In this document: in pieces, positions 1 through 64,000 of the stretch | Numbering within the stretch: position 1 is the stretch's first letter | How the letters are laid out: every line of letters begins with the position of its first letter | Assembly (NCBI GenBank): GCA_024405015.1 | Contig: JAKSPE010000007.1 | Coordinates: forward strand, 1 to 64,000 | Direction: 5' to 3' | From: Sphaerochaetaceae bacterium | GTDB lineage: Bacteria; Spirochaetota; Spirochaetia; Sphaerochaetales; Sphaerochaetaceae | Length of the DNA: 64,000 bases | The notes under the pieces: generated by a model | What the model saw: the letters and a program-made list of their open reading frames with translations, nothing else | The model's database searches: none | Told to the model about the DNA's origin: nothing | Position numbers and translations under genes: made by a program

Positions 1-2
1 TC

Positions 3-422
3 AAGAAAAAGACCGGAAATGCCAATGACAACAATTTCGTCAACGGTTTTCTTACTGCATCCCTGACCGTCAGCATCGGCGCCATGGCAATTGTCGGCTC
101 CATCCAGGACGGCATTTTGGGTGATTACAGCATTCTTGCCACAAAGGGTCTGATTGACCTCATCATTATCATGGTCATGACCTGCTCGTTGGGAAAAGGT
201 TGTGTGTTCTCCGCAATTCCTGTGTTCGTCATCCAGGGAAGCATGACGCTGTTGGCCTCTCTTCTGAAGCCGATTATGACGGACCTTGCCATGGCATACC
301 TTTCCATGGTGGGCTCCATCCTGATTTTCTGTGTGGGAATGAATCTTGTGTTCGGCAAGAAGGTCCGCGTTGCGAACATGCTGCCGGCAATCGTTTTCTG
401 CGTCATCGCAGCCTTCATCTGA
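3..422 (+). CDS. DUF554 family membrane protein (5' end missing)
   Basis: The reading frame is already open at the left edge, so the start lies outside the window; 139 codons remain. The visible part is very hydrophobic, with about four membrane segments. It contains the stretch V-S-I-G-A-M-A-I-V-G-S-I-Q-D-G, followed by a glycine-rich helix and V-F-x-I-Q-G-S-M-T-L-L-A, which is the pattern I associate with DUF554 (YdfK-like) inner-membrane proteins. Their transport substrate is unknown. The gene converges on the MATE gene 17 bp downstream. Family assignment is from recall of the motif; function is open. Confidence 0.75.
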   Translation, partial: KKKTGNANDNNFVNGFLTASLTVSIGAMAIVGSIQDGILGDYSILATKGLIDLIIIMVMTCSLGKGCVFSAIPVFVIQGSMTLLASLLKPIMTDLAMAYLSMVGSILIFCVGMNLVFGKKVRVANMLPAIVFCVIAAFI

Positions 423-439
423 TTTCCATTGAATTGCAA

Positions 440-1816
440 TCAGTGCAGTTTGCTCAAACCGTTTCTCTTTGTCTTGTTAAGCCATGCCAGGTAGGTCAGA
501 GCCAACACCAGCGATGACAGCACCCATGCGGCAGGGTCTGCGATGCAGACGCCAATGTAGCCGAAGGCCTTTGTGAGAGGTCCTGTGAGAAGGGCGCGGG
601 TGCCAAGCTCGATACCACCACCCAGCATTGGGACAAAGGCGTTTCCCAGGCCCTGAAGGGCGTTTCGGTACAATACCAGGATATGCAAAAGAGGGTAGCA
701 CACCGAGGCTATCTTGATGTAGACGTAGGCATACTCGATCAGCTCGTCCGTCACATCGGTGACGAACAGCGCAATCAGCTGCTTTCCGAAAATCCAGAGC
801 GTTGCGGCAGAGACCACACACAGAATCAGACCCATCCAAAGGACCTTGAAGACACCTTTGCGGATTCTATCCAGCTGTCCTGCGCCAAGGTTCTGGCCAC
901 AGAAGGTGGAAAGGGAAACTCCAAAGTCGAAGAAGCCTGAGTTCATGATGCTCTGGATTCTGCTGGATGCGGTAAATCCTGCAATGGCCACAGGGCCAAA
1001 GCCATTGAGATAGCGCTGCATGATCATGACGCCAATGGCTGTGATGGAGAACTGAAGTGCCATAGGAAAGCCGGTTTTGAGGTGTCTGATGCAGTCCTTG
1101 AGATTTGTGCGGATTTGGGTGACCTTGTACTTGAGCAGGTTGAATACCTTTACGCTGTAGATGTGACAGCCGACTGCGCTGATCAGCTGTGCCAAAACTG
1201 TGGCATAGGCAGCGCCGTCCACACCCATGTGGAATGCGGCAATGAACAGGATGTCCAAAACGATATTGAGCACAGAGGATACAATCAGGAACACCAGTGG
1301 CGTTCGGCTATCGCCAAGAGCTCGAAGTCTTGCTGCCATGATGTTGAAGTACATGGTGGCGAAGATTCCGCCGAAGATGATGGAAAGGTAAAGGTTGGAG
1401 TCAGCAATGATGTCTTTCGGGGTGTTCATGATGCGCAGCATCGGAAGGCATAAAGCCAGGCTGATTGCCGTGAGGATGACTGTGATGATCACGCCCAAAA
1501 CCGAAGAGGTCCAGATGCTCTGGCGAATGTGGGATTCGTCAGAAAGGCCTGCGCTGTAGGCTCCAAACTCCTGGCTTGTGATGATGGAGAATCCCGTGGC
1601 GATTCCCTGCACAAATCCGATGACCATGAAAGTAAGAGATCCGGTGGCGCCAACGGCGGCGAGGGCATTCACTCCAAGAAGTCTTCCGACGATGATGGTG
1701 TCCACGATGCTGTACATCTGCTGGAACAGGTCGCCGATGAGAATCGGAAGCGCAAACATAAGCAGGGCTTTCGTGATGCCGCCCTTCGTCATATCTCTTG
1801 TCTTGCCGTTTGCCAT
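440..1816 (-). CDS. MATE family multidrug/Na+ antiporter
   Basis: The 458-residue protein has about 12 predicted membrane segments, the usual MATE size and layout. The N-terminal half starts with F-A-L-P-I-L-I-G-D-L-F-Q-Q-M-Y-S-I-V-D, typical of the family, followed by V-G-R-L-L-G and A-V-G-A-T-G-S. Members export cationic drugs or metabolites using H+ or Na+ gradients; the substrate here cannot be read. It is divergent from lysC with a 221-bp gap. A second MATE gene lies at 24278-25621 and the two are distinct paralogues. A G-rich stretch just before the ATG is the only ribosome-site candidate. Confidence 0.9.
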   Translation of the reverse strand: MANGKTRDMTKGGITKALLMFALPILIGDLFQQMYSIVDTIIVGRLLGVNALAAVGATGSLTFMVIGFVQGIATGFSIITSQEFGAYSAGLSDESHIRQSIWTSSVLGVIITVILTAISLALCLPMLRIMNTPKDIIADSNLYLSIIFGGIFATMYFNIMAARLRALGDSRTPLVFLIVSSVLNIVLDILFIAAFHMGVDGAAYATVLAQLISAVGCHIYSVKVFNLLKYKVTQIRTNLKDCIRHLKTGFPMALQFSITAIGVMIMQRYLNGFGPVAIAGFTASSRIQSIMNSGFFDFGVSLSTFCGQNLGAGQLDRIRKGVFKVLWMGLILCVVSAATLWIFGKQLIALFVTDVTDELIEYAYVYIKIASVCYPLLHILVLYRNALQGLGNAFVPMLGGGIELGTRALLTGPLTKAFGYIGVCIADPAAWVLSSLVLALTYLAWLNKTKRNGLSKLH

Positions 1817-1943
1817 TTCCCCAAAACCCCATCTGATGCGTGTCTGCGCATGCCATCATACACAGATAACCGGAAAAAACCAATATGCAGGGATGTTCTG
1901 GGCCTTTTCGCAAAGAGTGAAATCGCATTTTCCATGGGATATC

Positions 1944-1972
1944 TTGAAAAAACGTTGCGATGTAAATATCAT
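1944..1972 (+). promoter_or_regulatory. Sigma-70-type promoter of lysC
   Basis: TTGAAA (1944-1949) and TATCAT (1967-1972) are separated by exactly 17 bp. The predicted start near 1979 gives a leader of about 60 nt before lysC. Confidence 0.6.
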
Positions 1973-1999
1973 AGGCGCAAGAAACTAACATATGGAGAA

Positions 2000-2029
2000 A
2001 GACGGGTATCGGAAAAACAGGACCCGTTT
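2000..2029 (+). promoter_or_regulatory. Hairpin in the lysC leader next to the start codon
   Basis: ACGGGT (2002-2007) pairs with ACCCGT (2022-2027), and the stem extends through a G-U and an A-U pair to 2000/2029. The ATG is at 2038. No good Shine-Dalgarno sequence lies between hairpin and ATG; the nearest GGAG (1994-1997) is upstream of the hairpin. Folding would bring that GGAG to about 11 nt from the ATG. A translational control role is inference. Confidence 0.35.
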
Positions 2030-2037
2030 CCTTTAGA

Positions 2038-3351
2038 ATGAAGACCATCACATTAAAATTCGGCGGAAGTTCACTTGCAGATGCAAAGCAGTTCATCAAG
2101 GTCAGTAAGATCATCGCAGACCACGAAGGAAGGACATTTGTCGTCGCTTCAGCTCCTGGAAAGAGATTCAAGGAAGACACCAAGGTCACCGATATGCTGT
2201 ATGCCTGCTACAATCTTGCCGCAGCAAAGCAGAACTTCTCCGAGCAGCTCGAGGCCATCAAGAAGAGATACAGCGACATCGCAGAGGAACTTGAGGTCAA
2301 GTTCGATTTCGATGCTGAATTCGATGTCATTGCCGAGCACCTTGCAACCGATCCTCAGAGAGACTACATGGCAAGTAGAGGCGAATACCTCAACTCCAAG
2401 TTCCTTGCCGCATACATGGGTTACGATTTCATCGATCCTGCCACCTGCATCTTCTTTGACAAGCAGGGCCAGCTCAATGCAGAAATGACAAACTCAACGC
2501 TCGGTGCCATCCTGGCAACCAAGCAGAAGGCAGTTGTTGCTGGTTTCTATGGCCATGGCGCCGATGGAAACATCAAGACCTTCTCCCGTGGTGGTTCTGA
2601 CGTCACTGGTGCAATCGTCGCACGTGCTGCCAATGCTGATGTCTATGAGAACTGGACAGACGTTTCCGGAATGCTTTCCGCAGACCCAAGAATCGTCAAA
2701 GATCCAGCTCCAATCAAGGAAATCAGCTACAAGGAGCTCCGAGAGCTTTCCTACATGGGTGCCTCTGTTCTCCATGAGGATGCTGTCTTCCCAGTCAGAC
2801 TTGCCGGTATCCCAATCAACATCAGAAACACAAACCGTCCACAGGACGATGGCACATGGATCGTCCCATCCAAGAAGAACGATCGTGACACAGTCGTTAC
2901 AGGAATCTCCGGAAAGAAGGGCTTCAGCTCCATTCTCATCGAGAAGGCCATGATGAACAACGAAATTGGTTTCGGTGAGAAGCTCCTTTCCATCATCGCT
3001 TCCCACGGTATGTCCTTCGAGCACATCCCATCTGGAATCGATACCATGTCCGCAATCCTGGATTCTGACCAGTTCCGCCACGTCAAGAGTCAGCTGATTG
3101 AGAACATCAAGACCATCCTCAAGCCAGACACCGTTGTGGTGGAAAGCGGCATTGCTCTTGTTGCTGTCGTCGGTACCGGAATGGTTTACACAAAGGGTGT
3201 CGCTGCCAAGGTCTTCTCCGCTCTTGCACAGGCTGACATCAACATCCGCATGATTGACCAGGGTTCCAGTGAGATCAACATCATCATCGGTGTTGACGAA
3301 GATGACTACGAGAAGGCCATCGAGGTCCTTTACAACGCCTTCTTCCACTGA
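2038..3351 (+). CDS. lysC: Aspartate kinase
   Basis: This enzyme phosphorylates L-aspartate, the first step to lysine (diaminopimelate), threonine and methionine. The 437-residue protein opens with the kinase signature K-F-G-G-S-S (residues 7-12). It carries the S-R-G-G-S-D-V-T-G-A loop near residue 182, and ends in ACT regulatory domains (about 290-437, with I-S-G-K-K-G-F and N-I-R-M-I-D-Q-G-S-S-E) that normally bind lysine or threonine. It is monofunctional, with no homoserine dehydrogenase attached. The ATG is chosen because the conserved N-terminus starts immediately. It appears monocistronic, with its own promoter and a terminator just downstream. Confidence 0.93.
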   Translation: MKTITLKFGGSSLADAKQFIKVSKIIADHEGRTFVVASAPGKRFKEDTKVTDMLYACYNLAAAKQNFSEQLEAIKKRYSDIAEELEVKFDFDAEFDVIAEHLATDPQRDYMASRGEYLNSKFLAAYMGYDFIDPATCIFFDKQGQLNAEMTNSTLGAILATKQKAVVAGFYGHGADGNIKTFSRGGSDVTGAIVARAANADVYENWTDVSGMLSADPRIVKDPAPIKEISYKELRELSYMGASVLHEDAVFPVRLAGIPINIRNTNRPQDDGTWIVPSKKNDRDTVVTGISGKKGFSSILIEKAMMNNEIGFGEKLLSIIASHGMSFEHIPSGIDTMSAILDSDQFRHVKSQLIENIKTILKPDTVVVESGIALVAVVGTGMVYTKGVAAKVFSALAQADINIRMIDQGSSEINIIIGVDEDDYEKAIEVLYNAFFH

Positions 3352-3373
3352 TTGGAATTTTTGGACAAATGCA

Positions 3374-3424
3374 GAGGCTGCGGCTCGTCGTTATGACGGA
3401 TTTGCAGCCTTTTTCTTTTTTTTC
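3374..3424 (+). terminator. Intrinsic terminator after lysC
   Basis: AGGCTGC (3375-3381) pairs with GCAGCCT (3404-3410), followed by a long T-rich run. Confidence 0.8.
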
Positions 3425-3474
3425 ACACGTCCAACGTCGGATAATTTGTGTTTTTTTGGGTTTCGATTTTTCTG

Positions 3475-3503
3475 TTGAAATTGCAGAAAAGGTGAAATAA
3501 AGT
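3475..3503 (+). promoter_or_regulatory. Promoter of the lipoprotein gene
   Basis: TTGAAA (3475-3480), 17-bp spacer, TAAAGT (3498-3503). An AAGGAG ribosome site follows at about 3531, before the ATG at 3543. Confidence 0.5.
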
Positions 3504-3542
3504 AAGGTGGAAGTATAGTTGCTTCAATAAGGAGAAATCGCA

Positions 3543-4592
3543 ATGAAAAAGATTACAGTCGCTCTCATTTCAGTTCTCGTCGTCCTTTTGCTTGCATCAT
3601 GTGCAACAATGGGAAAGGCAAAGAACGTCATTCACGTAACAACTTTTGACGAGCTCACAGCAGCTTTCAAGGCAGCTAAGGCAGATCCTGAGAAGGATAC
3701 CGTCATGCTCGATAATGATATCGCTTGGGATGCTATTCAGTATGCTGGTGATGCTTATGTCTTCAACGCAGACGCAACAGGCCTCACATTTGACCTCAAC
3801 GGTTATGCCATCACAGGTGTTCCTAAGAACGCTTTCAACCTCACAGGTGACAGCTTCACCATCAAGAACGGTTCCATCCTCGCTGCAGAGGGTAACAACA
3901 GATACAGCATCAACATCAACTATGATGGAACAAACGGAATCAAGGAGCTTGCTCTGCCAAAGGTTCCAGGTGCTTATGACGACAGCGATCCAGTCTGGGC
4001 AAAGAGAGTCGTCGTAGAGAATCTCACAGCTACCGGAATGCTCATCGGTTATTCCACAGCTGAAGTCAAGAACAGCCAGTTCATCGGCGGTACTTACAGA
4101 GGACTCGTCTTCCAGGGTTCCAGCGGTATTGTTGAAAACGTCACAGTCGCTTGTGCAGACGGTGCAGGTTCCGCAGGTTTCGTCGCTCACAGCTATGGTG
4201 TTGTCACAGTCAAGGGTGAGTGTAACTTCGCTTCCAAGTTCGGTATCTACACAGCTTTCTGCGGAAAGTGCATCATCGATCCAGCTGCTAAGGTCACAGT
4301 CAGAGCCTATGAGACAGTCGGTATCTACGCAGAGACTCAGGGAACATCTGAGATCTACGGAACAATCGACATCACTCCAGCTCCTAGCAAGAAGGCTTAC
4401 ATTGTCAGAACAGGTGCAAGCAGCACAATCGAGAAGGGTGCCAAGTTCATCGTCAACGGTGCTGAGCCAGCTGTTGGTGCTATCGTTGCAGAAGACGGCA
4501 ATGCTTATGTCGACTTCAAGACAGGCGCTGGCGACAAGGACAAGAATTATGAAGGTTACGGCGTAGACGGATTCATCACAGATCTTCGCTAA
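3543..4592 (+). CDS. Secreted lipoprotein, probable right-handed beta-helix
   Basis: The protein (349 aa) has a classical lipoprotein leader ending in L-A-S-C, with the acylated cysteine at residue 20. The rest is polar, glycine/asparagine-rich and built of short strand-turn units such as F-T-I-K-N-G-S-I-L and V-V-E-N-L-T-A-T-G. This suggests a parallel beta-helix of the pectate-lyase type. No catalytic residues are recognisable, so it may be a surface or structural protein rather than an enzyme. Codon use is strongly biased towards GTC, ATC and ACA, which together with a strong ribosome site and a UUCG-capped terminator hints at high expression. Function unknown. Confidence 0.75.
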   Translation: MKKITVALISVLVVLLLASCATMGKAKNVIHVTTFDELTAAFKAAKADPEKDTVMLDNDIAWDAIQYAGDAYVFNADATGLTFDLNGYAITGVPKNAFNLTGDSFTIKNGSILAAEGNNRYSININYDGTNGIKELALPKVPGAYDDSDPVWAKRVVVENLTATGMLIGYSTAEVKNSQFIGGTYRGLVFQGSSGIVENVTVACADGAGSAGFVAHSYGVVTVKGECNFASKFGIYTAFCGKCIIDPAAKVTVRAYETVGIYAETQGTSEIYGTIDITPAPSKKAYIVRTGASSTIEKGAKFIVNGAEPAVGAIVAEDGNAYVDFKTGAGDKDKNYEGYGVDGFITDLR

Positions 4593-4616
4593 ACCGCTAT
4601 TGATTCTGATATCAGA

Positions 4617-4650
4617 GGGATCACGCTTCGGTGTGATCCCTTATTGCTTT
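4617..4650 (+). terminator. Intrinsic terminator with cUUCGg tetraloop
   Basis: GGGATCAC (4617-4624) pairs with GTGATCCC (4633-4640). The loop closes as C-UUCG-G, and a T-rich tail follows. Confidence 0.85.
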
Positions 4651-4663
4651 CTAGAGGTTTTGT

Positions 4664-5812
4664 ATGGACATCAGCAAACTCAACTTCCTCATCGATTCCC
4701 TGTATCCGCACTATGTCAAGGTCTGGGAGGACCTTTGTAACATCGAAAGTCCGACTTCCTACAAGGCCGGGGTGGATGCCGTGGGCTTGTACTGCATCGC
4801 CATCGCCAAGAACCATGGTTGGCAGGTGGAGGTTCACAAGGAGCCTGTGTCCGGCAATGCGGTGTGCATCACCATGAATCCTGAGGCCAAGGGGTCTCCG
4901 ATTGCGCTTTCAGGCCATATGGATACCGTCCATCCGCTGGGATCTTTCGGCTCTCCTGCTGTGAGGATTGAAGGGAATGTGATGTATGGTCCTGGGGTCA
5001 CCGATTGTAAGGGTGGTATCGTGGCGTGCCTTCTTGCCATGGAGGCTCTGTCGAAATCTGGCTTTGACAAAAGGCCTGTGATGCTTCTTCTTCAGAGCGA
5101 TGAGGAGAACAGCAGTTACACCTCCGAAAAGCGCACAATCGGGTGGATCTGTGAAAAGGCAAAGGATTGCATAGCCTTTTTCAATGCGGAGCGACATACA
5201 GAAGGCTGGACCGTAACCAGACGTAAAGGCATCGTCACCTATCGCATGACGGTCCACGGGGTTGGAACACATGCGATGTACTGCTATGACGGTGCCTCTG
5301 CCATTCGGGAGATGTCCCACAAGATCCTCGAGCTTGAGAGGCTTCAGGATCGGGACGGAATCACGGTGAACGTAGGTCTTGTCAATGGCGGTAGCGCCGT
5401 CAACAGCGTACCGGAACTGTGCACGGCAGCAATTGATGTACGATTCAACACGCAGGAAGAACGATGTAGGGCGGATGCGTATGTGCGCGAGATTGCGGCA
5501 AAGACCTTTATCGAAGGCACTCGTACTGAGGTGGAGGCCGTCAAGTTCCGAGCTGCGATGGAGGAGAGTGAACGCAACCATGAACTGCTGCGTAAGGTCA
5601 ATTCCATCCTTGGACAGCATGGCATGCAGACGCTTAGGACCAAGAGCTCTGGAGGCGGATCCGACGCTGCAGATGTCTCTTCCTATGGCATTCCGGTCAT
5701 TGATGACTTCGGTACAGAAGGGGACAAATTCCACACAAGGGATGAATATGCTGACATTCCATCCCTTGCAAGGGCAGCAAAGAGAATCGCTGTCGTTGTG
5801 TCAGAACTTTGA
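4664..5812 (+). CDS. M20 family metallopeptidase (carboxypeptidase G2-like)
   Basis: This is a predicted di-zinc exopeptidase or deacylase of 382 residues, probably cytoplasmic (no signal peptide). Ligands are visible in order: S-G-H-M-D-T-V-H (His/Asp), G-V-T-D-C-K-G-G (bridging Asp), S-D-E-E-N (Glu pair), N-A-E-R-H (Glu) and K-F-H-T-R-D-E-Y (last His). The middle contains the usual lid/dimerisation domain. The layout matches the glutamate carboxypeptidase/ArgE/DapE group, but substrate cannot be assigned. An AGAGG precedes the ATG. It converges on the nucleotidase-kinase gene, only 7 bp away. Confidence 0.85.
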   Translation: MDISKLNFLIDSLYPHYVKVWEDLCNIESPTSYKAGVDAVGLYCIAIAKNHGWQVEVHKEPVSGNAVCITMNPEAKGSPIALSGHMDTVHPLGSFGSPAVRIEGNVMYGPGVTDCKGGIVACLLAMEALSKSGFDKRPVMLLLQSDEENSSYTSEKRTIGWICEKAKDCIAFFNAERHTEGWTVTRRKGIVTYRMTVHGVGTHAMYCYDGASAIREMSHKILELERLQDRDGITVNVGLVNGGSAVNSVPELCTAAIDVRFNTQEERCRADAYVREIAAKTFIEGTRTEVEAVKFRAAMEESERNHELLRKVNSILGQHGMQTLRTKSSGGGSDAADVSSYGIPVIDDFGTEGDKFHTRDEYADIPSLARAAKRIAVVVSEL

Positions 5813-5819
5813 TCGTCGA

Positions 5820-6926
5820 TTACTTGAGGCCAAGTTGAGCCATAAGCTCCTTGGCCGCTTTTTTTGCATCCTGTGCCATGGATACGGTCAGGTCGCAGAT
5901 GTCCTCGTTTCGGTACTCGGACTCGAGACTCAGGATGCGAAGAACCTTCTCGTTCTCTGGGCACTGCTTTGACAGAATGTTGCCGATGACATCGTTACGG
6001 CTTCTGTGTGTGAAGGCGATGACGCAGTTTTTCGGATATTTTGCCTTCAGTGTAATTGCTCCACAGAAGTCTACCGGAATGACGGCAATCTTCATTGCCT
6101 TCACATACTTGTCAATCTCCTGTAGGGATGTTCCATAGTACTCGCCACCATAGACGGTACTTTCCAGGAAAAGTCCCTTGTCCTGGCCATTTTCGAAGTC
6201 CTCACGGGAAATGAAGTTGTATTCATCACCCTCATTGGATCTTTTGGCTCGTGTGGTTGTGGTGACAGGACGAGCAAAGCGACTGTCCTTGAGAAGCTGC
6301 TGGACTAGTTCTGCCTTTCCGCTTCCGGATGGTCCTACCAGACACACAACTCCACCCTCTGAAAGGTCGAAGTTCGCCATTCTCTGGTTGTTGATCTGAT
6401 CGACAAGCTGCAGAAAGGCACTGTAACTGTTCACTGAAAGAAGGCCTGTGATGTTGTTGTTCCAGGGTCTTCGGAACAGGACAGGGTAGGTGGCGCTGGA
6501 GCCGAGGATGTTATGGGCACCGTCATCCAGAAGAATGTCCAGGTTCATCAGGTCTTTTCTGGCGCCGATCATGATGTTGCGCTCCGGAATCATCGGAAAG
6601 TCTTTGACAAGGCGCTCAGCTCTTGCGCTCATGCAGTTTGCACCAACGGCGGTAATGAAAATGACATCACCTTTCTTGGAAAGCTGCTCAATGAAACGCT
6701 TGGCACCTGGGATGATCGGCTGGTTTTCGACAAAGTCTACCTTGGAGAAGTATGCGATTCTCTCGTCCAAAAGGGCATTCTTGCTGGTGGCGCCCCATCC
6801 GCTGATATCGTTGATGTTCAGAGGAAGGTAGTTCTTGTCTTTGCAAAGCATGTCGATGGCATGCTGGTTACAGACATACAAAACGTCATCGACGTCAACT
6901 CCGATTCTAAGCCTTCCATGTCTCAT
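5820..6926 (-). CDS. Fusion of a 5'(3')-nucleotidase-like HAD domain and a guanylate kinase-like domain
   Basis: Residues 1 to about 195 look like a HAD phosphatase of the NT5C deoxynucleotidase type. They show G-V-D-V-D-D-V (motif I aspartates), F-I-T-A-V (motif II), G-A-R-K-D (motif III lysine) and I-L-L-D-D-G (motif IV). Residues about 196-368 match guanylate kinase: P-loop G-P-S-G-S-G-K, then T-T-T-T-R-A-K-R, E-G-D-E-Y-N-F and G-E-Y-Y-G-T-S. The Ser/Thr that normally follows the P-loop lysine is Ala here, so kinase activity may be weak or lost. A GGGAGG ribosome site precedes the ATG. The pairing of a nucleotide-cleaving and a nucleotide-phosphorylating domain is unusual; the biological role is unknown. 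Confidence 0.75.
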   Translation of the reverse strand: MRHGRLRIGVDVDDVLYVCNQHAIDMLCKDKNYLPLNINDISGWGATSKNALLDERIAYFSKVDFVENQPIIPGAKRFIEQLSKKGDVIFITAVGANCMSARAERLVKDFPMIPERNIMIGARKDLMNLDILLDDGAHNILGSSATYPVLFRRPWNNNITGLLSVNSYSAFLQLVDQINNQRMANFDLSEGGVVCLVGPSGSGKAELVQQLLKDSRFARPVTTTTRAKRSNEGDEYNFISREDFENGQDKGLFLESTVYGGEYYGTSLQEIDKYVKAMKIAVIPVDFCGAITLKAKYPKNCVIAFTHRSRNDVIGNILSKQCPENEKVLRILSLESEYRNEDICDLTVSMAQDAKKAAKELMAQLGLK

Positions 6927-7047
6927 GCGATACCTCCCAGCGTGTGGTTAGATTATCGTGTCCAACGGCCAAAAAGACAAGATGGCACATGTAGTGTAGC
7001 CCCTGTAGGTGAAACGCTAAAGTGTGTCTGAGAAGTAGGAAAGGGAT

Positions 7048-7075
7048 AAAAAAGCCTCCGGAAAACTCCGGAGGC
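7048..7075 (-). terminator. Intrinsic terminator of the alpha/beta hydrolase gene
   Basis: GCCTCCGGA (7054-7062) pairs with TCCGGAGGC (7067-7075). On the minus strand it is followed by six Ts. Confidence 0.85.
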
Positions 7076-7097
7076 AATCCATTCATCCGTTGGCGGA

Positions 7098-9047
7098 TTA
7101 TGCCAGGACGTATGAGAAGGAAGATGCTGTGTTTGCAACTGTCATGATTGTGAACAGAAGAGCGTTGATGAAAGCACCAAGCCAGACTGTTCCAGTCTTC
7201 TTGTAAAGAAGTCTTGTGATGATAGCTGCTGTGATGAGGATTGGTACGATTGGGAACAGAACGATGTAACCAAGTGCCATACCACTCTGCCAGAGGACAC
7301 CAGTGGACTTGAATGTACCATACTGGATACCCATGACGAGGCAGATACCTGCAACGTTGAAGAATGCGTTGATTGCGATTGTTGCCCACTCTGGGATGTT
7401 CTTTGCGCTGTAGCTCTGGTTTGTGAAACCGTTGATGAGGTAGAAGATAGCAAAGATCTTTGTGTAGCGGAGCATTGTTGGCAGCATCTTAGGAATGTCG
7501 AAGACCTTCATGTTGAGTGTCCAGATTCTGAAGTCAACAACGAAGATTGACCATGTGCAGAAGAGAACTGCATACATGCCTGTGACGACGATCAGAGCGA
7601 GGAAAGCAGTCTTGACGAATCCAAGGAGACCTTCCTTCATGTAACCGACTTCAAATGGGTTAACTGTATTCTCTTCCTTCTTTGTGGCCTTGTTGATGAT
7701 GTAGCTGACAAGCCAGAAGACAAGTGTGACACCGAGTGCGAAGAGACCGCAGACAACTGCCCACATGCTGACCCAACCTGTTGTATCCTGTGGATAGAGG
7801 TTGTTCTTTGGGAACCACTGGCCACCGATGCTGTTCATCTTCTGGATGGAGAAACCGGAGAAGAGAGTACAGATGATAGCTGGAGCAAGGTAGAGAATCC
7901 AGCTGATTGGTCCCTTGACCTCTCTCTTTGTAAGTGGGAGGCTCTCGTCTCTCTTGAGGCTCTGGAAGACAGGCAGCTCGAGGAGCAGGGAAACTGCTGG
8001 GAAGATGCAGTAGAAGATAGCGATCAGGCCGATGAAGGAGAATGCTTCCTTGATCCACCATGTCTGATGTGTGCTCTTGATGTACTTAGCACCCTCTGGT
8101 ACTCCAAATGCTGTGTAGAAGAAGTTTACGACATCTCCAGCAGCCTTGATTGAGAAGTGGTTGAGTGGGTGAATCTGGTTGTTCTCGTAGACAACTCTGA
8201 ATGGAGCAGATGATCTTGTTCCCTCTGGGATGTCTGTGAGGACGCCATTGACGTACTTAGCCTTGTTGACAACGTTGATAGGTCCGTCGAACTTTGCGCC
8301 AACGAAGCTAGCAGCTGCCTGAGAGATGAGGTACTGGCGAGAGATTGTTCTGTTGCCTTCATAGTCCTTGCTTGTGTAGAAGAACTCGTCATCATTAGCC
8401 TTGAGGTTTCCGACAGAGACGTTCTCTCCTGCGCCGGAGAATGAGCTGTAACCCTGAAGCAGACCTGCGCTGATGATGTGCAGTCCGTTACCTGTTGCCT
8501 TGCCGTTAGCATCGAATGCTGCGTTCTTGTCGGCTGCGAGGACGGAACCTGTTGTCATACCACCCATGGAGTGACCTGTGATACCGATTCTGGACTGGTC
8601 AACATATGGCAGATTGTAGACATACTTTGTGCTGTCGTAGAGACCATTTGTAGCCATCATAGCGTTCTGTGTTCCAGAGTTTGGATAGTTACCATGACCT
8701 TCTCTATCGATTGTCAGGACAACGAATCCACGGCGTGCGAGCTCGATTGCGTTCTGGAGCTGATGCTCTCTTGTGTTGAGGTAACCGTGAGTCATGACGA
8801 CTGCTGGCTTCTTGTTTGTCTCACTTGCTCCCTTTGGAACAAAGAGGATGCCGCTGACGACTTTACCGGAGACTGTGACCTTCTGGCCATCAATCTCGAC
8901 AGATCCTGTGTTTGTGACGTTTCTCAGGTCAGTTACCTTGACTGAGAAGCCGGCACTCTGGATCATACTTGCGAAGAAACTGCTGCAAAGGACTACACAG
9001 AGACCGATGCAGAGGCAAATCAGATTCTTTTTGACTTTTGCATTCAT
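7098..9047 (-). CDS. Membrane-anchored alpha/beta hydrolase with polytopic C-terminal half
   Basis: The protein has 649 residues. A single hydrophobic segment (about 8-30) leads into a hydrolase domain with the nucleophile elbow G-I-T-G-H-S-M-G-G-M and the upstream V-V-M-T-H-G-Y oxyanion strand, resembling dienelactone hydrolase/serine aminopeptidase types. From about residue 345 it has roughly seven membrane helices. The hydrolase domain is probably extracytoplasmic, between the N-terminal anchor and the membrane half. Substrate is unknown. The gene is monocistronic with an AGGAGAG ribosome site and its own terminator. Confidence 0.75.
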   Translation of the reverse strand: MNAKVKKNLICLCIGLCVVLCSSFFASMIQSAGFSVKVTDLRNVTNTGSVEIDGQKVTVSGKVVSGILFVPKGASETNKKPAVVMTHGYLNTREHQLQNAIELARRGFVVLTIDREGHGNYPNSGTQNAMMATNGLYDSTKYVYNLPYVDQSRIGITGHSMGGMTTGSVLAADKNAAFDANGKATGNGLHIISAGLLQGYSSFSGAGENVSVGNLKANDDEFFYTSKDYEGNRTISRQYLISQAAASFVGAKFDGPINVVNKAKYVNGVLTDIPEGTRSSAPFRVVYENNQIHPLNHFSIKAAGDVVNFFYTAFGVPEGAKYIKSTHQTWWIKEAFSFIGLIAIFYCIFPAVSLLLELPVFQSLKRDESLPLTKREVKGPISWILYLAPAIICTLFSGFSIQKMNSIGGQWFPKNNLYPQDTTGWVSMWAVVCGLFALGVTLVFWLVSYIINKATKKEENTVNPFEVGYMKEGLLGFVKTAFLALIVVTGMYAVLFCTWSIFVVDFRIWTLNMKVFDIPKMLPTMLRYTKIFAIFYLINGFTNQSYSAKNIPEWATIAINAFFNVAGICLVMGIQYGTFKSTGVLWQSGMALGYIVLFPIVPILITAAIITRLLYKKTGTVWLGAFINALLFTIMTVANTASSFSYVLA

Positions 9048-9099
9048 GATGATATGCTCTCCTTTTTCATTTGTATGTTCAGTTTGTTTCAGATAGTGC

Positions 9100-9348
9100 C
9101 TTTTGGCAAGTGGGAAAAATGAATTTGGCAGGTCGAAATACGATGTTTTTGAGAAAAAGACACTGATATTTCAATAATTTACACAAATTCCGTAAAAAAA
9201 ACTTACGAAATGCAAAAAAATGGATAATCAAATATTAGTGCGGCAATGATTTTACTAAAATTTTAAAGACACTTTGTCGCTAAAATACGGACACTTTTTT
9301 GATAAAATCCTATGAAATTACTTATAATTTATGCCTTGCATCAGAGCG
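9100..9348. other. AT-rich intergenic stretch
   Basis: This A/T-rich gap lies upstream of the divergently placed hydrolase gene (9047) and before the structured element at 9349. No gene or convincing paired promoter was found in it. Confidence 0.4.
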
Positions 9349-9448
9349 GGGGACTTGCCTTACGTGCTCCTGGTTGTCCGCACTACAGGCCGGCTTTGCT
9401 TCGGACGCAATGCACCTGCGTCCTCTTACCGCAAAGCTTCAAGTCCCC
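9349..9448. repeat. tRNA-linked structured element, copy A (behind tRNA-Leu)
   Basis: This is a folded element of about 100 bp. The outer stem is GGGGACTTG (9349-9357) with CAAGTCCCC (9440-9448). Hairpin 2 is GCCT-tac-GTGC paired with GCAC-tac-AGGC (9357-9390). Hairpin 3 is GCTTTGC (9393-9399) with GCAAAGC (9431-9437), and inside it GGACGCA (9403-9409) with TGCGTCC (9417-9423). A homologous element with the same layout but different paired bases lies at 46296-46393. It sits 55 nt behind tRNA-Leu, beyond the terminator. Its far end repeats the tRNA-Leu 3' sequence imperfectly in the tRNA's own orientation. Confidence 0.75.
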
Positions 9449-9466
9449 ATGAGAGCCCATCAAAAA

Positions 9467-9500
9467 CAAAAGCCCCGGGCTTTTTGCCCAGGGCTTTGTT
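9467..9500. terminator. Bidirectional terminator behind tRNA-Leu
   Basis: AGCCCCGGGC (9471-9480) pairs with GCCCAGGGCT (9486-9495) with one mismatch. It has an A-rich left flank and T-rich right flank, so it can serve the minus-strand tRNA. Confidence 0.7.
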
Positions 9501-9502
9501 TT

Positions 9503-9582
9503 TGCGGGCGGGGGGACTTGAACCCCCACGGTTGCCCATAGGAACCTAAATCCTACGTGTCTGCCAGTTCCACCACGCCCGC
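9503..9582 (-). tRNA. tRNA-Leu (anticodon TAG)
   Basis: The minus strand folds as a class II tRNA. Acceptor GCGGGCG pairs with CGCCCGC, the anticodon loop is TTTAGGT (TAG), there is a long variable arm, and the T arm contains GGTTCAAGTCC. The discriminator is A and CCA is not encoded. A promoter lies upstream with -35 TTGATT and -10 TATAAG 17 bp apart (9594-9622 on this map). Confidence 0.95.
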
Positions 9583-9643
9583 GGTCCTTATGACTTATAG
9601 CACAAATCCATCACGTAATCAACGTTCCTATAACTTTTAAGGC

Positions 9644-9672
9644 TTGGAAGGTCTCTGATTTTGTGCTAGCCT
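9644..9672 (+). promoter_or_regulatory. Promoter giving a near-leaderless transcript (hydrolase, ATG 9682)
   Basis: TTGGAA (9644-9649), 17-bp spacer, TAGCCT (9667-9672). Only 9 nt separate the -10 box from the ATG, and there is no Shine-Dalgarno sequence. Confidence 0.5.
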
Positions 9673-9681
9673 AAGGTCACT

Positions 9682-10404
9682 ATGAAAAAGTTTAGTAAAA
9701 AATCAAGAATCATCATAATCGTCATCGCATGTGTCCTTGTTGCTCTTGCTGTCGCGTGCGTTCTTTATATCAATGACTACTACAGGGCAACTTGCAATGT
9801 GGAGAACACCCAGACGGTGAAGGTCTTGCAAATCAAGGAAGGATACTTCTTTGACGGACCTGGTTCCACAAATGCTCTTGTGTTCTACCCAGGCGGAAAG
9901 GTTCAGGATATTGCCTATGCAGAACTTTTGAAGGAAATCGCAGACAGGGGAGTGGACTGCTTTCTTGTGAGTATGCCTGCAAACCTTGCCATGTTCGGCT
10001 ACAAGAAGGCGGGTGCTATCTTAGAAAGATACTCTTACGAGAACTGGTATCTTGGCGGACACTCTCTAGGCGGCGCCTTTGGCTGCTACTATGTTGCAGA
10101 CCATGTGGATGAGTTTGACGGCATTGTCCTGTTTGCCTCCTATTCCACAAAGGATTTCTCCAATTCTGATATTCGGGTTCTTTCCATGTATGGATCGGAG
10201 GACAGGGTCTTGAATCATGCCAATTTCGAGAAGTCCAGAGCGAACATGCCAACCTCCTATTTGGAGGTCGAGATTCCAGGAGGAAACCACGGCCAGTTTG
10301 GAGATTATGGCATGCAGAAGGGCGATGGGGAGGCCTTTATCGACTCCTCTGAGCAGAAGACGATTGCGGCAGAGCTGGTATCCCAATTCATTTTGGGGAA
10401 ATAA
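9682..10404 (+). CDS. Membrane-anchored alpha/beta hydrolase
   Basis: This 240-residue protein has a positively charged N-terminus and one membrane segment (about 10-31), then an extracytoplasmic hydrolase domain. The nucleophile elbow is G-G-H-S-L-G-G, the acid is probably the Asp in G-S-E-D-R-V, and the histidine is in G-G-N-H-G-Q-F-G. The core resembles the small Abhydrolase_5 group (carboxylesterase-like). Substrate is unknown. The start codon lies directly behind a -10 box with no ribosome site, so translation is probably leaderless. Confidence 0.8.
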   Translation: MKKFSKKSRIIIIVIACVLVALAVACVLYINDYYRATCNVENTQTVKVLQIKEGYFFDGPGSTNALVFYPGGKVQDIAYAELLKEIADRGVDCFLVSMPANLAMFGYKKAGAILERYSYENWYLGGHSLGGAFGCYYVADHVDEFDGIVLFASYSTKDFSNSDIRVLSMYGSEDRVLNHANFEKSRANMPTSYLEVEIPGGNHGQFGDYGMQKGDGEAFIDSSEQKTIAAELVSQFILGK

Positions 10405-10488
10405 ACGTTTTTGACGATATCAAAACATTTGTCTAATTAAGCCTCTTTATGCTAGTATTTCCCAAACTGATTTAGGGGGAGACTGGAA

Positions 10489-11259
10489 ATGAACATTCTT
10501 GCAACTCTCAACAGCGCACCTCTGTATCTGATCTGTGGAGGCATCATTGCCTTCGTTGCAGCGGTTTGCGTTGTTTTCATGATCCGTGCATACAAGGCTG
10601 GAATCGCCATTGGCATGGACAAGACAAAGATGAAGCGCGTGATCACATCAAGTGCAACATTCACAATTCTTCCAAGCGTTGGAATCCTTCTTGGCGTTAT
10701 CGCCCTTTCCGGAAGTCTGGGACTTCCATGGCCATGGCTCAGACTGAGCGTCATTGGTGCACTGCACTATGAGACACAGGTTGCTCAGGCTGCTGCAGAG
10801 CAGGTTGGACTTTCCGGTCTTTCCGCTGCAGAGATGACCGTTCAGGCTTTCACCACAATTGCTCTTCTGATGAGCGTATGTATCATGTGGGGAATGGTTC
10901 TTGGCTTGTTCTTCAACAAGAGATACACAAAGAAGCTCGGATCCGGTTCTTCTTCCAAAAAGAGTGGTCCAAGTTTCGCAGACACCGCAATGACCGCCAT
11001 GTTCATCGGTCTTGTCAGCGCCTATGTCGCAAGCTATGTCGGAGGATTCATTTCCGGTACCGCCGAGGCAAAGGTCTACAAACTGTTCGGCTTCCAGGGT
11101 GATTGGATTCCTCTTATTGTCGTTGTCGTCTCCGCTGCTGCAATGTCTTTCTTCCTGTGGCTTTCTGAAAAGAAAAAGAAGGCTTGGGTTGAGAGCTTCT
11201 CCATTGCAGGAAGTATGCTCTTGGGTATGGCTGCCGCCGTACTTGTGAATCTGTTCTAA
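10489..11259 (+). CDS. DUF5058 family membrane protein
   Basis: The 256-residue polytopic protein has about six or seven membrane segments. The N-terminus L-N-S-A-P-L-Y-L-I-C-G-G and the later I-T-S-S-A-T-F-T-I-L-P-S and L-S-V-I-G-A-L-H-Y-E-T motifs match my memory of DUF5058 proteins, which are uncharacterised. The gene has a strong GGGGGAGA ribosome site and is followed after 11 bp by another integral membrane protein. The two probably form one complex, perhaps a transporter. Substrate unknown. Confidence 0.75.
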   Translation: MNILATLNSAPLYLICGGIIAFVAAVCVVFMIRAYKAGIAIGMDKTKMKRVITSSATFTILPSVGILLGVIALSGSLGLPWPWLRLSVIGALHYETQVAQAAAEQVGLSGLSAAEMTVQAFTTIALLMSVCIMWGMVLGLFFNKRYTKKLGSGSSSKKSGPSFADTAMTAMFIGLVSAYVASYVGGFISGTAEAKVYKLFGFQGDWIPLIVVVVSAAAMSFFLWLSEKKKKAWVESFSIAGSMLLGMAAAVLVNLF

Positions 11260-11270
11260 GGAGGTCTCAA

Positions 11271-11942
11271 ATGGATAGTCAGCAGTATTTTGAAAACTAC
11301 AACAAAAAGACCCATGTCATCGGACGTATCGTCACAATCATCGTTCTGGTGATGCTTCTCGGATCTCCTTTCCTCATCGGTGCCATCCTTGGTGCTATGC
11401 CAAGCATGGGTGCTTTCGCAAAGGGATTCCTGGCTGTCGGTCTCATCTGGACCGTCAGCAGCATCGTTGAGTTCTTGGTCTACACACCAATGCTCGGAGC
11501 AGGTGGAAGCTATCTTGCCTTCATCACAGGTAACCTCATCAACATGAAGATCCCTTGCGCTGTCAATGCCAGAGACCTTGTTGGTGCCAAGACCGGTAGC
11601 GCAGAGAATGAGATCATCTCAACACTCTCCATTGCAACATCCTCACTTGTCACAATCGTGGTTCTTGCAATCGGTGTCCTTCTGCTTCAGCCACTTCAGC
11701 CATTCTTGCAGAGTGAAGTGCTTCAGCCAGCATTCAACAATGTCGTTGCGGCTCTCTTTGGTGCCATGGCATACAAGTACTTCAGAGGGAACATGAAAAT
11801 CGCAGCCATTCCACTTACATTCATGTGTCTGCTTTTTGTCCTTGTTCCATCTCTCACAGGTTCAACAAGCTTCATGATCATCCCAAGTGGTGGAATCGCA
11901 ATTCTCATCGCATGGCTCAGATTCAAGAAGAACAAGGCTTGA
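11271..11942 (+). CDS. Integral membrane protein, partner of the DUF5058 protein
   Basis: This protein (223 aa) has about five or six hydrophobic helices, with an N-terminal cytoplasmic stretch (M-D-S-Q-Q-Y-F-E-N-Y). It contains glycine-rich loops such as L-G-A-G-G-S-Y-L-A-F-I-T-G-N, which could form a substrate path. It follows the DUF5058 gene by 11 bp with an AAGGAGG ribosome site and shares its terminator, so both are surely co-transcribed. I do not recognise the family; a two-subunit transporter is an inference from the pairing. Confidence 0.7.
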   Translation: MDSQQYFENYNKKTHVIGRIVTIIVLVMLLGSPFLIGAILGAMPSMGAFAKGFLAVGLIWTVSSIVEFLVYTPMLGAGGSYLAFITGNLINMKIPCAVNARDLVGAKTGSAENEIISTLSIATSSLVTIVVLAIGVLLLQPLQPFLQSEVLQPAFNNVVAALFGAMAYKYFRGNMKIAAIPLTFMCLLFVLVPSLTGSTSFMIIPSGGIAILIAWLRFKKNKA

Positions 11943-11963
11943 AACTGAAAACTGCAAATAGAT

Positions 11964-11993
11964 AGGGTGACTTCTGGTAGGGGTCACCCTTTG
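11964..11993 (+). terminator. Terminator of the DUF5058 pair
   Basis: AGGGTGAC (11964-11971) pairs with GTCACCCT (11983-11990), followed by TTGTTT. Confidence 0.75.
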
Positions 11994-11994
11994 T

Positions 11995-12516
11995 TTATCT
12001 TGTCCGGTATTCTACGGATTTTTCTGCAGCGATGGCATTGTCCCAACTGTAGCTGTCTTCCTCCGTTGTATATTCTGTTCCAGGTTTTCCATATTCTCTT
12101 AGCATTGCCTGTGCAGAAATGATCCATTGCTTCCCGTATTTGCAGCAGTCCCTTCCTGCAATCAGCTTGCCATAGGAAAGGGCCTTTCGAAGGGTACTTT
12201 CATTCAGATTCCAGATCCTGCAAGCATCACTGAAAGACATCAGGTTGTCAAAAGGGGAGATGATGCTTCTTCCACTTGCCCATATCTCGTTTGATGAAAG
12301 GTCGAGTTCCTCATTCCAGATAACACCGTAGCCTCCAACATCGACAGTGACTTTTGAAAAGAGATTGTTCTCATTCAGCGCTGAAAACTGTGGATATCGG
12401 ACAAGCAGTTGCTTTACGTCATATGTTTTGATTGTTCCATCATCGAATTGTGCAATAAGCGTCAGATTTGGAAGTGTTCCGATGCTTCTGATCAAATGAA
12501 ATTCATATTTTGTCAT
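11995..12516 (-). CDS. DUF2442 domain plus helix-turn-helix protein
   Basis: The protein has 173 residues. The first ~80 fit DUF2442 (L-I-A-Q-F-D-D-G-T-I-K-T-Y-D-V, then a W-N-E-E-L-D-L-S strand), a small fold often found beside DUF4160 in toxin-antitoxin-like pairs. The rest looks like an excisionase/HTH-type module (F-S-D-A-C-R-I-W-N-L-N-E-S-T-L-R-K-A, then G-K-Q-W-I-I). No DUF4160 partner is present here. Four 8-bp direct repeats lie 50-82 bp upstream of the start and are a natural candidate for its own operator. DNA-binding role is inference. Confidence 0.65.
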   Translation of the reverse strand: MTKYEFHLIRSIGTLPNLTLIAQFDDGTIKTYDVKQLLVRYPQFSALNENNLFSKVTVDVGGYGVIWNEELDLSSNEIWASGRSIISPFDNLMSFSDACRIWNLNESTLRKALSYGKLIAGRDCCKYGKQWIISAQAMLREYGKPGTEYTTEEDSYSWDNAIAAEKSVEYRTR

Positions 12517-12565
12517 TTTGGTTCCTTCTCTTCAATTCTATGAAATTCCTCACTGTGGGGTTATG

Positions 12566-12597
12566 TATCACGGTATCATGATATCACAATATCGTGA
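12566..12597. promoter_or_regulatory. Four tandem 8-bp repeats, candidate operator
   Basis: The tetramer TATC recurs at 12566, 12574, 12582 and 12590, exactly 8 bp apart; each unit is TATC plus four mostly purine/C bases. The block is also an imperfect inverted repeat (ATCACGGTAT at the left, ATATCGTGAT at the right). It lies upstream of the DUF2442/HTH gene. Confidence 0.55.
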
Positions 12598-12654
12598 TGT
12601 GTCAAGACTCGGAGCTTTGTTTCCATTCATTTTCAATTTTTTTATCGATTCCTA

Positions 12655-12683
12655 TTGCCAAAGATTCGTTAAAATGGTATACA
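12655..12683 (+). promoter_or_regulatory. Promoter of tRNA-Lys
   Basis: TTGCCA (12655-12660), 17-bp spacer, TATACA (12678-12683). The tRNA starts 12 nt later. Confidence 0.65.
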
Positions 12684-12695
12684 TTACCTCGCATC

Positions 12696-12768
12696 GGGCG
12701 GATAGCTCAGCTGGTAGAGCAACAGACTCTTAATCTGTGGGTCCAGGGTTCGATCCCCTGTCCGCTCA
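12696..12768 (+). tRNA. tRNA-Lys (anticodon CTT)
   Basis: The cloverleaf has acceptor GGGCGGA with TCCGCTC (one G-U), D arm TAGCTCAGCTGGTAGAGCA, anticodon loop CTCTTAA (CTT) and T arm with GGTTCGATCCC. CCA is not encoded. Confidence 0.95.
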
Positions 12769-12769
12769 A

Positions 12770-12798
12770 AGGAACTTCGAAAGAAGTTCCTTTTTTTT
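12770..12798 (+). terminator. Terminator of tRNA-Lys
   Basis: AGGAACTTC (12770-12778) pairs with GAAGTTCCT (12783-12791), followed by eight Ts. Confidence 0.9.
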
Positions 12799-12811
12799 GT
12801 CCTTTGGGTAT

Positions 12812-12957
12812 GTTCTAACCGCATCCGAGGCTTTTCGGTTTCAGTTAGAACTTTCACTAACCTAATATCGAGAAATCCCAGTTTCAGTTGGAACCTTTAT
12901 GCCATCGTAGTGAAAAACAACATTACGGTAACAGAATCTACAAAATCGTAGTCAAAA
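12812..12957. repeat. Short direct and inverted repeats behind tRNA-Lys
   Basis: GTTCTAAC (12812-12819) and GTTAGAAC (12844-12851) form an inverted repeat. GTTTCAGTTAGAACTTT (12838-12854) recurs as a near copy at 12881-12897. ATCGTAGTSAAAA occurs at 12904-12916 and 12945-12957. No gene is visible here. Confidence 0.5.
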
Positions 12958-12978
12958 CCCTGCAAAATGCTGCAGGGT
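12953..12978 (-). terminator. Terminator of the outer-membrane protein pair
   Basis: ACCCTGCA (12957-12964) pairs with TGCAGGGT (12971-12978). On the minus strand a short T run follows. Confidence 0.6.
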
Positions 12979-13020
12979 CTTTGGAAACTGAGACTAATAG
13001 AATCGATATGCTGTTGGAAT

Positions 13021-14619
13021 TTAGAATTCAGCCTCTATGCCAAGGACGAACTGGTGGTCAACTTTCTTTGCGCAAACCACAGCATCGTACTGGCCAAAAA
13101 CCTTGAGTCCCGGCTTGAGATAGTAATCTCCATAAAGCTCTGCATAGGAAGTGAAGGTGACATCTTTGGAAAGAAGACCTGTTTCTGCTCCCAGTACAAA
13201 CAGGGAATCAAAGTTTTTGCTGCCATGAAGCATCACAAACAGCTCTGCTCCAATGTCCCATTTGTCCAAAATGCTGTAGGAGGCTTTCAAGTCTCCCACC
13301 AGGGCATCGCCGCCGTAGGTGTAGCCAAGAAACAGAGGAATGTTTCGCACATAGTCCAGGGCCCGATAATAGCCGATATAGCTTAGGCCCCAATCGCCGA
13401 CGCTCTGTGCATTGCCGTCCTTGGAACGCAGGTACAGAAATGGGAATGTGTATGCGCCTTCCAAAGAGGTCTTGAGAACACCGCTACCGACAAGATGCGA
13501 TCCCTTGATTCCCAGAAGAATTCCCATGGCAGTTGGTGTGCTGTCGCCATCGCTGCTTTCGACAGGGCTTGAGATGTCATCGATGGCCAGCTGCAGGTAG
13601 GCATTAAAGTGCTTGAAGATTCCATAGGAGGCCTCAATGCCGGCAATGGAGTTGGCGCTGGATTTGATGAAGTAGTTGTGAAAGAAGGCCATCGGATTCA
13701 CGAAGCGAAGGTCCAGAAAGCCGGTTTCCGACTGGTAGACAATGGCATCAGTCAGAGCAATGGAGAGCCTGTCATTGAGAAAACGGGCTTCAATCTTATG
13801 TCCCATGTAGTAGAAAAGGCCATCGCGTGAGCCGCCCTTTGCCTCAATCGGATGTGGCAGAAAGCTCATGTGGAAGGTGTACTTGAAACGGCTCCCGAAG
13901 GCGGAGAAGCGAAGCATGTTGTGAAAGCGGAAGGTGTCGCTGAGCATGAGGTTTCCCGTTTCGCCCGAGCCGGATACCAGGCGGTCCCGTCCGAACTGCA
14001 GGTTCCAGTCATCGGTACCAAAGGAGACAAAGGCCCTAAGCGGTGGATTTTGGGAAATCACCTGATGAAAGCCTTCTGGGCAAAACCATGCCAAATCAAA
14101 ATTGAATGGATAGGAATCGAAGGTCCTTCCTTTCAGACGCTTTTCGTTCTCCAGCTGATAGGAAAAGTAGCCGTAGAGGTTTTGTCCCACCCAGGACTCC
14201 CAGCCAAGATCCAATGTCGGCTTTGCGTTTTGGGTGCGAAAGATGTAGTTTTCAACGTAGTCGTAAGGGAATGTGAAGTCCGTGTTCGTATGGGCGTAAG
14301 CCGTAAAGGCTGCAGATCCTGTAAGACTCATTCCAAAGGCCTCATCCACAGCGATCTCTGGCTCTTTTCCAAGGCTTTGTGCAACGTGGTCGTAAAGTTC
14401 TGGATAGGTGTCTCTATTCACCTTACTAAGCATTCTGGCAAGTTCTGCCGTACTCCAAGGACCCGTTGACGATGGAAGGGACCTTCCTTCCAGGAGGTAG
14501 AGGGTCTCGATTTGCGAAAAGATAGGGTCCTGGGTGCTCCAGACCTTCTGGGCATTGGCGGCCAGAAGGCTGGAGAGAAGCAGTGTCAGTAGAAGTAGTG
14601 TGGTGAGAAGGCGCTTCAT
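13021..14619 (-). CDS. Predicted outer-membrane beta-barrel protein (paralogue 1)
   Basis: A cleavable signal peptide is evident (M-K-R-L-L-T-T-L-L-L... to A-N-A-Q). The 532-residue body is rich in aromatic, alternating strands and ends in a typical barrel C-terminus (E-A-E-F). It shares with the upstream protein the phrases S-T-G-P-W-S, F-G-R-D-R-L-x-x-G-S-G-x-T-G-N-L and (F)-S-A-F/Y-G. These recall the Wzi-like capsule-assembly family, but I cannot confirm that. The ATG at 14619 is preferred over an in-frame one 60 nt upstream because the signal peptide starts there and it follows the previous stop codon by one base, implying translational coupling. Confidence 0.7.
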   Translation of the reverse strand: MKRLLTTLLLLTLLLSSLLAANAQKVWSTQDPIFSQIETLYLLEGRSLPSSTGPWSTAELARMLSKVNRDTYPELYDHVAQSLGKEPEIAVDEAFGMSLTGSAAFTAYAHTNTDFTFPYDYVENYIFRTQNAKPTLDLGWESWVGQNLYGYFSYQLENEKRLKGRTFDSYPFNFDLAWFCPEGFHQVISQNPPLRAFVSFGTDDWNLQFGRDRLVSGSGETGNLMLSDTFRFHNMLRFSAFGSRFKYTFHMSFLPHPIEAKGGSRDGLFYYMGHKIEARFLNDRLSIALTDAIVYQSETGFLDLRFVNPMAFFHNYFIKSSANSIAGIEASYGIFKHFNAYLQLAIDDISSPVESSDGDSTPTAMGILLGIKGSHLVGSGVLKTSLEGAYTFPFLYLRSKDGNAQSVGDWGLSYIGYYRALDYVRNIPLFLGYTYGGDALVGDLKASYSILDKWDIGAELFVMLHGSKNFDSLFVLGAETGLLSKDVTFTSYAELYGDYYLKPGLKVFGQYDAVVCAKKVDHQFVLGIEAEF

Positions 14620-14620
14620 A

Positions 14621-16456
14621 TCACATGAAAGAGTACTTTCCGCCAAGGACCATCTGAACGTCCATGGCATCGGAGCCACTGTGGTTGAAGACTCCCTTCA
14701 TAGCCACGAGGTCAAAGGCCATGTTCAGGCTAAGGGCGTCTGTAAACTCATAGCTGCAACGTGCGCCGAAGTCCATGGTGATCCATCTGGTGTTTCGAAG
14801 GGCCACTTCGGATGCTGGGTAGCGGTAGTTTTCGGTGTTTGCTGCGCTGGATGTTGGAGCGGAGAACTGGTTCTTGAAATCCTCTTCTGAGGTGTGGGCT
14901 GGAACCTTGCGCCACTTGGTCCAGATGTCATTGGTTCCATGTGCCATGAAAAGTGCATTGGCGCCAAGGGACAGCTTCTCGTTTTCCCAACTCAGGTCCA
15001 GATTTGCCACAACGCAGTCAGGGCCATACTGGTAGCCGATGACGAACTCGTCGTAGGCGATGTCACTTGTGCTGATGTCCTCAAAGGCATAGAGACGGGA
15101 CTTGACGGCTCCGACATAATCCAGGCCATGGCCTTTCTTGCCGTCGCGGATGTAGGTGTAGGCACCCACATAGACGAACTCCGGATTGATCTCAAGGATT
15201 CCGCCCTTGAGGCCTGTGGTGTACTTGGCACCCAGCATAGCGGCAAAGCCGTTTGGCTCGGTATTTTCTCCCTTGTCTGGCCCTGGAGCTGTCTCAAAGC
15301 CTGGGAAGGCGAACTGGTCAAGAAGAATCTGGGCATAGAGGCTGACCTTCTTGATTGGGGTGTAGTTCAGCTCAAAGGCGAGTGTGGAGTTTGAGTTGTT
15401 CGGCATGTAGGCATTGTGCATAAAGTACATTGGGCTAAGGGCTGCAAACTGAATGCTGTTGGTCTCTGATTCATAGACCAGAGCCTCTGTGATTGCCAAG
15501 GACAGCTTGTCCTTCAGAAGTCTGCCCTCAAAGCGATGTGCTGTATAGAAGAAGGTTCCATCCAGGATTCTTGCCGAGGAGTTGTGGGCAAGGGCCAGAT
15601 ACTGGGAAGTCTCTTTGTCATAGTAGTTGCCCTTGTATGGGAAGAAGGCCAGAAGATAGGTGTACTTGTATTTCTCGCCATAGGCTGTGAATCGCACATT
15701 GTCGTAGTAAGGGAAATTGTCGGCCAATACCAAGTTTCCGGTAGAGCCGCTTCCCCAATTGAGTCTGTCGCGGCCGATCTCGACGGTCCAGCCGTTTCCT
15801 CCGACTGCGGCGAAGGCGATCTGTGGGAAGTTGACATCAACAAGTCTTACGTTGAGCTGGAAGTCGTTCTGCAGGGCAAAGATGTTGGAATTGATTTTTG
15901 TGCTGCCGATTTCCTTGTCACCGTGATAGCCGTTCTGAAGGCCGAAATCCACATAGGAGTAGAAGAATCCGCGAAGCCATGCCTCCCAGGAGACATCAAG
16001 AAGCGGAACGTTCTTGGAAAGGTCCTTGCCGAACCAGAAGTCTCTTCCTTCAAAGGCATGCTGTGTGTAAGCGCCGCTGTCGGTTCGGACGATGCTGGAG
16101 TTCTGGGCATCGTAGGAGTGGATGTAAAAGTCCAGATTGATGTTTCCGTCAAACTCCATGCCTCCATTGGAAAACACGATGGATGGTTCGGCGTTGAGCT
16201 CGGAAAGGACTTTATCATACGTGGAGAGAAGCTCCTCCGGTACGTCTGAACGGTCAATGACGTCGAGCATGGACAGAAGCTCATCACCGCTCCATGGGCC
16301 TGTTGTGGATGGGACCGCGTGGCCTGTCATGACATAGATGCGGGAAATGCTTTTGTAAAGACTACTATCCACAGAATAGATTTTCTGTGAGTTGACGGCA
16401 AAGGCTGCACAGAGGCAGACGATCAGTACGGTTACAGTGGCAAGAAGTTTCTTCAT
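14621..16456 (-). CDS. Predicted outer-membrane beta-barrel protein (paralogue 2)
   Basis: The 611-residue protein has a signal peptide (M-K-K-L-L-A-T-V-T-V... to A-F-A-V) and a long strand-rich body ending G-G-K-Y-S-F-M. The N-terminal region (Y-V-M-T-G-H-A-V-P-S-T-T-G-P-W-S) and the central F/I-G-R-D-R-L-N-W-G-S-G motif are shared with the downstream paralogue, so the pair arose by duplication. A role at the cell surface (capsule or exopolysaccharide assembly, Wzi-like) is possible but not proven. It is the first gene of the two-gene operon. Confidence 0.7.
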   Translation of the reverse strand: MKKLLATVTVLIVCLCAAFAVNSQKIYSVDSSLYKSISRIYVMTGHAVPSTTGPWSGDELLSMLDVIDRSDVPEELLSTYDKVLSELNAEPSIVFSNGGMEFDGNINLDFYIHSYDAQNSSIVRTDSGAYTQHAFEGRDFWFGKDLSKNVPLLDVSWEAWLRGFFYSYVDFGLQNGYHGDKEIGSTKINSNIFALQNDFQLNVRLVDVNFPQIAFAAVGGNGWTVEIGRDRLNWGSGSTGNLVLADNFPYYDNVRFTAYGEKYKYTYLLAFFPYKGNYYDKETSQYLALAHNSSARILDGTFFYTAHRFEGRLLKDKLSLAITEALVYESETNSIQFAALSPMYFMHNAYMPNNSNSTLAFELNYTPIKKVSLYAQILLDQFAFPGFETAPGPDKGENTEPNGFAAMLGAKYTTGLKGGILEINPEFVYVGAYTYIRDGKKGHGLDYVGAVKSRLYAFEDISTSDIAYDEFVIGYQYGPDCVVANLDLSWENEKLSLGANALFMAHGTNDIWTKWRKVPAHTSEEDFKNQFSAPTSSAANTENYRYPASEVALRNTRWITMDFGARCSYEFTDALSLNMAFDLVAMKGVFNHSGSDAMDVQMVLGGKYSFM

Positions 16457-16517
16457 GTTGGATTCTCCCTAAAAATAGTAAGATGACTATAGCATTCTTA
16501 GGTACTTAAGGGAATCG

Positions 16518-16565
16518 ACCAAAGCCGTTTGTCGCTTGGAAAGGGACTTACGCATGCGCTTTGGT
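16518..16565. repeat. Inverted repeat upstream of the outer-membrane protein operon
   Basis: ACCAAAGC (16518-16525) and GCTTTGGT (16558-16565) are perfect inverted arms around a 32-nt centre. They lie in the divergent region between the barrel operon and gltB. Confidence 0.4.
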
Positions 16566-16646
16566 TATGATAGGAACATTTTTGGGAATTTTTGCCGATA
16601 GTCTTTAAAATGCGGACAATTGTCGTTGTTTTGCGAACAAAAGTAC

Positions 16647-16675
16647 TTTACATTCTCCCATCAAATCACTATTCT
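16647..16675 (+). promoter_or_regulatory. Promoter of gltBD
   Basis: TTTACA (16647-16652), 17-bp spacer, TATTCT (16670-16675). The expected start near 16682 puts the hairpin at 16701-16747 inside the leader. Confidence 0.55.
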
Positions 16676-16700
16676 TTGGGAAAATTGAATGTGAGACAAA

Positions 16701-16752
16701 GGCGTCTGACTGAATCTGCAGAAACTCTGTGGACTTGGTCAGGCGTCTTTTT
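16701..16752 (+). terminator. Terminator-like hairpin in the gltB leader (attenuator candidate)
   Basis: GGCGTCTGAC (16701-16710) pairs with GTCAGGCGTC (16738-16747), including G-U pairs. An inner stem TCTGCAG/CTGTGGA lies inside, and five Ts follow (16748-16752). The gltB ATG is only 16 nt further on, with TAGGA between, so this is not the end of another gene. Confidence 0.6.
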
Positions 16753-16768
16753 CGTTAGGATGTGACGT

Positions 16769-19700
16769 ATGGAAAAGAAGACCTTATATGAGCCTGTATT
16801 CGAACACGACAACTGCGGAATCGGTGCCGTTGCCAATATCGATGGCCATCAGAGCCGCGACATCGTCTCCGATGCGCTGACCATTGTGGAGCGCCTGGAG
16901 CATCGAGCAGGAAAGGATGCCTCAGGGGAGACCGGTGATGGTGTCGGAATTCTGGTGCAGATCTGCCACAGCTTCTTCTCCAAGGTAGCATCCGAGCAGG
17001 GAATCAGCCTAAGAGGACCGCGCGACTATGCAGTGGGTATGTTCTTCTTCCCATCGGATGTGCGTCAGTATGCCATGGAAAAGAGTCGCTTTGAGCGTGT
17101 CGTCGATTCCCAGGGCCTGAGGCTCATGGGATGGCGCGCTGTGCCGACAAGTCCTGAGGTATTGGGCAAGAAGGCCCATGACTGCATGCCGATTATCGAG
17201 CAGTGTTTCATCGAACGACCGCTGGATGCCGCATCCGACCTTGATTTTGAGCGCAAGCTGTTTCAGGTTCGCCGCCTGTTTGAGAAGAACGGCAAAACCG
17301 GCTCGGACAACGCCGGTGGCATTACCTACATCTGCTCACTTTCCTGCAAAACCATCGTCTACAAGGGCATGTTCCTGGTCAAACAGCTTCGAACCTTCTA
17401 CCGCGATTTGCAGAGCGAGGACTATCTGAGTGCCATTGCCATCGTCCATTCACGCTTCAGCACCAACACCGAGCCGAGCTGGCGCCGTGCCCATCCATAT
17501 CGCTACATCGCACACAACGGAGAAATCAATACCATCCGCGGTAACGTCGACAGAATGATTGCCCGAGAGGGCGAAATCGACACCACAGGCTCTGACTCCG
17601 CCATGTTGGACAACACGCTGGAGCATCTGGTGATGAAGGGTATGCCATTTCCTTTGGCAGTCATGGTCTGTATCCCAGAGCCTTGGAACCACGATGACTC
17701 GATTCCGGAAAAGAGCAAGGACTTTTACCACTATTGGGCTACCATGATGGAGCCTTGGGATGGTCCTGCCGCCGTGCTGTTCAGCGATGGAGACATCTTG
17801 GGTGCCACACTGGACCGCAACGGTCTGAGACCTGTTCGTTACTACACCACCGATGATGGAAGACTCATCATCTCCAGCGAAGTCGGTGTGTTGGACATCC
17901 CACAAAAGAGCATCGTCCGTAAATCCAGACTCAAGCCTGGCAAGATGATCTTGGTGGACACCACCCGAAAATGTCTTCTGGAAGATGATGAGCTGAAGGA
18001 ATTCTATGCCAGCCAGTATCCATATGGTGAGTGGCTGGACCTCAACCTTGTGGCACTTTCCAGCCTCAAGGTCCCAAACCGCAAGATCCCGGTTGCCACA
18101 GGCGATGAGAAAAAGCGCCTGTATAAGGCCTTTGGCTACAGCTATGAAGATATGATGGAGATGATTCTCCCAATGGCCAAGAACGGCAGCGAGCCGACGG
18201 CCTCCATGGGAATCGACACACCGCTTGCGGTCATGTCCGAAAAGCATCAGAGCCTGTACTCCTATTTCAAGCAGCTGTTCGCACAGGTCACAAACCCACC
18301 GATTGACTCCCTTCGTGAGAAGATTGTCACCGATACCACTGTCTATGTGGGAACCGATGGCGATTTGTATACCCAGAAGGGACGTAACTGCAACATTCTG
18401 GAGATCCGTAACCCGATTCTCACTGGTGTTGACCTGTTGAAGATCTCCGTTTTGGACCAGAAGGGCCTTCGTAGTACCAAGGTGTCGCTGCTTCTTCCGG
18501 TCCAGGCACTGGATCTGCAGAAAGGCCTGGATGACCTGTTGCAGGCCATCGACAATGCCTATAACGATGGGTACAACATTGTGATTCTCTCCGACCGTGG
18601 TGTCGACAAGGATCATGTGGCCATTCCATCGCTTCTTGCCGTTTCAGCGGTTGAGCAGTATCTGATTCGCACCCACCGACGAACCAAGGTTTCCATCATT
18701 CTGGAAACCGGTGAGATTCGCGATGTGCATCAGGCCGCCGTAGCCCTGGGCTATGGTGCTCGTGCCATCAACCCATATCTTGCCCACGAGGCAATTTTTG
18801 AACTCATTGACCAGAAGATTCTGGACAAGGACTCCCATATCGCCATCGATGATTTCAACAAGGGAATCCTGGATGGTATCGTCAAAATCGCCGCCAAGAT
18901 GGGAATCTCGGCTATCCAATCCTACCAGAGTGCCCAGATCTTTGAGGCTGTTGGCATTTCCACCGAGGTCATTGACCGCTATTTCACAAATACCGTCAGC
19001 CGTGTGGAGGGCATCGGACTCAAGGAGATCCAGGAGGACATTTTGTTCCACCACAACAACGCCTGGGACCCAAACGGACTTTCGGAGGACCTTCAGCTGG
19101 ATTCTGTCGGAAACCATAAGATGCGTCGCGGTCCAAATGCCGAGGACCATCTCTATAACCCAGAAATCATCATTGCTCTGCAGGAAGCCTCCCGAAGCGG
19201 TGACTACCGCAAGTTCAAGGAGTACACACAGCTGGTGGATGACAATTCCCATCCTCATACCTTGCGCGCCATGCTGGATTTCAATTTCTCTGCCGTCAAG
19301 CCGATTCCAATCGATGACGTTGAGTCCGTGGACAGCATCGTTCGTCGTTTCAAGACCGGTGCCATGTCCTACGGCTCCATTTCCGAAGAGGCTCACAAGT
19401 GCATGGCCGAGGCCATGAATACCCTGCATGGCAAGTCCAACAGCGGTGAGGGTGGTGAGAAGCCTGAGCGTCTTGGCACCATCTACAACTCTGCTATCAA
19501 GCAGGTTGCCTCCGGTCGTTTTGGTGTCACCGAGGAGTATCTTCTCAGTGCCCAGGAGATCCAGATTAAGATGGCACAGGGCGCCAAACCAGGCGAGGGT
19601 GGACACCTTCCAGGCAAGAAGGTCTATCCATGGATTGCCAAGACAAGACTGGCAACCCCTGGAGTTTCCCTGATTTCTCCACCGCCACATCATGACATCT

Positions 19701-21274
19701 ACTCCATCGAGGACCTTGCCCAGCTCATCTATGACCTGAAGAACGCAAACCGCAAGGCGCGCATCTCTGTCAAACTTGTTTCAGAGGCTGGTGTCGGAAC
19801 CATCGCAGCCGGTGTTGCCAAGGCTGGAGCCCAGGTCATTCTGATCAGTGGCCATGATGGTGGAACCGGAGCCGCTCCGATTTCCTCCATTCACCATGCA
19901 GGACTTCCTTGGGAACTTGGCCTTGCCGAGACCCATCAGACACTGCTGAGAAACGGACTGAGAGACATGGTCATCATCGAGACTGACGGAAAGCTCATGA
20001 GCGGCCGTGATGTCGCCATTGCCTGTATCCTTGGTGCCGAGGAGTTCGGTTTCGCAACCGCTCCTCTTGTAACCATGGGCTGTGCCATGATGCGCGTCTG
20101 TAACCTGGATACCTGTCCGTTCGGTGTTGCCACACAGAACGAGAAGCTCAGAGCCCGCTTTGCCGGAAAGCCAGAGTACATCGTCAACTTCATGCGCTTC
20201 ATTGCCCAGGAGCTTCGCGAGTACATGGCCATGCTCGGTGTCAAAACCATTGATGAACTTTGCGGAAGGGTGGATCTGATCCGTCTCAAGAGCCGCCAGG
20301 GCTTCAAGAGAGCCAATCTGGTTGACATGGGAAGAATCATCGCCTCGGCCCAGGGTAACATCGGCAAAGTGGGAACCAAGAAGCTCTATGATTTCAAATT
20401 GGCCCGCACGATTGATGAAAAGACCCTGATTCCTAGTCTTGATAACAATAAGATTGCCGAACTTGGCACAATTGATATCACTTGTACCGACAGAACTGCT
20501 GCAACCATTTTGGGTAGTGAGATCCAGAGCCGCTATGGTTCAAGCCTAAAGGAGGACACCTTTGTGGTCCATTTCAAGGGTGGAGCCGGCCAGTCATTTG
20601 GTGCCTTCATTCCAAAGGGTCTGACCCTACGTCTGGAAGGCGATGCCAACGACGCTGTCGGTAAGGGCCTTAGCGGTGGAAAGATTGTTGTTCGCCCAGA
20701 TCGCCAGTTCAAGGGTCTTGCCGATGAGAACATCATCATCGGTAACGTTGCTTTCTTCGGTGCCACAAGCGGACAGGCCTTCATCAATGGCATTGCCAGC
20801 GAGCGCTTCTGTGTCCGAAACTCCGGAGCTACTGTGGTCTGTGAAGGCTGTGGTGACCATGGCCTTGAGTACATGACAGGCGGTACCGCGGTGATTCTGG
20901 GCGACACCGGAAAGAACCTGTGTGCCGGTATGAGCGGTGGTGTGGCCTACGTGTTGGATGAGCGTCATGACCTTTACAAGAGACTGAACCACAACTTGGT
21001 GAGTATGTATGAGCTGGACGATGAGGTGACCACCTGTCCACGTACAACCGATGATGTAGCGGTTCTGAAGGCTCTGATTGAAAAGCATGTGAAGGAGACC
21101 GGTTCAGAGAAGGGAAAGAGAATCCTTTCGGACTGGGAGGCCAACATTCCGAAATTCAAGAAAATCATTCCGAACGATTATCTGAGGATGATGCGTGAGA
21201 TCTACAAGGGTGAAAGTCAGGGTCTTTGTCATGACGATGCTGTCATGAGCGCATTTGAGAAGATCACAGGCTAA
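16769..21274 (+). CDS. gltB: Glutamate synthase, large (alpha) subunit
   Basis: The large subunit hydrolyses glutamine and passes ammonia through a tunnel to 2-oxoglutarate, making glutamate. The 1501 residues are full length. The class II amidotransferase nucleophile is Cys16 (D-N-C-G-I-G), implying removal of a 15-residue propeptide. The FMN/synthase domain has G-A-M-S-Y-G-S-I-S and K-P-G-E-G-G-H-L-P-G. The 3Fe-4S cysteines lie in C-A-M-M-R-V-C-N-L-D-T-C. The C-terminal GXGXG helix domain has many G-x-x-G repeats. gltD follows after 10 bp. Expression is probably tuned by the leader hairpin. Confidence 0.97.
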   Translation: MEKKTLYEPVFEHDNCGIGAVANIDGHQSRDIVSDALTIVERLEHRAGKDASGETGDGVGILVQICHSFFSKVASEQGISLRGPRDYAVGMFFFPSDVRQYAMEKSRFERVVDSQGLRLMGWRAVPTSPEVLGKKAHDCMPIIEQCFIERPLDAASDLDFERKLFQVRRLFEKNGKTGSDNAGGITYICSLSCKTIVYKGMFLVKQLRTFYRDLQSEDYLSAIAIVHSRFSTNTEPSWRRAHPYRYIAHNGEINTIRGNVDRMIAREGEIDTTGSDSAMLDNTLEHLVMKGMPFPLAVMVCIPEPWNHDDSIPEKSKDFYHYWATMMEPWDGPAAVLFSDGDILGATLDRNGLRPVRYYTTDDGRLIISSEVGVLDIPQKSIVRKSRLKPGKMILVDTTRKCLLEDDELKEFYASQYPYGEWLDLNLVALSSLKVPNRKIPVATGDEKKRLYKAFGYSYEDMMEMILPMAKNGSEPTASMGIDTPLAVMSEKHQSLYSYFKQLFAQVTNPPIDSLREKIVTDTTVYVGTDGDLYTQKGRNCNILEIRNPILTGVDLLKISVLDQKGLRSTKVSLLLPVQALDLQKGLDDLLQAIDNAYNDGYNIVILSDRGVDKDHVAIPSLLAVSAVEQYLIRTHRRTKVSIILETGEIRDVHQAAVALGYGARAINPYLAHEAIFELIDQKILDKDSHIAIDDFNKGILDGIVKIAAKMGISAIQSYQSAQIFEAVGISTEVIDRYFTNTVSRVEGIGLKEIQEDILFHHNNAWDPNGLSEDLQLDSVGNHKMRRGPNAEDHLYNPEIIIALQEASRSGDYRKFKEYTQLVDDNSHPHTLRAMLDFNFSAVKPIPIDDVESVDSIVRRFKTGAMSYGSISEEAHKCMAEAMNTLHGKSNSGEGGEKPERLGTIYNSAIKQVASGRFGVTEEYLLSAQEIQIKMAQGAKPGEGGHLPGKKVYPWIAKTRLATPGVSLISPPPHHDIYSIEDLAQLIYDLKNANRKARISVKLVSEAGVGTIAAGVAKAGAQVILISGHDGGTGAAPISSIHHAGLPWELGLAETHQTLLRNGLRDMVIIETDGKLMSGRDVAIACILGAEEFGFATAPLVTMGCAMMRVCNLDTCPFGVATQNEKLRARFAGKPEYIVNFMRFIAQELREYMAMLGVKTIDELCGRVDLIRLKSRQGFKRANLVDMGRIIASAQGNIGKVGTKKLYDFKLARTIDEKTLIPSLDNNKIAELGTIDITCTDRTAATILGSEIQSRYGSSLKEDTFVVHFKGGAGQSFGAFIPKGLTLRLEGDANDAVGKGLSGGKIVVRPDRQFKGLADENIIIGNVAFFGATSGQAFINGIASERFCVRNSGATVVCEGCGDHGLEYMTGGTAVILGDTGKNLCAGMSGGVAYVLDERHDLYKRLNHNLVSMYELDDEVTTCPRTTDDVAVLKALIEKHVKETGSEKGKRILSDWEANIPKFKKIIPNDYLRMMREIYKGESQGLCHDDAVMSAFEKITG

Positions 21275-21284
21275 GGGGGACGAC

Positions 21285-22868
21285 ATGGGTAAGACAACAG
21301 GATTTCTGGATTATGAGAGAATGGAGAATGCCAGCATTGAGCCTCTGAAAAGAATCTGTGACTTCAAGGAGTTCCATCCTGTATTGGATGATGAGAAGCG
21401 ACGTGAGCAGGCAGCCCGCTGCATGAACTGTGGTGTGCCGATGTGCCAAAGTGCCATCCGCCTTGCCGGTATGGTCACAGGCTGTCCGCTTCACAACTTC
21501 ATTCCAGAGTGGAACGATGCCCTTTACAACGGTCATTACGACATGGCGGCCCAGAGGCTTCTCAAGACCTCGAGTTTCCCGGAATTCACAGGTCGTGTGT
21601 GCCCGGCCTTGTGCGAGAAGGCCTGCAACTGCGGCAACCCTCTTTATGGAGACAAACCTGTCACGGTCCATGACAATGAGCTTTATATCATTGAGAAGGC
21701 TTTTGAGTCCGGCTACATGGTACCGCGTCCTCCAAAGCACCGCTCAGGCAAGAAAGTTGCCGTTGTCGGCTCCGGACCTTCGGGTCTTGCCGTTGCCGAC
21801 TATCTGAACCGCAGAGGCCATAGCGTTACCGTCTATGAGCGCGAGGACAGGGCCGGTGGACTATTGATGTACGGCATTCCGAACATGAAACTGGACAAGC
21901 ACATTGTCCAACGAAGAATCGACCTCATGGAGGCCGAAGGTGTGAAGTTCATCTACAACGCAGACGTTGGACGCAACTTCGCCGAGGATGGCATTCGGGA
22001 GAACTACGATGCGGTTGCTCTGTGCTGTGGTGCAAAGCGTGCAAGAGCCCTGTCGGCCGTCGGATGTGACAGACTTCTTCCGGGTGCCGAAGGTGGCTTG
22101 ATGTATGCTGTGGATTTTCTGACCATGGTCACCAAGTCCGTCATCGCTTTGGACAAGGCCCAGGAAGCCTTCAGCGACGAGCTTGTCATCACCAACCGCA
22201 ACATCGGATTCTCCCTTTCCAAGAAAGGTTTGGATCTGGAGGGGAAGGATGTGATTGTCGTCGGCGGTGGTGATACCGGAAACGACTGTACCGGAACCAG
22301 CATTCGCCTTGGCTGCAAGTCCATCACCCAGATTGAGATGATGCCTTGTCCACCAACAGAGCGTGCAAAGAACAATCCATGGCCACAGTGGCCAAAGGTT
22401 CTGAAGACCGATTACGGTGCAGAGGAGGCCATTGCCAAGTTCGGCCACGACCCAAGAGTCTATGAGACGACCATCAAGGAGGTCTTCTCCAAGGACGGTC
22501 ACATCACCGGTGTGAAGACGGTTGAGGTGGAGTTCAAGATGGTGGATGGAAAGCGCATGATGGTTGAGCGCGAGGGCTCAGAAAAGACCCTCCCTGCTGA
22601 CCTTGTTCTGGTTGCCGCAGGTTTTGTTGGCTGTGAGGATTACACGGCAAGAGCCTTTGGTGTTGGCCTTACGCCAAGAAACACTGTAGCCTGTCCTGGT
22701 GTGGAGTCCTACCAGACCGGACGTGACAAGATCTTCACTGCAGGTGACATGCACCGCGGACAGTCCCTTGTCGTTTGGGCCATCGCAGAAGGCCGTGAGT
22801 GTGCCAAGGAGATTGACCACTATCTGGAGTTCGGTCCGAACCCAGACCGATTCGGAGGAGCAGTCTAA
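21285..22868 (+). CDS. gltD: Glutamate synthase, small (beta) subunit
   Basis: The beta subunit oxidises NAD(P)H and feeds electrons to GltB. The protein has 527 residues. N-terminal cysteines C-M-N-C-G-V-P-M-C-Q and V-C-P-A-L-C-E-K-A-C-N-C-G bind two 4Fe-4S clusters. Then come the FAD fold (V-V-G-S-G-P-S-G-L-A) and the NAD(P)H fold (V-V-G-G-G-D-T-G-N-D). The start at 21285 is chosen because AAGGGGGA lies 4-12 nt upstream and the conserved N-terminus begins there. It is co-transcribed with gltB. Confidence 0.96.
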   Translation: MGKTTGFLDYERMENASIEPLKRICDFKEFHPVLDDEKRREQAARCMNCGVPMCQSAIRLAGMVTGCPLHNFIPEWNDALYNGHYDMAAQRLLKTSSFPEFTGRVCPALCEKACNCGNPLYGDKPVTVHDNELYIIEKAFESGYMVPRPPKHRSGKKVAVVGSGPSGLAVADYLNRRGHSVTVYEREDRAGGLLMYGIPNMKLDKHIVQRRIDLMEAEGVKFIYNADVGRNFAEDGIRENYDAVALCCGAKRARALSAVGCDRLLPGAEGGLMYAVDFLTMVTKSVIALDKAQEAFSDELVITNRNIGFSLSKKGLDLEGKDVIVVGGGDTGNDCTGTSIRLGCKSITQIEMMPCPPTERAKNNPWPQWPKVLKTDYGAEEAIAKFGHDPRVYETTIKEVFSKDGHITGVKTVEVEFKMVDGKRMMVEREGSEKTLPADLVLVAAGFVGCEDYTARAFGVGLTPRNTVACPGVESYQTGRDKIFTAGDMHRGQSLVVWAIAEGRECAKEIDHYLEFGPNPDRFGGAV

Positions 22869-22888
22869 GTCAGCTTTTTTCTGGATTG

Positions 22889-24211
22889 TCAGACGATTTT
22901 GTTCTCGCCATCGTAGCGGACGCCGTTTACCACAATGTTGGAGATGGTGTCCGCTCTGCCTGTAATCGGCTGTATGAGAAGCTTTGTCTTCTGTCCCAGA
23001 AAGTGCATGTTCTGCATGTCGATGTCGCAAAAGAACGGAATGTCCTCCTCGTTGTCCATCTGCGGAAGCTCGTCGTTGTTGATGCGATTGAGCACATAGG
23101 CCATGGTCAGGATGATGGATTCACCCTTGATGTCTACCATGGTGATGTCGCGAATGTCGATGTCCTTGACCACGCCGCCACGACCGAGGGCACTTTTGAA
23201 ACGCACGCCGACATCGGTTCCGATGAACGAGCAGCGCTCCACCAGAATGTTAAAGACGCCACGTGACATTTCGCTTCCAACGACAAAGCCTCCATGGCCC
23301 TGATAGACGGTGCAGTCATGTACGTGGATGTCGCAGCTTGGACCTTCGAAGGTGCGGGCTTCGGCGTTCTTGCCGGATTTGATGCAGATGGCATCATCGC
23401 CTGTTTCAAAGGTGCTTGCTTTGATCTCGACTCTCTTACAGGACTCCACGTCAATGCCGTCGCCGTTTTGGGCGTGGTACGGGTTCTTGACGGTGATGCC
23501 GTCCACCGTAAGGTCTTCGCAGAAGAACGGGTGGATGTTCCAGGCAGGGGAGTTGGAGAAGGTCACACCCTGAAGCAAAACGCGCTTACAGTGGCGAAGA
23601 CTTACCATGACCGGGCGGTAGAAGTCCCAGTAAGGGGCAGCCTTGGCAAGGGTCTTTTCATCGGTTCCCTGGATGTTCAGAAGAAGGCCTTCGTAGGCAG
23701 AGTCTGACTCGATCCAGGCAAGATCGCGAGCCTGGATGATGTGTCCACCTTTGGCAAGAAGAGCGTCCCACTGCTTTTCGGTGAGCTTGAAACGCTTGAT
23801 TGGTCGCCAGAGGTCGCCGCTGCCATCGATGATTCCATTTCCAGTGATGGCGATGTTTTCAGCCCCATCAGCGGTAATTGGTGATATTGTTCGGATGGCT
23901 TTCTCACCTTCGTAGTTGGTGACGAAAATCGGATAGTCCTCTTTGCTTTTGGTGAATTTCAGAACCGCACCATGCTCAAGATGAAGATCCACATTGCTTT
24001 TCAGCTGAATCGGAGACGTGGCAAAGAATCCGCTTGGAACCACGACATGAGCACCACCAATGCTTGAGGCTTTGTCGATGGCCGCCTGGATGGCTTTGGC
24101 ATTTGTGCGTGAAGTCTCTACATCGTAGGCGTTTGGCTTTGCGCCGAAATCGGTGATGCATAGCTGGGTGGAAGAAAAGGATGTCTGTGCTGTCTCAAAT
24201 GGTCTGAACAT
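22889..24211 (-). CDS. Glycoside hydrolase family 28 (polygalacturonase-like), cytoplasmic
   Basis: The 440-residue protein starts with the pectinase-type opening I-T-D-F-G-A-K-P-N-A. It carries the GH28 catalytic signatures N-G-D-G-I-D, T-G-D-D-A-I-C-I-K-S-G, G-H-G-G and V-R-F-K-S, so the enzyme should hydrolyse galacturonan by inversion. There is no signal peptide, which points to trimming of imported oligogalacturonides as an exo-enzyme rather than attack on polymer. An AGGAGAG ribosome site supports the ATG. It converges on gltD with a 20-bp gap. No pectin transport genes are adjacent. Confidence 0.9.
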   Translation of the reverse strand: MFRPFETAQTSFSSTQLCITDFGAKPNAYDVETSRTNAKAIQAAIDKASSIGGAHVVVPSGFFATSPIQLKSNVDLHLEHGAVLKFTKSKEDYPIFVTNYEGEKAIRTISPITADGAENIAITGNGIIDGSGDLWRPIKRFKLTEKQWDALLAKGGHIIQARDLAWIESDSAYEGLLLNIQGTDEKTLAKAAPYWDFYRPVMVSLRHCKRVLLQGVTFSNSPAWNIHPFFCEDLTVDGITVKNPYHAQNGDGIDVESCKRVEIKASTFETGDDAICIKSGKNAEARTFEGPSCDIHVHDCTVYQGHGGFVVGSEMSRGVFNILVERCSFIGTDVGVRFKSALGRGGVVKDIDIRDITMVDIKGESIILTMAYVLNRINNDELPQMDNEEDIPFFCDIDMQNMHFLGQKTKLLIQPITGRADTISNIVVNGVRYDGENKIV

Positions 24212-24261
24212 GGGCTCTCCTGTTTTATTGGGTATATATTACCATAAAGTTGTATCTATGC

Positions 24262-24267
24262 TAGTAT
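24262..24267 (+). promoter_or_regulatory. -10 box directly before the second MATE gene
   Basis: TAGTAT, preceded by TGC (extended -10 type), ends 10 nt before the ATG at 24278. No Shine-Dalgarno sequence is present. No clear -35 box. Confidence 0.45.
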
Positions 24268-24277
24268 CATTACTGCT

Positions 24278-25621
24278 ATGGACCGAATTGAAAGGCGAAA
24301 AAGCCTCAGGACACTCATTGTCCTTTCCCTTCCCATCATACTCGAGGAGATGCTTTCTGTGCTGTTGCAGTACGTGGATACGGCAATGGTGGGGCGTCTG
24401 GGAGAGGAGGCTACCGCTTCGGTCAACCTTACGGCAACGGTGAACTGGCTCATTGGAAGCTGCCTTTCGGCCATTGGCGTTGCTGCCGTTGCCATGATCT
24501 CCACCGCCTATGGTGCCAAGGACGAAAAGAAGATTCAGAAAGTCTCCTCCCAGATTCTCCTTTACAGCATCATCGGAGGTCTTCTGATTACCGCAATTGC
24601 CGTGGGATTAAGTCCGTTCATCCCGATCTGGATGCAGGCTGATGTGCGCATTCAGGCCCAGGCCGGTGAGTATTTTCGCATCATCTCGATGCCGCTTCTG
24701 TTTCGCGCTTTCTGGATCATCCTCGCCAATTCCCTGCGTGCCATCAAGGACACAAAGACTCCGATGGTCATCAGCATCGCCGCAAATGTTCTGAATGTGA
24801 TTCTGAATTACCTGTTCATCTATGTGTTTGGTTTGGGTGTGCGTGGGGCAGCCATCGCAAGTGCCATCTCTTTCACCTCAGCCGGTGTTGCCATGCTGGT
24901 TGTGACACTTCGAAATGGCATTCTGCATTGTACCCTCAGGGGTTTTCACTTTGACCGCAACATCCATCGAGAGGCTGTTCGCATTGGTTTTCCAGCCTTT
25001 GCCACTAGTTTTGCCTCCTGCATGGGGCATGTGGTCTTCGCCTCTTTGGTGTCCTCGATGGGAACCACGATTTTCGCAGCCCATTCCATAGCGCTTTCCG
25101 CCGAGGAGATGTTCTATGTTCCAGGCTATGGCCTTCGGGGCGCCACATCCACGCTCATCGGCATCTCGGTTGGAGAAAACGACAAGGACAAGTTCCGGGT
25201 GGTGGAATGGCAGTCTGTCATCATGACTGTTCTCATGATGACCTTCACAGGTCTTGCGCTGTTCTTTCTGGCACGTCCTCTGATGATGTTCTTCACACCA
25301 AGTGAGCCTGTCATCGCACTGGGAACCAGGGTTCTGAAGCTGATTGCCGTTTCAGAGCCGATTTTCGGTCTCATGATCGTTTGTGAGGGTATCTACTTCG
25401 GTCTTGGCAGAACCCGGAACACCTTTGTGGTCTCTGCAGTGGGCTCCTGGGGAATCCGCATCCTATCTACGGTGATTCTTCTTCGGTTCACACATGCCAC
25501 GCTGTTTCAGATCTGGATCTGCATGTTCGCCGACAACACCTTCCGCGCTTTGGCTCTGGCATTACCGCTGTTTGCAGGAAAGGACATCTCCTATTTTGAG
25601 GACCGAAAGGCCAGCGTCTGA
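24278..25621 (+). CDS. MATE family efflux transporter (second copy)
   Basis: The transporter has 447 residues and about 12 membrane segments. Typical MATE phrases are L-S-L-P-I-I-L-E-E-M-L-S, V-D-T-A-M-V-G-R-L-G and the mirrored second-half F-G-L-M-I-V-C-E-G-I. It belongs to the prokaryotic NorM/DinF-like group. It differs clearly from the copy at 440-1816. A putative -10 box sits 10 nt before the ATG and no ribosome site is visible, so it probably has a very short leader. Substrate unknown. Confidence 0.9.
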   Translation: MDRIERRKSLRTLIVLSLPIILEEMLSVLLQYVDTAMVGRLGEEATASVNLTATVNWLIGSCLSAIGVAAVAMISTAYGAKDEKKIQKVSSQILLYSIIGGLLITAIAVGLSPFIPIWMQADVRIQAQAGEYFRIISMPLLFRAFWIILANSLRAIKDTKTPMVISIAANVLNVILNYLFIYVFGLGVRGAAIASAISFTSAGVAMLVVTLRNGILHCTLRGFHFDRNIHREAVRIGFPAFATSFASCMGHVVFASLVSSMGTTIFAAHSIALSAEEMFYVPGYGLRGATSTLIGISVGENDKDKFRVVEWQSVIMTVLMMTFTGLALFFLARPLMMFFTPSEPVIALGTRVLKLIAVSEPIFGLMIVCEGIYFGLGRTRNTFVVSAVGSWGIRILSTVILLRFTHATLFQIWICMFADNTFRALALALPLFAGKDISYFEDRKASV

Positions 25622-25715
25622 GGTAGGGTGTAGCCATGTCAGGGAGAAATGAAGTAGAATAGATATCCTAGAACCGAAAGGGTATTGTATGGTTCTGAAA
25701 TGGAAGGGGAGAAAC

Positions 25716-26654
25716 ATGAAAAACATCATTCTTAGTGCATTGACCATCATCGTTGTCATCGTTGGATGTGTCCTTGGTCTTTCACAGGGAATCGTCCTTG
25801 ATGAGCTTCAGCTGGAGACCATGAAGGTTCTGCTGATCATGGTGTCATGTAGCGCCTCCTATTGTTTTCTTGTTGGTGAGATCTCGCGCAACAATTCCCA
25901 GATGGATAAGCTTTGGAGTCTCCTGCCGATTGCCTATGCCTGGGTCATCGCAGCAAAGGGTGGCATGAAGGTCCGTCTTGTGGTTATGGCTCTGATCATT
26001 ACCCTTTGGGGCGGAAGACTTACCTACAATTTCGCCAAGAAGGGTGCCTACACCATTAGATTCTGGGAAGGCGAGGAGGACTACCGCTGGCCGATTCTCA
26101 GAAAGCACAAGCTTCTGAAGAACAAGCTTGTCTGGGCCCTGTTTGACCTGATCTTCATCAGCATCTACCAGAACGCCCTTGTTCTTGCCATCTGCTTTCC
26201 GATGGTTGCCGTCATGTCCTCAGCCAAGGCTTTCTCCTTAATGGATTGCATTGCAGCTCTTCTCATGATTGGTGCTGTCGTGTACGAGACCATCGCCGAC
26301 AAGCAGCAGATGGCTTTTCAGACAGAGAAGTGGAGAATGATCGGCGAGGGTAAGAAGCTGGAAGAACTTCCACAGCCTTATTGCAAGGGCTTTAACACAA
26401 CTGGCCTTTGGGCAAGAAGCCGCCATCCGAACTATTTTGCCGAGCAGTCCACATGGGTCTTTTTGTACCTGTTCTGCATCGGAGCGGGTGTGACACACCA
26501 TGGCGTTTTCCACTGGTCCATCTTCGGCTGCCTCATGCTGATTCTTCTGTTCATGGGAAGCTCCATGTTCGGCGAGTACATCTCATCCAAGAAGTATCCG
26601 CTGTATGCGCAGTACCAGAAGACCACTCCAAAGTATTTCCCGAAGATGTTCTGA
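25716..26654 (+). CDS. DUF1295 / isoprenylcysteine methyltransferase-like membrane enzyme
   Basis: This is a 312-residue integral membrane protein with about seven to nine helices. The C-terminal part holds the family signature: F-N-T-T-G-L-W-A-R-S-R-H-P-N-Y-F-A-E-Q and the late E-Y-I-S-S-K-K-Y-P-x-Y-A-x-Y-Q-K-T-T. These are typical of DUF1295 proteins, related to steroid 5-alpha-reductases and ICMT-type methyltransferases. The true reaction in bacteria is not established. Start chosen at 25716 because GGAAGGGGA lies just upstream; an earlier in-frame ATG (25689) lacks a ribosome site. Confidence 0.85.
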   Translation: MKNIILSALTIIVVIVGCVLGLSQGIVLDELQLETMKVLLIMVSCSASYCFLVGEISRNNSQMDKLWSLLPIAYAWVIAAKGGMKVRLVVMALIITLWGGRLTYNFAKKGAYTIRFWEGEEDYRWPILRKHKLLKNKLVWALFDLIFISIYQNALVLAICFPMVAVMSSAKAFSLMDCIAALLMIGAVVYETIADKQQMAFQTEKWRMIGEGKKLEELPQPYCKGFNTTGLWARSRHPNYFAEQSTWVFLYLFCIGAGVTHHGVFHWSIFGCLMLILLFMGSSMFGEYISSKKYPLYAQYQKTTPKYFPKMF

Positions 26655-26720
26655 GACCTTAGGTCTTCAAATAAAAGGATGGGACTGTTGCGTATACTGA
26701 CGTAATGGTCCCTTCTTTGT
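26655..26720 (+). terminator. Probable terminator region of the DUF1295 gene
   Basis: GGGAC (26681-26685) pairs with GTCCC (26708-26712), followed by a T-rich tail. The loop contains TATACT and the ATG of the next small frame, so this hairpin may be shared with a promoter. Confidence 0.45.
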
Positions 26721-26911
26721 TTTACAAGAGTATTCAAGTATACGTGGTAAACTTAGATGGACAGAAAATGGTTCTTCAAGTTTACAAAGTCATCTTGGAT
26801 GATCGAAAATTGGCATTCCAAGATTACAAAGTCATCTTGATGGATCAGAAATGGCTCTTTCAAGATGACGCTGTACCTGATGTCAATCGCTGGTACCGCT
26901 GTATCCGATAG
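26705..26911 (+). CDS. Small repeat peptide, possibly coding
   Basis: The frame encodes 68 residues. The middle consists of three 14-residue units with the pattern V-[IN]-L-x-[DG]-[QR]-K-x-x-x-Q-x-[YD]-[KA], starting at DNA positions 26747, 26789 and 26831. A TATACT box ends 6 nt before the ATG, which would make it leaderless, but the -35 region is poor and the box lies in a hairpin loop. The same 42-bp units form DNA/RNA hairpins, so the region may be selected as structure rather than as protein. I recognise no family. Confidence 0.35.
   Translation: MVPSLFYKSIQVYVVNLDGQKMVLQVYKVILDDRKLAFQDYKVILMDQKWLFQDDAVPDVNRWYRCIR
26747..26869. repeat. Three tandem 42-bp hairpin repeats
   Basis: Each unit is a hairpin. 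Unit 1: GTAAACTT (26747-26754) with AAGTTTAC (26778-26785). Unit 2: GTCATCTTGGA (26789-26799) with TCCAAGATTAC (26817-26827), one mismatch. Unit 3: GTCATCTTGA (26831-26840) with TCAAGATGAC (26860-26869), perfect. Stem bases differ between units but pairing is kept (position 3: A-T versus C-G; position 5: A-T versus T-A). Confidence 0.8.
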
Positions 26912-26930
26912 GCAATGCTGTCATATAGAC

Positions 26931-26967
26931 AAAGAAAAGGCGCATCGCAAACTCTGCAACGCGCCTT
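26931..26967 (-). terminator. Terminator of rex
   Basis: AAGGCGC (26937-26943) pairs with GCGCCTT (26961-26967). On the minus strand a T-rich tail follows. Confidence 0.7.
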
Positions 26968-26987
26968 CTTGTGTATGTAAGCCGTAC

Positions 26988-27629
26988 TTATGCTGTTGGC
27001 TGCTCTTTCGGGAACTTGATCTCGTAGAAGATCTGCTCCAGCTCAAGTCCGATGTTGATGTTGTGGACAACCGGCATGGAGCCGTCCTTGGTCGGCATAG
27101 CTTTGAGTGTGACAGGTGAGAAGTTCAGAATGCCCTTGATGTTGCAGTCCAGAAGGTGCTGGTAGGTGTCCTGTGCAGCAGACTCCGGAACGGTGATGAT
27201 GGCGACATGCACATCGAGGTCCTTGCAGACCTCACCGATCTTGGATGGTGTGTAGACTGGAACGCCGATGCTCTTGTCGACCAGCTGTGGGTTGTTGTCA
27301 AAACCTGCGACGATCTTGATGCCGTCGTTCTCAAAGCCGGTGTAGTGCATCAGTGCCATACCGATTCTACCGCAACCGATGACGATGACGCTTTCTGGAG
27401 CTCCCTTGCCGAGGATCTTTCCCAGTGAGTTTGCAAGCTCGACGATGTCATAGCCACCGCGCTTCTGACCATAGATGCCAAGTTGTGAGAAATCCTTTCT
27501 GACGATGGCAGCTGATACTCCGGCTGCATCTGCCAGGTTGTGGGCAAAAACCTTCTCAAGACCGATGGTGCGGAGCTTTGTGAGGGCTCTGTAGTAGCGG
27601 GTGATTCGAATCAGCATTTCATTGTTCAT
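26988..27629 (-). CDS. rex: Redox-sensing transcriptional repressor Rex
   Basis: Rex represses fermentation and NADH-consuming genes and releases DNA when NADH/NAD+ rises. The protein has 213 residues, the normal length. The N-terminal winged helix (about 1-80) contains I-T-R-Y-Y-R-A-L and I-V-R-K-D-F-S-Q-L-G-I-Y-G. A Rossmann fold follows with V-I-G-C-G-R-I-G-M-A-L, and the end holds the domain-swapping helix. A GGGAG ribosome site precedes the ATG. It is monocistronic. I found no clean Rex operator in front of it. Confidence 0.95.
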   Translation of the reverse strand: MNNEMLIRITRYYRALTKLRTIGLEKVFAHNLADAAGVSAAIVRKDFSQLGIYGQKRGGYDIVELANSLGKILGKGAPESVIVIGCGRIGMALMHYTGFENDGIKIVAGFDNNPQLVDKSIGVPVYTPSKIGEVCKDLDVHVAIITVPESAAQDTYQHLLDCNIKGILNFSPVTLKAMPTKDGSMPVVHNINIGLELEQIFYEIKFPKEQPTA

Positions 27630-27833
27630 AGCATTTCTCCCTTTTTGTTGTGATTAGTGTAATATAAACTTGGACGGAATGCAAATGTTAAAGTTGGTTT
27701 TCCGATTAAATATGTCAAAAAGAAGGTACAATCTTCGCTTGGTTGCAATATGTGAAGTTGTAGCCATTACAATTCCGACCGGTCTTGTTGAAAGCGATAC
27801 AGTATTACAATAACATGGATATGGGGTGTGAAT

Positions 27834-28991
27834 ATGAAAAAGATTCTTGTACTTGCCATTCTCGTGGCTCTTGTTCTGACAAGCTGCTCCTCCACAAAGG
27901 GGCTCAATGCCGACTCCTCCGAGGAAAAATACATTTTCGTTCATGGACTTTCCGGATGGGGAAGCTACGATGCGGTGGACAAGTTTCTGCCATACTGGGG
28001 CATGCGAACCGGTTCTCTGATGAAATACCTCCGAGGCCAAGGCTTTGACACCTATGCCGCATCGGTGGCTCCAGAGGGTAGTGCCTGGGACCGCTCCTGT
28101 GAACTGTATGCCCAGCTGACCGGAAGCGTTGTCGACTATGGCGTAGCCCATAGCAAGGCAGCAGGGCACGAGCGTTTTGGTAAGGATTTCTCCAAAGACC
28201 CTCTCATCCAGGATTTTGACAAGTCAAGGCTTGTGCTTCTGGGACACTCCTTCGGAGGAATCACCATCCGTGTGTTCTCGGATATCCTTGCAAACGGAAG
28301 TGCAGAGGAGATTGCCGCAACGCCAGAAAGTGAAATCTCCCCATTTTTCTTGGGCGGACAGGCGGACAAGGTGCTTGCCCTTGTGACCTTGGCAACCCCA
28401 AACAGCGGAACCACTGCCTACGATCTGTATCAGGATCCGAGCTTTGACATTGATGCAGTTGAGATTCCGAAAAAGTATGAGAAATCTTCCAAGACCATGA
28501 GCCGTGGCACTGCGGCAAAGCAGGATGGTCGAGCATCTTGGGATTTTGCCTCCTATGACATGCATATCGACAATGCCCTTGCCTGGAGCCAGAGCCATGA
28601 GATGCTTGAGAACGTCTATTACTTCGCCGTTCCTTGCGTTGCGACAAAAACGGAAAACGGCAAGGTCGTTACAGATTCCAAGGCAATCCCATCCATGTTC
28701 ATGCGATCTTCCATTCTCATGTCTGCCTACACAGGAACGACAAAAGGTGGCTATGTCATCGATGCCTCCTGGCAGCCAAATGACGGCCTTGTGAACACCA
28801 TCTCCGCCAAGGCTCCGATCGGACAGCCTTCACAGGATTACAATGGCCAGAGCCTGGTTCCTGGCATCTGGTACAACATGCCGGTGGTGGAAGGGGAGCA
28901 CATGTGCCTGCAGGGAGGACTGTTCATCAAACACAAGGTCCGCCCATTCTACCTGGAACTTCTTGGCATGATCCAAGATCTTGTGAACTGA
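27834..28991 (+). CDS. Lipoprotein lipase/esterase (alpha/beta hydrolase)
   Basis: This 385-residue protein has a lipoprotein leader ending L-T-S-C (acylated Cys18). The fold resembles bacterial triacylglycerol lipases: F-V-H-G-L-S-G-W-G after the first strand, nucleophile elbow L-G-H-S-F-G-G, and a late G-E-H-M that may supply the histidine. It is predicted to act at the membrane surface on lipids or esters. The ATG at 27834 is preferred over a GTG six bases earlier because GGGG lies 7 nt upstream of it. No obvious operon partner. Confidence 0.8.
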   Translation: MKKILVLAILVALVLTSCSSTKGLNADSSEEKYIFVHGLSGWGSYDAVDKFLPYWGMRTGSLMKYLRGQGFDTYAASVAPEGSAWDRSCELYAQLTGSVVDYGVAHSKAAGHERFGKDFSKDPLIQDFDKSRLVLLGHSFGGITIRVFSDILANGSAEEIAATPESEISPFFLGGQADKVLALVTLATPNSGTTAYDLYQDPSFDIDAVEIPKKYEKSSKTMSRGTAAKQDGRASWDFASYDMHIDNALAWSQSHEMLENVYYFAVPCVATKTENGKVVTDSKAIPSMFMRSSILMSAYTGTTKGGYVIDASWQPNDGLVNTISAKAPIGQPSQDYNGQSLVPGIWYNMPVVEGEHMCLQGGLFIKHKVRPFYLELLGMIQDLVN

Positions 28992-29021
28992 GGTGTTTCA
29001 AGCGTTTTCCTTAAATAGCAT

Positions 29022-29064
29022 TTGACTCCTATATGCTTGTGTGCATTATAATGTGCTCGAGCAC
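29022..29064 (+). promoter_or_regulatory. Promoter and operator of the LacI-type regulator operon
   Basis: TTGACT (29022-29027) and TATAAT (29047-29052), 19 bp apart, are followed immediately by the perfect palindrome GTGCTCGAGCAC (29053-29064). It extends to 14 bp with the flanking T/A and would cover the transcription start. The LacI ATG is at 29069. Autorepression is the natural reading. Confidence 0.65.
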
Positions 29065-29068
29065 AAAT

Positions 29069-30121
29069 ATGACCATAGCAGAAATTGCAGCACTTGCAGG
29101 AGTGTCTAGGGGAACCGTGGACCGGGTTGTGAACAACCGTGGCTCTGTGGATCCTGAAAAGCAGAAGCGCATCCTCGAGATCATAGAGCAAAGCGGCTTT
29201 GTTCCAAACAAGGCCGGAAAGACTTTGGCCGTGCGAAAGAAGAATCTCAAGTTCGGGTTTGTGCTGTTCAACTCCACCAACAACCCATTCTTTCTGGATG
29301 TGGAAAGGGGAATCGACAGCTTTGTGCGCGACTATGGGGCCTACGGCATCCAGGTTCTTCGTGAATATTCCAGCATCTCCGATTCCCAATCTCAGATTTC
29401 TGCCATTGACCGTCTTGTGGCAAACGGCATCTGTGCCTTGGCCATTACGCCAATGGACGATGCCAAGGTCAAAGACCGTCTTTTAGCTTTGCAGAAGGAA
29501 GGCATTCCGGTGGTGACGGTGAATTCGGACCTTCCGGAAAGTGGCCGCATGGCCTATGTGGGAAGCGACTATTACCGCTCCGGGCAGACGGCAGCTGGCA
29601 TCATGGGACTAGCAACCGGATCTCAGGGAAACATCGCAATTGTCATTGGCTCGGATTCGATTCTGTGTCACACCGAGCGAGAACGCGGTTTTCGTGAGCG
29701 TGTCAAAATGGCTTTCCCAAACATGAGCATCCTGACAACGATGCAGAACCGCGACGATGATAGGTACTCCTACCGCGTTGTGAAAGAGCTTTTGAAGCAA
29801 AGCGAAATCACTGCCATCTACCTGGCTGCGGCTGGAACCGAAGGTTCGCTGAAGGCCATAAAGGAATCCCAAAGGGCGGTGACTGTGATTTCGCACGACA
29901 GCAACCCGGTTGTCGCCTCTGCCATGGAGGAGGGCCTGATTGTGGCCTCCATTTTCCAAAGTCCGTTTGAGCAGGGCCGAAAGCCGTTGAAGATTCTGTA
30001 TGAGAAGCTTGGTTTTGGAACCGAGCCGGAAAAAGTGCTGAACTACACAAAAAGTGAAATCATCATCAGGGAGAACCTCGAACAGTTCCTTGAGAAGGAG
30101 ATTCAGAAAGACGATGAATAG
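29069..30121 (+). CDS. LacI family transcriptional regulator
   Basis: The 350-residue protein has the LacI N-terminal HTH (M-T-I-A-E-I-A-A-L-A-G-V-S-R-G-T-V-D-R-V), a hinge near residue 50, and a ribose-binding-protein-like effector domain (I-T-P-M-D-D-A, V-N-S-D-L-P-E, A-Y-V-G-S-D-Y). The start at 29069 is chosen because the HTH begins there; an upstream in-frame ATG (29033) lies within the promoter. It overlaps the sugar kinase gene by 8 bp, so it very probably controls the kinase/isomerase operon in response to a pentose or deoxysugar. Confidence 0.9.
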   Translation: MTIAEIAALAGVSRGTVDRVVNNRGSVDPEKQKRILEIIEQSGFVPNKAGKTLAVRKKNLKFGFVLFNSTNNPFFLDVERGIDSFVRDYGAYGIQVLREYSSISDSQSQISAIDRLVANGICALAITPMDDAKVKDRLLALQKEGIPVVTVNSDLPESGRMAYVGSDYYRSGQTAAGIMGLATGSQGNIAIVIGSDSILCHTERERGFRERVKMAFPNMSILTTMQNRDDDRYSYRVVKELLKQSEITAIYLAAAGTEGSLKAIKESQRAVTVISHDSNPVVASAMEEGLIVASIFQSPFEQGRKPLKILYEKLGFGTEPEKVLNYTKSEIIIRENLEQFLEKEIQKDDE

Positions 30122-31595
30122 ATACATTGGAATTGATCTTGGAACCTCATCGGTCAAGGTCATGCTTGTCGATGAGAACGGAGCCATCTTGGGTTCTGAG
30201 AGTGCAAAGTATCCTCTTTCCTTTCCACATCCAGGTTGGAGTGAACAAAATCCTGAGGATTGGTGGAATGCAACCAAGGAGTGTCTGACAAAGCTCTTTG
30301 CCCTGCATGATCCAAGTGCGGTGAAGGGCATCGGTGTCGGCGGTCAGATGCATGGTCTTGTCGTGCTTGACGAGGCCGATCGGGTGATTCGCCCTGCCAT
30401 CCTGTGGAATGACGGAAGAACCGAAAAAGAGGTGGAGTACCTGAACCAGGTCATCGGAAAGGACAAGATCTCTGCATATACCGCAAACATCGCCTTTGCC
30501 GGTTTCACCGCGCCGAAGATCCTTTGGATGAAGGCCAACGAACCGAAGAACTACAGCAGAATCCGTAAGGTGATGCTTCCGAAGGATTATATCAACTACT
30601 GCCTGACAGGGGTTCATGCCTGCGACTATTCCGATGCAAGCGGCATGCTTTTGCTGGATGTGGAAAACAGATGCTGGTCAAAGCCGATGCTTGAGCTCTG
30701 TGGACTGTCCGAGAGCGTGATGCCAAAGCTTGTGGAAAGTTTTGAGTCCATTGGAAGTGTTTCAGAGCATTGCTCTAAGGAATTTGGTCTTCCGACTTCC
30801 GTTGTCGTGGCAGGCGGCGCCGGCGATAATGCTGCAGCGGCTGTCGGCACAGGTGTTGTGGGCGAAGGTGGTTGTAATATCTCACTGGGAACCAGCGGAA
30901 CCGTGTTCATCTCCTCGGAGAAGTTCAAGGTCGATCCGAACAACGCCCTGCATGCCTTTGCCCATGCCGATGGTGGTTACCATCTGATGGGATGCATGCT
31001 TTCGGCTGCCTCCTGCAACCAGTGGTTCTATGAGCAGATTCTCAAGACAACCGACTACAAGGGCATATGGGATGGCATCCAGGATGAGCGTCTTGGAGAG
31101 AACCGCGTGTTCTTTTTGCCATACCTGATGGGTGAGCGAAGCCCGATCAATGATGTGAACGCTCGTGGAACCTTTGTGGGCCTTTCCATGGACTGTAGCC
31201 GTGAGGATATGGCACAGGCTGTGATGGAGGGTGTCGCATTCGCCATCCGTGACAGCTTTGAGGTAGCATGGAGCCTTGGCATCAAGGTCCAGCGCAGCTT
31301 CATCTGCGGAGGCGGAGCCCGCTCCGAGCTTTGGAGAAAGATCCTGGCTAATGTTCTTGGCATCACACTGGTGCTGCCAAAGAGCGAGGAGGGCCCTGGT
31401 ATGGGTGGAGCCATGCTTGCCATGGTTGCCTCAAAAGCCTATCCGACCGTAAGTGCATGTGTAGATGCTTTGTGCTGTGAAAACGGTGTGGTTACACCAG
31501 ATGCACAGCTTACCGCAAAATATGAAGAAAGATATCAGGTCTTTAGGAAGATCTATCCGACCATGAAGAACCTTTTCAAGGAGATGACAAGATGA
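30114..31595 (+). CDS. FGGY family sugar kinase (xylulokinase-like)
   Basis: The kinase has 493 residues. The N-terminus I-G-I-D-L-G-T-S-S-V-K-V is the phosphate-1 loop. G-G-Q-M-H-G-L-V is the typical xylulokinase substrate motif, and V-V-A-G-G-A-G-D-N-A-A-A contains the conserved aspartate. The C-terminal ATPase half has C-G-G-G-A-R-S. Xylulokinase is the best match, but the adjacent isomerase is of the fucose/arabinose type, so the physiological substrate may be a ribulose or fuculose-type ketose. The gene overlaps lacI by 8 bp and the next gene by 4 bp (ATGA). Confidence 0.85.
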   Translation: MNRYIGIDLGTSSVKVMLVDENGAILGSESAKYPLSFPHPGWSEQNPEDWWNATKECLTKLFALHDPSAVKGIGVGGQMHGLVVLDEADRVIRPAILWNDGRTEKEVEYLNQVIGKDKISAYTANIAFAGFTAPKILWMKANEPKNYSRIRKVMLPKDYINYCLTGVHACDYSDASGMLLLDVENRCWSKPMLELCGLSESVMPKLVESFESIGSVSEHCSKEFGLPTSVVVAGGAGDNAAAAVGTGVVGEGGCNISLGTSGTVFISSEKFKVDPNNALHAFAHADGGYHLMGCMLSAASCNQWFYEQILKTTDYKGIWDGIQDERLGENRVFFLPYLMGERSPINDVNARGTFVGLSMDCSREDMAQAVMEGVAFAIRDSFEVAWSLGIKVQRSFICGGGARSELWRKILANVLGITLVLPKSEEGPGMGGAMLAMVASKAYPTVSACVDALCCENGVVTPDAQLTAKYEERYQVFRKIYPTMKNLFKEMTR

Positions 31596-33070
31596 GAAAC
31601 ATTCCACAGATCAAGCTTGGAATCATTGCAGTATCAAGAGACTGCTTTCCAATTCAGCTTTCCACAGAAAGACGCAACGCAATTGCCAAGGTCTATGGAG
31701 ACGACCTTTACAACTGCCCAATCACTGTCGAGAACGAACTCGATGCCCTGAAGGCAGTCGAGGATGTTCAGGCTCACGATGTGAATGCCCTGTGTGTGTT
31801 CCTCGGAAACTTCGGACCTGAGACTCCTGAGACCCTGATTGCCCAGAAGTTTGACGGACCTGTCATGTACACTTCTGCCGCAGAGGGTGATGGCGATATG
31901 ATCAACGGCAGAGGCGATGCCTACTGCGGTATGCTCAACTGTTCCTACAACCTTGGCATGAGACACCTCAATGCCTACATCCCAGACTATCCTTGCGCAA
32001 CCGCAGAGGAGGCGGCCCAGCAGATTCGTGACTTTGCTCCAATCGCACGTGCCATCCTGGGTGTCAGAAACCTCAAGATCATCACATTCGGACCAAGACC
32101 TCAGGACTTCTTCGCCTGCAATGCCCCAATCAAGGGCCTGTACGAGCTTGGTGTTGAGGTGGAGGAGAACTCCGAACTTGACCTTCTGGTCTCCTACAAA
32201 GCACATAAGGATGATCCTAGAATCGCTGATGTCTGCAGGGACATGGCCGATGAACTTGGACTGGGCGGAAACAACTATCCGGAGCTTTTGCCAAGAATGG
32301 CTCAGTTTGAGCTGACACTTCTGGATTGGGCTGAAAGCCACAAGGGCGCCAGAAAGTATGTCGCATTTGCTGACAAGTGCTGGCCGGCATTCCCAGAGAC
32401 CTTCGGTTTTGAGCCATGCTATGTGAACTCCCGCCTTGCAAGCAAGGGAATCCCTGTTGCCTGCGAAGTTGATATCTACGGAGCACTTTCCGAGTATATC
32501 GGCAGCTGCGTAACAGAGGATGCTGTGACACTTCTTGATATCAACAACTCCGTACCAAAGTACATCTATGAAGAGGACATCAAGGGTAAGTATGACTATA
32601 AGCTCACAGACACCTTTATGGGCTTCCACTGCGGAAACACCCCATCCTGCAAGATGTGTTCTGACAGAGCCGTCAAGTATCAGCTCATCCAGCACAGACT
32701 TCTGGAGCCGGCAGGTTCTGAGCCTGACTTCACACGCGGAACCCTTGAGGGTGACATCGCAGCATCTGACATTACCTTCTATCGTCTGCAGTGCGACAGC
32801 GAAGGTGTTGTGAGAAGCTACATCGCACAGGGCGAGGTCCTGGATGTGAAGACAAGATCCTTCGGTGGTATCGGTGTGTTCGCCATCCCTGAGATGGGCC
32901 GCTTCTATCGCCATGTTTTGATCCAGAAGCGCTATCCACACCATGGTGCTGTGGCATTCGCCCATTGCGGCAAGACCCTCTTTGAGGTCTTCAAGATGCT
33001 GGGCATCAAGGACATTGCCTATAATCAGCCGGCAAGCCTGCCATATCCAACCGAGAATCCTTGGGCATAA
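31592..33070 (+). CDS. L-fucose/L-arabinose isomerase family protein
   Basis: This protein (492 aa) resembles the FucI/AraA-like isomerases. It has an N-terminal Rossmann-like domain (L-G-I-I-A-V-S-R-D), a central metal-site region (M-Y-T-S-A-A-E-G-D-G-D, F-G-P-R-P-Q-D-F-F) and a C-terminal barrel with F-H-C-G-N-T and H-H-G-A-V-A-F. It would convert an aldose to the ketose phosphorylated by the kinase. Its ATG overlaps the kinase stop (ATGA), so both are translationally coupled. Exact sugar unknown; D-arabinose, L-fucose or related sugars are candidates. A terminator follows. Confidence 0.8.
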   Translation: MRNIPQIKLGIIAVSRDCFPIQLSTERRNAIAKVYGDDLYNCPITVENELDALKAVEDVQAHDVNALCVFLGNFGPETPETLIAQKFDGPVMYTSAAEGDGDMINGRGDAYCGMLNCSYNLGMRHLNAYIPDYPCATAEEAAQQIRDFAPIARAILGVRNLKIITFGPRPQDFFACNAPIKGLYELGVEVEENSELDLLVSYKAHKDDPRIADVCRDMADELGLGGNNYPELLPRMAQFELTLLDWAESHKGARKYVAFADKCWPAFPETFGFEPCYVNSRLASKGIPVACEVDIYGALSEYIGSCVTEDAVTLLDINNSVPKYIYEEDIKGKYDYKLTDTFMGFHCGNTPSCKMCSDRAVKYQLIQHRLLEPAGSEPDFTRGTLEGDIAASDITFYRLQCDSEGVVRSYIAQGEVLDVKTRSFGGIGVFAIPEMGRFYRHVLIQKRYPHHGAVAFAHCGKTLFEVFKMLGIKDIAYNQPASLPYPTENPWA

Positions 33071-33088
33071 TGGATTTGGACAAACACG

Positions 33089-33116
33089 AGGGAGACTTTC
33101 AGGTCTCCCTTTTTGT
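33089..33116 (+). terminator. Terminator of the LacI/kinase/isomerase operon
   Basis: AGGGAGAC (33089-33096) pairs with GTCTCCCT (33103-33110), followed by Ts. Confidence 0.85.
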
Positions 33117-33203
33117 CGCAGGATGAGTCTTTCTGTGAAAGATGGGAGTTCATCCATTGCAAAATCCATGCTATTCTTACGATAACGACAAATAGGGAGT
33201 TTC

Positions 33204-33827
33204 ATGATGAGAAAATTCGTTTTGTGTATTCTGTCTGTGCTGATGGTTCTTGCACTGGTCTCCTGTGATCAGGCCAAGGATCCTAAATATGAAGTGGGTG
33301 AAACCGGCCCAGCTGGAGGCATCATCTTCTATGTCGATGCTTCCAAGAAAGGCATTACTTACTATGAGGCTGCACCAAAGTCTGCAGAACAGGCCGATGT
33401 CTATTTCGGAAACTTCTATGATGGAAGTGACTTCATCCATAATCTGATTGACGGTGCCGATACCGCATCCGTTGGAACAGGTAAGACCAACACGGCAGCA
33501 ATCATGGCAGTTTCTAAGCAGGCAGGCATCAAGATCTATCGTGACCAGTTCCCTGAGAATGAAATTACAGATTTTGCAGCAAAGGTTGCAACTTCCTGCA
33601 CCGCAGGTGGCAAGAATGACTGGTATCTTCCATCCCTCGATGAGTTGAATCTGATGTATAACAATCTCAAGAAGAATGGTCTTGGACAGTTCGAGAATGC
33701 AAACTACTGGACAAGTACACAGTCTGAGATGCAGTCCGCGGTTATCAACTTTGTGAATGGTGAACTGCTGGGTGGAAAAAATTACGAATATCAGAACTAT
33801 GTAAGACCGATCCGATCATTCAACTGA
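33204..33827 (+). CDS. DUF1566-type lipoprotein
   Basis: The protein (207 aa) has a lipoprotein leader ending L-V-S-C near residue 21. The body shows G-P-A-G-G-I-I-F-Y-V-D at the start, D-W-Y-L-P-S-L-D-E-L in the middle, Y-W-T-S-T-Q and a final Y-V-R-P-I-R-S-F. This is the DUF1566 (Lcl) pattern, related to the formylglycine-generating/C-type lectin fold. Such proteins are surface-exposed and may bind ligands or polymers; no enzymatic residues are evident. Two adjacent ATGs (33204, 33207) follow a GGGAG; either could start. It is a single-gene unit. Confidence 0.8.
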   Translation: MMRKFVLCILSVLMVLALVSCDQAKDPKYEVGETGPAGGIIFYVDASKKGITYYEAAPKSAEQADVYFGNFYDGSDFIHNLIDGADTASVGTGKTNTAAIMAVSKQAGIKIYRDQFPENEITDFAAKVATSCTAGGKNDWYLPSLDELNLMYNNLKKNGLGQFENANYWTSTQSEMQSAVINFVNGELLGGKNYEYQNYVRPIRSFN

Positions 33828-33848
33828 TTTGAAAATCTAGGTTTTGAA

Positions 33849-33882
33849 AGGGGAATCCTCAAGTGGGATTCCTCTTTTTTTT
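33849..33882 (+). terminator. Terminator of the DUF1566 lipoprotein gene
   Basis: AGGGGAATCC (33849-33858) pairs with GGATTCCTCT (33866-33875), followed by a T run. Confidence 0.85.
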
Positions 33883-33977
33883 GCTGTAAAGGATTACTTT
33901 GCAATCTATTCTTGACATATTGAAAAAATCTGTCAAAATGACATTTGGCATTGTTAACGAAAACTGTGGAGGATCAG

Positions 33978-35153
33978 ATGGATCTTTTTGAAAAGGTAAG
34001 AAACTACACCGTCGTTGACGAGTACAAGGCCAAGAATGTCTACCCTTATTTCCATTGTCTTGAGAGCAAGCAGGCTCCGATTGTGACAATGGAAGGCAAG
34101 CGCATGATCATGCTCGGCTCCAACAACTATCTGGGACTTACCGCCAATGAACAGATGATGGAAGCCGGAATCAAGGCCATCGAGAAATATGGAACAGGAT
34201 GCTCCGGTTCCCGATTCCTCAACGGAACACTAGATCTTCATCTGGAGCTTGAAGCAGAGCTTTCCAAGTTCCTTCATAAGTCAATCTGCACCTTCTCCAC
34301 AGGCTTTCAGTCAAACCTCGGAATCATCAGTGCCATCGTTGGCAGAAATGACTATATCATCTGTGACCGAGAGAACCATGCCAGCATCTATGACGGCTGT
34401 AGGCTCTCCTACGGCACCATGCTTCGCTATCATCACAACGACATGGCCGAGCTTGAGAAGATGCTCCAGAAGGTCCCTGAGACTGCAGGCTGCCTGATCA
34501 TCACAGACGGAGTCTTCAGCATGTCTGGTGATATCGCAAAGCTTCCTGAAATCGTTGCTGTTGCCAAGAAGTATGGTGCAAGAGTCATGGTGGACGATGC
34601 CCACGCTCTTGGTGTCATTGGTGAGGGTGGTCGTGGTACCGCAAGCTACTTTGGCCTTGAGGACGACGTGGACATCTATATGGGAACCTTCAGCAAGAGC
34701 CTTGCCAGCCTTGGCGGTTACATGGCAGCTTCCGAAGAGGTGATCTCCTATGTGAAGCACCATTCAAGACCATTCATCTTCTCTGCCAGCATCACACCTT
34801 CCAGCACAGCGGTTGCCCTTGCAAGTCTGCGCCACCTGAAAGAGCATCCGGAGCTTCCTGAGAGACTTCGCGCCATCGCGACCTATGCAGCCAAGGGAAT
34901 GGACGATAGGGGAATCCGCCACGGTGGAAATCCTGAGATTCCAATCATACCGATTTACACATCCACATTGGAGAAGACCCTTCTCATCGGAAGAACTCTG
35001 TTTGACAGGGGTGTCTACGTGAATCCTGTTCTTCCTCCAGCAACTCCACCAGAGGATTGCCTGCTTCGAACAAGCTACATGGCAACACACAGCGAGGCCG
35101 AGATTGATGAGGCCTTGGATGTGATCAAGAATGTCCTTGACGAACTCCTGTAA
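33978..35153 (+). CDS. PLP-dependent acyl-CoA:amino acid transferase, serine palmitoyltransferase-like
   Basis: This is a 391-residue alpha-oxoamine synthase. Features in order: Y-P-Y-F-H-C, M-L-G-S-N-N-Y-L-G-L, Y-G-T-G-C-S-G-S-R-F-L-N-G-T-L-D-L-H, V-D-D-A-H-A-L-G-V-I-G and the PLP lysine in G-T-F-S-K-S-L-A-S-L-G-G. From memory these are closer to Bacteroides-type serine palmitoyltransferase than to KBL or BioF. It would condense serine (or glycine/alanine) with an acyl-CoA, opening sphingoid-lipid synthesis. Start at 33978 has GGAGGA upstream. Its last 270 bp are repeated at 44101-44370. Confidence 0.75.
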   Translation: MDLFEKVRNYTVVDEYKAKNVYPYFHCLESKQAPIVTMEGKRMIMLGSNNYLGLTANEQMMEAGIKAIEKYGTGCSGSRFLNGTLDLHLELEAELSKFLHKSICTFSTGFQSNLGIISAIVGRNDYIICDRENHASIYDGCRLSYGTMLRYHHNDMAELEKMLQKVPETAGCLIITDGVFSMSGDIAKLPEIVAVAKKYGARVMVDDAHALGVIGEGGRGTASYFGLEDDVDIYMGTFSKSLASLGGYMAASEEVISYVKHHSRPFIFSASITPSSTAVALASLRHLKEHPELPERLRAIATYAAKGMDDRGIRHGGNPEIPIIPIYTSTLEKTLLIGRTLFDRGVYVNPVLPPATPPEDCLLRTSYMATHSEAEIDEALDVIKNVLDELL

Positions 35154-35156
35154 GGT

Positions 35157-35184
35157 AAAGGCTGGGGAAACCCAGCCTTTATGT
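35157..35184 (+). terminator. Terminator of the palmitoyltransferase-like gene
   Basis: AAGGCTGGG (35158-35166) pairs with CCCAGCCTT (35171-35179). Confidence 0.75.
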
Positions 35185-35185
35185 T

Positions 35186-35212
35186 TATCAACTTTTATCA
35201 ACATCTATCAAC
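35186..35212. repeat. Three TATCAAC motifs at 10-bp spacing
   Basis: TATCAAC occurs at 35186, 35196 and 35206, exactly one helical turn apart. A related TTATCAATTT follows near 35224. No protein-coding gene lies between 35184 and 35452, so these may be binding sites for a regulator. Confidence 0.5.
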
Positions 35213-35373
35213 AATTGTGAATTTTATCAATTTTGAGTTCTGCTATAGATGCCATTAGAGTGCGTGCTATTCATCTTCAATCTCTTGTCTATGTCGATTC
35301 TTGAACTGGGACGAACGTGAATCGTCTTTTATCCAGGATTGCATTGTGGAGAGTGGTCGCTTTGCGATTTTTG

Positions 35374-35432
35374 TTGACACCTGTCTTTTCGTGATTCTAT
35401 AATTTGAGAAAAAGAGTAACCATTTAGTTACT
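35374..35432 (+). promoter_or_regulatory. Consensus promoter and TetR-type operator
   Basis: TTGACA (35374-35379) and TATAAT (35398-35403) match the consensus exactly, with an 18-bp spacer. The inverted repeat AGTAAC-N6-GTTACT (35415-35432) lies just downstream of the start point. Binding of the adjacent TetR protein would block the whole operon. Confidence 0.7.
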
Positions 35433-35451
35433 TTTTCAATGGAGACGGCCT

Positions 35452-36075
35452 ATGCAAGATCGCGCTGAAAAGACAAAGGCAAAGATACTTTCCATTGCGG
35501 AAGAGGAGTTTTCCGCAATGGGGTACTATGGCGCCCGCATCGATGCAATCAGTGAGAAGGCCGGTGTCAACAAGGCTCTCATTTACAAGTATTTCAACAG
35601 CAAAGAAGAGTTGTATAAGACTGTGCTCTTTTCCGTTTATGACCGTTTTTCCTTTGAGGAGTCTGAACTGCTTGCCATCCAAGACATGGATTACAAAGAG
35701 AAGATCCGACGCTATGTCGAGATGGAGTTCCGATATTGCTTTGACAATCCGAACTATGTCCGCATGCTTATGTGGGAGAACTTGAACTTCGCCAAATACT
35801 TCAAGGAGCGAGAGCTTCGTAATTCCAAGGATACCATTCTCCAGGGTGTGGAGGGCATCGTGAAGGCGGCCCATGAGAAAGGGACACTTGATCAGCATGT
35901 TGACGCCACACAGTTCCTGCTGACGCTCTATGGTCTTTGCTTCAGCTATTTCACGAACATGAATACCCTTTCCGAGACAATCGGAATCAATATGCATGAC
36001 AGGGAAGAAATGGAGAGGAGAATCGAAATTGTCTCCAATCTTCTCATCACCTTTGTTGATGGAGGTATGCGATGA
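35452..36075 (+). CDS. TetR family transcriptional regulator
   Basis: The 207-residue protein has an N-terminal TetR HTH: R-A-E-K-T-K-A-K-I-L-S-I-A, then Y-Y-G-A-R-I-D-A-I-S-E-K-A-G-V-N-K-A-L-I-Y-K-Y-F. The C-terminal ligand domain is divergent and helical. It is the first gene of a nine-gene block and overlaps the next gene (ATGA at 36072). An AGTAAC/GTTACT palindrome lies on its own promoter, so it probably represses itself and the downstream catabolic/transport genes until a ligand binds. GGAGA lies 6 nt before the ATG. Confidence 0.9.
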   Translation: MQDRAEKTKAKILSIAEEEFSAMGYYGARIDAISEKAGVNKALIYKYFNSKEELYKTVLFSVYDRFSFEESELLAIQDMDYKEKIRRYVEMEFRYCFDNPNYVRMLMWENLNFAKYFKERELRNSKDTILQGVEGIVKAAHEKGTLDQHVDATQFLLTLYGLCFSYFTNMNTLSETIGINMHDREEMERRIEIVSNLLITFVDGGMR

Positions 36076-37343
36076 TGGATTTGATCAATTCCGCCATTGA
36101 GGAGAACAGGGATCTGATCCTTTCTCTCATAAAGGACCTTAAGGAGAATCCTGAACTTGGATTCTTCGAGACCAAAAGTTCGTCTTTCATGATGCAAGCC
36201 TTTAAGAGTCTTGGTCTTGTTGTCGAGGGACCTTTTGCCCGTACTGGACTCAAAGTGACAATCCGAGGTTCCCAACCAGGCCCTACCGTTGCCCTGATCG
36301 GGGAACTGGATGCTGTGGGAAGTCCCCAGAATCCAATGGCGAACGAGAACGGTGTTGCCCATGCTTGTGGCCATTACCTGCAGTGCGCACAGGTCTTAGC
36401 TGCCGCATGCGCCCTGTGCAAGATCAAGGAAAGCCTTTGCGGCAACGTTGTCATCCTTGCTGCTCCAGCGGAGGAGTTCCTTGAGATTGAGAAACGTCTT
36501 GCGCTGAAGAAGGCCGGTGAAATCCGCTACCTTTCCGGGAAGCCGGAACTGTTGGGACTTGGGGTTCTGGATGGCATTGATATGGCTGCGATGATTCATG
36601 CAAACCCGGATACTCCGGACTACCGACTGTTCCTGGAGGGGACTAATCTGGGTTTCACTGCCAAGAACATATTCTTCAAAGGACGGGCTGCACATGGTTC
36701 GGAACCGTTTGAAGGCAGAAACGCTCTTCAGGCTGCAATGCTGTTTCTCAGTGGTGTGAATGCCAATAGGGAGACTTTCCGGGATTCGGAAAGCATTCGA
36801 ATCCATCCAATCATCACAAAGGGCGGGTCTGTGGTGAATAGTGTGCCGGATGATGTCCGAGTGGAGACCTATGTGCGTGGTTCCTCCAGACAGGCAATAG
36901 AGAAAGGTTGCCTCATTGTGGATAGATGTGCTCAGGCTGCGGCCATGATGATGGAATGCGAGGTTGAAGTTCAGACCATCCCAGGCTATCTGCCAATCCT
37001 CCAAGACCACAACCTGAGCGATGTCATGAAGCAGGTTGCTGTGGAGGTTCTTGGTCCTGACAGTATCGGTTATGGTGTGCCATGCGTAGGTTCCACCGAT
37101 ATGGGTGATCTGAGTCAGATCATGCCCGTGATCCAGCCGACCATGGGAGGATTTGAAGGCGGTCTTCACAGTGCATCTTTCCGATGTGTGGATGAGTGGT
37201 CGGTTAGTTCGAAGGGCGGCGCGCTTCTTGCAGGACTTGCCTACAGGCTTCTATGCGAGGATGCGAAAGTCGCAAAACAGGTCCTTGAAGGGTTCAAGGC
37301 GAATATGACAAAAGATGAATATTTCAGATATATGAATGGATAA
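36072..37343 (+). CDS. M20D family amidohydrolase (AbgB/HipO-like)
   Basis: This metal-dependent amidohydrolase has 423 residues and no signal peptide. Metal-site motifs are I-G-E-L-D-A-V-G, H-A-C-G-H-Y, A-A-P-A-E-E-F (Glu pair) and a late G-G-L-H-S-A-S-F. The lid domain has G-R-A-A-H-G-S-E-P-F-E-G-R-N-A-L-Q. The group cleaves N-acyl or aminoacyl amides such as N-acetyl amino acids, hippurate or p-aminobenzoyl-glutamate. It is translationally coupled to the TetR gene (ATGA), with GGAGG just upstream. It probably releases an amino acid or carboxylic acid from an imported conjugate. Confidence 0.85.
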   Translation: MMDLINSAIEENRDLILSLIKDLKENPELGFFETKSSSFMMQAFKSLGLVVEGPFARTGLKVTIRGSQPGPTVALIGELDAVGSPQNPMANENGVAHACGHYLQCAQVLAAACALCKIKESLCGNVVILAAPAEEFLEIEKRLALKKAGEIRYLSGKPELLGLGVLDGIDMAAMIHANPDTPDYRLFLEGTNLGFTAKNIFFKGRAAHGSEPFEGRNALQAAMLFLSGVNANRETFRDSESIRIHPIITKGGSVVNSVPDDVRVETYVRGSSRQAIEKGCLIVDRCAQAAAMMMECEVEVQTIPGYLPILQDHNLSDVMKQVAVEVLGPDSIGYGVPCVGSTDMGDLSQIMPVIQPTMGGFEGGLHSASFRCVDEWSVSSKGGALLAGLAYRLLCEDAKVAKQVLEGFKANMTKDEYFRYMNG

Positions 37344-37357
37344 AGGAGATTCAGTAG

Positions 37358-38374
37358 ATGTGGACAAAGGAAAAACTAGAAGAGGTTCTTTGTGAACCTT
37401 CCGACAGATTGATTGAAGACCTCAAACGAATCGAAGGTGACATCATGATTCTTGGCGCTGGTGGAAAGATGGGGCCTTCTATGAGCATGCTGGCTGCCAA
37501 TGCCATTACAAAGGGTGGCATTGATAAAAAGATCTATGCCGTTTCCAGATTCTCAGATGCAAGAGCTCGTAAGGTGATGGAGGACAAGGGTGTCATCTGT
37601 CTCAGTGCCGACCTGCAGAATGCTGATGAAATCGCAAAACTTCCGGATTGCCCGAACATCATCTTCATGGCCGGAAGAAAGTTCGGAACAGACGGAGGCG
37701 AGGCCCTTACTTGGGGAATGAACGCTGTTGTTCCTGTCCTGGTTCTTGAGCGTTACCGCAATTCCCGTTTCGTCGTCTTCTCATCTGGCAATGTCTATGA
37801 CCTTGTCGAGCCTAGTTCAGGTGGTTCCCTTGAGTCCGACAAGGTCAGACCGATCGGTGAGTACACCCAGTCCGTCCTTGCTCGTGAAAGGGTGTTCGAA
37901 TATTATGCCAAGACCTATGGCACAAAGGTTCTGATGTTCCGTCTCAGCTATGCAATTGCGTTGGAGTACGGTGTCATCTCAGACATTGCCAAGAAAGTCG
38001 TGGAGGAGACTCCTATTGAGCTTGGAAACGCATGCTTTAACTGCGTGTGGCAGGGAGATGCGAATGAGTATGCTATCAGAAGCCTTCTATATGCAGACAA
38101 TCCTGTCAAGATTCTCAACGTCACAGGACCAGAGATCGCAGGTGTCCGCTCCACAGCCATTAAGCTTGCGAAACTGCTGGACAAGCAGGTCTCATTCGTC
38201 GGTGAGCCAGCAAAGAACTCCTATCTTGAGAACTCCTCGGAAGCAATGTCTCTGATGGGTTATCCAAGGGTCAGTTTCGAGACGATGGTCAACTGGCAGG
38301 CACAGTGGATCAAGGACGGTGGCGCATACATCAACAAGCCAACACACTTTGAGGAAAGGAAGGGAAGTTACTGA
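37358..38374 (+). CDS. NAD-dependent epimerase/dehydratase family protein
   Basis: This extended short-chain dehydrogenase has 338 residues. The cofactor loop is I-L-G-A-G-G-K-M-G (about 32-40), preceded by a longer than usual N-terminal extension. The catalytic region reads F-V-V-F-S-S-G-N-V-Y-D, and the usual YxxxK is not obvious at the normal place (G-E-Y-T-Q-S-V-L-A-R-E-R has Tyr but Arg/Glu instead of Lys). It could act on a sugar acid or related compound. AAAGGAG lies upstream. The stop overlaps the DapA-like gene by one base (TGATG). Confidence 0.75.
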   Translation: MWTKEKLEEVLCEPSDRLIEDLKRIEGDIMILGAGGKMGPSMSMLAANAITKGGIDKKIYAVSRFSDARARKVMEDKGVICLSADLQNADEIAKLPDCPNIIFMAGRKFGTDGGEALTWGMNAVVPVLVLERYRNSRFVVFSSGNVYDLVEPSSGGSLESDKVRPIGEYTQSVLARERVFEYYAKTYGTKVLMFRLSYAIALEYGVISDIAKKVVEETPIELGNACFNCVWQGDANEYAIRSLLYADNPVKILNVTGPEIAGVRSTAIKLAKLLDKQVSFVGEPAKNSYLENSSEAMSLMGYPRVSFETMVNWQAQWIKDGGAYINKPTHFEERKGSY

Positions 38375-39432
38375 TGCACGACCATAATAAAGCTCTGGAG
38401 GTTTTCCGCAACGGAACGGCCATACCAGCAACCCCTCTTGCCCTTACGGAGGACAGGAAATTTGATGAGGCTACTCAGCGACTGCTCATGCGCTATTATC
38501 TGAATGCAGGGGCCGGTGGAATCGCCACTGCCGTGCACAGCACGCAGTTCGCAATCCGGGACTGCGGTCTGTTCGAGCCTGTCATCTCAATCGTCAGTGA
38601 AGAGGTCGACAAGTATGAGCAGTCATCAGGAAGATCTGTGATCAAGGTCTGTGGTGCATGTGGTCGGATTGAACAGGCTGTCAGAGAAGCAGAGATTGCA
38701 AAGCTCTATGGCTTTGATGCGGTTCTTCTCAGTCCTGGTGGTCTTGGCGATGTGGATGAGGCTTACATGATTGAGAGGACGAAGGCGGTCGCCAAGGTCC
38801 TTCCTGTCATCGGTTTTTATCTGCAGTCCGCATGTGGTGGAAGGGTCTTTTCCTATGATTACTGGAGACAGGTTGCCGATACGGATAATGTCATAGGAAT
38901 CAAGTGTGCATCGTTCAATCGCTATACGACAAATGAGGTTGTCCGAGCTGTGTGCAACAGCCCGAGAAGGGACCAGATCTCCCTCTATACCGGAAACGAT
39001 GACAATATCGTCAGCGATCTGGTATCAACTTTCACCTTCCAAACGGAATCCGGTGTCGTATCAAAGGGATTCGTCGGTGGTCTTCTTGGCCATTGGTGCA
39101 TCTGGACCAAATGTGCAGTGGAGCTTCTGCAGATGGCAAAGGAGGCAAAGGCCTCTGGTGACTACAGCAGAATCCTTGCTCTTGGACCTCAGATTACGGA
39201 TATGAACGAAGCAGCATTCGATCCGAAGAACGGTTTCAAGGGATGCATACCTGGCATCCATGAGGTTTTGAGAAGACAGGGGTTGATGAAGAACATCTAC
39301 TGTCTTGATGAGAAGGAAGTGCTCTCTGTCGGTCAGTCCGAGGAGTTGACACGCGTCATAGCAAGTTATCCGCATCTTATCGATGATGATTTCATTGCGG
39401 CTAATATAGAAACTTGGAAAAGACAGGCTTGA
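38374..39432 (+). CDS. Dihydrodipicolinate synthase (DapA)/N-acetylneuraminate lyase family protein
   Basis: This protein of 352 residues is predicted to be a class I (Schiff-base) aldolase or hydratase. The TIM barrel shows T-P-L-A-L near the start, V-I-G-F-Y-L-Q (position of the catalytic tyrosine) and V-I-G-I-K-C-A (Schiff-base lysine). It is longer than DapA (about 290) because of a C-terminal extension. Operon setting with an epimerase-like protein and an amidohydrolase makes lysine synthesis unlikely; cleavage of a keto-acid intermediate of a catabolic route is more plausible. It starts within the stop codon of the preceding gene. Confidence 0.8.
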   Translation: MHDHNKALEVFRNGTAIPATPLALTEDRKFDEATQRLLMRYYLNAGAGGIATAVHSTQFAIRDCGLFEPVISIVSEEVDKYEQSSGRSVIKVCGACGRIEQAVREAEIAKLYGFDAVLLSPGGLGDVDEAYMIERTKAVAKVLPVIGFYLQSACGGRVFSYDYWRQVADTDNVIGIKCASFNRYTTNEVVRAVCNSPRRDQISLYTGNDDNIVSDLVSTFTFQTESGVVSKGFVGGLLGHWCIWTKCAVELLQMAKEAKASGDYSRILALGPQITDMNEAAFDPKNGFKGCIPGIHEVLRRQGLMKNIYCLDEKEVLSVGQSEELTRVIASYPHLIDDDFIAANIETWKRQA

Positions 39433-39452
39433 CCTGATCTAAGGAGGAAAAG

Positions 39453-40625
39453 ATGAAGAAAACTATTTCTTGTCTTCTGGTTCTTCTTGTTGCTTTTGCC
39501 GTTTTTGCCAACGGAGCTCAGGAAGTAAAGAGTGATGGACCTATCAAAATCGGTAGCATCCAGGATCTGAGCGGATCTGCTTCAAATGCAGGCCAGCCTA
39601 ACGCTTGGGGTGCTGAGTATGCTGTCAAGGTCATCAACGAAAATGGCGGTATCAACGGCAGAATGATTGAGATCTACACACAGGACTGCAAGAACGATGT
39701 CACTGAAGGTCTCAATGCATATCACAAGCTCGTTGACGAGATCAACGTCTGTGCAATCATCGGACCAGCTCTCTCCAACCCAGCATCCGCATGGGTCGAG
39801 CTCGCTGGTGAGGATCAGGTCCCTATCGTTGGACACTTCATGGATGAAATCTGCACAACAAATCCAGACAACGGTGCTACCTATGAGTACATGTTCCTCT
39901 GTGAGCCTTCCTGTGCACAGCAGGCAGAAGACCTCGCAGAGTATGCAATCAAGGAACTCGGCAGCAAGAAGTTCGCTGTTCTCTACAATCCTAGCAACGC
40001 TTTCGCAAAGGCCCAGACAGACCCATTCGTCAAGTATGTCGTAGCACAGGGCCTCGAGGTTTCTGCCAACGAGACATTCGGTTGGGCTGACAAGGACTAT
40101 AGCGCACAGGCTCTCAAGATCGTCGCATCCGGTGCTGATACCGTATTCCTCAGCGACTACCTTGCTCAGATGGTCATTGCATATGATGCTCTGCGCGATG
40201 CAGGTTTCACAGGAAAGGTCGTTGGTGCAAACACAATGGCTCCTCCATTCGCAAATCAGGTCAAGAACACAGTCTATGACTGCTACTTCCTCCAGAACTA
40301 CGATATGCTGAACCCAAGCGTCGGTAACATCAACGAACTGGTCACAGCCCACATGCAGGCAACCGGCACAACATCCCCACAGGTCAACGTAGGTTTCGGA
40401 TGGGATGCAGTTCTGGTTCTCACAGAGGCTATGAAGAAGGCCAAGGATCCTACAGACGGTGCAGAGCTTGCTTCTCTCATCGCCCAGACAAAGGATCTCG
40501 AACTCTCTGGTGGCGTAAAGATCACAATGAACGCCAGCCACAGAACAGATACCATGGGTATGTACATTGCAACTTATGATGCAGACAAGAACATGGTCAT
40601 CGTCGGTTACGAAAAGGTCGAGTAA
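39453..40625 (+). CDS. ABC transporter substrate-binding protein, branched-chain amino acid type
   Basis: The 390-residue protein has a signal peptide (M-K-K-T-I-S-C-L-L-V... to F-A-N-G-A-Q-E, a spirochaete-like end). The mature part opens I-K-I-G-S-I-Q-D-L-S-G-S-A and matches Peripla_BP_6/LivK. It should catch an amino acid, amide or aromatic acid in the periplasm and deliver it to LivHMGF. TAAGGAGG lies upstream. A strong hairpin separates it from livH, so it can be made in excess over the membrane parts. The neighbouring amidohydrolase suggests an N-acylated or conjugated ligand rather than free leucine. Confidence 0.9.
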   Translation: MKKTISCLLVLLVAFAVFANGAQEVKSDGPIKIGSIQDLSGSASNAGQPNAWGAEYAVKVINENGGINGRMIEIYTQDCKNDVTEGLNAYHKLVDEINVCAIIGPALSNPASAWVELAGEDQVPIVGHFMDEICTTNPDNGATYEYMFLCEPSCAQQAEDLAEYAIKELGSKKFAVLYNPSNAFAKAQTDPFVKYVVAQGLEVSANETFGWADKDYSAQALKIVASGADTVFLSDYLAQMVIAYDALRDAGFTGKVVGANTMAPPFANQVKNTVYDCYFLQNYDMLNPSVGNINELVTAHMQATGTTSPQVNVGFGWDAVLVLTEAMKKAKDPTDGAELASLIAQTKDLELSGGVKITMNASHRTDTMGMYIATYDADKNMVIVGYEKVE

Positions 40626-40636
40626 ATCGACATGCG

Positions 40637-40664
40637 GTCCGGAGGAGGGTGACTTCCTCCGGAC
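40637..40664 (+). terminator. Hairpin between binding protein and permease genes
   Basis: GTCCGGAGGA (40637-40646) pairs with TCCTCCGGAC (40655-40664). Only a weak T stretch follows, so it is more likely a partial terminator or mRNA-stabilising hairpin that sets gene dosage. Confidence 0.65.
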
Positions 40665-40690
40665 TTTCATCCCATCAACATAAGATCAAT

Positions 40691-41572
40691 ATGTGGTTAC
40701 AGCTATTAATCAACGGAATTTGTCTCGGTGCGGTCTACGCTCTCATAGCGGTTGGATTCGCCATCGTCTTCAGTGTCCTGAAGTTCAGTAACTTCGCCCA
40801 TGGCGGAATGATCAGCGCATGTGCATTCATGGGCTATTTCTTTCAGGCACGTTTCAAAACAGCCCCTCCCATCTGGGTTACGATCATCGTCACAGCACTC
40901 TGTGGTGTCGTTTTCGCCCTGTTTCTGGACATGATCGCCTACAAGAGCATCCGAAAGCATAAGAGTCCGAACATCTATTACTTTCTGGCATCTCTTACAA
41001 TCTCGATCATCATCACGTCAATCCTGAACGTGTTCTTCAGCAAGAATCCTCTTGCCTTCCCGATGATCTTCAAGACCACGACATTCAGTGTGGGTTCCCT
41101 GAAGGTCTCCAAGATGGACACCATGATTCTTGTCATATCTGTAGTAATCCTTGTGGCACTCATGTTCCTCATCAACAAGACCAAAATCGGTCTTGCCATG
41201 AGAGCGGTTGCCATCAACCCTGATACCAGTAAACTCATGGGAATCAACTCAAGCCTGATTCTTGTCATGATCTTCTCGATTGCGGGAAGTCTTGCAGGAG
41301 TCTCCGGTGTGCTTCTTGGATGCAAGTACGGTGTCTACCCTGACCTTGGCCAGACCATGATGGTAAAAGGATTCATCGCTTCTGTCATCGGTGGCCTCGG
41401 AAGTCTTGGCGGAGCAATCGCTGCTGCGTTTCTCCTTGGCATCATCGAGATGTTCTGGACGTTCCTGTTCGGTTCTCTTTCCACTCCAGTCATGACATTC
41501 GTCGTCATGCTGCTCTTCCTGTTTGTCCGCCCTCAGGGAATCTCTGGCAAATTCGCGAAGGAAAAGGTCTAA
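40691..41572 (+). CDS. livH: ABC transporter permease, LivH type
   Basis: This permease has 293 residues and about eight membrane helices. It opens L-L-I-N-G-I-C-L-G-A-V-Y-A-L-I-A-V-G and carries L-K-F-S-N-F-A-H-G-G and the cytoplasmic A-M-R-A-V-A-I-N-P-D-T-S-K-L-M-G-I-N loop that couples to the ATPases. Start set at 40691 where homology begins; the longer reading 42 nt upstream runs through the hairpin. No strong ribosome site is present. Confidence 0.9.
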   Translation: MWLQLLINGICLGAVYALIAVGFAIVFSVLKFSNFAHGGMISACAFMGYFFQARFKTAPPIWVTIIVTALCGVVFALFLDMIAYKSIRKHKSPNIYYFLASLTISIIITSILNVFFSKNPLAFPMIFKTTTFSVGSLKVSKMDTMILVISVVILVALMFLINKTKIGLAMRAVAINPDTSKLMGINSSLILVMIFSIAGSLAGVSGVLLGCKYGVYPDLGQTMMVKGFIASVIGGLGSLGGAIAAAFLLGIIEMFWTFLFGSLSTPVMTFVVMLLFLFVRPQGISGKFAKEKV

Positions 41573-41582
41573 GGGGGCTCTT

Positions 41583-42482
41583 ATGAACAACTATCAGTTA
41601 GGTCTTATCATGAACAGTTGCATATCCGTCATCGGGGTGACTGGTGTCTTTATCATCACGTCCCTTGCCGGAATGTTCAGCCTTGGGCAGGCTGCCTACA
41701 TGGCCATCAGCGCCTATATCACCTTTGTCGTCGCCAAGATGTTCGGAATCCCTCTGATTCTGACTGCAATCCTCGGCCTTGCGGTCAGTGGATTGTGTGC
41801 CTACATCATCGCAGTTCCGACTCTCAAACTCCGAAAAGACTACTTCGCACTCATCACCATGGGTTTCGGCGAGATGATGGCTTCTATCATCGTCATGCTG
41901 GACAAGTACACAAATGGCTCCATCGGATTCTCCAGAATCCCTAAGGTCAAGAACGTATTCTGGATCGTCGTTGGCCTTACGGTCTTCGTGCTTTTCTTCG
42001 CATGGGCTCTCAAGAGATCGCGTTTCGGTCGAATGTGCATCGCTCTGAAGACCGATGAGACTGCCGCGAAGAGCTTTGGAGTGGATACCTATCGCATGAA
42101 GATCACCGTCTATGTCATCGGTTCCGTCATCTGCGGTCTTGCAGGTATCCTGTACGGTCTGAAGAATAGAGTCATCACTCCGGATGGATTCTCCTGGAAT
42201 CTCTCTGCGGAGATGCAGATCTTCCTGTTCTTCGGTGGTACGAACTCCCTTACCGGTTCCGCTCTGTCCGCCTTCTTCCTCAAACTCATCCCAGAGACTC
42301 TTCGAACCGTCAGGATCTTCGGTATCAGCCTTCAGGAGTTCCGTACCGTCAGCTATGGTCTGATGATTTTGCTTGTCATCAATTTCCGCCCGAACGGTAT
42401 TCTCGGAACCAAAGAATTCACATGGAAGGGTCTTGTCGCTTTCTTCCGTAGACTATTCGCAAAGAAGGAGGCCAAGAAATGA
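41583..42482 (+). CDS. livM: ABC transporter permease, LivM type
   Basis: The second permease has 299 residues and about nine helices. It shows the LivM motifs F-S-L-G-Q-A-A-Y-M-A-I-S-A-Y, L-R-K-D-Y-F-A-L-I-T-M-G-F-G-E and the coupling loop A-L-K-T-D-E-T-A-A-K-S-F-G-V-D. Start at 41583 is supported by AAGGGGG just upstream; a longer frame from 41523 overlaps livH. Its stop overlaps livG (ATGA). Confidence 0.9.
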   Translation: MNNYQLGLIMNSCISVIGVTGVFIITSLAGMFSLGQAAYMAISAYITFVVAKMFGIPLILTAILGLAVSGLCAYIIAVPTLKLRKDYFALITMGFGEMMASIIVMLDKYTNGSIGFSRIPKVKNVFWIVVGLTVFVLFFAWALKRSRFGRMCIALKTDETAAKSFGVDTYRMKITVYVIGSVICGLAGILYGLKNRVITPDGFSWNLSAEMQIFLFFGGTNSLTGSALSAFFLKLIPETLRTVRIFGISLQEFRTVSYGLMILLVINFRPNGILGTKEFTWKGLVAFFRRLFAKKEAKK

Positions 42483-43258
42483 GCGCCAATGATTCAATCT
42501 TGAGCTGCAACAATCTCTGTATGTACTTCGGAGGCGTCAAGGCTGTCGATGCATTCTCCATGGATGTGAAGGAGGGTGTTACCTACGGCATCATCGGTCC
42601 GAATGGAGCAGGAAAGACAACCATCTACAATGTCTTCACCCGTATCTATGCCCAGACTTCTGGCACCATTTCCTTCTGTGGCCAGTGCATTGATTCCAAG
42701 GACCAGGTCGCCGTTGCCCGTATGGGAATGTCTCGAACCTTCCAGAACATCCGACTCTTTTCTGGTCTGTCTGTTCTGGACAACGTCAAAGTCGCTCTGG
42801 ATTACAGTGGCAAATACACGATTGCGGAGGCCATTCTCCATCTGCCACGCAGACAGAAGGCGGAGAAGGAAATCGCACAGAAGGCCATGGATACTCTGAA
42901 GCTTCTGAAACTCGACCAGTATGCCTACCATTCTGCCACAAGTCTCCCTTATGGAATCCAGCGTCGCGTCGAGATCGCCAGAGCACTGGTCTCCCAGCCG
43001 AAGGTCCTTCTGCTCGATGAGCCTGCTGCCGGACTGAACCCAGAGGAGGTTCTCCAACTTGTGGACTTCTTGAAGGAGATCAAATCCCTCTATCCGAAAC
43101 TCGCTTTGCTGGTCATTGAGCACAGGATGGATCTTGTCATGAATCTCTGTGACTATTTGTATGTCCAGAATTTCGGTAGGACGATCGCACAGGGTGTCCC
43201 TGCGGAGATTCAGACGAATCCGGTTGTCCTGTCTGCCTATCTGGGTGAGGAGGAATAG
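42479..43258 (+). CDS. livG: ABC transporter ATP-binding protein, LivG type
   Basis: This ATPase has 259 residues. Walker A is G-P-N-G-A-G-K-T-T; the signature region is modified (S-L-P-Y-G-I-Q-R-R-V-E-I-A-R-A) as usual in LivG; Walker B is V-L-L-L-D-E-P-A-A-G-L-N-P. The LivG-specific R-T-F-Q-N-I-R-L-F is present. It overlaps livM by 4 bp (ATGA) and is followed at once by livF. Confidence 0.93.
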   Translation: MSANDSILSCNNLCMYFGGVKAVDAFSMDVKEGVTYGIIGPNGAGKTTIYNVFTRIYAQTSGTISFCGQCIDSKDQVAVARMGMSRTFQNIRLFSGLSVLDNVKVALDYSGKYTIAEAILHLPRRQKAEKEIAQKAMDTLKLLKLDQYAYHSATSLPYGIQRRVEIARALVSQPKVLLLDEPAAGLNPEEVLQLVDFLKEIKSLYPKLALLVIEHRMDLVMNLCDYLYVQNFGRTIAQGVPAEIQTNPVVLSAYLGEEE

Positions 43259-43259
43259 T

Positions 43260-43970
43260 ATGGCTCTGTTGGAAGTTAAGGACCTTTATGTTTCCTATGG
43301 GTATATCGAAGCCCTGCATGGTGCATCGATGAATGTCGAGGAAGGCAAGATTACAGCCCTCATCGGTTCCAATGGTGCCGGTAAGACGACCCTTATCAAT
43401 GCAATCAGCGGACTGCTGAAAAGCAAAGGTTCCATTGTCTTCAATGGAGAGCCCCTGCCTACCTCAAGCAATCAGATTGTAAAAAAGGGAGTCATCCAGG
43501 TTCCGGAAGGAAGAAGGATTTTCGCTGGACTAACCGTTGAGGAGAATCTGAGGCTTGGAGCCTTCTCCGTGAAGGGAGGAGACGTCAAGGCTGATATTCA
43601 GAGACAGTATGAGATCTTCCCTCGCTTGGGTGAAAGAAAGTTCCAGGATGCCGGAACCCTATCCGGTGGAGAGCAACAAATGCTTGCCATCAGTAGGGCC
43701 CTCATGTCCAGACCGAAACTTCTCATGCTTGATGAGCCTTCTCTTGGTCTTGCCCCTATCGTCGTCAATGATGTGTTCCAGATTATCCGAAACATCAAAG
43801 AGCAGGGGACTACCGTGCTTCTTGTCGAGCAGAATGCAAACAAGTCACTGGCAATCTGCGATTACTGCTATGTCCTGGAGAACGGCAACATTGTCAAGGA
43901 AGGCACGGGAAAGGATCTTCTCTCTGATCCTGACATCTCATCTGCCTACCTTGGAAAACGAAAGGAATAG
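43260..43970 (+). CDS. livF: ABC transporter ATP-binding protein, LivF type
   Basis: The second ATPase has 236 residues. Walker A is G-S-N-G-A-G-K-T-T, the signature L-S-G-G-E-Q-Q-M-L-A-I, and Walker B L-L-M-L-D-E-P-S-L-G-L-A-P. The LivF phrase V-P-E-G-R-R-I-F is seen. The start follows the livG stop by one base, with GGAGG upstream; it is the last gene of the block. A terminator follows at 44010. Confidence 0.93.
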   Translation: MALLEVKDLYVSYGYIEALHGASMNVEEGKITALIGSNGAGKTTLINAISGLLKSKGSIVFNGEPLPTSSNQIVKKGVIQVPEGRRIFAGLTVEENLRLGAFSVKGGDVKADIQRQYEIFPRLGERKFQDAGTLSGGEQQMLAISRALMSRPKLLMLDEPSLGLAPIVVNDVFQIIRNIKEQGTTVLLVEQNANKSLAICDYCYVLENGNIVKEGTGKDLLSDPDISSAYLGKRKE

Positions 43971-44009
43971 CCCCCTTGTGGCAAACAAGAACAGAATCCC
44001 TTTTGGATT

Positions 44010-44045
44010 GACCCCGAGGATGAATTCCTTGGGGTCTTCTTGTTT
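44010..44045 (+). terminator. Terminator of the TetR-liv operon
   Basis: GACCCCGAGG (44010-44019) pairs with CCTTGGGGTC (44027-44036) with one G-U pair, followed by TTCTTGTTTG. Confidence 0.75.
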
Positions 44046-44046
44046 G

Positions 44047-44370
44047 AGGACTTCTGCCAATGAACAGAAGATGGGAGCCGGAATCAGGGCGATTGAAAAA
44101 TATGCAGCCAAGGGGATGGACGATAGGGGAATCCGCCACGGTGGAAATCCTGAGATTCCAATCATCCCGATCTACACATCCACATTGGAGAAGACCCTTC
44201 TCATCGGAAGAACTCTGTTTGACAGGGGTGTCTACGTGAATCCTGTTCTTCCTCCAGCAACTCCACCAGAGGATTGCCTGCTTCGAACAAGCTACATGGC
44301 AACACACAGCGAGGCCGAGATTGATGAGGCCTTGGATGTAATCAAGGATGTCCTTGACGAACTCCTGTAA
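44047..44370 (+). pseudogene. Truncated duplicate of the palmitoyltransferase-like gene
   Basis: The right part (44101-44370) is the 3' end of the gene at 33978-35153: 270 bp with five differences from 34884-35153, including the stop codon. The left part (44056-44100) matches 34143-34187 at roughly 85%. Between them 696 bp (232 codons, in frame) are missing, with TATG present at both break points (34188 and 34884). The remnant lacks the start, most of the core and the PLP lysine, so it cannot be active. It ends a block flanked by direct repeats. Confidence 0.9.
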
Positions 44371-44392
44371 GTGAAAGACGACAATTCCTATG

Positions 44393-44425
44393 AAAAAAGC
44401 CACAGTCAAATCCTGTGGCTTTTTG
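44393..44425. terminator. Bidirectional terminator between remnant and cupin gene
   Basis: AAAAGCCACAG pairs with CTGTGGCTTTT (44396-44423). It has A and T runs on both sides and so serves both strands. Confidence 0.85.
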
Positions 44426-44444
44426 TATCAGGAAGGAACTGATG

Positions 44445-45212
44445 TCAGTTCTTCTCCTCTGGTGGGAATGGTCCTTCCGGATAGACTTTGAGGAAGTCTT
44501 CGGCCTGAACATAGAGTTCGTAGTAGACGTAATCGAGATGTCCACCCTCAGGGACGATGGAACCATGTGGAAGACCTGCCTTGACGTAGCAGAGATCTCC
44601 AGCCTTCTGCGGGAACTGGTGACCGTCAACTTCCATGATGAAGTTGCAGTTTCCATGGCAGATGTTGTACTGGGCGACTGCTGCATGTCCATACTCGAAG
44701 AAGCCGGAGCCTGCTTCTGCATGGTTGGAACCCATGACGATACGAATCATCTGCTTGCCGGCAACGACTGTTCTCTGAAGAGTTCCATTCTCTGTCTTCT
44801 TGACGTTCTGTGTGTAGACGAGACAGTCGGATTCCTTGCGAAACAGTGGCAGAGCAAGGTGGGTCTGATCATAGAGCTTCATATCATAGTCGGAAAGGGT
44901 GAGGTCGAACTTTGTGTATGTGATATCTGTGAAGGCAGTCATTGTGAAAGCCTCGTCAAGGCTGGCGAAGAAGAATGAGAGTTCCTTGATCTCGTTGACC
45001 TGCTGGGAAGTGGCGATGAAACCTCTTCCATCCTGGATGATATAGGAAGAGAGAACTCTTGGATGAACTTCTGGTGCAAGGGTAGATCCTGCCTTGAGAA
45101 CTCCACGATAGGTCTTGACGTTTGGAAGTGCTCCCGAGATGACTTCGGTCTCTGCGACTCCATTGACAAAAGAAAGCTCAATATCCTCTTTCTTAACATA
45201 AGCGTAATCCAT
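44445..45212 (-). CDS. Cupin-domain protein (bicupin)
   Basis: This 255-residue cytoplasmic protein has two cupin-like halves. The first half has A-P-E-V-H-P-R-V-L; the second has the classical G-D-L-C-Y-V-K-A-G-L-P-H-G motif. It may be an isomerase, dioxygenase-like or sugar/ureide-metabolising enzyme; ureidoglycine aminohydrolase-like bicupins are one option, but I cannot assign it. CGGAGG precedes the ATG. Two similar palindromes flank its promoter, so it is tightly regulated, most simply by the IclR protein encoded next door. Confidence 0.65.
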   Translation of the reverse strand: MDYAYVKKEDIELSFVNGVAETEVISGALPNVKTYRGVLKAGSTLAPEVHPRVLSSYIIQDGRGFIATSQQVNEIKELSFFFASLDEAFTMTAFTDITYTKFDLTLSDYDMKLYDQTHLALPLFRKESDCLVYTQNVKKTENGTLQRTVVAGKQMIRIVMGSNHAEAGSGFFEYGHAAVAQYNICHGNCNFIMEVDGHQFPQKAGDLCYVKAGLPHGSIVPEGGHLDYVYYELYVQAEDFLKVYPEGPFPPEEKN

Positions 45213-45229
45213 TTTAATCCTCCGAATAG

Positions 45230-45254
45230 AAAAATGAAAATCGTTTTCATTTTT
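45230..45254. promoter_or_regulatory. Operator palindrome 1 (KdgR-like) before the cupin gene
   Basis: AAAAATGAAAA (45230-45240) and TTTTCATTTTT (45244-45254) form a perfect inverted repeat around TCG, between the promoter and the start codon. It resembles the KdgR (IclR family) box pattern with TGAAA and TTTCA arms. Confidence 0.75.
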
Positions 45255-45270
45255 GTTAGAACATAGCTAT

Positions 45271-45299
45271 ATTACAGCACTGTTTGTGCGCATAGTCAA
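45271..45299 (-). promoter_or_regulatory. Promoter of the cupin gene
   Basis: On the minus strand: TTGACT (45294-45299), 17-bp spacer, TGTAAT (45271-45276). Confidence 0.65.
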
Positions 45300-45302
45300 A
45301 TA

Positions 45303-45327
45303 AAAAATGAAATCAATTTTCATTTTT
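45303..45327. promoter_or_regulatory. Operator palindrome 2 (KdgR-like) before the cupin gene
   Basis: AAAAATGAAA (45303-45312) and TTTCATTTTT (45318-45327) form an inverted repeat with a 5-nt centre. It is the same type as 45230-45254 and lies just upstream of the -35 box; centres are 73 bp apart, close to seven helical turns. Confidence 0.75.
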
Positions 45328-45396
45328 GTGAAAAATGCCTTCGGATTACGGCTTTGAGACGTGAATGGATAAAAGTTTAACCTATGCAGAAGACGA

Positions 45397-46212
45397 TCAG
45401 TAATTGCGCTCGGAAGCAGGAACATAGCCCATGATCTTGGAGATTGACAGGGCTGCTTCCCTAAGTTTCTCGAGATAGGTGTCTCGATTGTCTTCCGAAT
45501 TGCGGAACAGAGGCCAGTTGACGCTTATGGAGGCGATGATCTGCTTGTTCGCATCAAAGACAGGATAGGCAAGGGAATGGACATCCTGTTCGTATTCACT
45601 GACAACCTCTGAGAATCCCTGAAGCCGAATCTGCTGTAGCTGCTGCTTGAGTACGACTGGAGATGTGACGGTATTGATGGTGTAGGGAATCAGACGGGTC
45701 TTGCTGAGGTAATGGTCCAGCTGCTCGTCATTCATACCTGCAAGGAGAATCTTGCCCATGGCAGTGCAGTACAGCGGACAACGTTTTCCGATTCTCTCAT
45801 AGAATCGGGCTGAGAACTTGGATTCGATTCTCTGCAGATGAAGCTCCTCATCCTCATCAAGTATGCCAAGGATGGTGGTCTCTCCGGTATAGTAGCTCAG
45901 ATCCTCGATATAGGGCTTTGCCAATCTGGACAGTTCGACATCTTCCACGCTTCTGGATGCCAGCATGAAGATCTTTGAAGAAAGACGGTATCGTCCGAAA
46001 GTGTCCTTGTCTACATAACCTGTCTTCTGCAGAACCTGCAGGAAGCGGAACAGTGTCGGTCTGGATAGATTCACGATGGAGGCAAGATCCTCGAGAATGA
46101 TTCCATTGTGGAAAGAAAGAGACTCCAGGATGTTCAGCGTTCGATAAGCGGCGTTCTTTGACAGATCCTCTGTCTCCATTCCATTCTCAAAAGATGAATT
46201 GCTTTCCTTCAC
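45397..46212 (-). CDS. IclR family transcriptional regulator
   Basis: The 271-residue protein has an N-terminal winged helix: A-A-Y-R-T-L-N-I-L-E-S-L, L-E-D-L-A-S-I-V-N-L-S-R-P-T-L-F-R-F-L. The IclR effector domain follows (R-C-P-L-Y-C-T-A-M-G-K-I-L-L-A-G, S-V-N-W-P). A GTG start with AGGGG upstream is assumed. It lies in the same direction as the cupin gene, which carries two palindromes of the IclR/KdgR type, so that gene is its likely target. The ligand is unknown. Confidence 0.88.
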   Translation of the reverse strand: MKESNSSFENGMETEDLSKNAAYRTLNILESLSFHNGIILEDLASIVNLSRPTLFRFLQVLQKTGYVDKDTFGRYRLSSKIFMLASRSVEDVELSRLAKPYIEDLSYYTGETTILGILDEDEELHLQRIESKFSARFYERIGKRCPLYCTAMGKILLAGMNDEQLDHYLSKTRLIPYTINTVTSPVVLKQQLQQIRLQGFSEVVSEYEQDVHSLAYPVFDANKQIIASISVNWPLFRNSEDNRDTYLEKLREAALSISKIMGYVPASERNY

Positions 46213-46295
46213 TTGGATACCCCTGATTCTGCAGATATCCTATTTTATACTTTTCCAACATTGAAATACAAGGATTAACTTTCATACACCTGACA

Positions 46296-46393
46296 GGGAC
46301 CGCCCTACGGCGCTTTCAGGGAAGGGCGCGCCTACGGGCCGGCTTTGCTTCGGATGATTCTCAATCATCCTCCTATCGCAAAGCTTCGATCCC
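46296..46393. repeat. tRNA-linked structured element, copy B (behind tRNA-Arg)
   Basis: It has the same architecture as 9349-9448. The outer stem is GGGACCG (46296-46302) with CGATCCC (46387-46393), one mismatch. Hairpin 2 is GCCC-tac-GGCGC with GCGCC-tac-GGGC (46302-46339). Hairpin 3 is GCTTTGC (46342-46348) with GCAAAGC (46378-46384), enclosing GGATGAT (46352-46358) and ATCATCC (46364-46370). It lies 54 nt behind tRNA-Arg, beyond the terminator. Read on the minus strand, its far end repeats the tRNA-Arg 3' end (CGRTCCCTGYCAGGYGTA, 15 of 18 identical). Confidence 0.75.
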
Positions 46394-46410
46394 CTCATGT
46401 GAGGACAATA

Positions 46411-46445
46411 AAAAACGGAGAACCCCAGTTGGGATTCTCCGTTTC
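46411..46445 (-). terminator. Terminator of tRNA-Arg
   Basis: ACGGAGAA (46415-46422) pairs with TTCTCCGT (46435-46442), with an inner C/G stem. On the minus strand a T run follows. Confidence 0.85.
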
Positions 46446-46446
46446 T

Positions 46447-46520
46447 TACGCCTGGCAGGGATCGAACCTGTAACCTGCGGATTCGAAGTCCGACGCTCTA
46501 TCCAATTGAGCTACAGGCGC
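46447..46520 (-). tRNA. tRNA-Arg (anticodon TCG)
   Basis: On the minus strand: acceptor GCGCCTG with CAGGCGT (one G-U), D arm TAGCTCAATTGGATAGAGC, anticodon loop CTTCGAA (TCG), and T arm CAGGTTCGATCCCTG. The discriminator is A and CCA is not encoded. Confidence 0.95.
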
Positions 46521-46594
46521 AACTGCTAATGATAGTAATGGTTCTTACTGATAACGTCAATAAATGTGGACAAATATGCACGTCAACAGAAGAA

Positions 46595-46621
46595 CAAAAA
46601 AAATCCAGCATTTCTGCTGGA
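46595..46621 (-). terminator. Terminator behind tRNA-His
   Basis: TCCAGCA (46604-46610) pairs with TGCTGGA (46615-46621). On the minus strand eight Ts follow. Confidence 0.85.
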
Positions 46622-46632
46622 CCCTTTGTTAG

Positions 46633-46705
46633 GGTGGATGAAGGGGCTCGAACCCTCAACAACCAGATCCACAATCTGGCGCTCTACCATTGAACTACAT
46701 CCACC
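46633..46705 (-). tRNA. tRNA-His (anticodon GTG)
   Basis: On the minus strand: acceptor GTGGATG with CATCCAC, the extra 5' G opposite C73 typical of tRNA-His, anticodon loop TTGTGGA (GTG), and T arm GAGGGTTCGAGCCCCTT. A promoter with TTGACT and TATTTA lies upstream (46725-46755). Confidence 0.95.
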
Positions 46706-46786
46706 ATGATGTCAATCGACTTGCTAAATATGACTTAAGAGCAAAAAAAAGTCAACCTTATTTTTCAAGTTCAACCTTAGTTGTTC

Positions 46787-48952
46787 TCAGTGTCTGCATT
46801 TAAGTGTGACGATCACACAGCTTGTGTTCCACATAAGAGGGGCAGCACAAAGCAGGGTGATGAGCTCCTTCTCCAGTTTCTCGGCCTCGGTCTGTGTGAG
46901 TTCTGGAAGGGCAGGGATATAACTTGCCCTGACCCAACGTGAGACATCGGACTCCCGGGCACTTCTGGATTCTGTGAAGCGGAAGTCGGAGACCTCCACG
47001 TCATCGAATTTGCTTTTGAGCATGGTGATGAGGTCTTCTCTTGTGGCAACCTTACTGTAGATCTTCTTTTCGGCCTTCAGAAGGGTGTCCTGAAGTGGAC
47101 CCATATGGATGAACTCGGAAAGTCTTGAGGCTTCTGAAATGATGGTTTCACACAGCACGATATCACCGTTTGGAGCAAGACGACCCTTTGCCTTATCGAG
47201 GATGATCGAACCCTTTCTGAGGTCTGTCAGAACGTTTCTGCCTACGACATGCTCAAAGCGGATATCCTTTTCGACACTGTCATCAAGGCCCTCGATGAGC
47301 TTTGCGTTATCGGCATTACAGACGAGCTTTGGAGCACTGACGCTGTCCAGTGTGGAGATGTAGTGCTGGATATGGGCAGTCTCTTCCGAGTTCTTCACGC
47401 CTGCGACAACCAGGCCCTCCGGGGTGCGTCGGAAAGCTTCCCAGACCAGAAGGCCATGACCTGCATTCAGAACAAGGATTCTGTCCGACCTTGTGATCTC
47501 AAGCTGAGAGAACACGCGTGTTCGGATTTCTTCCAGGGCTTTGCTGCGACCGCTCATGGTTCTGCGGAGCCAGAGGTCTCTTCCTTTGTCATCCGGTGAA
47601 TAGGTGAGGTTTTCAGGAAATGCGTTGACATCAACACTTTCCAACTGGATCTCTCGTCTGCGGTTGACCAAGTCTGCAATCTGCTTTTCGTAACCAATCT
47701 GTCCCACATGGTAGTAGACCTTTCCCTGAAGCTCATTTGGCAGGTACTGCTGAGCCACCCAGTGATCCTGGTAGGCATGTGGATACATGTAACCCTCTCC
47801 ATGGCCAAAGCCTTTGGAATCTCGGCTGGCATCGCGAAGATGGTTTGGAACCTCGGCCTTGGCAGCTTCCTCCTGCACACTCTTAAGCGCATCGAAGAAG
47901 CCCATGGCACTGTTGCTCTTTGGAGCGGTTGCCAGATACAAGCAGGCATGGGTGAGGTGATAGCGGCCTTCCGGCATGCCGATCATGTTGAATGCTGCGG
48001 CATCGGACTGGACCACGACAATGGCGTTCGGATCTGCAAGACCTACGTCTTCACAGGCGCTGATCATCATGCGGCGGAAGATGAAACGAGGATCCTCTCC
48101 GGCATAGACCATCTTGGCAAGCCAGTAGAGGGCTGCGTCTGGGTCACTTCCGCGAAGGGATTTGATGAAGGCACTGATGACATCGAAATGGTAATCGCCT
48201 TCCTTGTCGTAGAGAACGGCTTTTCTCTGGATGCTTTCTTCTGCAGTCTCCTTGGTGATAAAGACCTTGTCGCCCTCTCTTGGTGTGGTGACGACAGCCA
48301 GTTCCAGTGCGTTGAGGATACTTCTGGCATCGCCGTTTGCGACATCGACAAGGTGCTCGAGAGCACCCTCTTCAAAACTGACATCGAGCTTTCCGTAGCC
48401 GCGCTCCTTGTCATGGATGGCCTGCCAGGCGATCTTGGTAAGATCCTCCGATGTCAGTGGCTTGAGCTGGAAGATGCGGGATCTGCTGACCAAAGCGGCA
48501 TTGACCTCAAAGAACGGATTTTCTGTGGTGGCTCCGATGAGGATGAAGGTTCCGTTTTCGACCCAAGGCAGAAGGGCGTCCTGCTGGCTTTTGTTCCAAC
48601 GGTGAACCTCATCGACAAACAGGATGGTTCTACGACCATAGAGGTCAAGGCGCTGCTTTGCTGCATCGATTTCTTCTCGTAGCTCCTTGACACCGGAAAG
48701 GACGGCATTGATGGTTGAGAAATGGCTTTTTGTTGTGTTGGCAATGACGCGTGCCAGTGTTGTCTTTCCGGTTCCTGGAGGACCGTAGAAGATGACGCTG
48801 GAAAGCTGGTCGGCCTGAATGGATCGTCTGAGAAGTCTTCCAGGTCCGATGATGTGGTCCTGCCCGATGTACTCGTTGAGTGTCCTTGGACGCATGCGGT
48901 ATGCCAGTGGCTGGGATTTCATATCAACTCTGCTGCTGTCAAACAGTTCCAT
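46787..48952 (-). CDS. RarA/MgsA-type AAA ATPase with a methyltransferase-like C-terminal extension
   Basis: The protein has 721 residues. Residues 1 to about 430 are a RarA (replication-associated recombination) clamp-loader-like ATPase: R-P-R-T-L-N-E-Y-I-G-Q, Walker A G-P-P-G-T-G-K-T-T, Walker B I-L-F-V-D-E-V-H-R, sensor G-A-T-T-E-N-P-F. It handles stalled replication forks. About 280 extra residues follow, with a Rossmann-like entry (I-L-V-L-N-A-G-H-G-L-L-V-W-E-A-F) and later C-E-T-I-I-S-E-A, suggesting a methyltransferase fold. AGGAGG precedes the ATG. It is the third gene of a unit with the RluA enzyme and a lipoprotein. Confidence 0.8.
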   Translation of the reverse strand: MELFDSSRVDMKSQPLAYRMRPRTLNEYIGQDHIIGPGRLLRRSIQADQLSSVIFYGPPGTGKTTLARVIANTTKSHFSTINAVLSGVKELREEIDAAKQRLDLYGRRTILFVDEVHRWNKSQQDALLPWVENGTFILIGATTENPFFEVNAALVSRSRIFQLKPLTSEDLTKIAWQAIHDKERGYGKLDVSFEEGALEHLVDVANGDARSILNALELAVVTTPREGDKVFITKETAEESIQRKAVLYDKEGDYHFDVISAFIKSLRGSDPDAALYWLAKMVYAGEDPRFIFRRMMISACEDVGLADPNAIVVVQSDAAAFNMIGMPEGRYHLTHACLYLATAPKSNSAMGFFDALKSVQEEAAKAEVPNHLRDASRDSKGFGHGEGYMYPHAYQDHWVAQQYLPNELQGKVYYHVGQIGYEKQIADLVNRRREIQLESVDVNAFPENLTYSPDDKGRDLWLRRTMSGRSKALEEIRTRVFSQLEITRSDRILVLNAGHGLLVWEAFRRTPEGLVVAGVKNSEETAHIQHYISTLDSVSAPKLVCNADNAKLIEGLDDSVEKDIRFEHVVGRNVLTDLRKGSIILDKAKGRLAPNGDIVLCETIISEASRLSEFIHMGPLQDTLLKAEKKIYSKVATREDLITMLKSKFDDVEVSDFRFTESRSARESDVSRWVRASYIPALPELTQTEAEKLEKELITLLCAAPLMWNTSCVIVTLKCRH

Positions 48953-48961
48953 TCATGCCTC

Positions 48962-49678
48962 CTATCTGTCCAGACCAAGCACGCGTGCTGCTGTTGGGTC
49001 CATGTCAGGATTTGGTGTGGTCCTGATGAGAGTCTCTTTCTGGGTGAAATATGTGAAATATAGGTCGGCAACAAGTTTTGAGACCTTTGATGCAATGTCG
49101 CTTTCGCTGATTGGCTTTCCGCTGCCATTGCCCAAAAGCTCCTGTGTCGCGACCCATGCATTGTACTGTGTCACCATGGCGTTCCAGTTCTCAAGGTTAA
49201 GCTCGTGAAGCCTTTCGTGGATTGCCTTCTCAATGATGGAGAAGTACAGCTGTCTGTAAAGCTCTGCGATGGAGGAGTCGGATGTTTCGACCATCTGCTG
49301 CGGATTTTCAAACTCAATTGTGTCGAGGACCTCATTGCTGAGGTTTGTGAGATAGTTGAAATTCGAAAGAAGAAAGTCCGCAACCTGTGTTGACCAGGAT
49401 TGGATCAGCCTTCCCATACCAGGGATGGATGGGCTTTCCGTTTCCAGAAATGCATATTCGTTTGGAATCAGTGTGTGTCGGTAAGAGGTCAGAGCCATGA
49501 ACATTTCGGTGACTGCCTGCTCTTGGGTCTGGTCTTTGACAAGCTGTAGGGTGTAGTCATACTCGAACTCAAAGTTCTCGCTGCCTGGTGTCATTGTCAT
49601 GCAGGAAGAGAGAAGAATAAGTGCTGTAGTGAGGAGTATTGTCGTGAGAAGGACCTTGTGTCCAAGCTTGTTTCCCAT
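48962..49678 (-). CDS. Lipoprotein of unknown function
   Basis: The 238-residue protein has a lipoprotein leader (M-G-N-K-L-G-H-K-V-L... L-L-S-S-C), then a mainly helical acidic body without a known motif. The start at 49678 is where the signal peptide begins; a longer frame would overlap the RluA gene. It lies 17 bp after the RluA gene and 9 bp before rarA, so it belongs to the same transcript. Function not recognisable. Confidence 0.7.
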   Translation of the reverse strand: MGNKLGHKVLLTTILLTTALILLSSCMTMTPGSENFEFEYDYTLQLVKDQTQEQAVTEMFMALTSYRHTLIPNEYAFLETESPSIPGMGRLIQSWSTQVADFLLSNFNYLTNLSNEVLDTIEFENPQQMVETSDSSIAELYRQLYFSIIEKAIHERLHELNLENWNAMVTQYNAWVATQELLGNGSGKPISESDIASKVSKLVADLYFTYFTQKETLIRTTPNPDMDPTAARVLGLDR

Positions 49679-49695
49679 GTCTTGTATCCTAGCAT

Positions 49696-50364
49696 TTATA
49701 AAGTGAATCTGAAAGCCCTTGCTCCCCAAAGTGGAAACTGTATGCCGGTGCAGGTAAGATCCAGTTCGGTATCCCCGCCTAGGCCGTAGAGAGAGTCTCC
49801 GACAATCGGGTAGCCAAGCCATGCAAGGTGAGCTCGGATCTGGTGCCGAAAGCCTCGTGTGATGGTGCATTCAAACACATGCTCCTTGGCATCGATCAAG
49901 GTGATTTCTGTTGTGTAGAGGGTCTTGGAATCGGCTCGTTTGATGTCCAGTGTTGGACGCACCTCTTTGGCTCCAGGACCATAGGAGCGGAAAAAGGAGG
50001 TGACCGAAAGACGTCCGTTTTCTGAAAGTGTAGGGGAATCCTTTGTCACAAGTCTGTCATCACAAACGGTCCTTGCCCGATAGGTCTTGCAAAAGAGATC
50101 GCGGCTTTGGATGTCGGATAGGTAGTCATAGAACTTTTGGGTCTTCGCAAAGACGACAAGACCTGCGGTTGCCGTATCCAGGCGATGCATGGTGCCATAT
50201 TCCCAGCTGTTCTTTCCGCTGACGCTCAGAACTTCAGGGCACTCGGATGCCACCTCGCCCAAAAGGGTCCCTTCCATAGGCTGGCCTTTCAGTGGAACGG
50301 TAGGCATTCCGTGAGGCTTGTTGGCAATAGCCAGATCTGAATTCTGATAAAGTACGAACGACAT
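49696..50364 (-). CDS. RluA family RNA pseudouridine synthase
   Basis: This 222-residue enzyme converts uridine to pseudouridine in rRNA or tRNA. The catalytic-aspartate motif is H-R-L-D-T-A-T-A-G-L; I-A-N-K-P-H-G-M-P-T opens the domain, and R-G-F-R-H-Q-I-R-A-H-L is the family signature near the end. There is no S4 domain. The ATG at 50364 begins directly after a -10 box with no ribosome site, so translation is probably leaderless. First gene of the unit with the lipoprotein and rarA. Confidence 0.88.
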   Translation of the reverse strand: MSFVLYQNSDLAIANKPHGMPTVPLKGQPMEGTLLGEVASECPEVLSVSGKNSWEYGTMHRLDTATAGLVVFAKTQKFYDYLSDIQSRDLFCKTYRARTVCDDRLVTKDSPTLSENGRLSVTSFFRSYGPGAKEVRPTLDIKRADSKTLYTTEITLIDAKEHVFECTITRGFRHQIRAHLAWLGYPIVGDSLYGLGGDTELDLTCTGIQFPLWGARAFRFTL

Positions 50365-50370
50365 GCTAAG

Positions 50371-50400
50371 AGAATACACTTTATGTGTGTGCTTTGTGAA
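50371..50400 (-). promoter_or_regulatory. Leaderless promoter of the RluA gene
   Basis: Minus strand: TTCACA (50395-50400), 18-bp spacer, TATTCT (50371-50376). Six nucleotides separate the -10 box from the ATG, so the transcript should start at or next to the start codon. Confidence 0.6.
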
Positions 50401-50437
50401 GTTTTGTGTCAAAACATCCCTGTTTTGCATTAGTGGC

Positions 50438-50466
50438 TTGACGGTTTGCAAGTTTTGGATGAAATT
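50438..50466 (+). promoter_or_regulatory. Promoter of the Bax inhibitor-1 gene
   Basis: TTGACG (50438-50443) with a weak -10 (TGAAAT at 50460-50465). The ATG is at 50473, 7 nt later; again no ribosome site. Confidence 0.4.
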
Positions 50467-50472
50467 TGGGGT

Positions 50473-51174
50473 ATGGATAGAGAATCAGTATTTTCAACCC
50501 CTATGGCCAGGGAGAATGGCCTTCTGAAAAATGTTTACCTTTGGATGACTGCAGGTCTGACACTGACAGCTGTGGTCGCCTATGCCATCGGATCAAATCC
50601 GGCTTTGCTTTCCAGAATCTACTCTTCCGGAATGTATCTGCTTCTTGTCATTGCACAGCTTGCCGTTGTGTTCATCCTGTCTGCAAGACTTCATAGGATG
50701 TCAGCAAGATCTGCTGTCATCTCCTTTGCCTTGTACTCTGTCATCACAGGTGCCATGCTCAGTTCCATCGTTGCAATCTACACTGGAGCAATGGTTTCCA
50801 GGGCCTTCTTCACCACTGCACTGATGTTTGGAGGAATGAGCCTTTATGCCATGACCACAAAGAGAAATCTCTCCAACTGGTCTTCCATCTTCGTGATGGC
50901 TCTTTGGGGTATGATTGCAGCTTCGATCCTGAATCTGATTTTCCATTCGGAAGGACTTTACTACATCATGAGCTTCATCGGAGTCGTCCTGTTCTGCGGC
51001 ATCACTGCATGGGATACCCAGAAGATCATCAGCCTCAACAACAGCTATGGTTATAATGTTGACGAAGAGACCTATGTGAAGCTTTCCATCCTGTGTGCTC
51101 TTGAGCTTTACTTGGATTTCATCAACATCTTTTTGTATCTGATTCGAATCTTCGGAAACAACAGAAGAAACTAG
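50473..51174 (+). CDS. Bax inhibitor-1/YccA family membrane protein
   Basis: The protein has 233 residues and seven membrane helices. The BI-1 pattern is clear: L-L-K-N-V-Y-L-W-M-T-A-G-L-T-L-T at helix 1, T-A-L-M-F-G-G-M-S-L-Y-A in the middle, T-A-W-D-T-Q-K-I and A-L-E-L-Y-L-D-F-I-N-I-F-L-Y-L at the end. Bacterial members are linked to pH-dependent calcium leak and to FtsH, but the role here is unknown. The ATG at 50473 is preferred over a TTG upstream that lies in the promoter. Confidence 0.9.
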   Translation: MDRESVFSTPMARENGLLKNVYLWMTAGLTLTAVVAYAIGSNPALLSRIYSSGMYLLLVIAQLAVVFILSARLHRMSARSAVISFALYSVITGAMLSSIVAIYTGAMVSRAFFTTALMFGGMSLYAMTTKRNLSNWSSIFVMALWGMIAASILNLIFHSEGLYYIMSFIGVVLFCGITAWDTQKIISLNNSYGYNVDEETYVKLSILCALELYLDFINIFLYLIRIFGNNRRN

Positions 51175-51196
51175 TTTCAGACTTGTTCTGGGTATG

Positions 51197-51224
51197 AAAA
51201 AGGGACTCCGCGGAGTCCCTTTTT
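51197..51224. terminator. Bidirectional terminator (28-bp perfect palindrome)
   Basis: AAAAAGGGACTCCG (51197-51210) is followed directly by its exact reverse complement (51211-51224), giving A and T runs for both convergent genes. Confidence 0.9.
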
Positions 51225-51244
51225 TCATGTTCGGCTAGTGCATT

Positions 51245-51493
51245 TCAGCCTTCATAAGGCTCGGTGATGACACCCTCTGCGCTCTCGCCAGGTCTGCTTG
51301 TGACAATCTCGATTCTGCGCTCGATCTTGGAAAGCTCGGTGTCCACTTCGTTGGCAAGCTTCATGCCGTCCTCATAGAGGGATACTGCCTTCTGGAGGTC
51401 TGTTGCAGGGTCAGAGAGGATTCTGGAAATCTCCTCCATGCGTGCGAGTTTCTGCTCGAAATCCATTGTCTGATTCTCATCTTTCTTTGCCAT
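51245..51493 (-). CDS. xseB: Exodeoxyribonuclease VII small subunit
   Basis: The 82-residue protein shows the XseB pattern: F-E-Q-K-L-A-R-M-E-E-I-S, then L-Q-K-A-V-S-L-Y-E-D-G-M-K-L. It forms helical bundles that bind XseA; the complex degrades single-stranded DNA from either end. It overlaps xseA by 17 bp and is translated from the same message. Confidence 0.93.
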   Translation of the reverse strand: MAKKDENQTMDFEQKLARMEEISRILSDPATDLQKAVSLYEDGMKLANEVDTELSKIERRIEIVTSRPGESAEGVITEPYEG

Positions 51494-52706
51494 TGAAAAC
51501 CTCCTTGACGCCAGCTGTGATGCGTCCGTTTGAAAGTGTCACCTGTATGTCATCGCCAGGGGTGACCTGTGCTATGTCTTTCAGTGTGTTTCCGTCCTTG
51601 TCGGTGATGATGCTGTAGCCTCTGTCAAGGACCGCCAGAGGGGACAGTGCCTGCATCTTATGCCTCAGAAGCTCTGCCTTTGACTTACGTGCGGTTAGAA
51701 GCCCTTTGATGGCATAATTCATTTCTGAGACCTCAGAATCCAAAGCCATGCGAAGCTTTGAGACTCTGTTATCTAGTTGCGCTCTTGCGCTTTCCGGTGA
51801 GAATGCTGCAAGTCTGAGCTTGATGGCATTGACCTTGGAAAGCATAGTCTCTGTCATGGTGGATCGAAGTTTGTTGACCTTCTCAAGCTGGTCCATGCTG
51901 CTTTCACAGACAAGCTCTGCAGCAGCAGATGGCGTTGGTGCTCGAAGGTCTGCCACAAAGTCACTGATGGCCCAGTCGATCTCATGTCCGACGGCTGAGA
52001 TGACAGGAATCTCCGATTCGTGAATGGCCTGTATGACACAGTCTTCAGAGAAGGGAAGAAGGTCCTCGATGCTTCCACCACCACGGCCGACAATCATGAC
52101 ATCGGCTAGGAGAAAATCGTTGACTTCTCGGATTCTTTTGGCGATGGTTGGAGCGGCTTCCGGTCCTTGTACAACAGCCGGAAGGATGATGATATCCATG
52201 CCGCTATTACGTCGTCCGGTGATCTGCAGAATATCCTGAAGGGCCGCACCTGTTGGGCTTGTGATGACCGCAACTTTGTTTGGTCGTTTTGGAATCGGCT
52301 TTTTGATGCTTTCGTCGAAATAGCCAAGGGCAGCATACTGGCGCTTTCTCTCTTCGAGCATTGCCAGAATGTCTCCTTCACCTGCAAGTCGGATGGAGGT
52401 GCAGACGATCTGATAGGTTCCTCGAGGCTCATAGACGCTGATGTTTCCGGTGACGATGACCTTCTGGCCGTCACGTGGTCGGAACATCACTCTGGCTGCT
52501 GTGGTTCGCCACATGCAGGCACTGATGACAGCTCCCTGATCTTTGAGGGAGAAGTACCAGTGTCCGGTTGAGGCTGGCTTGAAGCCGGAGATTTCGCCCT
52601 CGATGGTGAGGTTGAAGAAGGAGCCTTCTAGAGTCTGCTTGATGAGTGATGTCAGCTCACTTACGGTAAGCTTTGGGACCTGGTCCCTGAACATGCTTGG
52701 TGTCAT
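51477..52706 (-). CDS. xseA: Exodeoxyribonuclease VII large subunit
   Basis: This is the catalytic subunit, 409 residues. The N-terminal OB fold (L-T-V-S-E-L-T-S-L-I-K, I-E-G-E-I-S-G-F-K, H-W-Y-F-S-L-K-D) leads to the nuclease domain (V-A-V-I-T-S-P-T-G-A-A-L-Q-D, G-R-G-G-G-S-I-E-D-L, S-A-V-G-H-E-I-D, A-D-L-R-A-P-T-P-S-A-A-A-E). The start at 52706 is chosen because a -10 box lies 6 nt upstream; a longer frame reaches 52769 through that promoter. Confidence 0.93.
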   Translation of the reverse strand: MTPSMFRDQVPKLTVSELTSLIKQTLEGSFFNLTIEGEISGFKPASTGHWYFSLKDQGAVISACMWRTTAARVMFRPRDGQKVIVTGNISVYEPRGTYQIVCTSIRLAGEGDILAMLEERKRQYAALGYFDESIKKPIPKRPNKVAVITSPTGAALQDILQITGRRNSGMDIIILPAVVQGPEAAPTIAKRIREVNDFLLADVMIVGRGGGSIEDLLPFSEDCVIQAIHESEIPVISAVGHEIDWAISDFVADLRAPTPSAAAELVCESSMDQLEKVNKLRSTMTETMLSKVNAIKLRLAAFSPESARAQLDNRVSKLRMALDSEVSEMNYAIKGLLTARKSKAELLRHKMQALSPLAVLDRGYSIITDKDGNTLKDIAQVTPGDDIQVTLSNGRITAGVKEVFNGKER

Positions 52707-52712
52707 GTCTAT

Positions 52713-52740
52713 AGGATAGCAGATGTTTGGATTCTTCAAA
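52713..52740 (-). promoter_or_regulatory. Leaderless promoter of xseAB
   Basis: Minus strand: TTTGAA (52735-52740), 16-bp spacer, TATCCT (52713-52718). Only 6 nt remain before the ATG. Confidence 0.5.
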
Positions 52741-52758
52741 ATAGAATTCCGCGAAGTT

Positions 52759-53490
52759 TCATGTGTCATAAGACTGATAACTCTCCTGAACCAGGTCTTT
52801 GCTGTCTTTCCACTGTAGTTTCGGATTTACTTTGAAAAGCTGGTTTTCCGTGTTCTGTGAAAGTCGTGCAACATGGCCCTCAATTGTTTCTCGGTATTCC
52901 TGCAAAGGCTTTGATAGCAACTTCACAACTTGAGCAGGATATAGCCCTCCATAGAGGTCATAAAACAGCCGAAGATCCCTTTTGTCGAATTCTCCTTTAT
53001 ACCACTCCATGAATGTTGATTTTTCATATCTGAGACCAATCGCATTGCTATTGTGATGCCGAGGGTTGTCGAACAGGTATTTTGTGTCAATGAGAAGGGG
53101 AATGTAGCCTTCCACGGGAAAGAGCCTTTCTGTGGAACTGAAAAGCCTGAATGGGTTTGTTTCAGAGAAAAGGTTTTCGTATTGGGTTCCTTTGATAATC
53201 CTATTCCAAATGAAGGGACTAAACCCAGAATTCAAGCGATGAAACGTCCTCTGAATATTTGAGCAATCATCCGAGTAGAGAAGAACATGATAATGCGTAG
53301 GCATCAGAATTGCGCCCAGTAAGATTGTTCCTTCTTCTTTGCAACATGATTTGAGATGAAATATCCAATAGTCATAGGCGATTTTGTTCTCAAATAAAGG
53401 AAGCTTTAGGGTTGTTCTCTGTACAACATGAAAAACTTTGGCATTCCGCTCAACGTTTCCTCTTTTGCCTAATCCTGGTTTTCTGGTCAT
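52759..53490 (-). CDS. REP-associated tyrosine transposase (RAYT, Y1_Tnp)
   Basis: The 243-residue protein has the Y1 transposase HUH motif M-P-T-H-Y-H-V-L-L and a preceding F-H-V-V-Q-R-T. The layout fits single-copy, domesticated RAYTs that act on short palindromic repeats rather than classic IS200/IS605 insertion. No left/right-end hairpins or tnpB gene accompany it. An AGGAG site precedes the ATG. The upstream gap (53491-54036) is rich in palindromes, and the tRNA-linked elements contain GTAG on the minus strand, a tetranucleotide typical of REPs; a link is possible but unproven. Confidence 0.82.
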   Translation of the reverse strand: MTRKPGLGKRGNVERNAKVFHVVQRTTLKLPLFENKIAYDYWIFHLKSCCKEEGTILLGAILMPTHYHVLLYSDDCSNIQRTFHRLNSGFSPFIWNRIIKGTQYENLFSETNPFRLFSSTERLFPVEGYIPLLIDTKYLFDNPRHHNSNAIGLRYEKSTFMEWYKGEFDKRDLRLFYDLYGGLYPAQVVKLLSKPLQEYRETIEGHVARLSQNTENQLFKVNPKLQWKDSKDLVQESYQSYDT

Positions 53491-54036
53491 ATAAGTGTTC
53501 TCCTGGTAATTCTTTTGGCGGGATATCCTATTTCCCTGACGCTATTCATATACCAATAAACTGTCGAAAACATTTTGCGGAATTATAGGTCGACCGGTCT
53601 GCAGGCCAGTAGGTGTGTATTTCTAAATGTAAATTATTGATGTGTAAACAATTATATAAAGGTATTAAAGGTGCGGAGGTTGTGAGGTGTGTGCGGAAAA
53701 GTCAGACCTTCGTGCCAACGCACCTAATGACCTATATGTAAGTTGTTGTAGTGTAATAAATTGTAAACGAAAATACGGACCTGCGGACCTTCGAACCGGT
53801 TGACCTATAGGTTTGTGGGCTAGGTTCCTCATGTGCATAGGCCGTTCAAGGCCTGATGCATGCCCCTTGGCAGGACGCCATGCCATGGCCGGCGCTAGGG
53901 CTTGGGGCCCGCTTGCCACGTGGCAGGCTGGAATGCACAGGCATCGAACCGCCGATGACACAATCGGACAGAACCTGGAAGGGTAAAAAAATAGGACAGC
54001 CTTTCGACTGTCCTCCAACATCTAGGAAGATGTTAA
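53491..54036. other. Palindrome-rich intergenic region
   Basis: There is no convincing gene in these 546 bp. Left part: two related AT-rich blocks starting ATGTAARTTRTTG near 53628 and 53735 (about 26 of 32 bases alike), each followed by a TGCGGA motif. Right part (about 53770-53960): clearly GC-richer, with several hairpins. These are TGCAT-AGGCC pairing with GGCCT-GATGCA (53834-53860), GCCATG-C-CATGGC (53877-53889), TGCCACGTGGCA (53914-53925) and CATCG/CGATG (53942-53957). AGGTGCG and CGCACCT (about 53669 and 53719) form a longer inverted pair. It could be repeats, an RNA gene or both. Confidence 0.6.
53987..54014 (-). terminator. Terminator of the ferredoxin gene
   Basis: AGGACAG (53993-53999) pairs with CTGTCCT (54008-54014). 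On the minus strand seven Ts follow. Confidence 0.9.
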
Positions 54037-54204
54037 TTACTCTTCAACAATAGCTCCAACTGGGCAAACTGAAGCACATGTTCCGCACTGTGCGCACTTG
54101 TCCTGATCGATAACGTAGATGCTTCCCTCGTTGATTGCTTCAACTGGGCACTCACCAGCACATGTTCCACATGCTGCACATGAATCTGTAATTCTATAAG
54201 CCAT
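54037..54204 (-). CDS. 2[4Fe-4S] ferredoxin
   Basis: The small protein has 55 residues, with two clusters of the clostridial type: C-A-A-C-G-T-C-A-G-E-C-P and C-A-Q-C-G-T-C-A-S-V-C-P. It carries low-potential electrons in the cytoplasm, for example for pyruvate:ferredoxin oxidoreductase or hydrogenase. AAGGAG lies upstream of the ATG and a strong terminator follows, so it is a single-gene unit. Codon use is biased, in keeping with high expression. Confidence 0.97.
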   Translation of the reverse strand: MAYRITDSCAACGTCAGECPVEAINEGSIYVIDQDKCAQCGTCASVCPVGAIVEE

Positions 54205-54390
54205 TTGTTTTTTCTCCTTTACACAAAGTGTAGACTATATCAGCCACTAAAATACTAATAAGCAAAACAAGGGTGGTCAAGGGAAAAAGCTAAAAAAGTG
54301 GGCAAAACGTTTGGTTGTGAGAAGTTAGATATATTTAACCGTTATGCTTTTTGAAACTGGTTCCTCTGCATCTGCAAGATCGATTTCACC

Positions 54391-54419
54391 TTGTTGAAAA
54401 GGGCGTCTTGCGATATGAT
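54391..54419 (+). promoter_or_regulatory. Leaderless promoter of the topoisomerase III gene
   Basis: TTGTTG (54391-54396), 17-bp spacer, TATGAT (54414-54419). The ATG is 8 nt further (54428), and there is no ribosome site. Confidence 0.55.
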
Positions 54420-54427
54420 TCAACGCT

Positions 54428-56833
54428 ATGAAGCAACTGGTTCTGGCTGAAAAGCCAAGTGTAGGAAAAGAGCTTGGACGCGTACTTGGATGTTACAATC
54501 GCGGCAAGTATCTTGAAAATGATGACTATATCGTTACCTGGGCCCTCGGGCACCTCGTCACCCTCTGTCCACCAGATTACTACGGTCCTGAATACAGACG
54601 TTGGACCTTAAGCAATCTTCCGATGCTTCCACCGACCTTGGAGACCATGGTTATTGAGAAGAGCAAAGAGCAGTATGACACCGTTGAGTACCTTCTCAAG
54701 AGAGAGGATGTGGAAGGTGTCATCATTGCAACCGATGCCGGACGTGAGGGAGAACTTGTCGCACGTTGGATCCTGAAGCAGGCAAAGTGCACAAAGCCTG
54801 CAAAGAGACTTTGGATCAGCAGCCAGACAGACCTTGCCATCAAGCAGGGCTTTGCAAACCTCAAGCCAGCCAGTGACTATGATAACCTCTATGCCGCAGC
54901 AGAGAGCCGTTCCTATGCGGACTGGTATGTCGGATACAATGTATCCCGTGCCATGAGCTGCCACTTTGACACAAGACTTTCCGCAGGTCGTGTTCAGACT
55001 CCGACTCTTGCTCTGATCACAAGCCGAGAGGATGAGATTGAGGATTTTGCAGGTCGCTTCTACTGGACCATCAAGGCGGACTTCGGTTCCTTCAAGGCTT
55101 CCTGGTATTCGGCTGACAACACCATCAAGATCAATGAGGAGGCAAAGGCCAATGAGCTGGTTGCAAAGCTCACCAATGCCAAGGGTAAAGTCACAAGTGT
55201 CAGAGAGGTTCCAAAGAGCGAGAAGCCACCTTTGGCCTATGACCTGACAGAACTGCAGAGAGATGCAAACACCATTTTGGGATTCTCCGCAAAAGAGACT
55301 CTTGATACCCTGCAGAGACTCTATGAGGTCTATAAAATCGTTACCTACCCAAGAACAGACAGCCGTTACATCACCGCTGACATTGTGCCAACCATTCCAG
55401 ACAGACTGCTTGCCCTCAGTGCAACAGGCTTCGGAATGCGCGCAGCCAAGTACCTCAGAACCGGTATCCGAACAGACCTCTCAAGGCTTGTCAACGATGA
55501 GCTTGTCAGCGATCACCATGCACTGCTTCCAACCGAGCAGAAGGTTGACATCTCCAAGCTCAGCTCTTCCGAAAAGGCCCTTTGGGAACTGATCATCACC
55601 AGATTCCTCGAGACCCTTTCTGAGGATTATGAGTACAAGACCACAACCGTTGAGGCTGAGGTGGAAGGCGAGAGATTCGTTGCCCGCATCACACTTCCTG
55701 TGAAGCAGGGATGGCGTGATGTCGCCCGTGATATCGGACGAAGAAGTGCTGTGTCTGTTGACGATGATTCTGATGATGACGTTGGTCTTCTTTCCCTGAA
55801 GGAAGGCACAGAACTTCAGATCAAGGACATTGCCCTCAAGAGAGGCGCCACACTTCCACCAGACCGATACACAGAGGCTGACCTTCTGTTTGCCATGGAG
55901 CACGCAGGTAAGTTCGTTGAGGATGCTGAACTCAAGAGCCATCTCGGAAATGGTCTTGGAACACCGGCAACCCGTGCCGATATCATTGAGAAACTCATCC
56001 AGAACAACTGCATTGAGCGCCAGGGTAAGGAACTTGTTCCAACTGCCAAGGGACGCGAGCTTGTGCGCCTTGTTCCAGTTCAGCTCAAGAGCGCAGAGCT
56101 TACCGGGAAGTGGGAGCAGAGACTTTCTGCCATTTCAAGTGGTAAGGAGAATGAGATTCCATTCATTGAGGATATCAAGAAGAACTCCACTGAACTGGTC
56201 AAGCAGGTCATTGCCAACCGCGAGAAGTTCGACCCGAACCTCATGGGTGACAAGACAAGACTCTGTCCTTCCTGCGGATGGCCGATGATGAACGTTCTTG
56301 ACGAGTATGATAGAACCCACCATGTCTGTCAGAGATTCTCCTGCGGCTATGAGGAGATGGAGGTGAAAAAGAGAGTTGAGGTAAAATCCGAGGCTCCTGC
56401 TGAAGTGACTTTGACCCATGCCCATGCCACCGCAACTCCGGTCAAGAGAGTCATTGCCTCTGCAGCTCCAAGCGGTAGCGGCAAAAAGACGATCGTCATC
56501 AAAAAGAGTGCTGTCAAGGCAGTTGTCGCAAAGGCTGCAGCCCCTAAGGTTGAGTACAAGTGGGAGACTGTCATTGAGGTGGTAAAGCCAAGCCACTACC
56601 GACCAAAGACAGATCGCTTTGAAAGCAGAAGCACCATCAGCGAAAGACCTCGATTTGAAAACCGCGATGACAGACGCCGAGACGATTTCAGAAGACGTGA
56701 CGACTTTAAGAAGGATTATGGTACATACGAGGCAAAAAGCTCTTCATCAAGTGGTGGTGGAACCTTTGCAGACTTCCTCAAGGCTACGGAAGAGCGAAAG
56801 AAGCGCGACGAGGAAAAGAGAAAGAAGAAGTAA
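54428..56833 (+). CDS. topB: DNA topoisomerase III (type IA)
   Basis: This decatenating topoisomerase has 801 residues. The N-terminal TOPRIM domain starts L-A-E-K-P-S-V-G-K-E-L and holds T-D-A-G-R-E-G-E. The catalytic tyrosine lies in V-T-Y-P-R-T-D-S-R-Y-I. One zinc ribbon follows (L-C-P-S-C-G-W-P, then a distal C-x9-C pair). The last ~130 residues are low-complexity, alternating basic A/V/K stretches with an R/D/F-rich tail (D-D-R-R-R-D-D-F-R-R-R). This unusual tail may bind nucleic acid. Probably translated leaderlessly; own terminator downstream. Confidence 0.92.
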   Translation: MKQLVLAEKPSVGKELGRVLGCYNRGKYLENDDYIVTWALGHLVTLCPPDYYGPEYRRWTLSNLPMLPPTLETMVIEKSKEQYDTVEYLLKREDVEGVIIATDAGREGELVARWILKQAKCTKPAKRLWISSQTDLAIKQGFANLKPASDYDNLYAAAESRSYADWYVGYNVSRAMSCHFDTRLSAGRVQTPTLALITSREDEIEDFAGRFYWTIKADFGSFKASWYSADNTIKINEEAKANELVAKLTNAKGKVTSVREVPKSEKPPLAYDLTELQRDANTILGFSAKETLDTLQRLYEVYKIVTYPRTDSRYITADIVPTIPDRLLALSATGFGMRAAKYLRTGIRTDLSRLVNDELVSDHHALLPTEQKVDISKLSSSEKALWELIITRFLETLSEDYEYKTTTVEAEVEGERFVARITLPVKQGWRDVARDIGRRSAVSVDDDSDDDVGLLSLKEGTELQIKDIALKRGATLPPDRYTEADLLFAMEHAGKFVEDAELKSHLGNGLGTPATRADIIEKLIQNNCIERQGKELVPTAKGRELVRLVPVQLKSAELTGKWEQRLSAISSGKENEIPFIEDIKKNSTELVKQVIANREKFDPNLMGDKTRLCPSCGWPMMNVLDEYDRTHHVCQRFSCGYEEMEVKKRVEVKSEAPAEVTLTHAHATATPVKRVIASAAPSGSGKKTIVIKKSAVKAVVAKAAAPKVEYKWETVIEVVKPSHYRPKTDRFESRSTISERPRFENRDDRRRDDFRRRDDFKKDYGTYEAKSSSSSGGGTFADFLKATEERKKRDEEKRKKK

Positions 56834-56860
56834 TCTCCAAAAGGGATTTGCACAAAGACA

Positions 56861-56891
56861 GATGGGACCGAGGAATCGGTCCCATTTTTTT
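56861..56891 (+). terminator. Terminator of topB
   Basis: ATGGGACCG (56862-56870) pairs with CGGTCCCAT (56877-56885), followed by Ts. Confidence 0.9.
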
Positions 56892-56972
56892 GATAATGGA
56901 TCTGATGTTGCGTTCTCCTATCAGATGTGATATGATAATTGATATAATAAATAACAAAGGGAGTTTGTGGAT

Positions 56973-58352
56973 ATGGAGCGGCGGGAATCAGAGAGCATCG
57001 AATTCAAGAAAAGCACTTTGGAACTGCATCAGGCTTTGATTTCACTTGTGTCTATGCTGAATAAGAATGGGCATGGAACCGTTTATTTTGGCGTTCTCAA
57101 CAATGGCGACATTGTTGGTCAGCAGATTGGCAAAGATACAACACATGATATTTCGGTTGAAATCAAGAACCATATCCGACCGTTCATAGTCCCTTCCATT
57201 GAAATTCTGACAGAAGGATCCCGAGAGGTTATCAAGGTTTGTGTCTCAGGTGATGATAAGCCATATAGTGCATATTCCAGATTCTACATAAGAAGTGACG
57301 ATGAGGATCTTGTCATGACCAATGAGGAACTTCAGGGTGTTTTTGAATCCAAGTCCTTTGACTATTCAAAATGGGAGAATGCGCTCTCTGGCCATAAGAT
57401 CGATGATGTGGATGAAAACCGCCTTGTCTCTTATTTTACCGATGCTCTTGAGTGTGGCAGGCTGCAGTATGTCTATCGTGATCCCGAGGATGCGTTGTCC
57501 AGACTATCGTTGGTGGTTGGAGATGAACTGAACAACTCCGGGTATTATCTCTTTTCGAAGAGCAAACCCGTAAAGCTGAAACTTGCGGTCTTCAATTCTG
57601 ATGACAGAATCTCCTTTTCTGATATCCGAATGTACGAAGGAAATATCTTTGATTGTATTGAAACTGGAATCCGATACATATCCGACAATATCAGATGGTC
57701 CGGTACCATTTCCGGCTATCGTAGAGTAGAGGAGCCTGAAATCCCGATTGAGGCAATCCGTGAGATTGTGGTAAACAGTTTTGCACATATGAAAGCCTCT
57801 GCCTCTATCCTGAATGAAATCTATGTGACGCCATCCTTCGTCCGAATCATTAACTCCGGCTCGATTGCAGGAGGACTTGACCCAAAGGACTTCGCCAGTG
57901 GGAAGGAAGGTCCAATCCTCAGAAATCCATTGATTGCAATGGCTCTATACAGAAACGGAATGATTGACTCCTTTGCGACAGGATTTGAAAGGGTGTTCCG
58001 ACTATGTGATGAAAAGGGAATCGGCTATGAGTATGCTGACAATGGATTCTCCTTCTCCTTTACCTTTATAAGAAAGTTGCGACGTCAGGACCATTCTGTT
58101 TATGACCTTTCCGTTTCAGAGTCCAGTTCTTCCTATGGGGTTTCTGGTGAAAAGACCACAGCAGGAAGACGACAAGCTCTTCTGGAGTTGATCCGCAAGA
58201 ACTCCTCGTTGACGACAGAAGACCTTTCCAAGCAACTTGGTGTTTCGGTTCCGACTGTGGCAAGGGATCTGAAATGTCTGCAGACTCTGGGTGTCCTTAA
58301 ACGGGTAGGAGCGAACAAGAACGGCTATTGGAAGGTCATAAAAGCTTTCTGA
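56973..58352 (+). CDS. Schlafen/AlbA_2-type ATP-binding regulator with C-terminal HTH
   Basis: The 459-residue protein starts with an AlbA_2 (Schlafen) domain: E-S-I-E-F-K-K-S, then G-H-G-T-V-Y-F-G-V. The middle resembles the HATPase_c_4 domain of the same family (R-E-I-V-V-N-S-F-A-H, then V-R-I-I-N-S-G-S-I). A winged helix closes it (L-T-T-E-D-L-S-K-Q-L-G-V-S-V-P-T-V-A-R-D-L). Such proteins are called putative transcriptional regulators; some guard against phage, but no defence genes surround this one. ATG at 56973 is preferred over the GTG at 56967 because AGGGAG is better spaced. Confidence 0.82.
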   Translation: MERRESESIEFKKSTLELHQALISLVSMLNKNGHGTVYFGVLNNGDIVGQQIGKDTTHDISVEIKNHIRPFIVPSIEILTEGSREVIKVCVSGDDKPYSAYSRFYIRSDDEDLVMTNEELQGVFESKSFDYSKWENALSGHKIDDVDENRLVSYFTDALECGRLQYVYRDPEDALSRLSLVVGDELNNSGYYLFSKSKPVKLKLAVFNSDDRISFSDIRMYEGNIFDCIETGIRYISDNIRWSGTISGYRRVEEPEIPIEAIREIVVNSFAHMKASASILNEIYVTPSFVRIINSGSIAGGLDPKDFASGKEGPILRNPLIAMALYRNGMIDSFATGFERVFRLCDEKGIGYEYADNGFSFSFTFIRKLRRQDHSVYDLSVSESSSSYGVSGEKTTAGRRQALLELIRKNSSLTTEDLSKQLGVSVPTVARDLKCLQTLGVLKRVGANKNGYWKVIKAF

Positions 58353-58380
58353 CACTTCATTTGAAATTGCAAAATTCCCG

Positions 58381-58409
58381 CCTTTTGTGATAACCTTTTT
58401 GCCAAAAGG
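58381..58409 (+). promoter_or_regulatory. Hairpin covering the plsC ribosome site
   Basis: CCTTTTG (58381-58387) is complementary to CAAAAGG (58403-58409), whose AAAAGG is the Shine-Dalgarno candidate for the ATG at 58417. Confidence 0.35.
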
Positions 58410-58416
58410 TAAATCC

Positions 58417-59175
58417 ATGTTCATTCTTAGACTTGTTCTAGATATTCTATATACATTTCTTGGCCTTGTCGGACTGTGGGCTGTTGTGAGCATTATCTAC
58501 AGCTTCACCGTGACGGAGAAGGTCTATAAGAAAAGTTCCTGGCTTGCCAGGATCATTGCCGTGGTGACCACATGGGGCTCCATGTTCTTCACTCGCTCCA
58601 AAGTCACTGTATTGGGAAAGGAGAAGATTCCTACCGATACCAGATTCGTCTACGTTGCCAACCATGTCTCACGTTTTGACCCGATGGTTGTCATGTATAA
58701 GCTTGCACGCAGCAGAGTCGCCTTCATCTCAAAGCCGAGCAACTTCAAGATTCCGTTCTTCGGAAAGATCATCCGAAAACTCTGTTTTCTTGAGATCAAC
58801 CGTGAAGATCCGAGAGAGGCGATGGGGACCTTGAAGGATGCTGCAGATATTCTGAAGTTCCAGGAGGCTTCCATCGGCTTCTACCCAGAGGGAACCAGAA
58901 GCAAAGATGGAAAGCTTGGACCATTTCACAACTTCATGTTCCGCATTCCTGTCATGGCACAGGTGCCTGTTGTTGTGGCGGTGACCACTGGAACCGATGA
59001 GGTTGCCAAGCGCTTTCCATTCCCAGGTGGAGCACAGATTACCATCAAGATCCTTGGCGTTCTTGATGTCGACTATATCAATAGCCACAGACCTGTAGAA
59101 ATCGGACAGAGGGTAGAGGCTATGATGCGCGAAGAACTTGGTCAGGTCATCGAGGCCGAGGCCAAGGCTGAATGA
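58417..59175 (+). CDS. 1-acylglycerol-3-phosphate O-acyltransferase (PlsC-like)
   Basis: This membrane acyltransferase (252 aa) makes phosphatidic acid from lysophosphatidic acid. An N-terminal membrane helix is followed by the HX4D motif N-H-V-S-R-F-D, then F-I-S-K-P-S, and P-E-G-T-R-S. AAAAGG precedes the ATG chosen (58417); an earlier GTG lies in the hairpin. A lipid kinase gene follows after 23 bp, so the pair is probably an operon for glycerophospholipid metabolism. Confidence 0.88.
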   Translation: MFILRLVLDILYTFLGLVGLWAVVSIIYSFTVTEKVYKKSSWLARIIAVVTTWGSMFFTRSKVTVLGKEKIPTDTRFVYVANHVSRFDPMVVMYKLARSRVAFISKPSNFKIPFFGKIIRKLCFLEINREDPREAMGTLKDAADILKFQEASIGFYPEGTRSKDGKLGPFHNFMFRIPVMAQVPVVVAVTTGTDEVAKRFPFPGGAQITIKILGVLDVDYINSHRPVEIGQRVEAMMREELGQVIEAEAKAE

Positions 59176-59198
59176 GAAAACAATAAGGAGAGTTATCG

Positions 59199-60062
59199 AT
59201 GTATTACGTTCTTTACAACCCAAAAGCTGGAAGCAACACAGGAGAGGCTACAGCCAAGAAGCTGGATGCTATTCTCAAAGGTGAAGAGATTAAGTACCAG
59301 AGTGTCCTTGAAATCAAAGATTATGCAAAGTTCTTTTCCGAAATCGGAACAGAATCAAAGGTTGTTCTCGTAGGTGGTGACGGATCTCTTTGCCACTTTG
59401 CCAATGATATCCATGATCTTGCAGTGAAGAACGACATCTTCTTCTATGCCGGTGGAACCGGCAATGACTTCCTCAATGACCTTGAGGTCAAATCCGACAA
59501 TGGCCCGATTCAGATCAACAAGTACCTTGTTGACCTTCCACATGTCATCATCAATGGAGAGAAGACATACTTCGTCAATGGTATCGGTTATGGTATCGAC
59601 GGTTACTGCTGTGAGGTTGCTGACCAGATCCATGCTACAAGCGATAAGCCTGTCAACTATACCGCTATCGCCATCAAGGGCCTTCTCGGAAAGTTCAAGC
59701 CAAGAAACGCTACTGTTACCGTTGACGGCAAGACACAGTCCTTCAAGAAGGTCTGGCTGGCTCCAACCATGAATGGTCGCTACTACGGTGGTGGTATGAA
59801 CTGTGCCCCTGGTCAGGACAGACTGAACAAGGACAGAAAACTTTCCTGTGTTGTCATGCACAATGCCCTTAAGCTGTATACCCTGATGGTCTTCCCAAGC
59901 ATCTTCAAGGGTGAGCATATCAAGCATACAAAGATGGTTCATGTCTTTGAGGGCTATGACATCAAGGTTGAGTTCGACAAGCCATGTGCTCTTCAGATCG
60001 ACGGTGAGACCGTTCTGAACGTCAAGAGCTATGAGGCCAGAAGCTGCAAGCTTGAGAAGTGA
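59199..60062 (+). CDS. Diacylglycerol kinase family lipid kinase
   Basis: The 287-residue soluble kinase has N-P-K-A-G-S at the start and the ATP site V-V-L-V-G-G-D-G-S-L, followed by G-T-G-N-D-F. It is related to DgkB/YegS. It phosphorylates diacylglycerol or a similar lipid, returning it to phosphatidic acid, which fits its position behind plsC. AAGGAG supports the start. The very even use of GTC/ATC/AAG codons suggests good expression. Confidence 0.88.
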   Translation: MYYVLYNPKAGSNTGEATAKKLDAILKGEEIKYQSVLEIKDYAKFFSEIGTESKVVLVGGDGSLCHFANDIHDLAVKNDIFFYAGGTGNDFLNDLEVKSDNGPIQINKYLVDLPHVIINGEKTYFVNGIGYGIDGYCCEVADQIHATSDKPVNYTAIAIKGLLGKFKPRNATVTVDGKTQSFKKVWLAPTMNGRYYGGGMNCAPGQDRLNKDRKLSCVVMHNALKLYTLMVFPSIFKGEHIKHTKMVHVFEGYDIKVEFDKPCALQIDGETVLNVKSYEARSCKLEK

Positions 60063-60090
60063 GACAACAGTATTGTTGCAAACAAGCAAA

Positions 60091-60121
60091 AAGGGGCAGA
60101 ACTTATCTGCTCCTTCTTTTT
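60091..60121 (+). terminator. Terminator of the plsC-lipid kinase operon
   Basis: AAGGGGCAG (60092-60100) pairs with CTGCTCCTT (60108-60116) with one G-U pair, then Ts. Confidence 0.8.
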
Positions 60122-60163
60122 TTATGCAATTTGACGAGCGATGTAAACTAAAATATCAATAAT

Positions 60164-60203
60164 TGTCAAATAGAATTGACAGAATGTGAATTGAGACTAT
60201 ACA
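60164..60203 (+). promoter_or_regulatory. Promoter and operator of the XRE regulator
   Basis: TTGACA (60176-60181), 16-bp spacer, TATACA (60198-60203). The inverted repeat TGTCAA-N6-TTGACA (60164-60181) includes the -35 box. The ATG lies 8 nt after the -10 box. Confidence 0.65.
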
Positions 60204-60211
60204 CTTTTCCT

Positions 60212-60790
60212 ATGAAAGAGACAATTAAGAATCTTAGAGAGTATTATGATTTTTCTCAAACGCAGATTGCATCAAGAATCGGAGTTTCTCGCCAGATGTA
60301 CATCAGATATGAGAACGGTGAAACCGAACCTAATCTGAAGACCATTTCTGCCTTATGCCGAATCTACAAAGTTCCTTATCATGTCATCATCGATAACGAG
60401 TATTCCAAAGGACTTCCTGAACAATGGGAATCAAAGACTGAGTCCTGGGAGACTTCAAGTGTTTTTTTTAATGACCTTTCTGGAGTATCTGCTTCAGAGT
60501 CTGCTCCATCCTATGGCTTTGAAGGTTCTAGAGCAGTAAAGGCGAATGTCGCTCTTTCTGAAATTGTTACATTAATCAGACAGTTGAATCTGTCTGAGAG
60601 GCTTCAGTTGATTTCATTTCTCGCGGATAGTACCAGACTGGATCAGGAGAGTGGTGTCCTCAAGAAAGCCAGTGCTTGTGCAAAGATGAAAGGCCTGAAA
60701 AAAGAAGAGACTTGTGCTCTTTTTGAGAAATATGCGGGATGTATTGATTCTGACAGTATTGATTACAGGGAAGAGCTTCTTTCTCCCTAA
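60212..60790 (+). CDS. XRE family helix-turn-helix regulator
   Basis: The protein has 192 residues. The XRE HTH is at the N-terminus: I-K-N-L-R-E-Y-Y-D-F-S-Q-T-Q-I-A-S-R-I-G-V-S-R-Q-(M-Y-I-R-Y-E-N-G). The remainder is helical and unassigned. The ATG at 60212 is chosen because a complete promoter with a -35/operator palindrome lies directly upstream; the longer frame starts inside the -35 box. Autoregulation is likely. Target genes unknown. Confidence 0.85.
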   Translation: MKETIKNLREYYDFSQTQIASRIGVSRQMYIRYENGETEPNLKTISALCRIYKVPYHVIIDNEYSKGLPEQWESKTESWETSSVFFNDLSGVSASESAPSYGFEGSRAVKANVALSEIVTLIRQLNLSERLQLISFLADSTRLDQESGVLKKASACAKMKGLKKEETCALFEKYAGCIDSDSIDYREELLSP

Positions 60791-60821
60791 TGGGATTGCT
60801 GAAGTGATCCAGATATAGCAA

Positions 60822-61724
60822 TCACTCCGGATTCTTCCAACTTTCGCAAAGGTTCTCAAAGTCGGTCTTGTAGATGCCCAGTCGTGGGCGGACTTCGTCG
60901 TTGATGACCTTGCCGATCATCTTTGGACCCTTCTTGATGAAGTTTCGGCCCTTGACCTGGTGCACGGACAGAGCCTTGGAGTAGAAGCGCTGGAAACCCT
61001 GCTGCTCGGAGCGGTCCTCGATGAGAAACTGCTTGGCATAGAACAGAACGGCTGTGTCATTTGTGGTGTAGATCGGATAACCGTAGAGCCAGCAGCGAGT
61101 ACCGAAGTCCAAGGCCTGCCAGTAGGCTCCGGAGATCTCCTCATCGTAGCCGCGAAGGCGCTGGAAGAGAGCGCGGTCATACAAGCCGATACCCAAGAAC
61201 GGGTAGAGGTTGGAGTCGCACGGAGAGTTTGGCATGAAGGAAAGAGGGTCAACTTCCTTGCCGCTGATACGAGGGGCTCGGATGGTAGGAATCTTTTCCT
61301 TGCTCTTGTTGAAGATCCATGGACACAGGACGGCAGGATGCTCGTCTGCCTTCATTTTGGCTTCCATCGGTTTCCAGTCAAAAGCCATGAGGTTTGTGTC
61401 GCTGCGGGTTGCGAAGAAGTAGGTGGTCATACACACATCGGCAAGTGCGTTGATGCGCTCGGCCAGTGATGGAGCATTCGGAAACACGATGAAGGTGACG
61501 TCGGAGTAGCGGCTCTGCATCTCCTCGACCGTGAGTCTGTCAGCCTGGGTCACCACATGAAGACAATAGTTGAAGTTGGCGGTAAACCAATCAAGGCTCT
61601 CGCGAAGGTCCTCGATGTTTGCCGTATCCATAATGCCGACGGCGAGGAACTCCTCTCGGTGGAGCTGGTTGATGAGTCTTCCTATGTCCTGTTTTCTGCT
61701 GATGACCTGATACTTCTGATTCAC
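60822..61724 (-). CDS. Glycosyltransferase-like protein (GT-A fold suspected)
   Basis: The 300-residue protein has no signal peptide. The pattern A-T-R-S-D-T-N-L-M (possible DxD-like site), C-P-W-I-F, L-G-I-G-L-Y-D-R-A-L-F-Q-R-L-R-G-Y-D-E and A-L-D-F-G-T-R-C-W-L-Y-G resembles family 2 glycosyltransferases in their acceptor half. The first third is divergent. It could decorate a cell-surface polymer. A GTG start lies 7 nt behind a -10 box, so this is another leaderless candidate. Assignment is tentative. Confidence 0.55.
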   Translation of the reverse strand: MNQKYQVISRKQDIGRLINQLHREEFLAVGIMDTANIEDLRESLDWFTANFNYCLHVVTQADRLTVEEMQSRYSDVTFIVFPNAPSLAERINALADVCMTTYFFATRSDTNLMAFDWKPMEAKMKADEHPAVLCPWIFNKSKEKIPTIRAPRISGKEVDPLSFMPNSPCDSNLYPFLGIGLYDRALFQRLRGYDEEISGAYWQALDFGTRCWLYGYPIYTTNDTAVLFYAKQFLIEDRSEQQGFQRFYSKALSVHQVKGRNFIKKGPKMIGKVINDEVRPRLGIYKTDFENLCESWKNPE

Positions 61725-61731
61725 GTCTTAA

Positions 61732-61760
61732 ATAGTAATGACAAACGAAAGGTTTGGCAA
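61732..61760 (-). promoter_or_regulatory. Leaderless promoter of the glycosyltransferase-like gene
   Basis: Minus strand: TTGCCA (61755-61760), 17-bp spacer, TACTAT (61732-61737), then 7 nt to the GTG. Confidence 0.55.
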
Positions 61761-61777
61761 CAACGCGAAGGCCATTT

Positions 61778-62845
61778 TCAAAGGTCGATTCGGATTGTCA
61801 GCGTCTGCTCATCTACCACGTAATTTAGGCTCTGAAGGTCCTGTCCTGTGACGGATTTGAGAAGCTCGAAGATTCCCTGGTTGGTGAAAAGGTCCTCGAT
61901 GGCTGCGCTGAAAGCGCGGTATGAGGAAAAGCGTACAACCGGCTTTCTTCCAATGGCTATGGCATTGGAGAAGGCTCTGGCAACCTCGTCGCGAGTATAG
62001 GTTGCAACCTTGAGATTGTAGTGGTTGAAGAAGTTCAGATCGGTGTTGTCACACTGTGGAATCGGAACAATGTTTGCAATGGTGTGGGAGCCCAGAATCT
62101 CTTCGGTGGTGGCACAAAGGAACGTGTAATCGATCTCGTTGCTGCCGGCTGTCATGGAAAGTCCGCTTGTGACATCCACGTGGTACCACGATCCGTCAAT
62201 GTTCACGATGTTCCATTCGTGGCCGAGTGTGCTTCCCAGAATGTTGTAGCGCTGGTCGATTCTGCCGTTGACTACCGTGCATGGGATGCCCAGGCACTGC
62301 AAGATGAACTGGAATGCCTTGGAGAACGAGGCACATACTCCACTATGGTTTACCATGACCGAGTACATGCTCTGGTCCAGGTTCAGCTCGTCGTAGGTGC
62401 AGTTGGTGACCATCCAGTCATAGACGGCCTTGACCGTCTCGTAGCCAGGCTCAAGGCTTGGCAAGGTGAGGGCAATCTCTATCAGGGCGTTTTCCAACTG
62501 TGCATTGCGCTCCTGGATTTGAGGAAGGTCCATGTTGAAGTCAAACTCGACATGATGGCCGCTGACGGTGTTGTTCACATAGCTTGTCACATAGGTGTAG
62601 CCGTCAGACCAGTAGACCTCCGGATGATCCATGAGAAAGCAGTTGTAGGCCTTCTGGATGGTGGCCTGGGAGAAGGAGCCGCTGTTCCAGCTTCGGATCA
62701 GGTGGGTCAGACAGTCGGAGATGGCTTCGTAGGCCATCTGCTCACCCATGGTGAGGTTGTCGTAGCAGTAGCTGTCTACGCCAGAGGCAAAGAGAAGGCT
62801 GCACAGACAAAGAAGAGAAAAGACAACACATAAAACCTTACGCAT
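61778..62845 (-). CDS. Secreted transglutaminase-like protein
   Basis: The 355-residue protein has a signal peptide (M-R-K-V-L-C-V-V-F-S... L-L-F-A-S-G). The transglutaminase/protease core shows the triad: Cys in S-G-V-C-A-S-F, His in G-H-E-W-N-I-V and Asp in H-V-D-V-T-S-G. Bacterial members cleave or cross-link peptides, often at the cell wall. The start at 62845 overlaps the end of trmL by 8 bp, so both are on one message; the functional link is not obvious. Confidence 0.82.
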   Translation of the reverse strand: MRKVLCVVFSLLCLCSLLFASGVDSYCYDNLTMGEQMAYEAISDCLTHLIRSWNSGSFSQATIQKAYNCFLMDHPEVYWSDGYTYVTSYVNNTVSGHHVEFDFNMDLPQIQERNAQLENALIEIALTLPSLEPGYETVKAVYDWMVTNCTYDELNLDQSMYSVMVNHSGVCASFSKAFQFILQCLGIPCTVVNGRIDQRYNILGSTLGHEWNIVNIDGSWYHVDVTSGLSMTAGSNEIDYTFLCATTEEILGSHTIANIVPIPQCDNTDLNFFNHYNLKVATYTRDEVARAFSNAIAIGRKPVVRFSSYRAFSAAIEDLFTNQGIFELLKSVTGQDLQSLNYVVDEQTLTIRIDL

Positions 62846-63368
62846 CGCTCTCGCTCCAAGTGTGCTCATTCAGCTGTCCCTGTGTTCTAAGGCCTTCAAA
62901 ACCACATTGTCTTAGTATATCGTAAACTGCTATGGCAACAGCATTTGAAAGGTTCAGAGAGCGCTTTCCCTCCAGCATGGGAATGCGCACGCAGGTGTCG
63001 GCGTTCTTCAGAAGAAGTTCTTCATCTAAGCCCTGGCTTTCACGTCCGAAGGCAAGCCAGATTTCGTCCTTTCCAGAAGCTTTGAGTTCACCTACCGGAA
63101 TGTCCCAGAAGTTGGTACGACCTTTTTGGGAGAAGTAGAAGATCTTCTGCTCCCCGTGCTGGGAGAAGAAATCTTCGTCGTTTTCGTACTGGTGAATCTC
63201 AAGACCTTCCCAGTAGTCCAGTCCGGCACGGCGCAGATGCTTTTCGTCCAGCGAGAAACCCAGCGGATGCACAAGGTGCAGTGCGGCTCCTGTGGCGCTG
63301 CAGGTACGGGAAATGTTACCCGTGTTCTGAGGAATCTCCGGCTGGAAAAGGACAATGTTGATCTTCAC
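62838..63368 (-). CDS. trmL: tRNA (cytidine(34)-2'-O)-methyltransferase
   Basis: TrmL methylates the ribose of the wobble base in tRNA-Leu isoacceptors. The 176-residue SPOUT enzyme opens I-N-I-V-L-F-Q-P-E-I-P-Q-N-T-G-N and carries L-A-F-G-R-E-S-Q-G-L and R-S-L-N-L-S-N-A-V-A-I. The GTG start at 63368 is chosen because this conserved N-terminus begins there and a -10 box ends 7 nt before it; a longer frame from 63440 would cross the promoter. Its end overlaps the transglutaminase gene. Confidence 0.93.
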   Translation of the reverse strand: MKINIVLFQPEIPQNTGNISRTCSATGAALHLVHPLGFSLDEKHLRRAGLDYWEGLEIHQYENDEDFFSQHGEQKIFYFSQKGRTNFWDIPVGELKASGKDEIWLAFGRESQGLDEELLLKNADTCVRIPMLEGKRSLNLSNAVAIAVYDILRQCGFEGLRTQGQLNEHTWSESDA

Positions 63369-63375
63369 AGCGCCA

Positions 63376-63405
63376 AGAATAGCACAATCGGCGGCAAAAG
63401 GTGAA
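63376..63405 (-). promoter_or_regulatory. Leaderless promoter of trmL
   Basis: Minus strand: TTCACC (63400-63405), 18-bp spacer, TATTCT (63376-63381), then 7 nt to the GTG. Confidence 0.5.
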
Positions 63406-63424
63406 CAAGGCCCGTGTGCCCATG

Positions 63425-63453
63425 TTGAAAGCCTTTTCACTTTGTATTATAGT
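63425..63453 (+). promoter_or_regulatory. Promoter of serS
   Basis: TTGAAA (63425-63430), 17-bp spacer, TATAGT (63448-63453). The leader contains the inverted pair AAGTGC/GCACTT around 63460-63485 and an AGAGG ribosome site. Confidence 0.6.
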
Positions 63454-63501
63454 CTACGCAAGTGCGCATACGAAATTTGCACTTTTAGAGGTATACAAAA
63501 A

Positions 63502-64000
63502 ATGATTGATTACAGAGAGCTTAAGGCCAGACGTGACGAAATCGCAAAGAACATCGTAGACCGTAACATGAAGGTCGATGTGGATGAAGCCATCAGACTT
63601 CAGGATAAGAGAGCAGAGCTTATGAAGATCGCTGAGGATCTCAGAGCCGCCAGAAATGAGAACGCTTCCAAGATGAAGGGTAAGATGGACAATGAGACTC
63701 GCCAGGCTCTCATCGCTGAAGGCCGTGAGGTCAAGGAGAAGATCGCCGCAACAGAGGCAGAGCTCGAGACCGTTGACAAGGACTTCAACGCAATCATCAG
63801 ACAGATTCCAAACTATGCTCATCCAAAAGCACCAGTTGGAAAGGAAGACAAGGACAACACCGCCATCAAGTATGTCGGAAAGCCACCAGTATTCAACTTC
63901 AAGCCACTGGATCACGTTCAGATCGGTGAGAAGATGGACCTCATTGACTTTGAGACCGGTACAAAGGTCAGCGGACCTAAGTTCTACTATCTGAAGAACG
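63502..64000 (+). CDS. serS: Seryl-tRNA synthetase (3' end missing)
   Basis: The first 166 codons are present; the gene runs off the right edge. The N-terminus is the typical long antiparallel coiled-coil arm of class II SerRS (I-D-Y-R-E-L-K-A-R-R-D-E-I, then many charged heptads), followed by I-P-N-Y-A-H-P-K-A-P-V-G-K and the start of the catalytic domain (F-N-F-K-P-L-D-H-V-Q-I-G). It charges tRNA-Ser. AGAGG lies 11 nt before the ATG. Confidence 0.93.
   Translation, partial: MIDYRELKARRDEIAKNIVDRNMKVDVDEAIRLQDKRAELMKIAEDLRAARNENASKMKGKMDNETRQALIAEGREVKEKIAATEAELETVDKDFNAIIRQIPNYAHPKAPVGKEDKDNTAIKYVGKPPVFNFKPLDHVQIGEKMDLIDFETGTKVSGPKFYYLKN

Follow-up and report, generated by a model that had tools for sequence, protein, structure and literature searches.

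Small structured repeats behind tRNA genes of Sphaerochaetaceae carry arms that follow the neighboring tRNA

Introduction

Short structured repeats lie behind two tRNA genes of a Sphaerochaetaceae bacterium, and they raise the question of what kind of element occupies such sites and how it came to be there. The window analyzed here is a stretch of 64,000 nucleotides from this genome (contig JAKSPE010000007.1, positions 1 to 64,000). An earlier, sequence-only reading had proposed a small element that inserts at tRNA 3' ends and copies them, with the rtT repeats of E. coli as a parallel.

Results

Two copies in the window

Both elements are present on the minus strand behind tRNA-Leu and tRNA-Arg, past a terminator-like hairpin, as the sequence-only reading had described. 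Copy A follows tRNA-Leu(tag) (9503..9582, minus strand; ARAGORN and Rfam), from which it is separated by a hairpin and T tract resembling an intrinsic terminator (9462..9502, minus strand), recognized from the sequence. Its near arm, GGGGACTTGAA (9438..9448, minus strand), is the reverse complement of tRNA-Leu nucleotides 54-64 (TTCAAGTCCCC). Core hairpin P1 (9393..9437, minus strand) consists of a GCTTTGC/GCAAAGC stem, a GGTAAG bulge and the inner hairpin GGACGCA/TGCGTCC, and core hairpin P2 (9357..9391, minus strand) has a GTA/GTA (tac/tac) internal loop and a GGC end at the junction. The far arm, AAGTCCCCCGC (9346..9356, minus strand), is a direct, partly decayed copy of tRNA-Leu from nucleotide 57. 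Copy B shows the same order, all on the minus strand: tRNA-Arg(tcg) (46446..46521), an intrinsic-terminator-like hairpin (46406..46445), the near arm GGGGATCGAA (46385..46394), the two-hairpin core (46302..46384), and the far arm GGTCCCTGTCAGGTGTA (46285..46301), which copies tRNA-Arg 57-73 (GATCCCTGCCAGGCGTA) with 3 mismatches. Both copies fold better than shuffled sequences (z between -2.0 and -4.3).

Some details of the earlier description had to be revised. The GGACGCA/TGCGTCC pairing, which had been taken for the outer stem, is an inner hairpin, and the true outer stem is tRNA-derived (GGGGACTTG/CAAGTCCCC). The distance from the tRNA end to the near arm is 54 nt in copy A and 50 nt in copy B, not 55 and 54 nt. 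Half of the family matches its own tRNA at the terminus without a single mismatch in 17 nt, but in both window copies this terminal match is decayed. Copying of the tRNA 3' end had been seen correctly in the far arm, whereas the near arm, an inverted tRNA copy, had been overlooked.

Unit plan and arms that follow the tRNA

Read along the tRNA strand, a unit comprises the tRNA 3' end, a spacer that usually contains the terminator, a near arm that is the reverse complement of tRNA nucleotides 54-64/65, the two-hairpin core, and a tRNA copy that starts from nucleotide 57. The tRNA gene is left intact, since every unit opens with a good copy of the 3' end. Units are ~100-210 bp long and contain no gene; in the window's family, the near arm mostly lies 46-57 nt from the tRNA end, and the junction in most copies reads GGC followed by RA.

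The arms follow the tRNA beside them. The far arm agreed with nucleotides 57-73 of its own tRNA at >=14/17 positions in 61 of 76 copies and perfectly in 38, as the predicted terminal repeat implied, compared with a mean of 8/17 against other tRNA types; the 14/17 cut-off, like the 100-nt limit for tRNA association used below, was set before counting, with one value each. For the near arm, the agreement was 9.9/11 with its own tRNA and 7.5/11 with other tRNAs. The near arm also spans nucleotides 54-56, which are missing from the far copy, and wherever the T-loop has TCC for TTC, the near arm has GGA for GAA (3/3 cases: two tRNA/tmRNA genes in the family and one tRNA-Gly of the complete genome G356, described below). 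It is often followed by a bulge of 4-6 nt and a short match to the acceptor complement, with acceptor-complement 5-mers of the element's own tRNA in 19/76 copies and of other tRNAs in 4.5%. We dropped the idea that the near arm serves as a primer-binding site of the LTR type, since this arm pairs with the T-arm and not with the CCA end.

The closest relative of a core is usually found behind another tRNA type; for example, the cores behind tRNA-Cys (L064) and tRNA-Pro (L065) score 73 over 83 nt. Near-identical cores at different tRNAs, together with arms of the local tRNA, indicate that the core moves or is exchanged.

Folding and covariation

The suggestion that the paired-base changes reflect covariation held across 63 relatives, in which 342 cells were changed on both sides of a pair compared with 100 in shuffles, and 0/500 shuffles were as high as the observed value. 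Over the 26 pairs of the structure, 92.5% of cells in these relatives were paired. The inner helices contained 1086 Watson-Crick, 11 G-T and 7 A-C combinations, while the T-stems of tRNAs from element loci contained about 7% G-T; the corresponding value for acceptor stems is unreliable, owing to misregistered ends. The rarity of G-T pairs and the about equal number of A-C combinations suggest folding as DNA, a very stable RNA being the alternative. As a separate observation, an element core at L324 appears to be inserted into the P2 hairpin loop of another element.

Distribution of the family

In the window's own genome, a blastn search with copy A found further copies behind tRNA-Met, tRNA-Pro and tmRNA, and a covariance model built from five copies added one behind tRNA-Val, giving six clear matches, all linked to a tRNA or tmRNA (tRNA-Leu, Arg, Met, Pro, Val and tmRNA). 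An improved model added a weak, truncated match behind tRNA-Ser, and one blastn match in C19, which sits inside a gene, was set aside as chance. The first covariance model matched 16 of 101 relatives. With the improved model, about 90 copies were found in 17 of 139 genomes of the order, many of which are fragmented assemblies; the matched genomes represent five genera of one family, and the named records among matched relatives are rumen Spirochaetales assemblies. The hosts are genes for tRNA-Leu, Arg, Met, Val, Pro, Cys, Asp, Ala, Thr, Lys and Ser and for tmRNA.

The expected tRNA association was confirmed, with 76 of the 90 copies lying no more than 100 nt from a tRNA or tmRNA gene. The remaining 14 comprise second copies within arrays (L041, L055, L234), copies whose host tRNA is cut at the contig start (L237, L238), copies situated <200 nt from the end of a contig (L054, L089, L099, L244), and copies with intervening DNA between tRNA and element, namely an ISL3-type IS (L050, L072, L245), an island (L100) or 1.6 kb of gene-containing sequence (L073/L249). 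The last of these (L249:4322-6160) places a lipoprotein-like gene between tRNA-Ser and the element and is a possible cargo-bearing unit. At L272:1-1530, L050 and L072, involving three tRNAs in three genomes, an ISL3-family IS lies in the terminator between tRNA and element; the ISL3 transposase adjacent to three elements was considered as an autonomous partner and dropped, since the arrangement reads as an IS inserted in a tRNA terminator. At tRNA-Pro(cgg), an integrase-bearing island (L250:4100-7740) has moved the former tRNA 3' end, together with the terminator and the element, by about 3 kb.

The own-family core pattern had no match among viral contigs, and copy A had none among phages. A pattern match in Flavobacteriaceae (L112) was dropped, as it did not match the covariance model, and an Rfam SurA match (E 5e-4) was dropped as an AT-rich flank plus terminator. 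In the open-access papers covered, we found no description of the family.

Units of the same plan in other families of the class

A second model gave weak matches in ten genomes from six other families of the class, and all 11 loci fetched from these families (L283-L293) proved to be tRNA-following units of this plan. A model-free scan of G356, a complete genome, showed that 16 of its 49 tRNAs are followed by both an inverted and a direct copy. The units of this genome comprise several core types and form arrays with periods of about 205 bp (Gln), 147 and 107 bp (Gly), 169 bp (Met) and 139 bp (Arg). Three tandem copies of tRNA-Leu(gag) in G356 (L307) were rejected as the element, being a tandem duplication with small genes; the small genes between these copies look like toxin-antitoxin pairs. 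A unit of the class searched against plasmids gave no match beyond the tRNA itself.

Gain, loss and arrays of units

For some elements, absence at the same tRNA in sister species, which the sequence-only reading had anticipated, was seen. The tRNA-Asp gene has an element in G006 (L062) and none in G005 (L152), with 91% identical flanks, and tRNA-Leu(gag) has an element in G010 (L074) and only a near-arm remnant in G009 (L157), with 98% identity. At tRNA-Cys, G009 (L104) carries a different first unit ahead of a remnant common to L064, and L104 has an extra unit relative to L064. Arrays or exact tandem copies of units occur at L055, L059 and L234, in G356, and at E. coli proK. Some of the seemingly empty sites are deletion remnants (L157, L159), and none of the compared loci revealed, at base resolution, an element newly inserted into a virgin tRNA. 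In L052 and L060, a truncated second copy follows ~100 nt after the element, and its GGTAGGAGGA is apparently the ribosome-binding site of the next gene.

Candidate enzymes

RAYT-like (Y1, HUH) transposases act on single-stranded hairpins. Among 61 genomes tested, RAYT-like proteins with strong scores were found only in element-bearing genomes, with three weak matches elsewhere, and the genes co-occur with the elements in two genera; this association is confounded by kinship, since 9 of the 11 genomes belong to one genus. The element-carrying genomes G018, G021, G043 and G054 lack RAYT-like genes, and no core motif was found beside the gene at the 20 RAYT loci searched. RAYT as the mover was thus not adopted, being associated with the elements yet neither universal nor accompanied by a core, and a RAYT-like transposase is the best candidate enzyme in the window's genus. 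A tyrosine integrase was likewise rejected: no integron-type enzyme was found in G005, G009 and G017, three element-rich genomes, which have only an Xer-like (XerC/XerD) pair.

The window itself contains an intact RAYT-like Y1 transposase gene (52759-53490, minus strand) with a ~100-nt structured repeat upstream (about 53850-53990), and this repeat also occurs by other RAYT genes of the same genome (L207-L209). In other genomes of the genus (L210-L226), RAYT-like genes lie between inverted, degenerate tandem arrays of short period (9-12 nt), which in places run into the C-terminus of the RAYT-like protein (THQTHQ).

Discussion

An explanation of these elements has to cover a family confined to the 3' ends of tRNA and tmRNA genes, arms taken from the local tRNA, near-identical cores, arrays, and the gain and loss of whole units. 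We favor, as somewhat probable, a small tRNA-anchored DNA cassette that spreads at tRNA T-loops, with the 3' end of the target copied on both sides. The core would spread as DNA, folded as a single strand or cruciform; the near arm would recognize the T-loop of the target; and the target 3' end would be copied on both sides during insertion. The original proposal of a small element that inserts at tRNA 3' ends and copies them is supported to this extent, the insertion step being one that we infer. However, whole-unit changes could also come from ordinary recombination between repeats, and a view without any mobility would hold that these are ancient tRNA-linked repeats in which local gene conversion keeps the arms in step with the tRNA and tandem duplication multiplies the units. 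The arrays and exact tandem copies agree with it, but the closest core relatives lie mostly behind a different tRNA, and of two orthologous tRNAs whose flanks are 90-98% identical, one can have an element and the other none, which leads us to regard this view as unlikely. Far less probable still is that the elements are what is left of attachment sites used by classical tyrosine-integrase islands in tRNA genes. An integrase is specific for one target, whereas a single core family occurs here at a dozen tRNA types, and the element-rich genomes G005, G009 and G017 offer only the XerC/XerD-like gene pair. In favor of this reading, islands classically leave a displaced piece of the tRNA 3' end as their footprint (Islander, PMC4383910), and in G018 such an island does lie between one element and its tRNA.

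A functional RNA, with mobility secondary, deserves more weight than these two, although we hold it to be less probable than the cassette. The unit would be a trailer of the tRNA transcript, released by processing, whose loops titrate CsrA in the manner of RsmZ and CsrB. RsmZ loops have the form A(N)GGAX closed by C-G (PMC4005645), and the CsrB loop consensus is CAGGA(U/A/C)G (PMC7652899); both hairpin loops of the units from other families fit these consensuses. In 20 such units, which were hand-picked from loci already found and share ancestry, so that the sites are not independent, the hairpin loops of the tRNA strand contained 38 CA(N)GGANG sites and those of the antisense strand 0, with 4 expected by shuffling. 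The Arg, Gln, Trp and Ser units of G356 start 4-20 nt after the tRNA, too short a distance for a terminator, and are predicted to be co-transcribed; RtT is reported to be released from tRNA transcripts (PMC4986893). In the window's family, however, the CsrA-type motif is not enriched (7 found, 12 expected) and a terminator usually precedes the unit, the rarity of wobble pairs in the helices argues against an RNA, and titration of CsrA leaves the tRNA-copying arms unexplained. From the loop sequences, CsrA titration is a serious but unproven possibility. Both ideas might even be combined, more tentatively than the RNA reading by itself, into a class-wide set of self-spreading arrays of CsrA-binding trailers through which tRNA transcription would set the CsrA level, with the window's family having lost the loops and RtT as a distant member.

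On the cassette reading, this looks like a tiny element that gains copies at tRNA genes and leaves those genes unbroken. We know of no textbook transposition mechanism that explains a repeat taking the local tRNA 3' end on both sides, with one copy inverted. For the poorly understood RtT repeats of E. coli, the elements supply an overall plan and many sequences for comparison; the idea is testable in K-12, as natural strains differ by exact proK units. If the CsrA-type loops are real, tRNA loci would be linked to a global regulator in spirochaetes.

Comparison with known systems

Several known systems resemble the units in part. Like REP/REPIN elements, the units are small, non-autonomous DNA hairpins. 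REPs have GTAG at the foot of the hairpin (PMC8266576), which is present in type I cores (GCGGTAGGAG) and changed in type II; REPs, however, are dispersed between genes without copying of a target, whereas the elements described here are tRNA/tmRNA-linked and copy the tRNA. By analogy, integron attC sites and cassettes also appear similar in having a conserved structure with variable sequence, an outer stem that spans the presumed junction, and arrays at a fixed site, but no integron-type integrase was found in G005, G009 and G017, and the units have no GTT crossover core and no gene. With tRNA-borne genomic islands the units have in common the displaced tRNA 3' fragment, but no integrase gene lies between the repeats. 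The A(N)GGAX loops closed by C-G in the other-family units resemble those of CsrB/RsmZ-type RNAs, which differ in that the units are attached to tRNA genes and that the motif is absent in the window's family.

The closest likeness is to E. coli RtT (rttR, RF00391), and the parallel drawn by the sequence-only reading was correct in detail, as RtT at tyrT and proK has the same plan. In both, tandem units follow a tRNA; each unit opens with a copy of the 3' end of that tRNA, and an inverted near arm lies roughly 100 nt ahead of the next copy. At tyrV of E. coli K-12, direct copies of nucleotides 57-73 lie at +178, +356 and +534 and near arms at +82, +260 and +438. The RtT arms correspond to tRNA-Tyr at tyrTV and to tRNA-Pro at the annotated RtT of proK, and whole-unit number is variable, with 0, 1 or 2 exact 168-bp units followed by a truncated one at proK across E. 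coli strains. The core sequence and hairpin plan differ between RtT and the spirochaete units, the Rfam RtT model (RF00391) found no match in the window stretch or in L284, L292, L303 and L312, and the spirochaete family, unlike RtT, occupies many tRNA types and tmRNA. We make no claim of a common family; judged by their sequences, RtT, described as released from tRNA transcripts (PMC4986893), and the spirochaete units turn out to follow the same plan, and the units would thus belong to a kind that was already known but differently read.

Follow-up and report, generated by a model that had tools for sequence, protein, structure and literature searches.

Modular arrays of tandem hairpins in a Sphaerochaetaceae genome: probable non-coding interspersed repeats with relatives across the genus

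Results

A hairpin array lies between two convergent genes

The window analysed here is a stretch of 64,000 nucleotides from a Sphaerochaetaceae bacterium (contig JAKSPE010000007.1). A compact array of hairpins occupies the gap between a gene encoding a DUF1295 protein and a convergent gene with CoA_binding and Put_DNA-bind_N domains, which we take to be rex. The parts of this region are as follows.

25622-26987, no strand: interval from MATE to rex, made up of the DUF1295 gene and the whole array; missing in two congeners with an orthologous rex
25689-26654, + strand: DUF1295 gene (PF06966 match)
26681-26722, + strand: hairpin of 13 pairs (26681-26712) followed by a T-rich tail, resembling an intrinsic terminator, at the DUF1295 gene's 3' end (terminator scan, fold)
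26705-26911, + strand: 68-aa open frame across the array, ATG at 26705; judged a by-product and no gene
26720-26746, + strand: left module TTTTACAAG.GTATTCAAGTATAC.TG, complementary in part to the right module; it precedes other complete copies and aligns with the C11 copy
26747-26785, + strand: hairpin unit 1, GTAAACTT..AAGTTTAC
26789-26827, + strand: hairpin unit 2, GTCATCTTGGA..TCCAAGATTAC, of middle type (5' arm like that of last units, 3' arm like that of first units)
26831-26869, + strand: hairpin unit 3, GTCATCTTGA..TCAAGATGAC, of last type
26870-26911, + strand: right module GCTGTACCTGATGTCAATCGCTGG.., a separate dispersed repeat
26935-26969, - strand: terminator-like hairpin of the rex gene, the array's other boundary (terminator scan)
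26988-27629, - strand: rex-type gene, convergent with the DUF1295 gene (CoA_binding and Put_DNA-bind_N matches)

The original prediction, made from the letters alone, had placed three units at 26747, 26789 and 26831 with a step of 42 bp, and we find exactly this arrangement: 39-nt hairpins joined by 3-nt AAA spacers, which Tandem Repeats Finder (TRF) also reports as a 42-bp tandem repeat (score 128). Folded as RNA, the array segment reaches -87.8 kcal/mol versus -59.7 kcal/mol for shuffled sequence (z -6.15), and none of 200 shuffles folds equally low. The further claim that bases differing between units change on both sides of the stem is true in part. In its favour, unit 1 has A-T at pair 3/37 where unit 3 has C-G, and at pair 5/35 T-A is reversed to A-T in unit 1. 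Against it, C/T is left unpaired at 3/37 of unit 2, and A/C at 9/31 of unit 1. A suspected fourth, degenerate unit at 26693-26742 resolves into the loop and 3' arm of the terminator-like hairpin plus the left arm TTCAAGTATAC, some form of which is present in complete element copies. The flanks of the element are complementary in part, TTCAAGTATAC with GTACTTGA (by eye). Because two terminator-like hairpins enclose the array, it lies outside both predicted transcripts.

The array belongs to a dispersed, modular family

The genome of the window is a draft of 2.03 Mb in 48 contigs, 84.9% complete. Within it, blastn returns 30 matches to the array, and a reading of these together with a fuzzy unit search gives 31 units at 12 loci, with one to four units per locus; a truncated element copy at C7:9132 comes in addition. 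Genome-wide, the pattern ATCTTG-N17-33-CAAGAT has 29 forward matches (25 in the hairpin-unit family, 4 outside it) versus 0 for the reversed control pattern. Copies are built from modules, some of which may be missing: on the left a terminator hairpin with the left module, then the hairpin units, and at the end either of two right modules. The units stand head-to-tail at every locus that has at least two. Between the window copy and the C11 copy there is an 83% match that extends for 210 bp, starting at the end of the terminator, crossing three units and reaching the right module; it takes in both flanks, and whole elements have therefore been copied. A larger dispersed module of about 150-180 bp (GATTGTGTCAGATGCTGTGTGATGCCTGTTCAGACC..., with a related form) was also seen near arrays and transposase genes (L012, L013, L018, L019, L044, L045, L051).

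Neither 40 relatives, nor 84,980 species genomes (genome_contigs), nor the viral contigs scanned contain the exact unit; a full copy compared by blastn with 139 family genomes, the window's included, finds nothing outside better than E 0.01; and a plasmid search gave no match.

Arrays lie between genes and mostly run in the direction of the upstream gene, according to a gene-context table in which the automatic choice of open reading frame (ORF) is doubtful in some rows and arrays are overlapped by three ORFs, either small or in the Vsr frame. A terminator-like hairpin precedes the element in 9 of 13 copies, the truncated one counted (by eye). Exact terminators of the type to the left of the array number eight in the genome, four of them without an array. 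Near-identical terminator hairpins, GGGACTGTTGC..GCAATGGTCCC, were noted without arrays at G000:C7:29649, C38:5595, C44:60465 and C44:80948.

This placement, the shared direction and the strong RNA fold are what one might expect of an RNA element of 3' untranslated regions, acting in transcript stability or anti-termination. Such a role is improbable in our view because the elements lie beyond the predicted terminator, in the window between two of them, and because related copies at the pspF-pspA site, described below, lie between divergent genes. Rfam covariance models likewise give no match at the array at gathering level; at E<=1 there are three sub-threshold hits, none on an element.

Pairing is the common feature, and unit types point to growth by duplication

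We measured pairing along an 11-pair stem in 29 of the 31 units, omitting two of unequal length. Stem cells are paired in 90.0% of cases versus 24.9-50.2% with slid partners. Three stem pairs show changes on both sides, a count reached in 67 of 500 shuffles, and the covariation score for the 29 units is matched by 8 of 500. Position 3/37 is unpaired in 14 of the 29. Pairing is thus supported in the unit family, with modest covariation, and it is the feature that the units have in common.

Where a unit stands in its array is reflected in its arms. In multi-unit copies with a left module, six of seven complete first units have A-T at pair 3/37; all six last units adjoining a right module have C-G there; and middle units mostly combine a 5' arm of last type with a 3' arm of first type, leaving 3/37 unpaired (all by eye). 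A three-unit array in the congener G009, built from other stems, follows the same rule, closing with AC/GT in its first unit, TT/GT in its middle unit and TT/AA in its last (by eye). If 42 bp are duplicated and the breakpoints fall in the loops, exactly this order of unit types results. Because middle units join a last-type 5' arm to a first-type 3' arm, we infer that arrays lengthen by 42-bp duplication.

The open frame through the array is judged a by-product

Whether selection acts on RNA, DNA or protein had been left open; of the three, protein can be set aside, and the shared feature is pairing. The frame from the ATG at 26705 does stay open to 26911, as had been observed, and encodes 68 aa. 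Of the family's 12 arrays, 8 can be read through in frame 0, giving VIL..QK..FQDY, and 4 are interrupted by stops. Among the 12 there is no common start or downstream protein, the 68-aa frame has no Pfam match, and congeners with the same architecture have a 41-bp period, which breaks the reading frame. The array's place between the predicted terminators of two convergent genes also speaks against a protein. A unit length divisible by three, together with a stem that is stop-free in that frame, accounts for the 14-residue peptide repeat. We reject a peptide gene on the stops, the lack of a common start and the 41-bp periods. A translated repeat peptide, akin to the coding repeats known as PARCELs or to Rickettsia palindromic elements, could draw on the eight open arrays and on one whose frame continues into a Vsr gene. 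The match to the Vsr domain (residues 65-134), however, begins well past that array, and with the evidence above this reading is scarcely credible. The array concerned, at L003:1015-1665, has four units and sits in a divergent gap directly 5' of the Vsr mismatch endonuclease gene.

Presence and absence at orthologous sites

Between pspF and pspA, assigned by Sigma54_activat and PspA_IM30, 11 loci in the genus were readable; six are occupied, with five stem types, and five are empty (G000, G005, G006, G008 and the second G001 locus). The arrays of G009 and G010 are orthologous and have three units each; in these, the first hairpin of G010 has uncompensated 3'-arm changes relative to G009 (by eye). 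Twin hairpins with other stems are found in G007, G004, G002 and one of the two G001 loci. The empty sites, both at psp and at rex, cannot be aligned base by base to occupied ones; the occupied psp loci may represent separate insertions or a single element with fast stem turnover.

The psp elements lie between divergent genes, upstream of pspA. A TTGGCACG-N5-TGCT-like sequence, presumably a sigma-54-type promoter, is kept upstream of pspA in most psp loci (L321-L332), and the region further upstream turns over. Sigma-54 activator sites were dropped as a general explanation, as the element is missing from 5 of 11 psp loci. Another proposal is that a nucleoid protein or regulator binds the units as palindromic sites, set four helical turns apart. 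The 41-42 bp period is indeed close to four turns of DNA, the arms follow the order arm, counter-arm, arm, counter-arm, and the psp copies lie upstream of the putative promoter; but stems differ from locus to locus, which a protein that reads sequence would not tolerate, and the empty psp loci count against it as well. We regard such binding sites as improbable, to about the same degree as an untranslated-region RNA.

An orthologous rex match is present in 3 of 11 genus genomes, the window's included; in the two congeners it has 79-80% identity. In both of these a convergent MATE gene lies directly beside rex, and there is no DUF1295 gene and no array. The window has the order MATE (its C-terminus read by eye from the DNA), DUF1295, array, rex, so the genomes differ here by about 1.37 kb, gene and array together, for which an insertion in the window's genome is the simplest account. 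The best named relatives of the DUF1295 protein are mostly from Bacteroidales and Bacilli (57-62% identity), which suggests that the gene was transferred; three congeners have a relative at 54-56%.

Twin hairpins with unrelated stems occur across the genus

A sequence-blind scan for two hairpins with similar arms at a set distance finds 12 tandem pairs at 41-43 bp in 812 kb of the window's genome, a count that takes in the window and the C1 copy already known. In G009, 195 kb hold 5 pairs at 38-44 bp (one inside TTGCAAA-type repeats), and in G004, 307 kb hold 3 at 41-42 bp; the stems are mostly different. At 38-46 bp, the same scan finds none in 400 kb from two other genera, none in 635 kb from Bacteroidales and Bacilli, and none in shuffled sequence. 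Hairpin density is similar everywhere, at 24.7 per 100 kb in the window's genome versus 21.9-27.2 in controls. Looser settings, under which one multi-unit array may score repeatedly, give 26 in the window's genome, 2 in 461 kb of other genera and 0 in Bacteroidales and Bacilli. A four-arm scan gives 10 in the window's genome (shuffled 1), 3 in G009, and 4 each in G004 and G006, about half of these last convincing by eye; the other genera yield 1 weak hit in 400 kb, and the control 4 that are weak and AT-rich (shuffled 1). Altogether, 8 of 11 genus genomes have twin-hairpin members (G000, G001, G002, G004, G006, G007, G009, G010), G005 has one weak candidate, and none were seen in the few kb read from G003 and G008.

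One further group follows the pattern TAC-nnnn-24-nnnn-GTA-AAA-TAC-nnnn-24-nnnn-GTA. Exact matches number six in the window's genome, with none for the reversed control and none in 138 other family genomes. Allowing two mismatches gives 10 matches versus 8 for the reversed control, and of the four extra ones two were kept solely on their four-arm palindromes and two discarded. The resulting eight copies were compared gaplessly by script, as MAFFT put elements with different stems out of register. The stems covary strongly: at the four variable positions, arms 1:2, 3:4, 1:4 and 2:3 pair in 30, 24, 25 and 30 of 32 cells, compared with permuted means of 10.6-11.4 (10.9 for arms 1:2); 12-72 of 40,320 permutations score as high, a figure that amounts to less than a probability as the copies are related. 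The C13 and C34 copies have the loop ACTGCAGAAAATATTTT in common and differ in their stems, and one arm of the C24 copy matches another copy's type, which indicates that stems turn over in concert. In the best fold, several TAC copies form one nested hairpin in place of two, and the hairpins of the window family stand side by side. Immediately 5' of one TAC element lies a 79-bp tandem duplication with GC-rich hairpins (L230:12439-12585).

The strongest rival to a mobile element arises here, namely that mutation alone is responsible: template switching during replication would repeatedly make short quasi-palindromes perfect and slippage would duplicate them, so that stems remain complementary with neither selection nor mobility. 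Homogenisation of arms would be expected to change all four TAC arms in concert, as they do; broken stems occur, for example in the G010 psp hairpin; and template switching is reported in excerpts of PMC8794818 to create and repair stems. What this process does not predict is a 41-42 bp period across unrelated stems, enrichment in one genus at like hairpin density, or whole modular copies at unlinked sites, and we consider it unlikely.

A Y1 transposase gene is flanked by the right module

The window's genome encodes three full-length Y1_Tnp proteins. One of their genes, at G000:C4:30205-31352 (L044, L049), is flanked by inverted copies of the right module, ACGCTGTACTTGATGTCAATCGC, in a manner comparable to REP-RAYT loci, and no hairpin units were seen flanking any of the three. 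This links a Y1 enzyme to the tail of the element and not to its hairpins. Broken relics of IS200-like transposases were also seen at G000:C12:66667 and C12:68024 (L052), among repeated paralogous genes resembling those for secreted proteins.

Discussion

The element in the window is dispersed and modular in make-up, its units are paired, and it is present or absent between congeners. We think it probable, at roughly 60%, that the array is a non-coding, intergenic, structured interspersed repeat that has been copied to new sites and has grown in 42-bp steps, and the best reading of its distribution is that the element is mobile or has recently spread. Its ground form would be two adjacent hairpins of 38-39 nt with a joint of about 3 nt, which accounts for the period of 41-42 bp, and the window copy would be flanked by a left module associated with a terminator and by a right module of REP-like type. 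Such an element, hairpin-forming and non-autonomous, may spread in trans. A Y1 transposase of the IS200/REP type is the best candidate mover because the right module flanks one such gene. Since stems change and complementarity is retained, shape and spacing may be what persists.

A bolder extension, which we offer only tentatively, is that these elements form a genus-wide bacterial class of twin hairpins defined by shape and a period of four helical turns and not by sequence. Concerted turnover of the four arms would then leave most loci with a stem of their own, intergenic sites such as pspF-pspA would be occupied by different stems in different species, recognition would be of folded DNA, and the class would be the counterpart of the mitochondrial double-hairpin elements.

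The original prediction that no described family has this pattern remains good for the sequence, which has no Rfam or genome-collection match. It does not hold for the kind of element, as BOX elements, REPs and BIMEs, mitochondrial double-hairpin elements and PARCELs are all relatives. The open-access literature searched yielded no description of twin hairpins that stand head-to-tail, repeat every 41-42 bp and vary in their stems. A CRISPR-like reading, as a 21-bp palindrome with a 21-bp spacer, was set aside as the "spacers" are homologous between units, and an integron attC reading as no R'/R'' core was seen (both by eye).

In architecture, the closest known system is BOX of pneumococci. According to excerpts of PMC3049150, BOX elements are intergenic boxA-boxBn-boxC structures with a variable number of B modules that fold largely alone, are nearly limited to one species group, and are sometimes crossed by open frames. 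The window family has a comparable left module, one to four units, right module and truncated variants, a likeness of architecture. Unlike BOX, its equivalent of boxB is an entire hairpin, and other loci keep the same spacing with unrelated stems.

The genomic setting is closest to that of REPs and BIMEs, which are described in the excerpted text of PMC3733652 as 20-40 bp palindromes in mosaic clusters, species-specific and downstream of genes, with a GTAG or CGTC tag and dimers arranged head-to-head or tail-to-tail. The right module flanking a Y1-transposase gene is a point of resemblance. In contrast to REPs, the window units have no GTAG or CGTC tag, mostly begin GTMATC or ATMATC and end GATKAC, stand head-to-tail and are low in copy number; members of the TAC family open with TAC and close with GTA or GTG.

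In form, the closest analogues would seem to be the mitochondrial double-hairpin elements, defined as two adjacent hairpins, dispersed intergenically, with variable stem sequence. Paquin and colleagues reportedly described them in 2000 as dispersed between genes within groups of close relatives, their presence varying among close species. The bacterial elements are likewise adjacent, intergenic and variable in their stems, but they lie on a bacterial chromosome, have a period of 41-42 bp, build the arms of both hairpins from one sequence, and reach three to four units. The mitochondrial elements, also called repetitive hairpin-forming elements, are cited in portions of PMC2800124 and PMC5910586, and bacterial double hairpins are noted in an excerpt of PMC2267715 for a few repeat families (EFA-1, Pae-1).

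PARCELs, like the window array, are tandem and palindromic with a frame-compatible unit length. They are recognised by a DUF285-type motif in expressed ORFs. Excerpts of PMC2996958 describe tandem palindromic coding repeats of frame-keeping length with a 25-residue motif in real ORFs, unlike the window array with its 14 residues, loss of frame in other copies and no Pfam match. Small mobile repeats that are read in frame are known (PMC2759123, in excerpt).

Our findings bear on how repeat families are delimited and on what their structure implies. The usual way to define interspersed palindromes is by a conserved sequence; in this one genus, many elements have a geometry in common, two hairpins 41-42 bp apart, and not a stem sequence. 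Covarying stems and an in-frame repeat period are, alone, no evidence for a functional RNA or peptide. This genus thus offers a setting in which it can be tested whether repeats are recognised and copied by their shape, or whether strict, concerted structures may arise from template switching during replication alone.
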